From the NCBI GenBank assembly GCA_030065175.1, contig JASJDH010000018.1, positions 1 to 41,771 on the forward strand: a stretch of 41,771 nucleotides of DNA, given 5' to 3'. This document shows positions 1 to 41,771 of this stretch, in pieces; position 1 is the stretch's first letter; each line of letters opens with the position of its first letter. Both the position numbers and the translations under genes were made by a program. This DNA is from Leptolyngbyaceae cyanobacterium MO_188.B28 (GTDB lineage Bacteria; Cyanobacteriota; Cyanobacteriia; Phormidesmidales; Phormidesmidaceae). The notes below the pieces were generated by a model that saw nothing but the letters and a program-made list of their open reading frames with translations, had not been told where the DNA came from and did no database searches.

Positions 1-31
1 CAGGCCTACGGATTTAAAGACCGTAGGCCTG
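1..31 (+). terminator. Rho-independent-type terminator hairpin at window edge
   Basis: A perfect 11-bp inverted repeat (arms 1-11 and 21-31, 9-nt loop) is followed by the T-rich run TCTTTCTGTT. It probably ends a plus-strand gene left of the window. It could also serve the minus-strand gene that stops at 54. Confidence 0.75.
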
Positions 32-53
32 TCTTTCTGTTACTTAGATAGCT

Positions 54-683
54 TCAATCCTCTCGAAAGGGAGCTGTCCAAAAGGTGGTGTCAGCACTGG
101 GCGATGGTGAAAATTCGGGCCGTTCAAGCTCAACAGCCCCTGCACGTGGCGGCAAGTCAAACTCTTCTCGCAAAACATCATCTATCTGCTCAAAGGGAGT
201 TTGGCCGATTGCATTAAAAACGATTTCTCCCTCCTGATCAAAAAGAACAATTTGAGGAACCGCTCCCGTGAAATAATAGGGCGCTTCTGTAGCGGAATAA
301 GTCTGATCCGTCAAAATGGTATCGACGTTGACCGGGATAAAATCCATCTGACGACCGTAATAAGCCTGGAGATTGGAAACTACAATTGCGTATTCCTTAC
401 AATCTCGGCTGTCATCCAAATAAAAGGCGAGTAGCGCAGGCGTATGACGTTTTAAGGACGTGGCCAGGTCCACTTTTGGAGGCACCAGCGCGCCATTTCC
501 AGCGTAAAGAACAAAAATGTTGCCGTCAAATCGGTCATCATCCATACCCGCCAGCGCCGAAGGCATCCCCAAACAGCCTAAGCCAATCAGTAAAGTCAGC
601 AGGACCAGTAAGCGGCCAAACAAGCCGCTAATAGGATTAAGACTGAAGGCTCCCCACCTCCGCAGCCAAGAGAAGATCATCAT
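54..683 (-). CDS. Thioredoxin-fold thylakoid protein (PSI accumulation factor-like)
   Basis: About 209 aa from the ATG at 683; a TTG at 710 would add nine residues. A hydrophobic segment lies near residues 23-45, followed by an AxA-type site (SALAG), so the protein is probably exported to the thylakoid lumen or membrane-anchored. The mature part has thioredoxin-like order: a beta strand with LLAFYLDDS, a single cysteine in DSRDCKEY where thioredoxins carry CxxC, a cis-Pro-type AVPQIVLFD strand, then GEIVFNAIGQ. I recognise the MDDDRFDGNIFVLYAGNG stretch from a conserved cyanobacterial family annotated as a thylakoid photosystem I accumulation factor; that name is recalled, not searched. Having one cysteine argues against ordinary dithiol-disulfide chemistry. 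psaK lies 3 kb away on the same strand but not in an operon with it. Confidence 0.72.
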   Translation of the reverse strand: MMIFSWLRRWGAFSLNPISGLFGRLLVLLTLLIGLGCLGMPSALAGMDDDRFDGNIFVLYAGNGALVPPKVDLATSLKRHTPALLAFYLDDSRDCKEYAIVVSNLQAYYGRQMDFIPVNVDTILTDQTYSATEAPYYFTGAVPQIVLFDQEGEIVFNAIGQTPFEQIDDVLREEFDLPPRAGAVELERPEFSPSPSADTTFWTAPFRED

Positions 684-710
684 CTCGCAAAAAAATTGAT
701 AATGGCTCAA

Positions 711-1073
711 ATCCTATTTATTCTACCTTTACTCCTCCCCAATCCCTTAAATCTAAGCCGTTTGAAGACAACACTCTCGATTCGACAAGGTTAATTTCCC
801 CATTAGTCAAGCCTTACTCTCCCCTTGGTCAATCGACCTTGCCCCTCCAGTCCAGACCTCTTCAGAGCGAATCGCGACCATCAGATTTGAAGAGAACTAA
901 CAATCTTAGGAAGTCGTTCCAATGAAAGGGTATGCTTTGCATTAGATTTATTTAATTTTTCGGATTAATATCGCTCCTTTAACTGACGCAATTTAGAGGC
1001 TGAACGCTTTGTCTTTTCACTTATGCTGGGCCAGAGAGCTTTCTGCAATGCGGTTTAGACTCTTGGCAAACTG
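711..1073. other. Intergenic region between divergent genes
   Basis: This 363-bp stretch separates the minus-strand thioredoxin-like gene from the plus-strand cyclase-like gene. Promoters for both must lie here. I see no convincing ORF, RNA gene or strong repeat. The stretch at about 940-970 is AT-rich. Confidence 0.5.
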
Positions 1074-3176
1074 ATGAAACAACTCCTTTACCTAGAGATT
1101 CCCACTTCGAACATCACTGCTGTTCAAACCTGGTTAAAACAACGACCTTCTGAAGCCTATGTATTGCCTAGTGATCCTCCGGCCAACCTAATCGCCACCA
1201 TAGATGGACTCAGGGTTGAGTGGAAAGACGCGGCGCTGTCGCTGTTCACCTGGCGACATCAGAACACCACATATTTGAAGGTCTTTCAATGGTCTGACAG
1301 CCCTTTGCCTCATCAGAAGCGCTTTTTATGCGAACTGAAAGACGCATTAAGACATCAATTTCCTTACCAACCTCCCCAATTCCCTGACATTGATGTCAGC
1401 GAACAAGACATTTTCTCGGCGTTAGAGCCTTATTACCCGCTGACGGCTAAGTATTTTCGCCGGATTCCCAACGGAGAGTTTGACTTGCAGCGGGTCTATT
1501 GGTGGGAAAAGCGCTGGCGGGAAGAAGTTAGGTCAGGCTTTGCCTCCTTGGAAGGCGCTGGTTCCAAGCAACCGCCCATTGTCAGACAGGCGCCTGATAT
1601 CCAACGACCCGATTCAAGCTGGGACATCATCGTGGTTGGAGGCGCATTAGGGGCGTTAAGCGCGGCGATGATGGCTCAGTTGGGCTATAAGGTCGCTTTA
1701 GTTGAACGGATTAATTTTGGCCGGATGAATCGTGAGTGGAATATCTCGCGGAGTGAGCTACAAACATTGGTGGATGTAGGCTTGCTGAGTCAGTCGGAGT
1801 TGGAAAGTGTGATCGCCCGTGAATATATCGACAATTTCAATCTATTCTTTAGCGGCAATAATGCCCCCAACGCCAAGGCTCCCGTACTAAAAACGCCCAC
1901 TGTCCTCAATATCGCGATGGATTGCGATCGCCTTTTGCAGCTCTGCGGAGAAAAATTGCTCGCAGCTGGGGGAGCCATTTTTGAGCGGACAGAGTTTGAA
2001 CAAGCGTTTCTGGAAGCCGATCGGATCACTATTCAGGCCCGTAATTTAGAGACCAATCAGGGCATGCATCTACAGTCGCGCCTCTTAATTGACGCCATGG
2101 GCACCACCTCGCGAATCGCCCAACAGATTACGGCCGGTAAAGCGTTTGATAGTGTTTGTCCCACCATTGGCGGCGTAATCAAAAGCGGCTTTGGGCCTGG
2201 CGTATGGGATAGTAACTATGGGGAGCCGCTATTTACGAATGGCGACATTAGCCGCGGACGACAACCCATTTGGGAAATGTTTCCGGGTAAAGGCGATGAT
2301 CTCACCATCTACCTTTTCCACTATCACCAAATTGAGCCAGACAACCCAGGCTCCCTGTTGGAACTATACGAAGACTTTTTCACCTGTCTGCCAGAGTACC
2401 GCCGCTGCAATGTAGACGATCTGGAATGGCGAAAAGCGACCTTTGGCTATATTCCAGGCCGCTTTAGCCGCAATGCAGCGGATCGACAACCGGGCTATGA
2501 CCGAGTCCTGTCAATTGGGGATGCGGCGGCGTTTAACTCTCCGCTTGTCTTCACTGGCTTCGGCTCCCTGGTGCGAAATTTGCCGCGGGTCGTCCACTTA
2601 CTCCATACCGCCTTAGAGCTAGATCTTCTAACTGGCGAAGACTTGGGCGGGATTAACGCCTATCAAGATAATTTGGCCGCCACTTGGATTTTTTCTCGCG
2701 GCATGATGGCGCGCCCTGACTCAAAATTGCAGCCTCAGTGGATTAACTCAACCCTAAATACCTTCTTTGGCGTGCTGACGGCAGAATCCTCGGCATGTGT
2801 CGATGATTTTATTAAGGATCGCGGCAGCTGGCCCTTTATGAATCAGACTACCCTCCAGGCAGGGTGGCGTAATCCCAAAATCCCTTGGTGGATTGTCCAA
2901 GCCATTGGCTTCAAGGGCTTAATCGCTTGGATTCCGACTTACTTAGCCTTTACCTTCGCCGCCTTGATGTCTTTCTTATTTGGAGGGTGGATTCCTGAGT
3001 TGTTGCAATATTGTCAGCAAGCGATCATACGTCACTGCCCTAGACTTTGGTTACGCTTGCTCGGTTGGAGCTATCTACTGACTTACGGCATGGGAAATCC
3101 CAAATCCCGATTCTGTTTGCCTTCCTTTTCAAGCATCGCCGAGGATCCGCAAAAAACTCCCGAGCTAGTATCTTAG
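1074..3176 (+). CDS. cruA: CruA/CruP-type FAD-dependent lycopene cyclase-like protein
   Basis: This 700-aa flavoprotein has an N-terminal extension of about 185 residues, then a Rossmann FAD-binding motif (VVGGALGALSAAMMAQLGY) and a nearby REWNISR motif typical of the CruA/CruP lycopene cyclase family. A second FAD motif is SIGDAAAFNSPLVFTGFGSL, in the second half. The C-terminal part has WIFSRGMMA and NTFFGVL motifs and two hydrophobic segments near the end (around residues 620-650), which suggests membrane association. CruA enzymes cyclise lycopene to gamma- or beta-carotene; CruP is a paralog of unclear role. The long C-terminal region after the FAD motif favours CruA over CruP, but this was judged by eye. 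It stands alone and converges on the next gene. Confidence 0.66.
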   Translation: MKQLLYLEIPTSNITAVQTWLKQRPSEAYVLPSDPPANLIATIDGLRVEWKDAALSLFTWRHQNTTYLKVFQWSDSPLPHQKRFLCELKDALRHQFPYQPPQFPDIDVSEQDIFSALEPYYPLTAKYFRRIPNGEFDLQRVYWWEKRWREEVRSGFASLEGAGSKQPPIVRQAPDIQRPDSSWDIIVVGGALGALSAAMMAQLGYKVALVERINFGRMNREWNISRSELQTLVDVGLLSQSELESVIAREYIDNFNLFFSGNNAPNAKAPVLKTPTVLNIAMDCDRLLQLCGEKLLAAGGAIFERTEFEQAFLEADRITIQARNLETNQGMHLQSRLLIDAMGTTSRIAQQITAGKAFDSVCPTIGGVIKSGFGPGVWDSNYGEPLFTNGDISRGRQPIWEMFPGKGDDLTIYLFHYHQIEPDNPGSLLELYEDFFTCLPEYRRCNVDDLEWRKATFGYIPGRFSRNAADRQPGYDRVLSIGDAAAFNSPLVFTGFGSLVRNLPRVVHLLHTALELDLLTGEDLGGINAYQDNLAATWIFSRGMMARPDSKLQPQWINSTLNTFFGVLTAESSACVDDFIKDRGSWPFMNQTTLQAGWRNPKIPWWIVQAIGFKGLIAWIPTYLAFTFAALMSFLFGGWIPELLQYCQQAIIRHCPRLWLRLLGWSYLLTYGMGNPKSRFCLPSFSSIAEDPQKTPELVS

Positions 3177-3188
3177 GGCGAGCCGTAA

Positions 3189-3596
3189 TTATCGACGTAG
3201 TAGGCGGATTAATGCAGTTCCCGTAACTGCGCCCCCTATAAACCCGCCAATAGCGCCCAATATAGCCCCAATACTAACCCAATCCACATGCTTATCTGGC
3301 CAAACTATATTCCAGACCATAAGCGGGGCTAAAATAGCAGCCAAAGCCAAATTCATCGCTCCCGCCAACGATCCAGCCGCGATCGGAATAGTGAGGCCCC
3401 AACCTACTCCTGTGAATTCAGGTAATCGGGCTAAAACCCCGATCAGGAAGGACATCGCCATACCCGTTCCAACAGACGCAACAATACCTGCAGATTTATC
3501 CACCAAGCCGATCAACGCCCCAACGCCAGCGCCCGCCAAAACCGCAACCAGTTCTGACAAGCACCAAAACCACCACCTACTTACGCTGTTTGACAT
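3189..3596 (-). CDS. Small polytopic membrane protein, unknown function
   Basis: About 135 aa from the ATG at 3596 (a TTG at 3638 would add 14 residues). The sequence is very hydrophobic and glycine/alanine-rich, with about four predicted membrane segments and GxxxG-like packing (VLAGAGVGALIGLV, IGAILGAIGGFIGGAVTG). It ends in a short basic tail, LIRLLRR. I do not recognise a family. It is convergent with the cyclase-like gene, with only 12 bp between the two stop codons. Confidence 0.6.
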   Translation of the reverse strand: MSNSVSRWWFWCLSELVAVLAGAGVGALIGLVDKSAGIVASVGTGMAMSFLIGVLARLPEFTGVGWGLTIPIAAGSLAGAMNLALAAILAPLMVWNIVWPDKHVDWVSIGAILGAIGGFIGGAVTGTALIRLLRR

Positions 3597-3847
3597 ATGA
3601 TCGTCATCTCTCCAGGTACTTAACTTATTTTCCCCCAAGTTGGCGCCATACCAAAAAAGTTAGCCCCAAACTCATTCTGATGCTTAACGCCAGAATGTTT
3701 TCAAGGCTAACTTTTCAACAGCTTTATAGCCGGGAGGTATTTAGAAGTATTTGAGTGACTTAGAGAATTGACCAATGCGAATAGCCAATTCTCATGCCGC
3801 AGCAAACTCAGTTTAGTGGATTCTAAGGTTAAGCGTCCTATATTGAC

Positions 3848-4111
3848 CTAGAGAACGCCAATACTAGCTAAACCTAAAATACCGCCTATTCCCATAACAT
3901 GACCAAAGCACCAACAAGCAATTACTGCAGGTGCGCTCAAGCCGCCAAAAAACTCGGGCTTGACGGTAGCTGGCCCTTCATTCGGATTCTTGATGGCGAA
4001 TTTGCCAATGGCAAGCGCTGCAACATTGTAGGCGCACATAACGAGCGCGACTTTTGGACTCCATTCCACAGTGCGAGGCACAACAGTAGCGAGTAGCGTT
4101 AAGTCAATCAA
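3848..4111 (-). CDS. psaK: Photosystem I reaction centre subunit PsaK
   Basis: The 87-aa product fits the usual PsaK length of about 86. Family signatures are the N-terminal VEWSPKVALVM, then FAIKNPNEGP in the stromal loop, and KPEFFGGLSAPAVIA followed by FGHVMGIGGILGL in the second helix. Two transmembrane segments are visible. PsaK sits at the edge of the PSI monomer and helps connect antenna to PSI. The start is the TTG at 4111: it is preceded by a strong AAGGAGA ribosome binding site at the right spacing, and it gives the family length. The longer frame back to 4201 adds 30 residues with no family resemblance. The gene is monocistronic as far as can be seen. Confidence 0.88.
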   Translation of the reverse strand: MIDLTLLATVVPRTVEWSPKVALVMCAYNVAALAIGKFAIKNPNEGPATVKPEFFGGLSAPAVIACWCFGHVMGIGGILGLASIGVL

Positions 4112-4456
4112 TTTGCGTTCTCCTTGATATTTTATAGAAAAGCAGATCCTAAGTCTCCATCTTTCCTTAGGTTGTGAATCAGCATAGGCCTCTTGTTGCA
4201 ATATTTAATAGAAGATAAACTTATCTAAACTGCTGCAGAAGCCAAACAGAATCCTCTGGACGCTCTATATTCAGTCATGTGGAGGAATTGGATTGTTTCT
4301 TGACTGGGTCATTGAGCCATCTCTGCAATCCAATCAGCAGTGGACAAGGAGGTTTTGATCGAATGGCCGCAAATAGGGGGGCGCACCCGCAAAACTGGAC
4401 TTTGCAGTTGGGAATCATCTATTGCTCCCTGCAGTTCTTCCCCCCTATCGCCAGGC
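4112..4456. other. Intergenic region upstream of psaK
   Basis: This divergent space contains the psaK ribosome binding site (AAGGAGA just upstream of 4111) and presumably its promoter. Short frames cross it on both strands but none has recognisable protein features. No tRNA or strong hairpin was seen. Confidence 0.45.
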
Positions 4457-4663
4457 ATGCCCCAACCATTCGAAATTATCCCTGAGTTCAAAACGTCTTT
4501 TTGGCGATGGGGAGTCGCCCTAGGAATTGATTGTATGGCGGCGAGTTCAATCAGTTCTATGCTGGGGAGCAACCTTTTCGTTTGGATTCTAAGCTTTTTG
4601 CTAATTTGGATGGGATTACGGGTGGTTGTAACAGCTTATAATCAGGGACAGACTTTAGGTTGA
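4457..4663 (+). CDS. Short RDD-family-like membrane protein, apparently truncated
   Basis: The 68-aa frame starts at an ATG (MPQPFEIIPEF). It has FWRWGVALGIDCMA, which matches the first helix of RDD proteins with its conserved Arg and Asp, then a second helix (WILSFLLIWMGLRVVV), and ends in NQGQTLG. In full-length RDD proteins that last motif is followed by an Arg/Lys and more than 60 further residues. Here two stop codons (TGATGA) follow at once. I see no continuation in other frames before rpmG. It may be a decayed gene or a genuine mini-RDD protein. It precedes the rpmG-rpsR pair on the same strand. Function unknown. Confidence 0.5.
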   Translation: MPQPFEIIPEFKTSFWRWGVALGIDCMAASSISSMLGSNLFVWILSFLLIWMGLRVVVTAYNQGQTLG

Positions 4664-4815
4664 TGAGCGTTTAACCGTAAGCTCAAAAATTGGTTTGCAT
4701 ATGTGCAGAGTCGTATGAGACAATAATGATTTGTGTCTAATCGTGGGTGAGGCGGTTATTTTCAAATACCTCTCTCTTGCTATGGCATGAATAACTCAAT
4801 CATTTTTTTAAGGTT

Positions 4816-5004
4816 ATGGCTAAAGGCGTCCGCTTAATCATTACTCTAGAGTGCACTGAGTGCCGTAATAATCCTGACAAGCGATCTCCAGGGGTATCTC
4901 GGTATACGACCCAAAAGAATCGTCGGAATACCACCGGGCGACTAGAATTGAAAAAATTCTGCCCCCACTGCAATAAGCACACCGCTCACAAAGAAATCAA
5001 GTAA
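4816..5004 (+). CDS. rpmG: 50S ribosomal protein L33
   Basis: The 62-aa protein has the bacterial L33 pattern ([16 protein letters not shown]) and two CxxC pairs, at residues 13/16 and 49/52, so it is the zinc-binding C+ form. It is basic, with [18 protein letters not shown] near the end. The ATG follows AGGTT. It is the first clear gene of a translation/RNA-decay cluster with rpsR (26 bp downstream) and an RNase II/R gene. Confidence 0.95.
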
Positions 5005-5030
5005 TTAATTATCAACACTACTGGGAGTTT

Positions 5031-5246
5031 ATGGCTTACTTTCGTCGTCGCGTTTCCCCTATTCAGCCCGATGAGCCGATCGATTATAAGGATGTTGATC
5101 TGCTTCGTAAATTCGTTACTGAACGGGGGAAGATCTTACCTCGTCGCATTACTGGACTCACCGCTAAGCAACAGCGCGCTTTGACCTCTGCTATCAAGCG
5201 AGCAAGAACCCTCGCTCTGTTACCTTATGTCAATCGAGAAGGCTAG
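5031..5246 (+). CDS. rpsR: 30S ribosomal protein S18
   Basis: The 71-aa protein matches S18 in length and core motifs: [30 protein letters not shown] and [13 protein letters not shown]. The start ATG has a GGGAG ribosome binding site about 6 nt upstream. S18 binds S6 and 16S rRNA in the small-subunit platform. It is transcribed with rpmG and probably with the RNase gene that begins 37 bp downstream. Confidence 0.96.
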
Positions 5247-5283
5247 GCGGTTCGGAAAGTTTTGATGTATCGGGGGGCTTGGA

Positions 5284-7296
5284 TTGGTGGATAAGGGAAC
5301 CCTGATTGAGTTTCGATCTCAAGGCGATCCTTGCCTTGCAGTTATTGATAGACCTGAGGGTAAGAAGAATTGGATTGTCGTCGATAGTCGAGGGCAATCT
5401 CATACGCTTCATCCTCGTCAGTTTACCTACGCCGTTCCAGATGAGAGTTATCGCCCCGATGACATTTCCAATTTCCTCCAGGAAGCCGAAGCTTATATTG
5501 ATCCATCAAATCTGGCAGTTGCTTGGGAACTTTTAAGTGAGGTCGGAGAGTTTGCTGATCCAGCTTCTCTAGCGTTACTCCTGTTTTCAGATCGTCGTCC
5601 GCCCTTATGCTATGCAGCTCATCGGCTCTTGTCGGATGACAAAGTCTACTTTAAGCAGAAAGGGGAACGCTATGAACCGCGTTCAGCTGCGCAGGTCGAG
5701 GAACTTCAGCATCAATTCAGCCGAGAAGCTCAACGACTTGAGGAACGCCAGGGCTTCCTCAATCGGGTGGAGCAGGTTCTATCTGGCGAGTCGGTAGAAT
5801 GGGATAAAAGCGATCGCCCCCGACTCGAGTCTTTAGAGCGGTTTGCCGCATTTGGAGATGAAGCCAGTCAACGTGCTTCGGCCCAAGAAATCTTGCTTGC
5901 CCTGGAACGGTCCCAAACTTCGGAAGCTGCTTTTCAATTGTTGGTTGATCTGGGGGTATGGAGCAAGCATGAGAATTTGGCTCTGCGTCGCAGCCCGTTC
6001 CCGACCCAGTTATCTGAGAAGGTTCTCTCAATGGCGCAGCAATGCCTACTCAATCCTCCCCCTGATCCAGACGCCAATCGACTTGATTTAACTCATCTCA
6101 AGGTCTACACCATCGATGATGAGAACACTCGTGAGATCGACGATGGTCTGAGTTTAGAAGTACTCGATGATGGCAAACAGCGCCTTTGGATTCACATCGC
6201 CGATCCGACTCGCTGGCTGCTTCCGGGAGATGATTTAGATCTAGAAGCTCGTCGTCGTTGCACCACACTCTATTTGCCGACGGGAACCATTCCGATGTTT
6301 CCTTCGGATCTAGCGACAGGCCCGATGAGTTTGGTTCAAGGGCAAACCTGTTGCGCTCTAAGTTTTGGGATTGTTTTGGATGACGCCGGGGGCATTGAGG
6401 ATTATTGTATTAAGCCCAGCTTCATTCAACCCACCTATCGTCTTACTTACGAAGATGTGGACGAAATGCTGGAGCTAGGCGCGCCAGCAGAATCGGAACT
6501 GACTGCAATCGCCAATTGGTCCCAGCAGCGCCAAGCCTGGCGAGAAGCACAGGGGGCCATCAGCATCAGCATGCCTGAATCCTCCATCAAGGTGAAAGAT
6601 GATGAAATCGATATTCAAGTATTAGATGACTCCCAAGCGAGACAGCTTGTGGCTGAAATGATGATTCTTGCGGGGGAGGTCGCCGCCTGTTATGGGCAGG
6701 ACCATAATCTAGCGATTCCTTTTCGCAGTCAGCCCCAACCAGAGCTGCCCTCCCAAGAAGAACTTTTGCAATTACCCACGGGTTGGGTGCGCGACTGCGC
6801 CATTCGTCGGTGCATGTCTCGCAGCGAAGTTGGAATCACCCCAGCTCGTCACGCCACGTTAGGATTAGGCAGCTATAGTCAAGTCACGTCGCCAATCCGG
6901 CGATATACAGATTTGCTGGCGCACTTTCAACTCAAAGCTCATTTACGAGGCGAGGAACTCCCCTTCTCAGCCCAAGAAATGACAGAATTGACCCAGGGAG
7001 CCAGCAGCGCCGCCTATGAAGCGAGTTTGGTGGAACGCCAAACTAAACGCTACTGGGCGCTGGAATATCTGCGCCGCAACTCAAAAATCTCCTGGCAAGC
7101 TATGTTATTGCGTTGGCTGCGCGAACATGAGCGGTTAGGACTGATCATGCTAGAAGAGTTAGGGCTGGAACTGGCTATGCGCTTCAATCGTTCGGCAAAG
7201 TTGGGAGATTACTTGCAAGTGCGGGTAGCCTATGCCGATCCGCGTAAAGACGTGGTTCAGCTAGAAGAAGTGATGGAGAGCGCTCTACAGGCTTAA
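5284..7296 (+). CDS. RNase II/R family exoribonuclease
   Basis: The 670-aa protein has a full RNB domain. The catalytic acidic cluster is YTIDDENTREIDDGLSL (around residues 275-291), followed by HIADPTRW. YLPTGTIPMFPSDLA comes next, and the C-terminal RNB signature is SQVTSPIRRYTDLLAH. A short S1-like region may follow (residues 620-665). RNB enzymes degrade RNA 3' to 5' processively. The length matches the cyanobacterial RNase II homolog known as Zam in Synechocystis, but the symbol is left blank. The start could be TTG at 5284 (MVDKG) or GTG at 5287 (MDKG), with a G-rich ribosome binding site just upstream. It lies downstream of rpsR in the same direction. Confidence 0.9.
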   Translation: MVDKGTLIEFRSQGDPCLAVIDRPEGKKNWIVVDSRGQSHTLHPRQFTYAVPDESYRPDDISNFLQEAEAYIDPSNLAVAWELLSEVGEFADPASLALLLFSDRRPPLCYAAHRLLSDDKVYFKQKGERYEPRSAAQVEELQHQFSREAQRLEERQGFLNRVEQVLSGESVEWDKSDRPRLESLERFAAFGDEASQRASAQEILLALERSQTSEAAFQLLVDLGVWSKHENLALRRSPFPTQLSEKVLSMAQQCLLNPPPDPDANRLDLTHLKVYTIDDENTREIDDGLSLEVLDDGKQRLWIHIADPTRWLLPGDDLDLEARRRCTTLYLPTGTIPMFPSDLATGPMSLVQGQTCCALSFGIVLDDAGGIEDYCIKPSFIQPTYRLTYEDVDEMLELGAPAESELTAIANWSQQRQAWREAQGAISISMPESSIKVKDDEIDIQVLDDSQARQLVAEMMILAGEVAACYGQDHNLAIPFRSQPQPELPSQEELLQLPTGWVRDCAIRRCMSRSEVGITPARHATLGLGSYSQVTSPIRRYTDLLAHFQLKAHLRGEELPFSAQEMTELTQGASSAAYEASLVERQTKRYWALEYLRRNSKISWQAMLLRWLREHERLGLIMLEELGLELAMRFNRSAKLGDYLQVRVAYADPRKDVVQLEEVMESALQA

Positions 7297-7303
7297 TACC
7301 CTG

Positions 7304-9697
7304 ATGCAGCAAGCTCCACAGCCGATTGAAAAAGATTTGGTGCTAGTGGGTGGGGGACACACCCACGCTATTGTCCTGAGGATGTGGGCGATGGCTCCCT
7401 TGCCGGGCGTTCGGCTGACCTTAATTACCAATCTGGCGGACACCCCCTACTCCGGTATGCTGCCCTGCCATATCTCCGGCTTATACAACTTTGACGAATC
7501 CCATATTGATCTGAGACCGCTAACCCGTTTCGCGAACTGCCGTCTCTTTATGGATACTGCGGTTGGCCTGGATTTGAATCATCAAAGTGTTCTGTGCGCA
7601 CATCATCCGCCTGTTGCTTACGATGTGCTCTCTATTGACACGGGCAGTACGCCAACAACGATCCAAGTTCCAGGGGCGGCTGAGTATACAGTGCCCGCCA
7701 AACCCGTCCCCAATCTACTCGCAGAATGGGGCAAACTGACTGAACAGGTCGCTCAAACCCCTCAGCGCCCTGTGGTCATCGGAATTGTCGGCGGCGGCGT
7801 TGGCGGGATTGAATTGACTTTGAACATGCAGGTGCGGCTTCACAACATTTTGAAGCAAGCAGGACAGCCGCTTAGCAACCTGACGGTGCATCTTTTTCAT
7901 CGAGGCGCTGAAATCGCCACTGGCCGGAATCCCTGGACTCGTAAACATCTACAGACATTATTGATGCGTCGCGGCATTCAGTTGCATCAACGGGAAAATG
8001 TTGTGGCAGTCGAAAAGGCGTCTGCCAATTCCCAGCAGCATTGGGTCCGATGCGCGTCGGGACTGGCGGTGGCCTGCGATCGCATCTTCTGGGTGACCAA
8101 CGCTTCAGCGCCAGACTGGATCCAACCATCGGGAATCCAACGGGATACCGCAGGCTTTATTCTGGTAGGCGATACGCTCCAGTCCCTCTCCCATCCCAAC
8201 GTGTTCGCCGCCGGCGACATCGCTACAATGGCGAACCATCCCCGACCCAAAGCTGGCGTATTCGCCGTCCGCCAGGGCAAACCCTTGTTCCATAATCTAC
8301 AGCGATACCTTCTAGATCGCCCCTTAAAACCCTTCATCCCCCAAAAACAATTCCTCAACATCATCGATACCGGCTCCGGCTCCGCCATCGCCTCCCGCGG
8401 CCCCTTCAGTTGGGAATCCCGCCTGGCCCGACGCTGGAAAGACTGGATCGACCGCAACTTCATGGCCCTCTTCACGGATTTTCCGGACATGGAAAATCAG
8501 AAACCACAGACCCGCAAGAAGGCGCTGAGGGCAACATCCAAAATCCTTAGCGGAGCAGAGCGGAGCCATGCCCCTAGGGCTATAAATCCAAAATCCAAAA
8601 TCCAACCCCTTCCAACCCCCACATCCACCTCTCCCGTCACCCCATATTGCGCGGGTTGCGGCTCAAAAATCGGCAGCGCAGCCTTAGATAAAGCCTTAAA
8701 GCGAGTTCTAGAGAACTCCCCCGACCCTAGCCAATGGCCCCAGACCGACAATATTTTGATTGGTCTCAACGACCCTGACGATGCGGCAGTGGTGAAAATC
8801 CCAGCGGGTCAGGCGATGGCGCACACAGTGGACTATTTTCGGGCAATCGTGGACGATCCCTTTATTTTTGGCCAAATCGCCGTCAACCATTGTCTTAGCG
8901 ACCTGTTCGCCATGGGCGCTGAACCCCAAAGCGCATTAGCGATCGCCACCCTGCCCTATGCCACTGAAAGTAAGCAGGAAGAAATCCTCTATCAGCTGCT
9001 ATCGGGCGCTAACAAAGCCCTGGCCCAGTCAAAAACGCCCTTGGTCGGCGGCCATACCACGGAAGGGTCGGAACTTGCTCTGGGATTCGCCTGCAATGGC
9101 TTAGCAAATCCGAATCGCCTGCTGCGTAAATCAGGCATGCAACCCGGACAAACACTGATTCTGACTAAACCCTTGGGAACTGGCGTTCTGTTCGCCGCCG
9201 ATATGCGGCTGGCGGCTAAAGGACGATGGATTGAGGGTGCGATTGCAGCCATGCTCCAATCCAACCAAGCCGCCGCCCTCTGTCTTCAGCGCCATCAAGC
9301 AACCGCCTGCACCGACGTCACCGGCTTCGGATTATTGGGCCATCTGCTAGAAATGGTAAAAGCCTCACGGGTTTCTGTCACATTGGACCTAAGCCATCTC
9401 CCCGTTCTCAACGGGACACGGGAAATTCTCGCCCAAGGCATCGTCAGCTCCCTTCACCCCCAAAACCTGCAGGCTGCCAGCGCCCTCCAAAGTCGCGCTA
9501 GCGCCAGCCGCCACCCCGACTACCCCCTACTCTTCGACCCCCAAACCGCCGGCGGACTCCTCGCATCCATTCCGGCGGAAGAAGCGGAGGACTGTCTAAA
9601 TGCGCTTCATCACCTTGGCTATCAAGCAAGCTGCTGTATCGGGCAGGTATTTTCACTGAACCAGTCAACCCAACCCATCACCATCGATAAGTGGTGA
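7304..9697 (+). CDS. selD: FAD/NAD(P)-binding domain fused to selenide, water dikinase (SelD)
   Basis: The 797-aa protein has two parts. Residues 1 to about 385 form an NDH-2-like pyridine-nucleotide oxidoreductase: LVGGGHTHAIVL at the N-terminus, a second dinucleotide motif GIVGGGVGGIEL, and VFAAGDIATM. A linker of about 60 residues follows. SelD covers about 445-797, with catalytic Cys452 and Lys455 in CAGCGSK (Ser replaces the second cysteine of the E. coli motif), then DDAAVV, NHCLSDLFAMGAEP, GGHTTEG, TDVTGFGLLGHL and FDPQTAGGLL. SelD makes selenophosphate from selenide and ATP. This fusion is known in cyanobacteria; the role of the oxidoreductase half is not established here. The gene starts 7 bp after the RNase gene, and mnmH, which uses selenophosphate, follows. 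Confidence 0.93.
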   Translation: MQQAPQPIEKDLVLVGGGHTHAIVLRMWAMAPLPGVRLTLITNLADTPYSGMLPCHISGLYNFDESHIDLRPLTRFANCRLFMDTAVGLDLNHQSVLCAHHPPVAYDVLSIDTGSTPTTIQVPGAAEYTVPAKPVPNLLAEWGKLTEQVAQTPQRPVVIGIVGGGVGGIELTLNMQVRLHNILKQAGQPLSNLTVHLFHRGAEIATGRNPWTRKHLQTLLMRRGIQLHQRENVVAVEKASANSQQHWVRCASGLAVACDRIFWVTNASAPDWIQPSGIQRDTAGFILVGDTLQSLSHPNVFAAGDIATMANHPRPKAGVFAVRQGKPLFHNLQRYLLDRPLKPFIPQKQFLNIIDTGSGSAIASRGPFSWESRLARRWKDWIDRNFMALFTDFPDMENQKPQTRKKALRATSKILSGAERSHAPRAINPKSKIQPLPTPTSTSPVTPYCAGCGSKIGSAALDKALKRVLENSPDPSQWPQTDNILIGLNDPDDAAVVKIPAGQAMAHTVDYFRAIVDDPFIFGQIAVNHCLSDLFAMGAEPQSALAIATLPYATESKQEEILYQLLSGANKALAQSKTPLVGGHTTEGSELALGFACNGLANPNRLLRKSGMQPGQTLILTKPLGTGVLFAADMRLAAKGRWIEGAIAAMLQSNQAAALCLQRHQATACTDVTGFGLLGHLLEMVKASRVSVTLDLSHLPVLNGTREILAQGIVSSLHPQNLQAASALQSRASASRHPDYPLLFDPQTAGGLLASIPAEEAEDCLNALHHLGYQASCCIGQVFSLNQSTQPITIDKW
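8536..8604. repeat. AAAATCC-type short repeats inside the selD linker
   Basis: Copies of ATCCAAAATCC occur at 8536-8546 and again in tandem at about 8584-8604. They flank a GC-rich stretch containing the palindrome CCCTAGGG. This sequence style is typical of intergenic cyanobacterial repeats, yet here it is read in frame as the interdomain linker. A similar copy lies upstream of mnmH at 9845-9866. Confidence 0.6.
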
Positions 9698-9844
9698 GGG
9701 TCTTCAAAGAATAAATTGGGAAATCGTTTGAAAATCTGATAGAAAATGGCGTCTCTTTTCACGGCGGAAACGAGGCTCTAAGCAATCCTGTATTATGAGG
9801 TGATGGTTTTCTCACACTATCTAGGCTTCTTTGCCTTTCCCCTC

Positions 9845-9866
9845 TAAAATCCAAAATCTAAAATCA
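9845..9866. repeat. AAAATCC/AAAATCT short tandem repeat upstream of mnmH
   Basis: Three imperfect heptamer units (AAAATCC, AAAATCT, AAAATCA) lie 35-55 bp upstream of the mnmH start. They resemble the repeats in the selD linker. Confidence 0.55.
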
Positions 9867-9900
9867 CTTCTTCTCCCTTCCCATCTATCTCGCCTAATCC

Positions 9901-10953
9901 GTGCCCCAATCCCTATCCGTAGATGAATTCCTCAACACGCCAGGCGAAATACTGGATGTTCGCAGCCCAGGCGAATACGCCCAAGGTCACATTCCAGGCG
10001 CTGTCAGTTTCCCATTATTTTCTGACGAAGAACGGGCTCAAGTGGGGACTTGCTACAAACAAGAGGGACGAGATCAGGCGGTTGAGTTGGGATTTGAGAT
10101 CGTCGGGCCAAAAACAGTCAATTTCCTTAGAAAAGCTAAGCAATTGACCCCTGACAAGCAAATACGACTGCACTGCTGGCGAGGCGGAATGAGAAGTCTT
10201 TCAGTCGCATGGATCCTTGAAATGGGGGGGCTTCAAGTCTCCCTGCTTGAGGGGGGGTACAAAGCCTTTCGCCAATGGGTGCGAGCGATCCTGGCAATGC
10301 CTAAACCCATTCAGGTATTAGGCGGCATGACCGGCTCCGCTAAAACAGAGATTCTAAACGCCTTAGCCTTTCAAGGGGACCAAGTCCTCGATCTAGAGGG
10401 GTTAGCGAATCATCGAGGGAGTAGTTATGGAGCCTTAGGAATGCCGCCTCAACCGAGCACCGAGCATTTTGAAAATCTGCTCGCCATGGCGTGGAACAAG
10501 TTTCATACCCAGTCCCCTATTTGGATTGAGGCAGAGAGCCGGAATATTGGCTCCTGCCGAATTCCTACAGAACTTTTTGAACAGATGAAACAGGCTGCTG
10601 CTTTAGAGATTACAAAATCGATTGAGGAGCGTCTGACTTTACTCGTAAAGATATATGGGCAAGCCAACCCAGACGATTTAATCACTGCCACAGAACGTAT
10701 CCGCAAACGACTGGGGGGACAGCGCACCCAGGAGGCGATCGCGCTCATCCGCGAGGCCAAATTAAAGGATGCAGTCGCCATTCTGCTAAGCTACTACGAT
10801 CGCGCCTACCAACATGACCTAGACCGACGACGGCAGCAAATCCCTACTGTTGACCTCAGGGGACTCTCCTATGAAGAAAGCGCCAAGTTACTTAAGGAGA
10901 AGGTGAGGTTTTATGGACTGGGAGTAGAGGAGATGGGGAAGATGGGGGAGTAG
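9901..10953 (+). CDS. mnmH: tRNA 2-selenouridine synthase MnmH (SelU)
   Basis: The 350-aa protein has an N-terminal rhodanese domain (ILDVRSPGEYAQGHIPGAV) with the catalytic cysteine at about residue 92 in HCWRGGMRS. A P-loop follows at about 142-149 (GMTGSAKT), and then the family motifs LANHRGSSYG and WIEAESRNIG. The enzyme converts 2-thiouridine at the tRNA wobble position to 2-selenouridine through a geranylated intermediate, using selenophosphate. It lies 203 bp downstream of selD on the same strand, which is the expected partner. The start is GTG at 9901. The C-terminal tail (GVEEMGKMGE) is encoded by a GA-rich stretch and may be poorly conserved. Confidence 0.94.
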   Translation: MPQSLSVDEFLNTPGEILDVRSPGEYAQGHIPGAVSFPLFSDEERAQVGTCYKQEGRDQAVELGFEIVGPKTVNFLRKAKQLTPDKQIRLHCWRGGMRSLSVAWILEMGGLQVSLLEGGYKAFRQWVRAILAMPKPIQVLGGMTGSAKTEILNALAFQGDQVLDLEGLANHRGSSYGALGMPPQPSTEHFENLLAMAWNKFHTQSPIWIEAESRNIGSCRIPTELFEQMKQAAALEITKSIEERLTLLVKIYGQANPDDLITATERIRKRLGGQRTQEAIALIREAKLKDAVAILLSYYDRAYQHDLDRRRQQIPTVDLRGLSYEESAKLLKEKVRFYGLGVEEMGKMGE

Positions 10954-10963
10954 AGGGGATGGA

Positions 10964-10984
10964 GGAGGAATCCCCAATTCCTCC
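10964..10984 (+). terminator. Hairpin after mnmH
   Basis: An 8-bp perfect inverted repeat (10964-10971 with 10977-10984, 5-nt loop) lies 11 bp after the mnmH stop. No clear U-tract follows, so it is a possible terminator or a simple GA/TC-rich hairpin. Confidence 0.4.
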
Positions 10985-11055
10985 CGATCCCTACCCCTAA
11001 CTCCGTACAAATGAGTAAGCTAGATAATGAATATTCGCTAACTTTTGTTTAAACT

Positions 11056-11253
11056 ATGATGATTCTTCCTGGTTCACCAGTTCGCGTCACCAATGTTGAC
11101 GATACTTACTACGGCTTCCAAGGCCAAGTTCAGCGAATAATCGACGGAAAAGTCGCTGTTCTCTTCGAGGGCGGTAATTGGGATAAGCTGGTCACCTTCA
11201 AACTCTCAGACCTAGAGACAGTTGTTAAAACGGCGGGGAAAGGCAAGAAGTAA
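11056..11253 (+). CDS. ndhS: NAD(P)H-quinone oxidoreductase subunit S (NdhS)
   Basis: The 65-aa product matches the small cyanobacterial NdhS family almost end to end: [41 protein letters not shown], and a lysine-rich tail (AGKGKK). NdhS has an SH3-like fold and sits on the peripheral arm of the photosynthetic NDH-1 complex, where it helps bind ferredoxin for cyclic electron flow. The start could be either of two adjacent ATG codons (11056 or 11059). The next gene begins 22 bp downstream. Confidence 0.93.
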
Positions 11254-11275
11254 CCCACTCAAGATGTAATCGACT

Positions 11276-11941
11276 ATGCGTCTTCCCTTACCCCAATTTG
11301 CGACGCGCGATCGTCAACCTGGCCATATCGCCGAGGTGATTGAAACATCAACCACCGAATTCTTGGCTCAGTGTTTAGACCCTGAAGCTTTGAATTTTCC
11401 AGTCATGCCGCCATTTGGAAGTTGGGTTAAGGCGACTGATGAAGAGTCGGGCAACCAAATCTACGGTGTGGTTTACCATGCCACCACCAGTCCGATTGAT
11501 TCTGTTCATCGGGCTAGAGCTTTGGGGTTATCGTTGCCAGAGTTAAGGGAGCAGCAACCTCAGATTTTCGCCATGCTGAAGACTGAATTCCGAGTGGCGA
11601 TTCTTGGATTTCAGCCAGAGCAAATAGGAGGGCGGGGAAATGGTCTCAGTGAATTGGTTTATCAGCATCTGCCGCCTCGTCCTCCTCAGGTGCACCAAGC
11701 TGTCTATCGTTGCGAACCGGCAGAAATCCTCCACTTCAGCGAACAATTTGACTTTCTACGAACGCTGCTGCAGACGCCTGGGGCGCCAGTGGAAGGGCTA
11801 ACTGCCGCAGTGATTCGCACTATCTATCAGTTGAGACAAGCTGACCGAACCTGGTTAGTTAAAGCAGGGCGCGCCCTGAGTCTCTTGCTGAAGGATGATT
11901 ATGATCGCCTCCGGATCATTTTGAATCAAATACATGTCTAG
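11276..11941 (+). CDS. HAS-barrel-like conserved cyanobacterial protein
   Basis: The 221-aa soluble protein contains MRLPLPQFATRDRQPGHIAEVIE and FLAQC, then PPFGSWVKA and YGVVYHATTSPIDSVHRA. The N-terminal half looks like the small beta-barrel (HAS-barrel) found at the start of HerA/ATP-synthase-type proteins. No ATPase domain follows; the rest is helical. I recognise it as a conserved cyanobacterial family of unknown function. It lies between ndhS and a FAD oxidoreductase, and its stop codon directly abuts the next ATG (11942), so translational coupling is likely. Confidence 0.75.
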   Translation: MRLPLPQFATRDRQPGHIAEVIETSTTEFLAQCLDPEALNFPVMPPFGSWVKATDEESGNQIYGVVYHATTSPIDSVHRARALGLSLPELREQQPQIFAMLKTEFRVAILGFQPEQIGGRGNGLSELVYQHLPPRPPQVHQAVYRCEPAEILHFSEQFDFLRTLLQTPGAPVEGLTAAVIRTIYQLRQADRTWLVKAGRALSLLLKDDYDRLRIILNQIHV

Positions 11942-13138
11942 ATGACGACCTACGACTGGATTGTGGTGGGAAATGGTCTGGCGGGGGCCGCCCTGAGTTA
12001 TGAACTCGCCCGCCAAGGCTTTTCGGTGCTGGTGTTAGAGCAGCATCGGCAGCCCAGCAGCGCCACCCGCTACAGCTATGGCGGCATTCCCTATTGGTCG
12101 GGAACCACTGCGATAACCCGCCAACTATGTCTGGAGGGCATTGAGCGCCATCGGATCTTATCCTCGGAACTCGATCGCGACACCCAATTTCGAGAGCTAG
12201 ACTTACTGCTGACCATTCCTAAGGGGGAGGATCCAGCGGTGATCGCGCCCCGATATGAGAAATTTGCAATTCCTCCCCAACTGGTCAGTGCGGCGGCAGC
12301 CCATGATCTAGAACCGAAATTGAATCCGGATGCGATCGAGGGAGCCCTCACCGTTCGCCACGGCCATGTCCACCCCTCAGCCCTAACAACCGCCTATAAC
12401 CATGCACTTCTACAACTGGGCGGGACAATTCAAATTGCCGCCGTCGCAGACCTGGTGCGAGTGGGTGATCGGATCACTGGCGTTGTGGCTGAGGGACAAC
12501 CCTACAGGGCTGGGAAGGTCGCGATCGCCAATGGCGCCGCTAGCCGTTCCCTTCTGAAAACCTGCGGAATTCCCGTACCGCTCTATTACAGTCATGCGGA
12601 ACTGATTGAAACGCCCCCCGTCGATTTCCAAATCCGCTGCCTACTCATGTCGGCCAGCTTGAAAAGATCGGATTTAGAATCCCAGGCCAGCCGCCCCGAA
12701 ATCGATCAGCTTTGGGATCAGCCTGGCCATGAAGTCGCCCCGCCCATCCTAGACGCCGGGGTGATTCAATTCCAAGACAACTCTCTGCGGATGGGCCAAA
12801 TCAGTCGCGCCCTGACATCCCTTGAACCTCACGTTAATGCCGCCCAGAGTCAAGCCGACTTGAGAACCGCCAATTCAGCCTTGATCCCTGCTCTAAACGG
12901 TGTCCCGGGAGCCTGGTCTCGCTGTCTTGTCTCCTTCACCCGCGACGGTCTGCCTCTAGTGGGACCGTTGGGCGGAATTGAAGGGATCCATATTTTTTCC
13001 GGCTTCACCAGCCCATTTGCCCTATTGCCGCCAATCGCAACGCGCTTCGCTCAATGGCTTGGCGGCAAATCGGATCCGATCATTGAACAGATGCGGCCCG
13101 ATCGCTTCACACACCAATTTGAAAAAAGCGGAGACTAG
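11942..13138 (+). CDS. FAD-dependent oxidoreductase, D-amino-acid oxidase (DAO) family
   Basis: The 398-aa protein opens with a classical FAD Rossmann motif (WIVVGNGLAGAALSYELARQG) and an acidic end to the second strand (VLVLEQ). The C-terminal DAO-type motif is FTRDGLPLVGPLGGIEGIHIFSGFTS. The family oxidises amines or amino acids such as glycine, sarcosine or D-amino acids; the substrate here cannot be told. No signal peptide is present. It directly follows the HAS-barrel-like gene, with no spacer, in an apparent ndhS operon. Confidence 0.85.
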   Translation: MTTYDWIVVGNGLAGAALSYELARQGFSVLVLEQHRQPSSATRYSYGGIPYWSGTTAITRQLCLEGIERHRILSSELDRDTQFRELDLLLTIPKGEDPAVIAPRYEKFAIPPQLVSAAAAHDLEPKLNPDAIEGALTVRHGHVHPSALTTAYNHALLQLGGTIQIAAVADLVRVGDRITGVVAEGQPYRAGKVAIANGAASRSLLKTCGIPVPLYYSHAELIETPPVDFQIRCLLMSASLKRSDLESQASRPEIDQLWDQPGHEVAPPILDAGVIQFQDNSLRMGQISRALTSLEPHVNAAQSQADLRTANSALIPALNGVPGAWSRCLVSFTRDGLPLVGPLGGIEGIHIFSGFTSPFALLPPIATRFAQWLGGKSDPIIEQMRPDRFTHQFEKSGD

Positions 13139-13632
13139 AGCTAAAGCACCCTCAGCGACGATCTTCTCTATTGCCGCCAGCATCCGGTATATAGAGAAGA
13201 TGTTGCAGGCTCCAGTATGATGAATAGCCGACAGAAAGTAGCTAATAAAAGGGGGCTCCTCAGAGACTGCTCCCCTGTAGGAATTATCTAGGCATCGCCC
13301 TCTTAGGCGGTATTGGCCTTGAATTTAAGCTGAGAAATTCGGGAGGAGTAGGAGGAATACAAAAGTCAGAAGCTAGACAGGAGCTGAATTCTGTCTCCTG
13401 TCTCCTGCTATTCTTTCCTAGGAAGATTTTCCTACTTTAAGTGGATGGCAATATCATTATTTAAATTCAATCCTTTTTTCGTATATCATTGCTATTAATC
13501 AATGCATAATTCGCCCAGCGCTAGCTATGCATCTTTGAATTCTTTGGGGCGTCAGACGTAGTCGCTGAAGCTTCGAAAATCTCCCCAACCTGATATCGTT
13601 TCGCCCAACTGACGCTAGTAGGTATCTGACGC
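13139..13632. other. Intergenic region with several hairpins upstream of the transketolase-like gene
   Basis: This 494-bp stretch holds an 11-bp perfect inverted repeat (13161-13171 with 13191-13201), a GGGG/CCCC stem near 13250-13275, and an 8-bp inverted repeat (13376-13383 with 13395-13402). The first may end the upstream operon although it lacks a U-tract. The AT-rich part from 13440 to 13510 could hold the promoter of the next gene. No ORF or tRNA was recognised. Confidence 0.5.
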
Positions 13633-15840
13633 ATGACAGCAGTAACCCCGCGACCCACCACCCCCGCTTTTTATGACGGCATTCAGTATTTTGGCGAACC
13701 CTCGCCGGAATTTGAACAATATAGCAAGGCTCCCGTCATCTCTGAGCATCAGACTGCGATCTCCAATCCGACCGATCCAGCAGCAGTTTGCCAGACCCTG
13801 TTGGCGGCGGACGCCCTCCGCTATCTAACGCTTCAAGTCACAGCAAGTAAAGCGTCCGGGCACCCTGGGGGATTCGCCAGCATCGCCGATGGCATTGCTG
13901 CGCTGGTTATGTTGGGGTACAAAAATATCATTACGGAGGTAGGTCACCACGCCCCCGGATTCTACAGCACCATGTTTTTAGATCGATCCCTGGAGACTAT
14001 GGGGATTGAAACCGTGCAAGACATGCGCGATCGCTTTCGGGAAACCAACGGTCTGCTGGGACACCTGTCAGGACAAATTCCTGGGTTGCTGAATCCCGCG
14101 GGTCCCCTGGGACAAGGTCAACACTTCGCCATGGCTGGGGCTAAACTCCACCCAGGCCAGTTATTCCCCGTCACTATTGGCGATGGCGGCTTAGGCGAGC
14201 CCTATATCATGAGCAGCCTGGCCCACTTCAACACCGCTTACCCCAAGGTCACCAACTTTCTGCCCATCCTGGTCTGGAATGGATTCTCCCAGGAACACCA
14301 CAGCATGGTGTCCACCAAGTCCAATGAAGAAATGACCGCTTATTGGACCGGCAACGGGTTTGCGGAAGTCATCCTGGTGGATGCGAAAGACTATGACGAT
14401 GCTGACCAACCTGGGGATTATGTCGACAGCACCGCCTTTTCCTTGAAGCAGCGGATGGCCTTCACCCAAGCCGTGCTAGAAGCGGTCGATAAGGCTGCTA
14501 AATCGGCTCTGGGAGGAACACTTACGGTGCTCATTATCAAGCAGCTTAAGGGGGCTGGCGTCCACAAGCGGGGGGCTCAATCCCACAACCTCTATCCTGG
14601 CGATACGGTGGAAAAAGACTATATCGTTAGCGCTCTTAAGGAACGGGCGATCCCGGCTAAAGCCTGGGAAATCGTCCGCACTAACTTTTTCCGCGCGAAT
14701 GGCGGCCCCGCTGCAAAAACCGTCGTCACAGAAATGGTTTTGCCGCTGGCAGACTTGGGAGACCTGCCCCTAGAAGAATTCCCCATCGGCGGCGATAAAA
14801 AAGTGGCCACGACCGCAATGGGGGCTCTGGCGGCCCATGTGGGACAACAGGACCCAAATTTCATCGTCACTAATGCCGATGGTAACGCCGCCTCCGGCAT
14901 CAATAATATTAACCAAGCCCTCAAAATCGTCCATCCCACCGTAGACAACACCTACTTCCAGGGACCATCCGGTCAAGTTTACGAACCCCTCAGCGAAGAC
15001 GCCTGCGCCGGGTTAGCGGCGGCCTTATCGCTATTCGGAGCCCGGACGCTTTGGTGTTCCTATGAATCATTCGCCATCAACGGCCTGCCCGTCTGGCAAA
15101 CCGTCACCCAGGCCATGGCTGAACTGCGTCGTCCCACCCCCGCCACCGTCACCCTCTTTACTGCCGGAGCCCTGGAACAAGGCCGCAATGGGTGGACCCA
15201 CCAGCGTCCAGAAATTGAAAATTACTTCGCTGGCATGATGCGCAATGGCAACGTGTTCCCTCTCTTTCCGATAGACGCCAATAGTATCCAGGTCTGCTAC
15301 GACTGGGCCTTAGGAGCCAAAAACAAAGGCGTCACCATCACCGCCAGTAAGTCGCCTCTGCCGATCCGCACCACCTTTGAACAAACCCAAACAGCGCTCA
15401 CCGACGGGGCGGTTGAACTGCAGTCCATCGCTGGCGAACAAACCGTTGTTTTTGCCGTGATCGGCGATATGACGCTAATTCCAGTTTACGAAGCCGCCCA
15501 GCAGTTAGCTGGCCAGGGAATAGGCTCCAGAATTATCGCCATTATCAGCCCTCGACGTCTCTATCGCCCCTCTGACACCGCTTGGGACACCTGCGCCGAA
15601 GCTGACGGCGGCTTCTTGGATGACGCCCAGTTTGACGCTCTTTTCAGCGGCGACGCCTTGATTGGGGTGACTGGCGGAACAAGCGCCATGCTAGAGCCTG
15701 TGATGCTGCGCAGCAACCTGAAGCGGGACGTCTTCGCTTGGAAACGGGGGGAAACCACCGCTAGCCCTGGCCATTTAATGGGTCTCAATGGCTTAACGGC
15801 TGAGAACTTTGTGAAGCGGGCAATTGAGTTACTCAGTTAA
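13633..15840 (+). CDS. Thiamine-diphosphate enzyme, transketolase/phosphoketolase-like
   Basis: The 735-aa protein has an N-terminal TPP domain (ASKASGHPGGFASIADGI, then GPLGQGQHFAMAGAKL). The cofactor motif opens GDGGLGEPYIM and closes 26 residues on at LPILVWNG, a spacing like that of phosphoketolases. A pyrimidine-binding domain follows (LFGARTLWCSYESFAINGL). Length lies between transketolase (about 670) and phosphoketolase (about 790). Synechocystis has a second, poorly understood phosphoketolase-like protein, Sll0529, of similar type; I think this is its ortholog, but that is memory and not a search. A phosphoketolase would release acetyl-phosphate from xylulose-5-P or fructose-6-P; a transketolase would exchange C2 units. 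Activity is unassigned. Confidence 0.75.
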   Translation: MTAVTPRPTTPAFYDGIQYFGEPSPEFEQYSKAPVISEHQTAISNPTDPAAVCQTLLAADALRYLTLQVTASKASGHPGGFASIADGIAALVMLGYKNIITEVGHHAPGFYSTMFLDRSLETMGIETVQDMRDRFRETNGLLGHLSGQIPGLLNPAGPLGQGQHFAMAGAKLHPGQLFPVTIGDGGLGEPYIMSSLAHFNTAYPKVTNFLPILVWNGFSQEHHSMVSTKSNEEMTAYWTGNGFAEVILVDAKDYDDADQPGDYVDSTAFSLKQRMAFTQAVLEAVDKAAKSALGGTLTVLIIKQLKGAGVHKRGAQSHNLYPGDTVEKDYIVSALKERAIPAKAWEIVRTNFFRANGGPAAKTVVTEMVLPLADLGDLPLEEFPIGGDKKVATTAMGALAAHVGQQDPNFIVTNADGNAASGINNINQALKIVHPTVDNTYFQGPSGQVYEPLSEDACAGLAAALSLFGARTLWCSYESFAINGLPVWQTVTQAMAELRRPTPATVTLFTAGALEQGRNGWTHQRPEIENYFAGMMRNGNVFPLFPIDANSIQVCYDWALGAKNKGVTITASKSPLPIRTTFEQTQTALTDGAVELQSIAGEQTVVFAVIGDMTLIPVYEAAQQLAGQGIGSRIIAIISPRRLYRPSDTAWDTCAEADGGFLDDAQFDALFSGDALIGVTGGTSAMLEPVMLRSNLKRDVFAWKRGETTASPGHLMGLNGLTAENFVKRAIELLS

Positions 15841-15908
15841 GGAAACATCTGCCATGATGGATCAGGAATTAAATATCCTACGTTAGCTAGACTCCAGCCT
15901 GTCAGTTT

Positions 15909-17600
15909 ATGAGATACCTGATCACCAGCGCCTTGCCCTACATCAACGGCATTAAGCACCTCGGCAATCTAGTCGGGTCGATGTTGCCGGCCGATGTCTA
16001 TGCCCGCTTCCTCAGACAAGAGGGGGAAACGGTGCTCTATATTTGCGCCACTGACGAGCATGGAACGCCCGCTGAACTGGCCGCCGCCGAGGCGGGCCTA
16101 GAGGTGGTTGAATATTGCCAGCGTCAGCATAAACTGCAGGCTGATATCTACAGCCGATTTGGCCTTTCGTTTGATCACTTTGGCCGCACATCGTCGAAAT
16201 ATCACCACGAACTGACCCAGCACTTCTACCAACGTTTGGATGAAAATGGGTTTATTGAAGAGCGCGAAATTAGTCAAATGTACTCCATTGACGATCAGCG
16301 CTTTCTGCCTGACCGATACGTTGTGGGAACCTGTCCCAAGTGCGGCTATGAGTCGGCTCGGGGAGACCAATGTGAAAACTGCACGTCGGTTTTGAATCCC
16401 ACAGATTTACTCAACCCTCGCTCAGCCATTTCGGGCAGTACAAATCTTGAAATTCGCAAGAGTCGACATCTCTTCCTGAAGCTAGAAGACCTCAGTGATC
16501 AAGTCCGGACTTGGGTTGAGCAACAGGATGAATGGCCGACATTGACCAAATCCATCGCCATGAAGTGGCTGAATGAGGGGCTCCAAAGTCGAGGCATTAC
16601 GCGTGATTTAGTCTGGGGCGTGTCGGTTCCCCGACCGGGCTTTGAGAACAAGGTCTTCTATGTTTGGTTTGACGCCCCCATTGGCTATTTGTCAGCCACT
16701 CAGGAATGGGCGGTTAAAACGGCAGACATGAATGATCAAGATTGGAAGAATTGGTGGAACGACCCTGAGGACGTTCGCTATACCCAATTCATGGCAAAAG
16801 ACAATCTGCCTTTCCATACAATCATGTGGCCCGCAACCATCCTCGGCTCGCAAGATCCCTGGAAAATGGCGAATTACATCAAGGGGTTCAATTGGCTCAA
16901 CTATTATGGCGGTAAATTCTCAACCAGTTCTAAACGGGGCGTTTTCCTAGACCAAGCCTTAGATATTCTGCCTGCTGACTACTGGCGCTATGCATTGATG
17001 GCTTCCGCTCCAGAATCTTCTGATTCCGCCTTTACCTGGGAGCAGTTTCAAACCAAAGTCAATAAGGAATTGGCTGATAACTTGGGGAATTTTGTCAATC
17101 GAATCCTCAAGTTCGCCGTCTCTCGGTTTGATGCAACCATTCCCAAAGGCGGAACGCCAGGAGAAGCGGAAGTACGATTACAGGATAATTGCCAAGCGTC
17201 CCTAAATACCCTTTATACCAATTTGCATAATTTAGAATTCCGCAAAGCGACTGAAGCCCTTTGTGGGTTATGGACCATTGGCAATCAGTATATTGATGAA
17301 CGGGCTCCTTGGGCGCTGTTTAAGCAGAACCGAGAGGAAGCGGCGCTGGTAATTCGCACCTGCATTAATCTGATCCGGATCTATGCGATCGCGGCTAACC
17401 CCTTCATTCCCTTCACATCCGAAATTCTATTTAATGCGCTAAACCTATCAGAATCCGAAAGAAGGAGTGGTCTAAAGGAAACCGCTGACTTCACCGTTCT
17501 ACAACCTGGCCGTCCCTTTGAAGCGCCCCCGCCCTTATTCAAAAAGTTAGATGATGATTACATTGCGGAATTGAAAGCACGGTTTGGCGGCGGGGAATAA
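15909..17600 (+). CDS. metG: Methionyl-tRNA synthetase
   Basis: The 563-aa class I synthetase has the HIGH-type motif HLGN at residues 17-20, a zinc knuckle (CPKCGYESARGDQCENC, around 140-157), anticodon-binding-region residues NEGLQSRGITRDL and YVWFDAPIGYLS, and a KMSKS-equivalent loop FSTSSKRG at about 336-343. It charges tRNA-Met. The length shows it lacks the C-terminal tRNA-binding (EMAP/Arc1p-like) domain found in longer bacterial forms. It lies 68 bp after the TPP-enzyme gene and may be cotranscribed. Confidence 0.96.
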   Translation: MRYLITSALPYINGIKHLGNLVGSMLPADVYARFLRQEGETVLYICATDEHGTPAELAAAEAGLEVVEYCQRQHKLQADIYSRFGLSFDHFGRTSSKYHHELTQHFYQRLDENGFIEEREISQMYSIDDQRFLPDRYVVGTCPKCGYESARGDQCENCTSVLNPTDLLNPRSAISGSTNLEIRKSRHLFLKLEDLSDQVRTWVEQQDEWPTLTKSIAMKWLNEGLQSRGITRDLVWGVSVPRPGFENKVFYVWFDAPIGYLSATQEWAVKTADMNDQDWKNWWNDPEDVRYTQFMAKDNLPFHTIMWPATILGSQDPWKMANYIKGFNWLNYYGGKFSTSSKRGVFLDQALDILPADYWRYALMASAPESSDSAFTWEQFQTKVNKELADNLGNFVNRILKFAVSRFDATIPKGGTPGEAEVRLQDNCQASLNTLYTNLHNLEFRKATEALCGLWTIGNQYIDERAPWALFKQNREEAALVIRTCINLIRIYAIAANPFIPFTSEILFNALNLSESERRSGLKETADFTVLQPGRPFEAPPPLFKKLDDDYIAELKARFGGGE

Positions 17601-18386
17601 ACAAGACCTATCCCGGGCCCTATACCTGGGATATCTAGTAGATTGTCCGAACATGGAACCGGACATCTGCTCTTCAACGTCAAGTATCAAGTCGAGGAGA
17701 AGTCAACTGAAGAGAAGGAGGAGCGGCAATAAATTTGTCCAACCCATTAAAACTGCCATAACCATTGAGAGACAGAACCCCCAGCCACAAGCGTTGCTCT
17801 TTCCAGATATTTTTTCCCTGAAGATATCGGAGGACACATGCAGCGAAGAGAAAATTCCATTAAAATGGCGCATAAATTTCTGAGTCTTGCCTGATGAAGA
17901 CTTATTTCCTGAGAAAAGTGTGAAATAAATTTAACATCTCCCTAGGTTTTGAGGTTTTACTATTAGATTCTTGCCATAATTTTGTCTTACAGGATGCAAT
18001 AGTCCTTATTTAGATCGGTTAAGCTTTCTACCATGTAGGCTTTCTTGAGGAATTTCTGAAAATAGCTATACAGATTGAAATGTTTGAGGTCGATTTCTCT
18101 CATGAAAGTTACAATAGTTTATAAAGAGTTTGTTGGAGCCAAAATTTGATCGGGTGTCCGGTTCTCACTCGCTGATAGTCGTTACTTTTCGCCCCCTTCT
18201 TGAGTCATTTCCTTCTTGAGTCATTTATGTATATCTGCCCTTAGGGCGAATATTGTTGTTTAGCGCTGGACTTCTTTACTAAGCCCTCTCATACCAGCGT
18301 CTTTGGAATTTCGTGTGCATTTCTAACCCCTCCCTGCGCCAATCGAGTGTTCCCTCTGCTATTAAAAGTTCCGGAGAGCTGATTAG
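17601..18386. other. Long intergenic region upstream of the sigma factor
   Basis: No gene could be supported in these 786 bp. A plus-strand frame of 99 codons (17584-17883) has no protein-like features. In the metG frame, 43 sense codons follow the metG stop (to 17731) and end in a charged tail; this may be gene debris. From about 17880 on the DNA is AT-rich. A perfect 16-bp tandem duplication lies at 18195-18226. The sigma-factor promoter and leader must be in the 3' part. Confidence 0.45.
18195..18226. repeat. Perfect 16-bp tandem duplication upstream of sigma factor gene
   Basis: The unit CCTTCTTGAGTCATTT occurs twice in a row, at 18195-18210 and 18211-18226. It lies about 160 bp upstream of the sigma factor start. 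It may be a duplicated operator or a simple replication-slippage product. Confidence 0.8.
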
Positions 18387-19343
18387 ATGAGAATTTCTCA
18401 GACCTCTACAGACCTAGTACGCACCTATCTGAGAGAGATTGGTCGTGTCCCTTTGCTAACCCACGAGCAAGAAATTCTCTTTGGTAAGCGGGTGCAGCGT
18501 TTATCACTACTCCGAGCCCAGCGCCTATCTCTGGCTGAGACGTTGGAGCGAGAGCCCACAAAAAGCGAATGGGCATTGGAGGCAAAGTTATCGGAAGCTG
18601 AATTGGAACAGGTGATTGCCGAAGGCAACATAGCCAAGCGTAAAATGGTTGAGGCTAATCTGCGCCTCGTTGTTTCTGTCGCGAAAAAATACATCAAGCG
18701 CAATGTGGATCTCTTAGATTTGATCCAGGAAGGAACCATCGGCATGCAGCGGGGCGTCGAAAAATTTGATCCCACTAAGGGATATCGATTCTCAACCTAT
18801 GCATACTGGTGGATCCGCCAGGCCATTACCCGCGCGATCGCTGAAAAGAGTCGAGCTATTCGATTGCCTATTCACATCACCGAAAAGCTCAACAAAATTA
18901 AAAAAGCTCAGCGCCAATTATCTCAAAATCTGGGGCGAGCCGCTACAATCTCCGAGCTAGCTGAGGCAGTTGAACTCAATCCCAAACAAGTGCGGGACTA
19001 CCTAGAGAAAGCCCGTCAGCCCTTATCCTTAGATTTACGTGTTGGCGATAATCAGGATACTGAGCTGGGCGATTTACTGGAAGATACCGGACCTTCGCCT
19101 GAGGACTTCGCCACCCAGTCTTCGCTGCGCATGGATCTGGAGAAGTTGATGGCGGACCTCACCCCTCAGCAACGGGAAGTGCTGTCCCTACGCTTTGGCT
19201 TGCAGGATGGGCAGACCATGACTCTAGCGAAGATTGGCGATCGCCTCAGCATTAGCCGTGAGCGGGTGCGCCAAATCGAGCGAGAAGCGCTCAATAAACT
19301 CCGTAAACGTCGAGCCGACATGCGTGAGTATCTTGCTAGTTGA
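18387..19343 (+). CDS. Group 2 RNA polymerase sigma factor (sigma-70 family)
   Basis: The 318-aa protein has region 1.2 ([21 protein letters not shown]) and region 2 with [33 protein letters not shown] and [13 protein letters not shown]. Region 3 begins [20 protein letters not shown], and region 4.2 ends [18 protein letters not shown]. It lacks the long acidic N-terminal region of the primary sigma factor. This places it among the non-essential group 2 factors (SigB/C/D/E) that reprogram cyanobacterial transcription under light, redox, nitrogen or heat stress. The [15 protein letters not shown] and SPEDF segments look most like SigD, but assignment needs a tree. The 786-bp leader region suggests regulated expression. 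Confidence 0.93.
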
Positions 19344-19405
19344 TTCGTTCTATGCCTTTTCTCACCATCCCAATAAGCTGATATGCATCTAGTTTGCAAT
19401 TTTAC

Positions 19406-19454
19406 AGTAGAGAGTAGGCAGTAGATGGGGCATTTACCTTGCCTACTCTCTACT
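19406..19454. terminator. 15-bp perfect inverted repeat after the sigma factor gene
   Basis: Arms at 19406-19420 and 19440-19454 are perfectly complementary, with a 19-nt loop. It lies about 60 bp after the sigma factor stop. There is no U-tract, and GTAGGCAGTAG-like units extend beyond the stem, so it may be a repeat element rather than a true terminator. Confidence 0.55.
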
Positions 19455-19584
19455 GCCTACCGCCTACCTAAGCGCCAAGATTTACTACGCAACTTAAATG
19501 CCTATCAGCTTCTCTGCTTTCGATTAATTAAGGAACACTATAGAATGCAGTTTGGCCTTCTACAACGAATGAGGTACTCAACCA

Positions 19585-19950
19585 TTGGGTCTGCAGGAAT
19601 TTGGCTTGCTATTGGTATCGATCCTAACCAGCACGTTGGGGCAGGTATTCTTGAAGTTAGGAGCCCTTAAGCTCGGAAAAGTGACAGCGGGGAATGTGTT
19701 CAGCCATGTTCTGAGCATTATCACGACCCCAGAGTTAGTGCTTGGGCTCTTCTCATATGGGATGGGCGCGATCGCCTATATTTTGCTACTCACTCGGGTA
19801 AAGCTCAGCATTGCGGCTCCATCAGCTTCCCTAATCTACGTTTTGTCCGTACTCATTGGTTATTTCTTCTTCAAGGAGTCCATTACCCTAGGACGCTCCA
19901 TTGGCTTAGGCTTAATCGCCTGTGGCGTAATTTTAGTCACCACCCGTTAG
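19585..19950 (+). CDS. Small DMT/SMR-type (EamA-like) membrane protein
   Basis: The 121-aa protein has four predicted transmembrane helices: LLLVSILTSTLGQVFLKLGA at the N-terminus, then residues about 45-65, 70-90 (LSIAAPSASLIYVLSVLIGY) and 97-117. Size and helix pattern match half-size DMT proteins such as EmrE or the ArnE/ArnF subunits that flip undecaprenyl-phosphate-linked aminoarabinose. The start is TTG at 19585, with GAGG about 10 nt upstream and an in-frame stop at 19570 leaving no alternative. It faces the sugar-nucleotide genes convergently. A second protein of the same class lies at 29400. Substrate unknown. Confidence 0.75.
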   Translation: MGLQEFGLLLVSILTSTLGQVFLKLGALKLGKVTAGNVFSHVLSIITTPELVLGLFSYGMGAIAYILLLTRVKLSIAAPSASLIYVLSVLIGYFFFKESITLGRSIGLGLIACGVILVTTR

Positions 19951-19955
19951 TTAAG

Positions 19956-20030
19956 GCGCTGTGTAAGAATAACTTCAGCAGGGTATGAGGAGTCTGAAAG
20001 GCTTATACAGCGCTAAAGTGTGAAGTTATT
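19956..20030. terminator. Interleaved inverted repeats between convergent genes
   Basis: Arm A (19956-19967) pairs with A' (20002-20013) over 12 bp with one G-U. Arm B (19968-19977) pairs perfectly with B' (20021-20030), which is followed by TTT. The order A-B-A'-B' means the two stems are interleaved. This probably serves as a bidirectional terminator for the DMT gene and gmd. Confidence 0.55.
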
Positions 20031-20048
20031 TTTGAATGCCCCCTAACC

Positions 20049-21020
20049 TCAGAGTCGATTATCAGTGAGGTCCTTCAAGTCATAATCAACCATGGACGAT
20101 ACTAATCGTTCAAAAGGATACGCAGGTTTCCAGTGCAGCTCCTGGTTAATTTTTTCAATTGAACCCACTAATTGTACAGGTTCATCTGGCCGATAAAATG
20201 CAGGGTCTACGGAAACATAGTCTCGCCAATTCAACCCAACATAATTAAATGCGCAGTCAACCAACTCTTGGACAGAATGGGTAGCTCCACTGGCAATAAT
20301 GTAATCATCGGGACGCCCTTGCTGCAGCATCAGCCACATGGCATAGACCGCATCCCTCGCATGGCACCAATCGCGTCGAGCATCTAAATTCCCTAACTTC
20401 AGTTCATTCGCCATGCCCAGCTTAATCATGGCCGCCCCCCGGGTAATTTTGCGAAATACAAATTCAGCGCCGCGACGGGGAGACTCATGGGTATAGGTAA
20501 TTCCGCAGCAGGCGTAAAGATTATAGTGCTGCCGATAATTAACCGTCATCCAATGGGCATACGCTTTGGCCACGCCATAAGGGTTTCGGGGTCGAAAAGC
20601 AGTCTTTTCCGTTTGCGGCGATTCATCCGGCTGACCAAAGACCTCACTGCTTGAAGCTTGATAAAATTTGGCGGCGGGTTGGCAGCGGCGAATCGAGTCT
20701 AGAAGACGAGACACCCCTAGAGCCGTATACTCAGCCGTGAGGGAAGGTTGGGTCCAAGATAGAGGAACGTAGCTTTGAGAAGCCAAATTATAAATCTCAT
20801 CAGGCTGACATTCACTAATCACATCCATAAGGGAGCACTGATCCAGCAAGTCGCCTGATACAATTTTGACTTTGTCAGCGAGGTGGCTAATACGGCTGAG
20901 GTTGCTGGTGCTTGACCGACGCACTAGGCCAAAGACTTTATAGTCTTTCTCCAAAAGCAGTTCCGCTAAATAAGAGCCGTCTTGTCCAGTCAATCCTGTG
21001 ATGAGAGCGCTTCTTACCAT
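20049..21020 (-). CDS. gmd: GDP-mannose 4,6-dehydratase
   Basis: The 323-aa short-chain dehydrogenase-type protein has the NAD(P) motif ALITGLTGQDGSYLAELLL, then YNLASQSYV, SSSEVFGQ with the catalytic Ser/Glu region, YGVAKAYAHWM with the Tyr-x3-Lys pair, and the Gmd signature HESPRRG. GNLDARRDW is also typical. It converts GDP-D-mannose to GDP-4-keto-6-deoxy-D-mannose, the precursor of GDP-fucose, GDP-D-rhamnose or GDP-perosamine. No fcl or rmd partner is in the window, so the final sugar is open. It follows rmlB by 41 bp on the same strand. Confidence 0.93.
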   Translation of the reverse strand: MVRSALITGLTGQDGSYLAELLLEKDYKVFGLVRRSSTSNLSRISHLADKVKIVSGDLLDQCSLMDVISECQPDEIYNLASQSYVPLSWTQPSLTAEYTALGVSRLLDSIRRCQPAAKFYQASSSEVFGQPDESPQTEKTAFRPRNPYGVAKAYAHWMTVNYRQHYNLYACCGITYTHESPRRGAEFVFRKITRGAAMIKLGMANELKLGNLDARRDWCHARDAVYAMWLMLQQGRPDDYIIASGATHSVQELVDCAFNYVGLNWRDYVSVDPAFYRPDEPVQLVGSIEKINQELHWKPAYPFERLVSSMVDYDLKDLTDNRL

Positions 21021-21061
21021 GAACCTGCCTAATTACTTTTGCTCAAGCCTCAAAATAACAC

Positions 21062-22135
21062 TTACAGCCCATAAAGGGCTTGGTAAAAAGTCTGATATTT
21101 GGGAGACAGTAAAGGCCGCCACCAATCTTGACGGCTGAGATACCAGGCGACGGTTTGCTTGAGACCAGCAGCGAAATCGTATTGGGGACTCCAGCCAAAG
21201 TCTCGCTGAATTTTTTCAATGTTCATAGCGTAGCGGCGATCGTGGCCAGGTCGGTCAGTCACGAAGGTGATCAAGTCACGGGCCGGTTGAAAGGGAAGTC
21301 CTTCTACCGAACTATCCATCAGATCGCAAAGCTGTTCAACAATATCAATGTTTTTCACCTGGTTGTCGCCGCCGATATTGTAGGTTTCACCGGGACTGGC
21401 TTGTTCGAGGACGGTTGCGATCGCCCGACAGTGGTCTTCCACATATAGCCAATCCCGGATATTTTGGCCATCGCCGTAGACTGGCAGGGGCTTGCCTAGC
21501 AAAATGTTCACGCACATCAGCGGAATCAGCTTTTCGGGAAACTGATAGGGGCCGTAGTTATTGGAGCAATTGGTAATCAGCGTCGGCAATCCATAGGTGT
21601 GAAAATAGGCGCGCACCAGGTGATCGCTGCCCGCTTTGGAGGCTGAGTAGGGACTATTGGGGGCATACGGGGTTGTTTCAGAAAAGGCGGGGTCATTTGG
21701 ACCCAGACTCCCAAAAACCTCATCGGTAGAAACGTGCAAAAAACGAAATGCTTCTGGTTTGCCTTGATCTTCCCAATGCTTTCGAAAGGCTTCCAGCAGC
21801 GTGAACGTTCCCACCAAGTTGGTCTGCACAAAAGCAGACGGACCAAGAATTGACCGGTCGACATGGGATTCCGCGGCAAAGTGAACAACAGTGTCGATTT
21901 GGCCAGTTTCAAATAGCTGGGTCAGGAGGTCGGCGTCGCAGATAGCACCTTGGACAAATTGAAATCCAGGTTGCTCTTTCAGTGCAGCCAGATTTGCCCG
22001 ATTGCCCGCATAGGTCAGGGCGTCTAACACCAGCGTATATCCCTCGGGATAATGCCTATGCCAATAGTGAACAAAGTTAGAGCCAATAAAACCTGCTCCT
22101 CCGGTTATAAGTAATTGCCTTGATGATTGATTCAC
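21062..22135 (-). CDS. rmlB: dTDP-glucose 4,6-dehydratase
   Basis: The 357-aa protein shows the Rossmann motif LITGGAGFIGSNFVHY, the RmlB motif HFAAESHVDRS, the active-site segment HVSTDEVFGSL with its Asp-Glu pair, and YSASKAGSDHLVRAY with the catalytic Tyr and Lys. GDGQNIRDWLYVEDH and GPYQFPEKLIPL are also diagnostic. It makes dTDP-4-keto-6-deoxyglucose, the branch point for both L-rhamnose (RmlC/RmlD) and 4-amino sugars such as Fuc4N (WecE, encoded at 30277). It is fourth in the rmlC-D-A-B-gmd series, with a 130-bp gap after rmlA that could hold its own promoter. Confidence 0.96.
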   Translation of the reverse strand: MNQSSRQLLITGGAGFIGSNFVHYWHRHYPEGYTLVLDALTYAGNRANLAALKEQPGFQFVQGAICDADLLTQLFETGQIDTVVHFAAESHVDRSILGPSAFVQTNLVGTFTLLEAFRKHWEDQGKPEAFRFLHVSTDEVFGSLGPNDPAFSETTPYAPNSPYSASKAGSDHLVRAYFHTYGLPTLITNCSNNYGPYQFPEKLIPLMCVNILLGKPLPVYGDGQNIRDWLYVEDHCRAIATVLEQASPGETYNIGGDNQVKNIDIVEQLCDLMDSSVEGLPFQPARDLITFVTDRPGHDRRYAMNIEKIQRDFGWSPQYDFAAGLKQTVAWYLSRQDWWRPLLSPKYQTFYQALYGL

Positions 22136-22265
22136 TGACCTACCTATCTGTTCAGCGCCTCATAGTCTACCACTGTAGTAAATGGAATCACTGGCGATCG
22201 CTCTAAACCTTATAGGCAACTGCGAATCGAACAATACGGGCGCCGGTAGAACGGACACTATGCAC

Positions 22266-23339
22266 TTAAGTTAGTTCGATCTGACAGTCATCTCCAATCA
22301 TAAAACGGAGGGCCTTGGGACGCTTGGGCATAGCGATTAAGTGAGCCCGACGGCCAACAACACTATCAACAATTCGACAATCAATATTCTCAATAGTTGC
22401 CCCTTCAAGCACAACACTGTGGTCAATTTCCGCGTTCACTAAAGTAACATTGTCGCCAATACTGCTGTAAGGCCCGATAAAGCAATTCTCGATGCGGCAA
22501 TTTTCCCCAATCACTACCGGGCCGCGAATAGTGGATTGTATGATTTGGGTGTCTTCACCCACCTTAACCCTCCCCGTAATATGGCTTTTGCTGTTTTCAA
22601 AGCAAAGCGCTGAAGCAAATAAACTCGTATCTAATAAGATGCGGTTAGCTTCTAGCAAGTCATCTTTTTTGCCCGTATCCAGCCACCAACCTAACAACTC
22701 ACAGGCTTCAACAGATTGACTATGGTGGATCAACTGTTGAATCGCGTCTGTAATTTCTAATTCACCCCGTTGTGAAGGGCGGATTGCTGAGATCGCTTGA
22801 TGAATTTGAGGCGAGAAAAAATAAATACCCACCAGGGCTAGATTTGAGGGGGGTTCTTTAGGCTTCTCAACCAGCTGCAGAATTCGGCCCTGACTATCTA
22901 ACTTAGCGACTCCGAAAGCAGTTGGATTATTGACATGCTTTAGTAAAATCAGGGCGTCAAGATGGTTTTGCTTAAATTTTTCGATAAACGTATGGAGTTG
23001 GTCTTGAATCAAATTGTCGCCCAAGTACATCAAAAAAGGCGACTCTCCCAAAAAGGGCTGTGCAGTTTTGACCGCATGGGCCAATCCCGCAGGACTCTCC
23101 TGCAAAATATAAGAAATGCGCGCGCCAAATCTTTCGCCATTGCCAGTCAAAGCACGAATTTCATCGCCAGTTTCTGGACTGATAATAATGCCAATATCAG
23201 TCACGCCAGAAGCCACTATATTCTCGATGCCGTACCAAAGAATAGGCTTATTCATTACAGGTACTAGCTGCTTTGCCCCGGTGTAGGTTAAGGGGCGTAG
23301 CCGAGTTCCTTTACCGCCAGATAAAATCAGCGCTTTCAT
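22266..23339 (-). CDS. rmlA: Glucose-1-phosphate thymidylyltransferase, long form
   Basis: The 357-aa protein starts MKALILSGGKGTRLRPLTYT, which holds the nucleotidyltransferase signature. Further motifs are KQLVPVMNKPI, LGDNLIQD and a metal-binding VEKPKEPPS region. Residues after about 245 form a left-handed beta-helix tail (hexapeptide-like), as in the long RmlA form common in cyanobacteria and actinobacteria, unlike the roughly 290-aa enterobacterial enzyme. It joins dTTP and glucose-1-phosphate to make dTDP-glucose. The start is the ATG at 23339, which overlaps the rmlD stop as TGATG, indicating translational coupling; a GTG one codon earlier is less likely. Confidence 0.93.
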   Translation of the reverse strand: MKALILSGGKGTRLRPLTYTGAKQLVPVMNKPILWYGIENIVASGVTDIGIIISPETGDEIRALTGNGERFGARISYILQESPAGLAHAVKTAQPFLGESPFLMYLGDNLIQDQLHTFIEKFKQNHLDALILLKHVNNPTAFGVAKLDSQGRILQLVEKPKEPPSNLALVGIYFFSPQIHQAISAIRPSQRGELEITDAIQQLIHHSQSVEACELLGWWLDTGKKDDLLEANRILLDTSLFASALCFENSKSHITGRVKVGEDTQIIQSTIRGPVVIGENCRIENCFIGPYSSIGDNVTLVNAEIDHSVVLEGATIENIDCRIVDSVVGRRAHLIAMPKRPKALRFMIGDDCQIELT

Positions 23340-24208
23340 CACACTAGCTCACTCAACATTTTCCTTAAACTCTCTCGCCAATAAGGCGGGTAATGTCCTA
23401 GCAACTCTGTTATTTTCGTACAGGACAACGCAGAATTGGCCGGTCGTCGGGCCAGGGTCGGATAGTCGGCAGTAGTAATCGGAATGACCTCAGGGGCTTT
23501 GGTTAATAAGCCTAAGTGAATGGCTTCGGCAAAAATTGCGATCGCAAAGTCATACCAGCTGATCACGCCGCTGTTGGTGTAATGATAAATGCCCGCCGTC
23601 TTAGACACTGGCAGGTTAATCATGTGCGCCACTGTTAAAGCGATATCTTTTGCCCAAGTCGGAGCGCCAATTTGATCGCTCACGACCTTGATAATCTCGC
23701 GTTCAGCCCCTAAACGCAGCATTGTTTTGACAAAATTGCTTTTGCCATGGGAGCCATAGACCCAGGCAGTTCGTACAATCAGATGGTGCGGATTGGCCTG
23801 TTGCACAGCGACTTCTCCCGCCAGTTTCGACTTGCCGTAGCAGTTCATGGGACAGGGGGAATCAGTTTCGATGTAGGGTCTGCCTTGGGCTCCATCAAAG
23901 ACATAATCGGTCGAGAGGTGGACCATCGCGGCGTTGCAGGCGGCGGCGGCTTTAGCCAGGATTGCGGGAGCCTGGGCGTTGATCTGGCTAGCTAGCTCAG
24001 GTTCCCGCTCAGCCTGATCGACCGCTGTATACGCTGCTGCATTAATCACCCAGTCCGGGCGATGCTCCACCACAGTTGGGTAAATCTGATCTAGGTTGGA
24101 TAAATCTAACTGCTGGCGAGATAGACCAACCACCCTCAACGGTTCAATCAGGACTCTCTTTAATTCTTGCCCAACTTGACCTTCGCTGCCAATCAGTAAC
24201 ACTTTCAT
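23339..24208 (-). CDS. rmlD: dTDP-4-dehydrorhamnose reductase
   Basis: The 289-aa reductase begins MKVLLIGSEGQVGQELKR (NADPH-binding motif) and carries STDYVFDGAQGRPY and the catalytic YGKSKLAGE motif, plus RTAWVYG and VVSDQIGAPTWA, all characteristic of RmlD. It completes dTDP-L-rhamnose synthesis by reducing dTDP-4-keto-L-rhamnose. The ATG directly follows the rmlC stop codon, and its own stop overlaps the rmlA start by one base, so the three genes are tightly coupled. Confidence 0.95.
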   Translation of the reverse strand: MKVLLIGSEGQVGQELKRVLIEPLRVVGLSRQQLDLSNLDQIYPTVVEHRPDWVINAAAYTAVDQAEREPELASQINAQAPAILAKAAAACNAAMVHLSTDYVFDGAQGRPYIETDSPCPMNCYGKSKLAGEVAVQQANPHHLIVRTAWVYGSHGKSNFVKTMLRLGAEREIIKVVSDQIGAPTWAKDIALTVAHMINLPVSKTAGIYHYTNSGVISWYDFAIAIFAEAIHLGLLTKAPEVIPITTADYPTLARRPANSALSCTKITELLGHYPPYWRESLRKMLSELV

Positions 24209-24757
24209 TTAGAGAAACAGCTCCGCAGCTTTGAGCGGTTGACCTTGAAGATCTTTATCAGAGAGGATAGGAGCTGAGTCAGTAACCGGCCAATCAATGG
24301 CCAGATCAACATCGTTCCAGAGAATTGTCCTTTCTCCCTGAGGAGCATAGTAATCAGTTGTTTTATAGAGCACTTCGGCTTGATCAGAAAGTACTAAAAA
24401 ACCGTGGGCGAATCCTGCTGGAATCCAAAGCTGACGTTTATTATCAGCGCTGAGAACTTCTCCAACCCACTGCCCAAAAGTGGGGGAACTTTGACGAATA
24501 TCAACGGCGACATCGAGAATGGAGCCCACTACTGTACGAACTAATTTGCCTTGGGGTCGCTGGATTTGATAGTGCAAACCTCGCAGAACGTTGTGCTTTG
24601 AATAGGAATGATTGTCTTGAACAAATTGCACGTCAAGCTGCGTTGCGGCTTCGAACTTCTGGAAATTAAAGCTCTCAAAGAAAAAACCACGATTATCATG
24701 AAAAATGGTTGGCTCAAGCACGAAAACATCAGGAATGCGCGTCGAAGTAACTTTCAT
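24209..24757 (-). CDS. rmlC: dTDP-4-dehydrorhamnose 3,5-epimerase
   Basis: The 182-aa cupin-type epimerase has DNRGFFFESFN, then QDNHSYSKHNVLRGLHYQ with the catalytic His, GKLVRTVVGSILDVAVDIR, and WIPAGFAHGFLVLS with the family tyrosine further on (LYKTTDYY). It epimerises C3 and C5 of dTDP-4-keto-6-deoxyglucose. It is the first gene of the minus-strand rml run, so the operon promoter should lie upstream, between 24758 and about 25000. Confidence 0.96.
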   Translation of the reverse strand: MKVTSTRIPDVFVLEPTIFHDNRGFFFESFNFQKFEAATQLDVQFVQDNHSYSKHNVLRGLHYQIQRPQGKLVRTVVGSILDVAVDIRQSSPTFGQWVGEVLSADNKRQLWIPAGFAHGFLVLSDQAEVLYKTTDYYAPQGERTILWNDVDLAIDWPVTDSAPILSDKDLQGQPLKAAELFL

Positions 24758-25503
24758 AGATGAGCTTTCAGTAGCCGCTAACGTTAAGCGAATTACATAT
24801 TTAGTTTACAGTAGATAGCTTCAGAAGAAATAGCTAAAGCATAATGCAAGCAAAGTTAATAGTACTCGAAGCAGAGTTTATGGCAGGATTTCCATGTTTT
24901 AGCAGTTGCAGATAGTTTAGTCAGTTATTTTTGATGTATCGTACTTCATGCTTGTCGGAGGGAAATTCGAAGGCATAACATCTCTATTACTCAATTACAT
25001 TGTTGGGGAAGAAGATTAAGTTGTATGCTCGCATCAGAAGCGTGTTGAGAATCAAGTCCACTTACAGACTTTTCTGATCCGCCATTAAATCTACTCTCCT
25101 CTGGTAGAGGAACTTGAATTATTGCTCTAGGGAGACAGGCTGATTATCCTTATTGTTGATGCCAGCTATTTCTGAATTTGGGCTTGTTTAGAGACGTGTT
25201 CCTGGCTGGAAGACGGCAGTGCAAAGTTTCATACTGAGTGTTAAGCCCTCTCTACATTAGACTTGCCTGCCATGATGCAATCACGGTTAAGGTATCCTGA
25301 TTGCGAGTAATTACTCCGGCAGCATAAGTTCTCATCAACAAGCCAATTCCCACCAAGATTGCCGACTGTGTAATCCAATTCCCACGAAAATTTCTAGCTG
25401 TGTAATGCATTCACTTTCCTTGCCGGGTTAATAAGTGGTACTCTGGCAGATCAAGATGGTTTATATAAAATTCTGCTTCTATCTACTACATTCTTTTAGT
25501 TTT
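24758..25503. other. Divergent intergenic region with tandem repeat
   Basis: This 746-bp stretch separates the minus-strand rml operon from the plus-strand glycan cluster. A pair of 32-bp imperfect tandem repeats lies at 25343-25406. No convincing gene was found. A short frame around 25150 (LIVDASYF, interrupted by a stop) hints at decayed transposase sequence but cannot be assigned. Promoters for both operons must be here. Confidence 0.45.
25343..25406. repeat. Two tandem 32-bp imperfect direct repeats
   Basis: Copy 1 (25343-25374) and copy 2 (25375-25406) both start CCAATTCCCAC and end CTGTGTAAT, with about seven differences in the middle. The array ends about 100 bp before the WbqC-family start codon. 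Confidence 0.8.
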
Positions 25504-26199
25504 ATGGGTAAACGAGTTGCAATTCTACAATCAAATTACATCCCTTGGAAAGGGTATTTTGACCTGGTCAATTCAGTTGATGAGTTCATTTTGTTTGACG
25601 ATATGCAATATACCCGTCGCGACTGGAGAAATCGCAACAAAATCAAAACACCTGAAGGGTCTGCTTGGATGACAATTCCAGTTAATGTTAAAGGGAAATA
25701 CTACCAAAAAATCAACGAAACCCAGGTGGTAAACCACACATGGACAAAAGACCATTGGAAGACACTGCTCCACAATTATGGCAAAGCAAAATATTTTTCA
25801 GACTTAAAGGATGAAATCTTGGAACTATACGAGACAGCAAGTCAATTTCTGTTTCTAAGTGATATCAACTATTTATTTATTGATTTTATCTGTCGCTTAC
25901 TGAATATTCGCACAAAACTGTCCTGGTCTTCCGATTATGAAGTTGTTGAAGGAAAAAATCAGCGTTTGATTAGCCTATGCAAGCAAGCTGGAGGAGAACA
26001 CTACATTTCTGGACCATCGGCCAAAGATTACATAGATATAGACCAGTTTGCTCAATTCGGTTTGGAAGTGACATTTTTCGACTACTCTGGATATCCAGAA
26101 TATGAACAGCGGTTTCCTCCTTTTGAGCACTCTGTTAGTATCCTTGACCTCCTTTTTAACGAAGGAGATCGCACGTCTCAATTCATGAAAAGCTTTTGA
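25504..26199 (+). CDS. WbqC-family protein
   Basis: The 231-aa protein starts MGKRVAILQSNYIPWKGYF, the typical WbqC N-terminus, followed by EFILFDDMQYTRRDWRNRN, IPVNVKG, WTKDHWKTLLHNYGKAKYF and YISGPSAKDYID. The ATG at 25504 fits the family; an upstream in-frame extension to 25435 does not. WbqC proteins are encoded in O-antigen and other surface-polysaccharide clusters and in some tailoring operons; their reaction is not firmly known. It opens the plus-strand cluster, and its stop lies 2 bp before the next ATG. Confidence 0.88.
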   Translation: MGKRVAILQSNYIPWKGYFDLVNSVDEFILFDDMQYTRRDWRNRNKIKTPEGSAWMTIPVNVKGKYYQKINETQVVNHTWTKDHWKTLLHNYGKAKYFSDLKDEILELYETASQFLFLSDINYLFIDFICRLLNIRTKLSWSSDYEVVEGKNQRLISLCKQAGGEHYISGPSAKDYIDIDQFAQFGLEVTFFDYSGYPEYEQRFPPFEHSVSILDLLFNEGDRTSQFMKSF

Positions 26200-26201
26200 C
26201 T

Positions 26202-27143
26202 ATGAAACTGTCAATTGTTACGACTATGTATTGCTCAACTCCGTACCTCCAGGAGTTTTACGATCGCATCAAAGCTGAAGCCGAAACAGTCACAGACGAT
26301 TATGAAATCATCTTTGTCAATGACGGCTCTCCTGATAACTCTCTAGAAACTGCCGTCTCGCTTTACAAAATAGATCCTAAAGTTCGAGTACTGGATCTTT
26401 CTCGGAATTTTGGGCATCACAAAGCGATGATGACTGGCTTGGCTCATGCTAGAGGGAAATTGGTATTCCTAATTGACTGTGATCTGGAAGAAGATCCAGA
26501 TCTTTTGGGCTTGTTTTATCAAAAGCGAATTGAGCTTAATTGTGATGTTGTTTACGGCGTTCAAAAAAATCGGAAAGGAAGTTGGATTGAGCAAATCACA
26601 GGAGAAATTTACTACTGGCTCCTTAGAAAGTTGTCGGGAATTAACTTCCCAAAAAATGTTATAACTGCTCGACTGATGACTCGCCGATATGTAAAAAGCC
26701 TTCTGCGTCACCGAGAACGAGAACTTACAATAGCCGCTCTATGGCATATTACCGGTTATGAGCAATTTCCGATCTACATCACCAAGTATTCAAAAGGAAA
26801 AACAACCTATAACTTTTTCAAAAAGTTAAGTGTTTTTGTCAATTCGATTGTGTCATTCAGCGATCGTCCGCTTATGATAATCTTTTATACAGGCTTAATT
26901 ATATCTATTATTTCTGCTTTTTTTATCATCGATATCTTGATCCAGAAACTAGTATTTAATATTGGTCTCGTGGGCTGGCCTTCTTTGATTGTTTCTATTT
27001 GGTTTGTAGGTGGATTAATTATTTGCTTTTTGGGAATTATTGGAATCTATATTTCAAAAATATTCATTGAGACTAAGCGGCGACCATACTCAATCATACG
27101 TGAAATTTACCAATACCCTTCATTTCCTAATAGACATGAATAA
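26202..27143 (+). CDS. Membrane-anchored GT2 glycosyltransferase, GtrB/ArnC/DPM1-like
   Basis: The 313-aa protein has a GT-A fold catalytic domain: LSIVTTMYCSTPYL at the start, then IIFVNDGSPDNSLE, NFGHHKAMMTGLAHA and the metal/nucleotide site LIDCDLEEDP. Two long hydrophobic helices follow at about 225-250 and 265-290, before a basic tail. This is the architecture of enzymes that load a sugar onto undecaprenyl- or dolichyl-phosphate (GtrB, ArnC, DPM synthase). The ATG at 26202 is 2 bp after the WbqC stop. Its end overlaps the next gene by 8 bp. Confidence 0.88.
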   Translation: MKLSIVTTMYCSTPYLQEFYDRIKAEAETVTDDYEIIFVNDGSPDNSLETAVSLYKIDPKVRVLDLSRNFGHHKAMMTGLAHARGKLVFLIDCDLEEDPDLLGLFYQKRIELNCDVVYGVQKNRKGSWIEQITGEIYYWLLRKLSGINFPKNVITARLMTRRYVKSLLRHRERELTIAALWHITGYEQFPIYITKYSKGKTTYNFFKKLSVFVNSIVSFSDRPLMIIFYTGLIISIISAFFIIDILIQKLVFNIGLVGWPSLIVSIWFVGGLIICFLGIIGIYISKIFIETKRRPYSIIREIYQYPSFPNRHE

Positions 27144-27768
27144 TCTGCCTGCCTCTATTCAACAGAAGGTATGTGACTACTACACTGATAAAGTACTGAC
27201 TTTTGGGGAGACTCCCAAAGGGGTTGATTGGAACTCTCGTCAGTCCCAAGAATTACGCTTTGATCAGCTACTCAAAATTTGTGATCAAGACATTGATTTT
27301 AGTTTAAATGACTTTGGCTGTGGTTATGGCTATTTATTTGAGTACATGCAACAGAAAAACCTGAAATTTAGGTATGCAGGATTTGATTTGTCAGAAGAGA
27401 TGATCCAGCGATCTCGAAAGCGTTATGCAAGTGCTAACAATTGCCAGTTTTTTTCAGGTAGTGACTTCTCAGACATCGCAGATTACACTGTCGCCAGCGG
27501 CATACTAAATGTTAAGCTCCATCATTCCGACGTTGATTGGGAACAGTATGCGCTAAATACTATCCATAAACTCAATGACTCAAGTCAAAAGGGCTTTGCC
27601 TTCAATGTTTTGACCCGGTATTCAGATAAAGAATACATGAGAGCAGATCTTTACTACGCTGATCCTTGCTTTTATTTTGACTATTGTAAACGTAACTTTT
27701 CACGAAACGTAGCACTTTTACACGACTATGGTCTGTATGAATTTACCATGCTAGTTCGTAAGATTTGA
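27136..27768 (+). CDS. SAM-dependent methyltransferase
   Basis: The 210-aa class I methyltransferase has the SAM-binding motif I NDFGCGYGYLFEYM, an acidic residue after the second strand (YAGFDLSEEMI), and a motif IV-like strand (DYTVASGILN). The ATG at 27136 overlaps the preceding GT2 gene by 8 bp, pointing to coupling. Within this cluster it may methylate a sugar, but the acceptor is unknown. Confidence 0.82.
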   Translation: MNNLPASIQQKVCDYYTDKVLTFGETPKGVDWNSRQSQELRFDQLLKICDQDIDFSLNDFGCGYGYLFEYMQQKNLKFRYAGFDLSEEMIQRSRKRYASANNCQFFSGSDFSDIADYTVASGILNVKLHHSDVDWEQYALNTIHKLNDSSQKGFAFNVLTRYSDKEYMRADLYYADPCFYFDYCKRNFSRNVALLHDYGLYEFTMLVRKI

Positions 27769-27777
27769 GGTCTGTAG

Positions 27778-28440
27778 ATGAGTAAAGTTATCATTTTTGG
27801 CGCTGGAGACATAGCTCAGTTAGCCCACTTTTATCTGACCCATGATAGTGAACATGAAGTCGTTTCATTTACCGTTGACCAAGATTACTTATCATCAGAA
27901 GAATTTTGTAGATTGCCTGTGACCCCATTTGAGGAAATTGAACAGCGTTATAATCCTAATGACTATTCTATGTTCATAGCCATTAGCTATGCCAAAGTCA
28001 ATAAGATACGAGCTGAAAAATATGCACAGGCAAAGCTCAAGGGTTACTCACTGATTAGTTATATCAGCTCCAAAGCCACACACTGGGGAGATACTCAGAT
28101 CGGTGATAATTGCTTTATTTTCGAAGATAATACAATTCAGCCATTTGTCAAAATCGGCAATAACGTTACCCTTTGGAGCGGCAATCATATTGGGCACCAC
28201 GCTGAAATTGAGGACAACTGCTTCATCACCTCCCATGTTGTGATCTCAGGAGGTGTGAAGGTCCAGAATAATTGTTTTATTGGCGTCAATTCAACTATTC
28301 GCGACCACGTGACCGTTGCGCCATATTGCGTCATTGGCGCTGGCTCTCTAATTTTGAAGGATACAAAGGAAAGCGGAGTATATACAACTCCAGTCGCCGA
28401 GCTTTCCAAAGTTCCTAGCCATCGACTTAGGCATTTGTAG
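27778..28440 (+). CDS. PglD/NeuD-like sugar O/N-acyltransferase
   Basis: The 220-aa protein has an N-terminal Rossmann-like nucleotide-sugar-binding domain (KVIIFGAGDIAQLAHFYL) and a C-terminal left-handed beta-helix built of hexapeptide repeats (IGDNCFI, IGNNVTL, IEDNCFI, VQNNCFIG, VAPYCVIGAGSLIL). The likely catalytic His lies in GNHIGHHAEI. PglD- and NeuD-type enzymes acetylate amino or nonulosonic sugars using acetyl-CoA. With WecE in the same cluster, acylation of a 4-amino sugar is a reasonable inference. It is 9 bp from the methyltransferase gene. Confidence 0.87.
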   Translation: MSKVIIFGAGDIAQLAHFYLTHDSEHEVVSFTVDQDYLSSEEFCRLPVTPFEEIEQRYNPNDYSMFIAISYAKVNKIRAEKYAQAKLKGYSLISYISSKATHWGDTQIGDNCFIFEDNTIQPFVKIGNNVTLWSGNHIGHHAEIEDNCFITSHVVISGGVKVQNNCFIGVNSTIRDHVTVAPYCVIGAGSLILKDTKESGVYTTPVAELSKVPSHRLRHL

Positions 28441-28450
28441 GTGATCGGTT

Positions 28451-29356
28451 ATGAGATGGAAAAAACTGGGGTTGATTTTCTGTTCCAATAATCATTACGA
28501 TTGGATGACTTCTCACGCCTCAGTTCCAACAGCAGAACATGTAGAAGGTGATATATATAGAATCTATTTTAGTTCTAGAGATACTGGAAATCGATCTCAC
28601 ACTGGCTTCGTAGAAATTGATATTACTTATCCGAGTGAAATCCTCAATGTCTCCAAAGAACCTCTACTTTCGCCGGGTGAACTAGGAGCCTTTGATGACA
28701 GTGGGGCAATGCTATCCTGGATAGCCCAAAAATATGATACGCGGCACTTTTATTATATTGGTTGGAACTTGGGTGTTACAGTACCATTCAGAAATTCAAT
28801 TGGTCTGGCTATCAGTAAGGATAAAGAACCTATTTGTCGATATGCCAATGGCCCCATAGTTGATCGAACAGCTCTGGAACCACATTTTGTGGCAAGCTGT
28901 TGTGTTATACCTGATGGCAACTTATGGAGGATGTGGTATTTGTCCTGCATTGGGTGGAAAGTAGTTAATAACCTTCCCCAACATTCTTACCACATTAAGT
29001 ACGCGGAATCTGCCGATGGAATTACTTGGCATAGAGATGGCACGGTTGCTATTGATTTTAAGTTTCAGGGAGAGTATGCCATCTCTCGTCCCTGTGTCTT
29101 GAAAGAAAATGGTCTTTATAGAATGTGGTACTCCTTCCGAGGAGATTCATATCGAATTGGATATGCAGAGTCAAGTGACGGTATCCATTGGGAACGTCTT
29201 GACGACATAGTTGGTATTAATGTATCAGATGAAGGATGGGATTCAGAAATGATTGAATATCCATTCATATTTGACCATAATGGTCATCGATATATGCTTT
29301 ACAATGGCAATGACTATGGAAGAACAGGATTCGGTTTAGCTGTTCTAGAAAATTGA
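28451..29356 (+). CDS. Five-bladed beta-propeller, GH43/GH32-like protein
   Basis: The 301-aa protein shows propeller-type repeats: IYRIYFSSRDTGNRSHTGFV, LWRMWYLSCIGW, YHIKYAESADGITWHRDG, LYRMWYSFRGDSYRIGYAES and HRYMLYNGNDYGRTGFGLAV. Such blades occur in GH43, GH32/68 and GH130 glycosidases and phosphorylases. No signal peptide or membrane helix is visible, so it is probably cytosolic. I cannot confirm the catalytic carboxylates. Its role in a biosynthetic operon is unclear; it could trim, phosphorolyse or merely bind a glycan intermediate. It is 10 bp from the acyltransferase gene. Confidence 0.75.
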   Translation: MRWKKLGLIFCSNNHYDWMTSHASVPTAEHVEGDIYRIYFSSRDTGNRSHTGFVEIDITYPSEILNVSKEPLLSPGELGAFDDSGAMLSWIAQKYDTRHFYYIGWNLGVTVPFRNSIGLAISKDKEPICRYANGPIVDRTALEPHFVASCCVIPDGNLWRMWYLSCIGWKVVNNLPQHSYHIKYAESADGITWHRDGTVAIDFKFQGEYAISRPCVLKENGLYRMWYSFRGDSYRIGYAESSDGIHWERLDDIVGINVSDEGWDSEMIEYPFIFDHNGHRYMLYNGNDYGRTGFGLAVLEN

Positions 29357-29399
29357 TTTGTAGAGAGAAACAGTTCAACTGAAATAGTGGAAGTTTCAG

Positions 29400-29762
29400 A
29401 TGGCCCATTTGTATATCGCGCTAACAATTTTGCTTACGGTTTATGGTCAAATCGTCATAAAATGGCAAATCGGGTTAGCAGGATCGCTGCCAGGAGAATT
29501 TACAGAAAAGGTGATCTTTTTGCTTAAGCTTTTTCTTAATCCCTGGATTATTAGTAGTTTCGCCTGCGCTTTTCTTGCTGCTCTCTCTTGGATGGCGGCA
29601 ATGTCAAAATTTCCGCTCAGCTACGCCTACCCATTTATGAGCAGTGCGTTTGTCTTAGTTCTCTTTCTTAGCGCTCTTATTTTTGGTGAGCCTGTGAACA
29701 TTCCAAAAGTGGTTGGAATGGGTTTTATTGTTGCTGGGATTATCATAGGGAGTAATGGGTGA
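29400..29762 (+). CDS. Small DMT/SMR-type membrane protein, ArnE/ArnF-like
   Basis: The 120-aa protein has four transmembrane helices. The first contains LTILLTVYGQIVIKWQ, and the third follows a KFPLSYAYPFMSSAFV segment, a pattern seen in SMR proteins and in the ArnE/ArnF flippase subunits. The last helix ends IVAGIIIGSNG. In Arn-type pathways such proteins move an undecaprenyl-phosphate sugar to the outer leaflet. A GtrB/ArnC-like transferase three genes upstream and GT-C proteins downstream supply the other expected parts. It resembles the protein at 19585, but they are not in one operon. Confidence 0.78.
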   Translation: MAHLYIALTILLTVYGQIVIKWQIGLAGSLPGEFTEKVIFLLKLFLNPWIISSFACAFLAALSWMAAMSKFPLSYAYPFMSSAFVLVLFLSALIFGEPVNIPKVVGMGFIVAGIIIGSNG

Positions 29763-29902
29763 GATTAGTTATGTTATTGCACACAGCCAATTATTGACTG
29801 CGTTTTTAAATGCAGCCTTTAATTATTATGAATTTTATTAATTATGAATATGACTCTATTTCCGATGCAGTTCACCAAACGACTGTTCAAAACTTATCAG
29901 AC

Positions 29903-30010
29903 TAATACCAATCTAATTTGAAGATGAGCATAATTCAGAGACTAGAAGCCTTGCAATCAAAGGGTTTTAGTCTCATCTATTCTGCATAGCTTCATATCCA
30001 TTTGGTATAA
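29903..30010. mobile_element. MITE-like imperfect palindrome
   Basis: The ends form an imperfect terminal inverted repeat of about 21 bp (TAATACCAATCTAATTTGAAG against the complement of CTTCATATCCATTTGGTATAA). The interior continues as an imperfect palindrome with GAGACTA/TAGTCTC arms. There is no coding capacity. Size and structure suggest a non-autonomous transposon whose transposase is elsewhere. Target duplication was not established. Confidence 0.6.
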
Positions 30011-30200
30011 TCTGATTGGAATTCTAGAAATTAACAATAAATTATGTAGCTTTCGATATCAATTGGTAGTCGGATTTTTTTGTTTTTACTCCAAAGATAC
30101 TACCTTGTCAGTATAAGTTGGTCTTAATCTATTAAACTGACAATTCAGGCTTTCGGAATTGTAGAGATCAGTTTCATTTGAAATCACTTTGACAATAACT

Positions 30201-30238
30201 TTAATCTGCAGTTTTACATTTAATCTGCAGTTTTGCAT
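30201..30238. repeat. 19-bp tandem repeat upstream of wecE
   Basis: TTAATCTGCAGTTTTACAT (30201-30219) is followed directly by TTAATCTGCAGTTTTGCAT (30220-30238), with a single difference. A degenerate third start (TTAAATCTGGA) follows. It lies 38 bp before the wecE ATG, a position suited to an operator. Confidence 0.8.
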
Positions 30239-30276
30239 TTAAATCTGGATTCTCAGTATCAAAACTGAACACCGCA

Positions 30277-31410
30277 ATGAAAATTCCCTTCAATCATCCC
30301 TACGCGACTGGAGCAGAGTTCAAATACATCCAGCAGGCGATTCACAATGGCTGCCTGTCTGGAAATGGAGAGTTTACCAAGCGCTGCCATGCTCGTCTAG
30401 AAGCAGAAATTGTCTGCGACAAAGCGCTATTGACTCACTCCTGCACCGCTGCGCTGGAAATGGCTGCGATTTTGGCTGACATCCAACCGGGGGACGAAGT
30501 GATTATGCCCTCATACACCTTTGTCTCGACAGCAAATTCATTTGTTTTACGGGGAGGAGTGCCAGTATTTGTGGATATCCGTCCAGACACCCTCAATATT
30601 GATGAAACACAGATTGAGGCCGCCATTACTCCGAAGACAAAGGCGATTGCGCCCGTTCATTACGGCGGGGTGGGGTGTGAGATGGATGCGATTCTGGATA
30701 TTGCTCGTCGTCATAATTTGTTGGTGATTGAGGATGCAGCTCAGGGGTTTTTCTCAACCTATCAACGGCGATCTCTAGGGAGCATGGGACATCTCGCGAC
30801 GTTAAGCTTCCACGAGACTAAAAACGTCATTTCAGGTGAAGGGGGTGCTTTACTAATCAACGATTCGCGCTTTATTGAGCGAGCAGAGATTATTTGGGAA
30901 AAAGGCACAAACCGCAGCCAGTTCTTTCGGGGCATGGTGGACAAGTATAGCTGGGTGGATATTGGATCTTCTTATTTGCCTAGTGAAGTCATTGCAGCCT
31001 TCCTGTGGGCTCAATTGGAGGAGGCGGAGTCAATTACGCGCAACCGATTGCGCATTTGGCGGCAGTATCATGATATGTTCGAAGGCTTAGAAACCCAAGG
31101 GCTACTGCGGCGTCCGATTGTTCCGCCTGAATGCGAACATAACGCACACATGTACTACATTGTGTTGCCCGATCTGGAAACCCGAACCGCTTTGATTGAC
31201 TTTTTGAAAGTTTCCGGCATTAGCGCAGTGTTCCACTATGTGCCGCTTCACTCATCTCCCGCTGGACAACGATTTGCTCGAACCAACGGGAAGTTGAAGC
31301 ATACAGTAGATCTCTCAAACCGACTCTTGCGGCTGCCGCTGTTTCCAACCCTTACCCCCGATGAGACGGAGCAGGTCATTAATGCAGTTTATAAGTTTGT
31401 TACACCGTAA
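30277..31410 (+). CDS. wecE: dTDP-4-amino-4,6-dideoxygalactose transaminase (WecE/RffA)
   Basis: The 377-aa protein is a DegT/DnrJ/EryC1 aminotransferase that closely follows E. coli WecE: PGDEVIMPSYTFVSTANSFV, PVHYGGVGCEMD, EDAAQGFFSTY (PLP-contacting Asp153), SFHETKN with the Schiff-base Lys182, EKGTNRSQFFRG and VFHYVPLHSSPAG. WecE transfers an amino group from glutamate to dTDP-4-keto-6-deoxyglucose, giving dTDP-Fuc4N. The substrate would come from RmlA and RmlB, encoded at 21-23 kb. Its stop lies 29 bp inside the following gene. Confidence 0.92.
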   Translation: MKIPFNHPYATGAEFKYIQQAIHNGCLSGNGEFTKRCHARLEAEIVCDKALLTHSCTAALEMAAILADIQPGDEVIMPSYTFVSTANSFVLRGGVPVFVDIRPDTLNIDETQIEAAITPKTKAIAPVHYGGVGCEMDAILDIARRHNLLVIEDAAQGFFSTYQRRSLGSMGHLATLSFHETKNVISGEGGALLINDSRFIERAEIIWEKGTNRSQFFRGMVDKYSWVDIGSSYLPSEVIAAFLWAQLEEAESITRNRLRIWRQYHDMFEGLETQGLLRRPIVPPECEHNAHMYYIVLPDLETRTALIDFLKVSGISAVFHYVPLHSSPAGQRFARTNGKLKHTVDLSNRLLRLPLFPTLTPDETEQVINAVYKFVTP

Positions 31411-32968
31411 GCGTTCAAACACGCCAGTAACATTTCCGCCTTGGTTACAGATGGGCTTGTTAGCAAGCCTTTTAGTTGGTTTATGGTTTGCCTTTCAAGG
31501 ACGCATTGATCTCAACTTAGCAGACGAGGGGTTTCTCTGGTACGGGGCCTGGCGCACATCCCTAGGAGAGATCCCCCTGCGGGATTTCCAATCCTATGAT
31601 CCAGGGCGTTATCTATGGAGTGCGTTCTGGTTTCATCTCTTTGACAATGACGGCATCCTGGCGTTACGGGTCTCGAATGCCCTATTTCAAACCATAGGGT
31701 TAACTTGTGGACTGCTGGTATTACGGCGATTGACGCGCTCTCCCTGGTTATTGACCGGCGGTGGGATTGTGCTTTTGCTATGGATGTTTCCCCGGCACAA
31801 GTTATTTGAATCAAGCATCGCCCTAGCAGCAGTCTATGTGGCAGTTTTGCTGGTGGAGACTCCCTCTCTGCGGCAACATTTTATTTCAGGCCTGTTTGTT
31901 GGGCTTGCTGCGTTTTTAGGCCGACAGCATGGCTTTTACACGGCTGTCTCGGGCATTCTTCTGATCAGTTTTATCTGGCTGAAGTTGGATCGTCAGCATT
32001 TACTCCAGAAGTGGCTGTTATGGGGAGGAGGAATCCTTGTGGGCTATAGCCCTATGTTGATCATGCTAATCGCGATCCCGGGCTTATGGAATCGTTTTTG
32101 GCAAAGTCTGATATTTCTCATTCGCATTCGGAATACTAATCTACCTCTGCCTATCCCCACCCCTTGGTCTGTGCCAGTAGACGCTATGGACTGGTTAACC
32201 GCTAGCCACCACATCAGTGTCGGATTTGGGTTTATGTTGTTGCCTCTCTTTAATGGCGCCGCTTTGGTATATTTGCTGTGGCAGAAACCAGGGCGGCTGC
32301 AAACTCAAACCGTCCTTATCGCAGCGACGTTTTTGAGCCTCACCTATATCCATTACGCATTCTCCCGCGCCGACTTGCCTCATTTGGCTCAGGGAATTGA
32401 TCCTATGTTGTTGGGAGTCATGGCTGTTGTTGTATATAGTCTGAGGGCTGGCTGGCGAGTTTGGGGCTATGGGTTGGCGCTTGGTCTAGTGGGGTTGACG
32501 GTGCTGGGAATCGGGTTTGTCAGCCCTGGCCTCAGTAAACTTCGGGCGCCTGCTGATTTTTATATAGAGAAAACAATCCGGGGCGATCGCCTCCAAATTC
32601 CACAATCAACCGCACAGTTTATTAGTGCGATTCAGGAGTTTTATGACCAAAATGTTCCCTCCGATGAGGGAATTTTGCTTGCACCGCACATTCCAACCCT
32701 TTATCCAATTCTGGAGCGGAGATCGCCGATTTGGGATATTTATCTGCTATTTCCAGAAACTCAAGAGCGTCAACAGCAAATTATTACACAACTGCGTCAG
32801 CAGCAAATAAATTGGGTCATTCTCGGGGATATCGCACTAGATGGTCGACAAGAGCTGCGCTTTCAGAACACCCACCCCCTTGTCTGGCGAGAATTTGCTG
32901 AACAGTTTGAAATGGTTCAATCCACTAATTTACCTGAGAATTATCAAATTCTACACCGAACTCCTTAA
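31382..32968 (+). CDS. Polytopic GT-C-type glycosyltransferase (ArnT/PMT-like)
   Basis: About 528 aa from the ATG at 31382 (an upstream start at 31361 adds seven residues). The protein has about ten or more hydrophobic segments. Between the first two helices lies ADEGFLWYGAWR with an Asp-Glu pair (residues 48-49) and then LRDFQSYDPGRYLW, the acidic first-loop pattern of lipid-phosphate-sugar-dependent GT-C enzymes. A soluble domain of about 130 residues ends the protein. Such enzymes transfer a sugar from a polyprenyl-phosphate donor outside the membrane. It overlaps wecE by 29 bp, so the two are probably coupled. The acceptor is unknown. Confidence 0.75.
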   Translation: MQFISLLHRKRSNTPVTFPPWLQMGLLASLLVGLWFAFQGRIDLNLADEGFLWYGAWRTSLGEIPLRDFQSYDPGRYLWSAFWFHLFDNDGILALRVSNALFQTIGLTCGLLVLRRLTRSPWLLTGGGIVLLLWMFPRHKLFESSIALAAVYVAVLLVETPSLRQHFISGLFVGLAAFLGRQHGFYTAVSGILLISFIWLKLDRQHLLQKWLLWGGGILVGYSPMLIMLIAIPGLWNRFWQSLIFLIRIRNTNLPLPIPTPWSVPVDAMDWLTASHHISVGFGFMLLPLFNGAALVYLLWQKPGRLQTQTVLIAATFLSLTYIHYAFSRADLPHLAQGIDPMLLGVMAVVVYSLRAGWRVWGYGLALGLVGLTVLGIGFVSPGLSKLRAPADFYIEKTIRGDRLQIPQSTAQFISAIQEFYDQNVPSDEGILLAPHIPTLYPILERRSPIWDIYLLFPETQERQQQIITQLRQQQINWVILGDIALDGRQELRFQNTHPLVWREFAEQFEMVQSTNLPENYQILHRTP

Positions 32969-32973
32969 TTCCT

Positions 32974-35223
32974 ATGAGCATTCGCCAGCTCTCTTACAAA
33001 GATGCCTTCTCGCTGTTACTAATATTTCAAATCCTCTTTTTCAATCCTCTCATCCTGCGTGGTCACGTTATTTATCATCATTCAAACCATGAACAGGTAA
33101 TGGGAACTCCAGTCACCACCAATTCTTACCAGAGCAATCCAAAGTTTGCAGATCAAAGCACTGTCTATATTCCCGAAATTCAGCAACACCTTCACAACAC
33201 TCGTCACAGCTGGATTTCCACCTGGAATCCAGCCGTACAACTGGGACGACCCACCTTTCAGTTGAGTGGTTTTAGTCGCGCGTTTCCACTGACTAATTTG
33301 CTGACGCTCATTACTCAAAGCCCCTTCCGCGTCTATACAGTCCTGACTATTGCCATAATGAGCTTTACAGGAATTTTCTTCTTCCTGTTTCTCAAGACAA
33401 TGGAATTATCACCACTGGCCTGCCTTACCGCCGCCACAGGTCTTTCACTGAGCATTTTTGCCGCCTATTGGATGACATTTGTCATGTTCCTGTCAGCCAT
33501 TTGCTGGGCCTGTGGGCTATTATGGCAGGTTACTGAATTTATCAAAAGACCATCGTTTGCCAAAGGGACTGGAATTTCTTTCTTGACCTACTGTCTGTTG
33601 ATGACAGCCTACCCTCAGTCCGTAGTGATGATGGGGTATGTGATTGGAATACAGATAGTTGTTAGTCTCTATGAGAAGAGAGAAGGTTTCCGTCAAACTC
33701 TATGGCGTCTATTCCAGCTTGGACTGATCTTCATATCCGGTGCAGTCGCAACATTGCCAGTCTACCTGGATCTGTTTGTTACGGCACAACGCTCGGCACG
33801 ATTGTCGACCTCTGATGAGTTTTTTTTAGCTGTTCTGCCAAAGCTTCATAATATTCAAGAGGTGTTTGCCTTTATTACCGCCTTGGTAGACCCATTCTGG
33901 TGGGGCAACCCCATTGAACCAACTTTTCCGTTGCCTTTCTACAATGGCCTCAGCCTTTCTCCTCTTTATTTTGGTCTTTTACTCATCTCGTTTCTAAGTC
34001 CAGTTCTGTGGCGACAAAAAGGCTACTGGCATAGCTTGATTCTGTTGTGTGTTCTAGCAACAATGTGGCCTTCTGCCTACCTGTTTGCAGTAAATCATTT
34101 GGGGTTTCACTTATCTCGAAGCTTGTTGCTCGGTGGCGCCGTTATTCCTGCCTTTATTCTCTGTAGCTACGCGGTTGACGCACTTCAAGAAAAAGTCCCT
34201 TATATTAAACTACGATGGCGTTTGGGGCTTGTCGTTGGCATTTCATTTCTAGTCATCACTGGCGTGCAGATTGAGATCGCTGCAAACAGTGATCTACAGA
34301 TCCAGTGGGGGTGGGCGATCGCTAGTTGGCTCATGACTGCTGGAGTCATTCTATTTATTCAGTTTCAGAAACAATGGCTTTTAATCTTTCTGACGGCAGC
34401 GACGACTTTTCTTTACAGCTATGCTTTAACGTTGATGCGTCCTCCTGAGAGTATCTATACGAGATCGCCGCTAATTGAAGCAGTGAGCGAGCAGACAATT
34501 GATGGTAGTCGCTATGCATTGTTTGGGGCCGATTTGGACGGAGTACTCCCCCCTAACCAGGAAACGCTCTTTCACCTTCGAAGCATTCACTCCTATGACT
34601 CCCTCTCATCTCGCAATTACCAGAACCTTGTAACTGAATGGAGTGATTCTGGGAGTATTGTTTATGGACGACACTTCAACGTACTGGATAACCAAGAGCG
34701 ATTGAAGAGTCAAGAGTTTCGTCTCTCTGGGATAAGTCTTCTACTGTCAAGACAGCGTCTCAATTCTGAAAGCTTTAGGCAGGTGGATGAGATTAATGGT
34801 ATTACCCTGTATCAAACCCTCTATCCTCCAATTCTGCGTTTGCAGACACCCCATTACCACCTAGAATCCTTTGATAAAGTCATACTAGAAGAACCGTTTG
34901 ATCGCCAGGGTACCTCCACGCCAACTATTGTCAAGGAATTTGATGATTATCGGGAATTGCACGTTGAGTCTCGTCCGCAGTCAACCTTACTGTTTCTTAG
35001 CCAGCAATACCATCCTTTTTGGCAAGCAACAGACGAAAAGGGAAATATTTTCCAAACAGTAATTGTGAATCAGTTCTATCAAGGTGTACAGTTACCTTCT
35101 AACACCGAAACGGTGGTGCTGAGATTTCAGCCCTGGGTGCTGTGGAGTTGGATTCCTCAGGCGGCCTATGGGATGCTAGGACTCTTGTTTTTGGGTAAAT
35201 GTGTGTATCACCGACTCCGGTGA
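32974..35223 (+). CDS. Large polytopic membrane protein, YfhO/GT-C-like
   Basis: The 749-aa protein begins with a membrane helix, then a loop with DQSTVYIPEIQQHL and TWNPAVQLGRPTFQLSGFS, followed by about ten to twelve hydrophobic segments and a large soluble C-terminal domain (about 510-720) with one more helix at the end. This resembles YfhO-type proteins, which help glycosylate teichoic or other polymers and are placed in the GT-C fold. The similarity is by pattern only. It begins 5 bp after the preceding GT-C gene and is the last gene of the plus-strand cluster. Confidence 0.65.
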   Translation: MSIRQLSYKDAFSLLLIFQILFFNPLILRGHVIYHHSNHEQVMGTPVTTNSYQSNPKFADQSTVYIPEIQQHLHNTRHSWISTWNPAVQLGRPTFQLSGFSRAFPLTNLLTLITQSPFRVYTVLTIAIMSFTGIFFFLFLKTMELSPLACLTAATGLSLSIFAAYWMTFVMFLSAICWACGLLWQVTEFIKRPSFAKGTGISFLTYCLLMTAYPQSVVMMGYVIGIQIVVSLYEKREGFRQTLWRLFQLGLIFISGAVATLPVYLDLFVTAQRSARLSTSDEFFLAVLPKLHNIQEVFAFITALVDPFWWGNPIEPTFPLPFYNGLSLSPLYFGLLLISFLSPVLWRQKGYWHSLILLCVLATMWPSAYLFAVNHLGFHLSRSLLLGGAVIPAFILCSYAVDALQEKVPYIKLRWRLGLVVGISFLVITGVQIEIAANSDLQIQWGWAIASWLMTAGVILFIQFQKQWLLIFLTAATTFLYSYALTLMRPPESIYTRSPLIEAVSEQTIDGSRYALFGADLDGVLPPNQETLFHLRSIHSYDSLSSRNYQNLVTEWSDSGSIVYGRHFNVLDNQERLKSQEFRLSGISLLLSRQRLNSESFRQVDEINGITLYQTLYPPILRLQTPHYHLESFDKVILEEPFDRQGTSTPTIVKEFDDYRELHVESRPQSTLLFLSQQYHPFWQATDEKGNIFQTVIVNQFYQGVQLPSNTETVVLRFQPWVLWSWIPQAAYGMLGLLFLGKCVYHRLR

Positions 35224-35310
35224 GTTAATGTAAGATCCAAACAAACAACGTTGCTGCTTGTTAAACGTAGAAGAAACGTAAATCTTGAGTCGTTGGCGAC
35301 AATCAGTGTC

Positions 35311-36372
35311 TTACAAAAATTGCTTGAGCACTTCGACGGTCTGCTGCCCTGTCCTTTGCCAAGTGAACAGTTTGGCTCTTTCCAGCCCAGCTGTTCGTAA
35401 TTTTTGGCGAAGCTGTCCATTATTGGCTACGGATTGCATGGCGACTGTGATCGCATTCCTATCATACGGATCAACCAAAATAGCCGCATCCCCCGCCACC
35501 TCAGGTAGTGACGACAGATTGGAGGAAATAACAGGAGTCCCACAAGCCATCGCTTCCAGTACAGGTAAACCAAACCCTTCCCATAAACTGGGAAATACAA
35601 GTGCGATCGCTTGGCTCAGCAACAAAGGCAAATCCTCGTAGGGAACATAGTCGAGAAATCGCACTTGAGTTTGTAAATGACACTCAACCACCTGCTGTTT
35701 TAGCAGCGGTGTATAGCGTGGATCGATTGGTCCGGCAATCCACAACTCATACTGCTTAGCCTTAGGCAGTTTGGCGAATGCAGCGATCGCCCCCGATACA
35801 TTTTTATAAGGCACATGCCGACCCAATACCAGAAAATAGTTTTGGGGAGATGCGGCCACAGGCTTAAAGTGATCAGCATCGTAGGCCAACAAAATCGGCG
35901 TAATTTTAGCGGCGCTGACGCCATAAAACTGGACGATATCAGCCGCCGTTGCCTCAGAATTACAGATAATATGGGCGGCTTGGGCCAGTACCCTTGGCGT
36001 ATAGTAGCGATAGAGCCACTTCAGCGAAGAGAAATACTGTGGAAACCGCAGCGGCGTCAGATCGTGCACCGTAACCACAAACCGGCAACCTGACCAAAGC
36101 GGAGCTTCTGTGATCGGTGAAAACAAAAAATTGGCTTTTAATTGATGATACTGCTTTGGCAACTGAAATTGGGTCCACAGCAGCCTGCGCATATGGCCTG
36201 CCATGCCATATTCAGCCGTCATATTTGCAGGAACTGGGTAATAATTGTCTAAGCCACTGTTGAGTGTTGCTAAATAGGTAGGATTTAGAAGATTCAGGTG
36301 GGGGAGCAAATTCAAAGCATAGGCAGTTGTTCCAGTGGGCTTGCTAAGTATGTAGGCAAGGTTAATCAACAT
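35311..36372 (-). CDS. GT4-family glycosyltransferase
   Basis: The 353-aa GT-B enzyme has an N-terminal acceptor domain (LINLAYILSKPTGTTAYALN) with VVTVHDLTPLRFPQ, and a C-terminal nucleotide-sugar domain with FLVLGRHVPYKN, LWIAGPID, RFLDYVPYEDLPLLLSQA and the ExxxxxxxE motif in EGFGLPVLEAMACGTPVI. GT4 enzymes of this type often transfer mannose, rhamnose or glucose in polysaccharide assembly. The gene is third of three glycosyltransferases on the minus strand, 10 bp after the GT2 gene, and ends convergently with the YfhO-like gene. Confidence 0.92.
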   Translation of the reverse strand: MLINLAYILSKPTGTTAYALNLLPHLNLLNPTYLATLNSGLDNYYPVPANMTAEYGMAGHMRRLLWTQFQLPKQYHQLKANFLFSPITEAPLWSGCRFVVTVHDLTPLRFPQYFSSLKWLYRYYTPRVLAQAAHIICNSEATAADIVQFYGVSAAKITPILLAYDADHFKPVAASPQNYFLVLGRHVPYKNVSGAIAAFAKLPKAKQYELWIAGPIDPRYTPLLKQQVVECHLQTQVRFLDYVPYEDLPLLLSQAIALVFPSLWEGFGLPVLEAMACGTPVISSNLSSLPEVAGDAAILVDPYDRNAITVAMQSVANNGQLRQKLRTAGLERAKLFTWQRTGQQTVEVLKQFL

Positions 36373-36382
36373 CTCAGCAGCC

Positions 36383-37312
36383 CTATTGCTGATGTAATCG
36401 GTTAGGATTAGGTCTCACTACCGGATATTCTCGCAAATTGATGACCACGCTAATAAACCGCAGATAAGTTACATCAAAAGACTTTAAAAACGTAATCAAA
36501 AACTTTAGAAATAAGTAAAATCTCAATATAATCTGCTCCCAGACTGGACGATGTTTTTGATAATAGTAAAGCTGACTGCGACGGTATTCTAACGCCATGC
36601 GATTAGGCTCTTTGCCTACTGAATATCCACCTATGTGCACTAATGAAACCTCTGGTGTATAGACTACTTTAAGGCCCAAATCTCGAACCCGTTGACATAG
36701 ATCAGACTCCTCAAAATACATAAAAAAGTTTTCATCAAAGCCTCCCACCTTTTCAAAAGTAACCTTGCGGATTAGTAGGGCCGCCCCAACCACAATGTCC
36801 ACAGTTTGAGTCTGCCCAAAGGCGATGGCAAGTTCAGTACGTTCTTTAGAGTTACGGTACTTCCTAACCTGTTTTAAGGTTCGAAACTCACCCATAATGC
36901 CAATTTCTTCAGCAGTAGAAAGTTGAAAGCTACCGTCAGCATTAAGTAATCTAGGACCAACAATGCCAATGTGTTGATCACTCTCCAGTAGACTTAGCAA
37001 CCTCGGTAAGATGTCGTCCTTAAATAGCGTGTCTGTATTCAGCAAAAAGAGAATATCACCTGAAGCATTTTTAACCCCTAAGTTGTTACCTGCACCAAAC
37101 CCTAAATTTTTGTCTAGTCTAATCAGCTTGATATCTGTAAATGTTTGCTCAATTAAATCTGCACTTTTATCGGTAGAACAATTGTCAACAACAATAATCT
37201 CATAGGGTACTGATACCAGATATTGCCGGAGGGATTTTAAGCAATTTAGTACAACATTAGAACCGTTGTAATTAACTAAAATGATAGAAACTCTGGGGTA
37301 AATTTCAGTCAT
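36383..37312 (-). CDS. GT2 glycosyltransferase, rhamnosyltransferase-like
   Basis: About 309 aa. The GT-A domain has RVSIILVNYNGSNVVLNCL, IIVVDNCSTDKS, LDKNLGFGAGNNLGV and the DxD-type NTDT motif. MYFEESDLCQRVRDLG is the segment shared by rhamnosyltransferase-like GT2 enzymes. The end is basic and hydrophobic (around 260-285) and may be membrane-associated. The ATG at 37312 is favoured by the AGGGGG ribosome binding site 7 nt upstream; a GTG at 37318 is possible. With rmlABCD nearby, dTDP-L-rhamnose is a plausible donor, but this is inference. Confidence 0.88.
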   Translation of the reverse strand: MTEIYPRVSIILVNYNGSNVVLNCLKSLRQYLVSVPYEIIVVDNCSTDKSADLIEQTFTDIKLIRLDKNLGFGAGNNLGVKNASGDILFLLNTDTLFKDDILPRLLSLLESDQHIGIVGPRLLNADGSFQLSTAEEIGIMGEFRTLKQVRKYRNSKERTELAIAFGQTQTVDIVVGAALLIRKVTFEKVGGFDENFFMYFEESDLCQRVRDLGLKVVYTPEVSLVHIGGYSVGKEPNRMALEYRRSQLYYYQKHRPVWEQIILRFYLFLKFLITFLKSFDVTYLRFISVVINLREYPVVRPNPNRLHQQ

Positions 37313-37321
37313 TGTCACCCC

Positions 37322-38242
37322 CTAAAAGGTTTTTCCCAGATTATTGGCTAACCCATAGTAAGTCCCCTTAATACAGGCAGCAATTTTTGATAGCTTTTGC
37401 TCAGGATCTAACAGTAAAATCCAAAAGGTGCTGGAGAAAATAAACTTTATTCGTCTTAGAATACAGGTAATTTTGTAAATGCCTCGGGAGTGCTTTAATT
37501 CTATCCAGGTATGGTTTCGACAAATATAAAAGTAACGCAGGGCTGAGTAGGTTTGGAAAACTTTCTTTTGACCTAAAATCTCAAGCTGGATAGGACTGCC
37601 AAAATGGTGCAACATACTGGCAGTGGGTACAACCCAATTATGAAAACCCTTGCGCTTTAATCGAATGCCATGGTCTAAGTCAATGCCATCCATAAAGAGG
37701 GATGGATCAGGGGGAGACACATGCTCAACCGTGGCTAGATTAAGCAACGCCCCCGACGTGATCGGCGCGTCACACTCATAGGGTTGGGTCATATCAGGCG
37801 GTGCAAATCCTTGAAAGCGATCGTGAATAAAGCGTTCTGGTCTGACAATGATTTGTGTTCTTGGATCAATAGGGGTTGGCGCTACCATCCCGATGAGATA
37901 CTGATTCGCCAACTGGACGTAGGCTTGCAGTAATTGCTCTAAACAATCGGGTTGAGGCTCGCTGTCTTGATCGAACATCCACAAAAAATCGTACCCCTGC
38001 CCTACTGCCCATTGAATGGCGTGATGCAGTCCTCCAGCAATGCCAATATTTTGCGGATATCGCCAAATGAGGGTTCCAGGGGTGGAGGTTGTGATGGATA
38101 AGGACGGCGATGAATTATCAACAACGATAATTTGATGAACAGGGCTGGTTTGTTTTTGGATGGCTTGAAGACAGGTATTGAGCGCCTCTAGGTCCTGATA
38201 GGCTGTGATGTAGGCTGACACTCGATGATCGGAAATTCTCAT
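37322..38242 (-). CDS. GT2 glycosyltransferase, RfbF-type rhamnosyltransferase-like
   Basis: The 306-aa protein has VSAYITAYQDLEALNTCLQ, IIVVDNSSPS, NIGIAGGLHHAIQWA and the DxD-like WMFDQDSEP, then SLFMDGIDLDHGIRLKRKG, the acceptor-side motif of RfbF/WbbL-type rhamnosyltransferases. It lacks clear membrane helices apart from a hydrophobic patch near residue 275. It is the first gene of the minus-strand GT2-GT2-GT4 run; the next gene starts within 10 bp. Confidence 0.9.
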   Translation of the reverse strand: MRISDHRVSAYITAYQDLEALNTCLQAIQKQTSPVHQIIVVDNSSPSLSITTSTPGTLIWRYPQNIGIAGGLHHAIQWAVGQGYDFLWMFDQDSEPQPDCLEQLLQAYVQLANQYLIGMVAPTPIDPRTQIIVRPERFIHDRFQGFAPPDMTQPYECDAPITSGALLNLATVEHVSPPDPSLFMDGIDLDHGIRLKRKGFHNWVVPTASMLHHFGSPIQLEILGQKKVFQTYSALRYFYICRNHTWIELKHSRGIYKITCILRRIKFIFSSTFWILLLDPEQKLSKIAACIKGTYYGLANNLGKTF

Positions 38243-38640
38243 GCGAAGTCACGCAAAATAGTCTCTTTCTTTCTCGATATGTATGCTGTGTAAACTGCGC
38301 CAAAGATGATTGCTAGATCATAGTTTATAGTCCTATTCAGAATAATGAGAAAAGTTTACGGTCAGATTTTAGACTGTTATTGAGTAACGGGCACTGGTTC
38401 AGTATAATTAAAAGCTAGAATCCTTGTATAAAAGGTGTTACAGCGTTCGAGACTCAGAGAATAGTTTGCCCCCAAATCAGGGCAATTCAACGATATATCA
38501 GGGTTTTCAGAAACGGCTAATAAGAATACTCTCAATAAGCTGACAGCAATAGGTTTGCTGAGAATTTCCGTATCTCTTGCTAAACAAGACTTCCAGGATC
38601 TAACTAGACTGAACCAGTGCCCAAACGACACCTGGTAGGT
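38243..38640. other. AT-rich intergenic region upstream of glycosyltransferases
   Basis: The promoter of the GT2-GT2-GT4 run is expected here. An 84-codon minus-strand frame (38377-38631) has no recognisable features and is left out. The right part may include the lost left end of the decayed IS element; I could not locate a terminal repeat. Confidence 0.4.
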
Positions 38641-39195
38641 TTTGCTGATAACGTAACCGCCGCCATTCTACAAAGCGAAAGCGGTTGCTTGAGTCGATGG
38701 TTGACTTACCTGAGCCCTAGGAACTGCAAAGCCCCAAGTCATATGGAGCGCTTAAAATACTTTGTGCATAATCCCAAGATTACGGCTGAAATCTTCTATT
38801 CCCCGTTGGTGAGGCAATTTCTCAAAGCCTGGGAGGGGATGTCTATCCTGCTGAGGCTCGATACCAGCCTGTTGTAGAATCAATATTGCCTGATAGAAGT
38901 GTGTTTTGTCTGGGGAGGCCGTTCTTTTCCATTAGCCCAAAAGGTCATAGAGCACGGCGGCACCACCGTTGGATATGAGGACCGTGTGTTCTGGAAATGG
39001 CCCTCCCTGTCTTGCTGCCCAATTGCCAGATCATCTTGCTCGCTGACAGCGGCTTCGAGCATGGGAAATTGATTCGCTGGTTACAAGTCCATCAATGATC
39101 TTGGGACATTCGGGCCAAATCGGATCTGAAGGTCACTTTGGCGAATAGTCAAACCAGGCATGTTTCAGACCTCTTACCCCCAACTGACGAAGTTT
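38641..39195 (+). pseudogene. Decayed IS4-type DDE transposase
   Basis: Three consecutive stretches read as one transposase when joined. The first (to 38874) includes LSRWLTYLSPRNCKAPSH, RLKYFVHNPKITAEIFY and LRLDTSLL, with the first catalytic Asp. A TAG at 38875 replaces an expected Trp, and the same frame goes on with NQYCLIEVCFVWGGRSFPLA and EHGGTTVGYED. A frameshift near 38990 leads to LLPNCQIILLADSGFEHGKL (second Asp) and IRWLQVHQ. A TGA is then followed by WDIRAKSDLKVTLANSQTRH and VSDLLPPTDE. The part with the catalytic Glu is missing. The IS4 assignment rests on the LDTS and LLADxGF motifs. Confidence 0.82.
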
Positions 39196-40065
39196 TCTGA
39201 ACCACCAAGGTTTATCTACAAAGAGCTGAGAGTATTCAATTAGTGCAGCTTTGAGGAGTTTGTTCCTAGTTTCAATATTGAGAGGTTCACCAGTATTCGG
39301 CAACTTTGACATATGGACAATAAATTCCGAACCGAGAACTAAAATCTCTTGTATGGTGAGTCCCACAATACCTAGATCATTCAATTCAGCCAAAATGTAT
39401 TGAAATGAGCTAGGGGTAAATCTCGAGCAATGACTGTCAACATACTCACCTTTATCTGAATTTTTAAGAATTTCAAATGCTGTCCTGTGTGACTGAGACA
39501 AGCTTGCGGATTTAATGCTAGGCTCTTCATCCGCAGTAATATCTAATTGTGCATGTAAGCTATGCGCATCATAGACACAGCCTAAAGATGGTTTCTTTAC
39601 ATCACAATAGTAAGCGTCAAGTAAGTCCCCTGTTGAAGAAAGTTGCCTGAAGATATCAAAGCATCTAGTACTAATTGGAATAGCCATTGAAAGAACACCA
39701 TCACAGGCGAGTAGGTGTTCACAATCCTTTAGAAACTTTATCGGATTAGGAAGATGCTCAAAGTTATGCGATGAGACAATGTATTTGAATTCCCTCTTTT
39801 TGACTTGAATACTCGACTCAATACTTTCTTTAAGTTGGATGCCGTTATAAACGATATCTACCTCTTCTATGAGATCTAATTTAGAGGAGTCTATGTATGG
39901 ATCAGCTAATAGCTTTTCCTTAAGCTGTTCTGTCGAAAATACGTCAACTGTGGTAACCCTATAACCATCTCTTTTGGGACAGAGGGGATTCATGTAGGGG
40001 CCGATCTCTATACCAGCTTCTGCTTTCGAGGTGTACCGGGTGATACTTTTTTTGCGAGATGTCAT
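39133..40065 (-). CDS. SAM-dependent methyltransferase with 3' end inside a transposase remnant
   Basis: About 310 aa from the ATG at 40065. Motif I is GIEIGPYMNPLCPKRDGY, and then come VTTVDVFSTEQLKEK, YIVSSHNFEHLPNPIKFL (post-I and motif-IV region) and a LSMAIPISTRCFDIFR segment, matching a methyltransferase family found in polysaccharide clusters. An ATG at 40230 would overlap the upstream stop as ATGA, but the added 55 residues look unrelated. The last 20 residues or so and the stop codon come from DNA antisense to the decayed transposase, so the native C-terminus may have been replaced. It lies downstream of the oxygenase gene. Confidence 0.8.
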   Translation of the reverse strand: MTSRKKSITRYTSKAEAGIEIGPYMNPLCPKRDGYRVTTVDVFSTEQLKEKLLADPYIDSSKLDLIEEVDIVYNGIQLKESIESSIQVKKREFKYIVSSHNFEHLPNPIKFLKDCEHLLACDGVLSMAIPISTRCFDIFRQLSSTGDLLDAYYCDVKKPSLGCVYDAHSLHAQLDITADEEPSIKSASLSQSHRTAFEILKNSDKGEYVDSHCSRFTPSSFQYILAELNDLGIVGLTIQEILVLGSEFIVHMSKLPNTGEPLNIETRNKLLKAALIEYSQLFVDKPWWFRKLRQLGVRGLKHAWFDYSPK

Positions 40066-40226
40066 TCTAGTATTCACTAAGGTTCTACAATAATATTGTC
40101 TGGCGTATTTAAAAGTCCATAGCCAATTTAGCCAGATGCTGGTCAAAAAACTTCTGCCTCTATCCTCACCGAACTTTCCAGACTTAATGCACGGCCATAA
40201 AAGGCCTGCAAAAACTAATTCAAGGA

Positions 40227-41030
40227 TCATTCAGTCAAAGTTCTATATACCTGTGAACTTTGCTTAACGTCGGAACGCCTACGAATCAAGACTTCAATTT
40301 CTGGATCGCCCTGCTGCTCTTTAGTCGGAACAAACAGCGCCCTTTGACGAGAACTAATACCATTGCGGGGAGCTGACAGATAATAGAGCGCTAAGGATCG
40401 CCTAACAATACCTTCAGGACATAGTATTGGATTGGGTAGACCATGCCAGCTCTTACAGCCCGTATCAAAAAGCACCGCTCGGTTAAACTTACAATCTATA
40501 GTCTTGACAAGCTCAGCCGGTTTATTGGTCTCGTTATCATGGGACCAAAACTCTAACCCCCCCCCCCACTCGGGTTGCCAATCAGGAGTTACATAAATCA
40601 ACAAATTTAACCGGCGTTCCAACTTTAACTTTGGGTGAATTGAATAGTCTAAGTGAATATTCAACTTTCCACCCCTACTGTGTGCATGCAAGCCGCCGCC
40701 ATGTAAACCAGGGTCGGCGTAAAGCTTTTGGATACCTGACAAAGCTTGCAACTCTAACAGGAAAGAATCACTATTTAATTGGCTAAATAGCCGATACAGC
40801 AAAGGTGGAAATATATTCCAGTTATTTAATGCTTTCTTATTCTCAATAGAGTTGGAATAAGTGTACCAAGCATAATCATCGTACTCTACAAAATCCCTAC
40901 ATATTTGAGAAATGACTTCATCTGCAAGGAAATCATCCAGGACAATATGTGGGAATGGTTCAGCAGTTGAAAAAGATCCTGCCTTTCCTACGAGATCTAT
41001 ATCTACGTTTAAAATTTCCTTATGAAGCAT
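40227..41030 (-). CDS. 2OG-Fe(II) oxygenase, prolyl-4-hydroxylase-like
   Basis: The 267-aa protein has the N-terminal pattern EPFPHIVLDDFL common to this superfamily. The iron-binding HxD lies in NIHLDYS (His126, Asp128), the distal His in SWHGLPNP (His196), and the 2-oxoglutarate Arg near residues 210-211 in VRRSLALYY. Double-stranded beta-helix strands such as LNLLIYVTPDWQPEWGGGLE are clear. These enzymes hydroxylate proteins, sugars or lipids; in glycan clusters they are often of unknown substrate. It is followed on the same strand by the methyltransferase gene. Confidence 0.9.
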   Translation of the reverse strand: MLHKEILNVDIDLVGKAGSFSTAEPFPHIVLDDFLADEVISQICRDFVEYDDYAWYTYSNSIENKKALNNWNIFPPLLYRLFSQLNSDSFLLELQALSGIQKLYADPGLHGGGLHAHSRGGKLNIHLDYSIHPKLKLERRLNLLIYVTPDWQPEWGGGLEFWSHDNETNKPAELVKTIDCKFNRAVLFDTGCKSWHGLPNPILCPEGIVRRSLALYYLSAPRNGISSRQRALFVPTKEQQGDPEIEVLIRRRSDVKQSSQVYRTLTE

Positions 41031-41308
41031 CTTTCCAAGATGATATATCAGAGAATGACAGTTTTTTTTCGAGTGTACTTGATGTTACAGATTTTGGCCA
41101 AGCAGCAGAACAATTAACTTATAAAAACAAGTGTTTCTGATAACATTTCCACCTCCAAAACGTCTTAATTTGCTAAGGGGCGAGTTGTAGAATTTCGTGG
41201 CAGAATCAAGCATGAAGTAGTCTCCGTTTTGCATTTTGAATCCCTTCCTCCGCATATGAAATGTAAAATTCAATGTTTTCTCTGAAATCCATTAAACACT
41301 TAAATTCT

Positions 41309-41771
41309 TTAGATAGTTTTTTTCTTATTCAAGTTAGCCAAAGTTTCAGCAAAAAAAACTGGGACATTTTCTATGTAATTTAATAGATAAAATAAGAAGC
41401 TGAAGGATACTAAGTTCTCAGGATTCTTTTCAAACAAATCTCTTTTTAACAAGGGACATCCCTTAACTAAGAGTAAAGGCCAAATTCTATGGGTAGGATT
41501 CATTTCTAAGCAATTGACATCAAAAATCTCATTAATTATTGCCAGCAACTTTTCGCCACCTGGGATAAGCTTGTAATCTGGCAGATTGCCTGAAAAAGAC
41601 TGGTCATCCTGATATTCCCCAAGAAAATCATGAGATACTGAGGGCCTAGGAAGGCTAATAGCTTCCATAAAATTCTTAATATTTTCCCTGCTAAATAGCT
41701 CTGTATTGTTATAAATAGCCTTGGTAGTAAATCCAGCTTTAACCAGAAGTTGAGACAAACCAATCTCCCCT
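41309..41771 (-). CDS. C-terminal part of a RgpF-like (rhamnan synthesis F) protein, cut by window edge
   Basis: The frame is open to the right edge of the window, so the start lies outside. The visible 153 residues begin GEIGLSQLLVKAGFTTKAIY and contain NPTHRIWPLLLVKGCPLLKR and DLFEKNPENL. These are typical of the C-terminal part of RgpF-type proteins, where EIGLS and NPTH-W motifs precede a PFIK-like segment. RgpF-type enzymes are glycosyltransferases acting on rhamnose-containing polymers, which fits the rml genes and rhamnosyltransferase-like GT2 genes nearby. The C-terminus is short, lysine-rich and AT-rich. Confidence 0.6.
   Translation of the reverse strand, partial: GEIGLSQLLVKAGFTTKAIYNNTELFSRENIKNFMEAISLPRPSVSHDFLGEYQDDQSFSGNLPDYKLIPGGEKLLAIINEIFDVNCLEMNPTHRIWPLLLVKGCPLLKRDLFEKNPENLVSFSFLFYLLNYIENVPVFFAETLANLNKKKTI

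Follow-up and report, generated by a model that had tools for sequence, protein, structure and literature searches.

Genes whose final codons and stop are provided by a mobile element have already been described, and the locus presented here is one more such case, derived from a decayed IS4-like copy. In Coxiella burnetii, the elements QMITE1 and QMITE2 overlap the 3' ends of genes by 1–50 bp, and Dugway EnhC carries a 33-residue extension that comes from a MITE (PMC5896051). As in our locus, the coding sequence of these chromosomal genes ends, stop included, in mobile DNA. However, the elements in question are MITEs, whereas here the donor is an IS4-family element that has decayed, carries an internal deletion and has its transposase gene read antisense. 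The in-frame fusions of bacterial MITEs and RPEs are similar in that mobile DNA has turned into the coding sequence of another gene, but what PMC2229807 describes are small, many-copy repeats with open frames of their own, while we deal with a single IS remnant and a single gene.

A methyltransferase gene that ends in IS DNA

The window, that is, the whole stretch of 41,771 nucleotides analysed here, comes from a Leptolyngbyaceae cyanobacterium (MO_188.B28). Its right part holds genes that we take, from their translations, to be putative sugar and glycan genes. The methyltransferase gene and the IS remnant at its 3' end are composed of the following features:

39133..40065, minus strand: methyltransferase ORF, 310 aa, ATG at 40065, stop codon 39133-39135
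39210..40065, minus strand: native methyltransferase part, residues 1-285 plus the first base of codon 286
39133..39209, minus strand: IS-derived 3' end of the methyltransferase, residues 286-310 (PWWFRKLRQLGVRGLKHAWFDYSPK) plus the TGA stop
39191..39209, plus strand: right terminal inverted repeat of the IS, IS nt 1291-1309, 17/19 identical to the intact copy
39190..39191: point at which IS nt 751 now meets nt 1291 after a 539-bp internal deletion
38622..39190, plus strand: part of the interior of an IS4-family transposase gene (IS nt 182-751), 86% identity with the intact copy, interrupted by stops and gaps

The start of the gene deserves a comment. The ORF list places it at 40230, which gives a protein of 365 aa, and it was this longer form that scored above the cut-off of 27 in a profile search against Pfam PF13489 (Methyltransf_23; E 6.4e-7, 29.7 bits). 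We prefer the start at 40065 on the evidence of the alignments, in which the relatives begin at about this ATG and nothing supports the 40230 form. A 2OG-Fe(II) oxygenase gene (Pfam PF13640) lies at 40227-41030, and its end overlaps the long methyltransferase form by 4 bases.

A DNA search of the organism's own genome matched 38622-39190 to an intact IS on contig C179 at 86% identity (E 1.1e-188). At 39133-39190, inside the methyltransferase 3' end, 51 of the 58 bases are identical to the intact IS. Plus-strand frame 3 beneath this 3' end reads IRAKSDLKVTLANSQTRHVSDLLPPTDE, where the intact transposase of the same genome has IRAKSDLKITLANGQTRHVSELLPPTDE. An initial sequence-only reading had claimed that the last codons and the stop of the methyltransferase are the antisense of a transposase, and these matches bear it out. 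A second old IS fragment, on contig C620, matches window positions 39069-39193 at 86%. At the level of these alignments, a chance likeness of the 39133-39190 region to the IS is excluded.

The border of the IS could be placed exactly. When the right-end repeat of the intact copy was searched in the window, allowing up to 3 mismatches, a single match appeared (39191-39209, minus strand, 2 mismatches, 0.01 expected), and it directly follows the transposase match. Since 39191-39209 is the right terminal repeat of the IS, the border is at 39209, inside codon 286. The last 25 of the 310 residues and the TGA are IS antisense DNA. The sequence-only reading had recognised this origin but allowed the tail only some 20 codons, too few because the terminal repeat at 39191-39209 also belongs to it, making 25 residues. 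Its proposal of a chimeric C-terminus holds, as the native frame meets the IS end at 39209, crosses it and stops within IS DNA.

The frame itself tells part of the history. If the right end of an intact IS is entered in the same phase, a TAG follows immediately, but the window repeat reads CTTGG instead of CTTAG, and past the repeat and the deletion junction the frame stays open for about 19 more codons, through antisense transposase DNA, to the TGA. As the intact IS gives TAG at once, the present 25-residue tail needs both a changed terminal repeat and the 539-bp deletion. The G at the CTTGG position is also found at several IS ends elsewhere (C155, C310 and C412). The C620 fragment, read by eye, has the same TGA context, so the TGA was probably already present in the IS variant.

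The window copy as a whole consists of IS nt 182-751 followed by 1291-1309, and its left end is entirely missing. Its transposase gene is not intact, with stops in all three frames, gaps and both gene ends missing, and the copy is dead. The DNA itself shows which IS this is, where its right end lies, that part of its interior is deleted and how the frame runs.

The intact IS and its kin in the genome

The intact IS on C179 is 1309 bp long, and its ends, both written inward, are CTTGGTGATGCAGAAAACT and CTTAGTGGTGCAGAAAACT. Its transposase (L002) matched Pfam DDE_Tnp_1 (PF01609) at 1e-10, above the cut-off, which identifies it as a DDE transposase. The best family model for it was NCBIfam transpos_IS4_2 (NF033591), at 7.6e-33 and 114 bits, below the cut-off of 152, and by these profiles the element appears to be IS4-like and divergent. 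Terminal inverted repeats are present at both ends of the intact copy and only at the right end of the window copy. We detected by eye a 9-bp target duplication (ATTTGAGCA) at the intact copy; its left flank was read from contig C595, whose sequence overlaps that of the C179 end, and both contigs are taken to show the same IS copy. The intact copy has inverted repeats like the IS4 family (PF01609, NF033591), and its divergent DDE transposase and 9-bp duplication appear to fit that family as well, from which the window copy differs in being dead, in having lost its left end and the 539 internal bp, and in its stops and gaps.

A loosened pattern of the terminal repeat found 17 sites in the own genome and none with the reversed control; the pattern was loosened after the window variant had been seen, so that these counts are no independent test of the window site, as the search of the window with the intact end is. 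Ten of the 17 sites are within 150 bp of a contig end, as happens with repeats in draft assemblies. At C310 14181-14350 (L074/L075) there is a 170-bp element with terminal repeats of the IS type and a 10-bp target duplication (CTATGAAGGC, by eye), likely a MITE of this IS. On C209 (L026, 1396 to about 1730), the left 202 bp of an old IS variant join the 3' half of an HU-like gene. This partner presumably codes for an HU-type DNA-binding protein. The join lies in CTGGTGGGTTT, where the frames of the IS and the gene disagree, and we take LVGF to be common to both proteins.

The missing left side

On the other side of the remnant, and at the native side of the IS border, two more features have to be considered:

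38389..38621: MITE-like element, 233 bp, with terminal inverted repeats (ACTGGTTCAGT type), directly next to the truncated left side of the IS
39210..39218: presumed remaining 9-bp target copy (GTTTATCTA), with no partner copy in the window

The MITE-like element recurs on C428 (85%) and in the other genome of the genus (84%), where no other part of the locus DNA found a match. No clear target duplication was seen by eye around it. The sequence GTTTATCTA occurs once in the window and beside none of the other listed repeat sites of the genome (two of these show only 4-5 flank bases, also different). An insertion is not proven here by a duplicated target, as the left IS end and the second target copy are absent.

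The sequence-only reading attributed the loss of the original 3' end to the insertion of the IS. The frame does end in IS DNA, but an insertion by itself would not have cost the gene its native 3' end, which should still lie on the far side of the IS. As the window no longer contains the left end of the IS and GTTTATCTA has no partner, a later rearrangement probably removed the rest, and any distal part of the methyltransferase that still existed is either lost or located elsewhere. Past the MITE-like element (38243-38388, minus strand) we found nothing recognisable as methyltransferase remains and a stop within the first 17 codons in all three frames, a comparison limited by the variable tails of the relatives, which give little to match.

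We consider it very probable that an IS4-family element inserted into the 3' end of the methyltransferase and then decayed, leaving the frame to end in IS DNA. The 1309-bp element would have entered with its transposase pointing toward the methyltransferase and its right end at 39209. Decay would then have taken 539 bp from its interior. The left end would have been lost as well, up to the MITE-like element, and with it all sequence on its far side, any surviving 3' end of the methyltransferase included. The methyltransferase frame now crosses the IS terminal repeat and then 58 bases of antisense transposase DNA, the last three of which are its TGA stop. This order of events, and the loss of some native residues, is what we infer from the remains.

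Relatives of the methyltransferase

The relatives that we found are 25-43% identical to the window protein. An alignment of three sequences, searched against genome_contigs, retrieved two from Pseudomonas (43 and 39%) and others from Smaragdicoccus, Cyanobium and an uncultured cyanobacterium, as well as a short match in Zoogloeaceae. Further relatives came from a contig of the viral set, from plasmid-borne genes and from members of the window organism's own family. One of them (L040 2501-3355, 34%) is on a contig classed as viral in IMG/VR. In a cyanobacterial MAG (L014 and L038, one locus), a protein of 610 residues carries this methyltransferase domain as its C-terminal half.

A related genome with an intact 3' end was sought, as the sequence-only reading had suggested, and the search returned relatives, but only distant ones (the best at 43%) and no near-identical intact allele. 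No close allele without the IS was detected in 59 related genomes (8 matching at E 1e-3), in the sample of the phylum (3/386 at 1e-20) or in the order (6/63 at 1e-25), counts that all include the organism's own genome. In genome_contigs, the single protein used as query found no relative among 13 stretches and the three-sequence alignment found 6 in 57, none of them close. One relative, not close, was present among 32 stretches of viral_contigs; the plasmids gave 7 matching records, none close; and there was no methyltransferase match in the phages or, by sequence, in the PDB at E up to 1.

The residues that are invariant in seven aligned relatives are kept in the window protein. The local matches of the relatives end at or before residue 279 of the 311-residue query, equivalent to 278 in the 310-aa protein and short of the IS border. 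In a seven-row alignment with six relatives, 30-46 of 95-99 positions are identical to the window protein in residues 1-100, 5-10 of 27-30 in residues 253-285, and 1-6 of 4-25 in residues 286-310. Because the relatives already become less similar within residues 253-285, the junction is sharply defined by the IS repeat alone and not by the family.

The 25-residue tail was compared with the ends of ten relatives by shuffling, with uncorrected counts from 92 (L006) to 1950 of 2000, and no convincing likeness was found; the tails of the relatives are variable anyway. A resemblance to relatives that end in W..PLR...LR was considered and rejected, the shuffle test in the ten relatives not being convincing. 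The loci of the same ten, 3.5-5.8 kb each, contained no trace of the transposase, of IS DNA or of the terminal repeat, and the window, used as control, was positive. Both tests left out L014 (same locus as L038), L032 (same place as L007), L015, L016, L018, L031, L033, L039, the weak matches L009-L012 and the plasmid hits H3-H7. Homologs without the IS that shared the tail would have told against a chimera, and ten IS-free relatives do not convincingly share it. This comparison appears to favour the chimera, but it is a weak test because the relatives are distant and their tails variable, and it is the DNA evidence that carries the case.

In the structure model of the methyltransferase (built on 7 sequences, mean pLDDT 66, pTM 0.68), we read predicted strands and helices in a Rossmann-like order up to residue 254, and a helix at 264-283. 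The pLDDT is <50 at residues 284-286 and 288-310, weak evidence on the tail because the model rests on 7 sequences and other parts, residues 133-143 and 158-214, are also <50. Methyltransferase activity after the formation of the chimera is plausible, since the core is predicted to be complete before the junction. The enzyme may still fold, judging from the conserved core, which ends well before the junction.

Alternative explanations

The chimera could also belong to a decaying pseudogene that was broken by the insertion, the open frame being a leftover. A tail made of IS antisense DNA, IS and MITE-like pieces in the surroundings and the poorly modelled residues 133-143 and 158-214 would all fit such a fate. 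We see it as possible but doubtful, as the 310 codons of the gene are uninterrupted whereas the IS remnant next to it contains several stops and gaps, and as the residues invariant in the relatives are retained.

Another question is when the 539 bp disappeared. The IS might have arrived already deleted, as a mobilised short derivative, and the 170-bp element on C310, which shares the IS ends and has a target duplication, is an example of a short form in this genome. However, among the own-genome matches there is no sister copy with the 751/1291 join, and the left IS end is missing at the window copy; we find deletion before arrival rather unlikely. It is improbable that the tail, an antisense transposase peptide, was built stepwise (IS end, repeat without TAG, internal deletion) and that selection keeps it because it functions as the C-terminal segment of a methyltransferase of the glycan cluster.

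Draft genomes raise the suspicion that unrelated pieces were joined through a repeat during assembly. This one has 8.48 Mb in 650 contigs (the window is C573), and the IS does break the assembly elsewhere, as seen in the 10 of 17 terminal-repeat sites at ≤150 bp from a contig end. Nevertheless, the window copy has diverged by ca. 14% from the intact one, a distance at which mis-joining through this repeat is unlikely, and on the right the junction coincides exactly with the IS terminal repeat, as insertion predicts, so that we give an artefact very little credit. Finally, a native tail with a fortuitous likeness to the transposase, for which one could invoke the loosely similar W..PLR...LR ends of some relatives and the low count of L006, can practically be dismissed, given that the stretch closes a 569-base match, is identical to IS DNA at 51 of 58 bases and is followed by the IS terminal repeat.

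What the chimeric tail means

The chimeric tail is real but represents an ordinary kind of genome wear, and it does not indicate a new mechanism. For annotators, the last 25 residues of this protein are unsuitable for family models. The locus shows within well-defined limits how a decaying IS rewrites gene ends, as the border of the IS, its internal deletion and the stop are all placed to the base.
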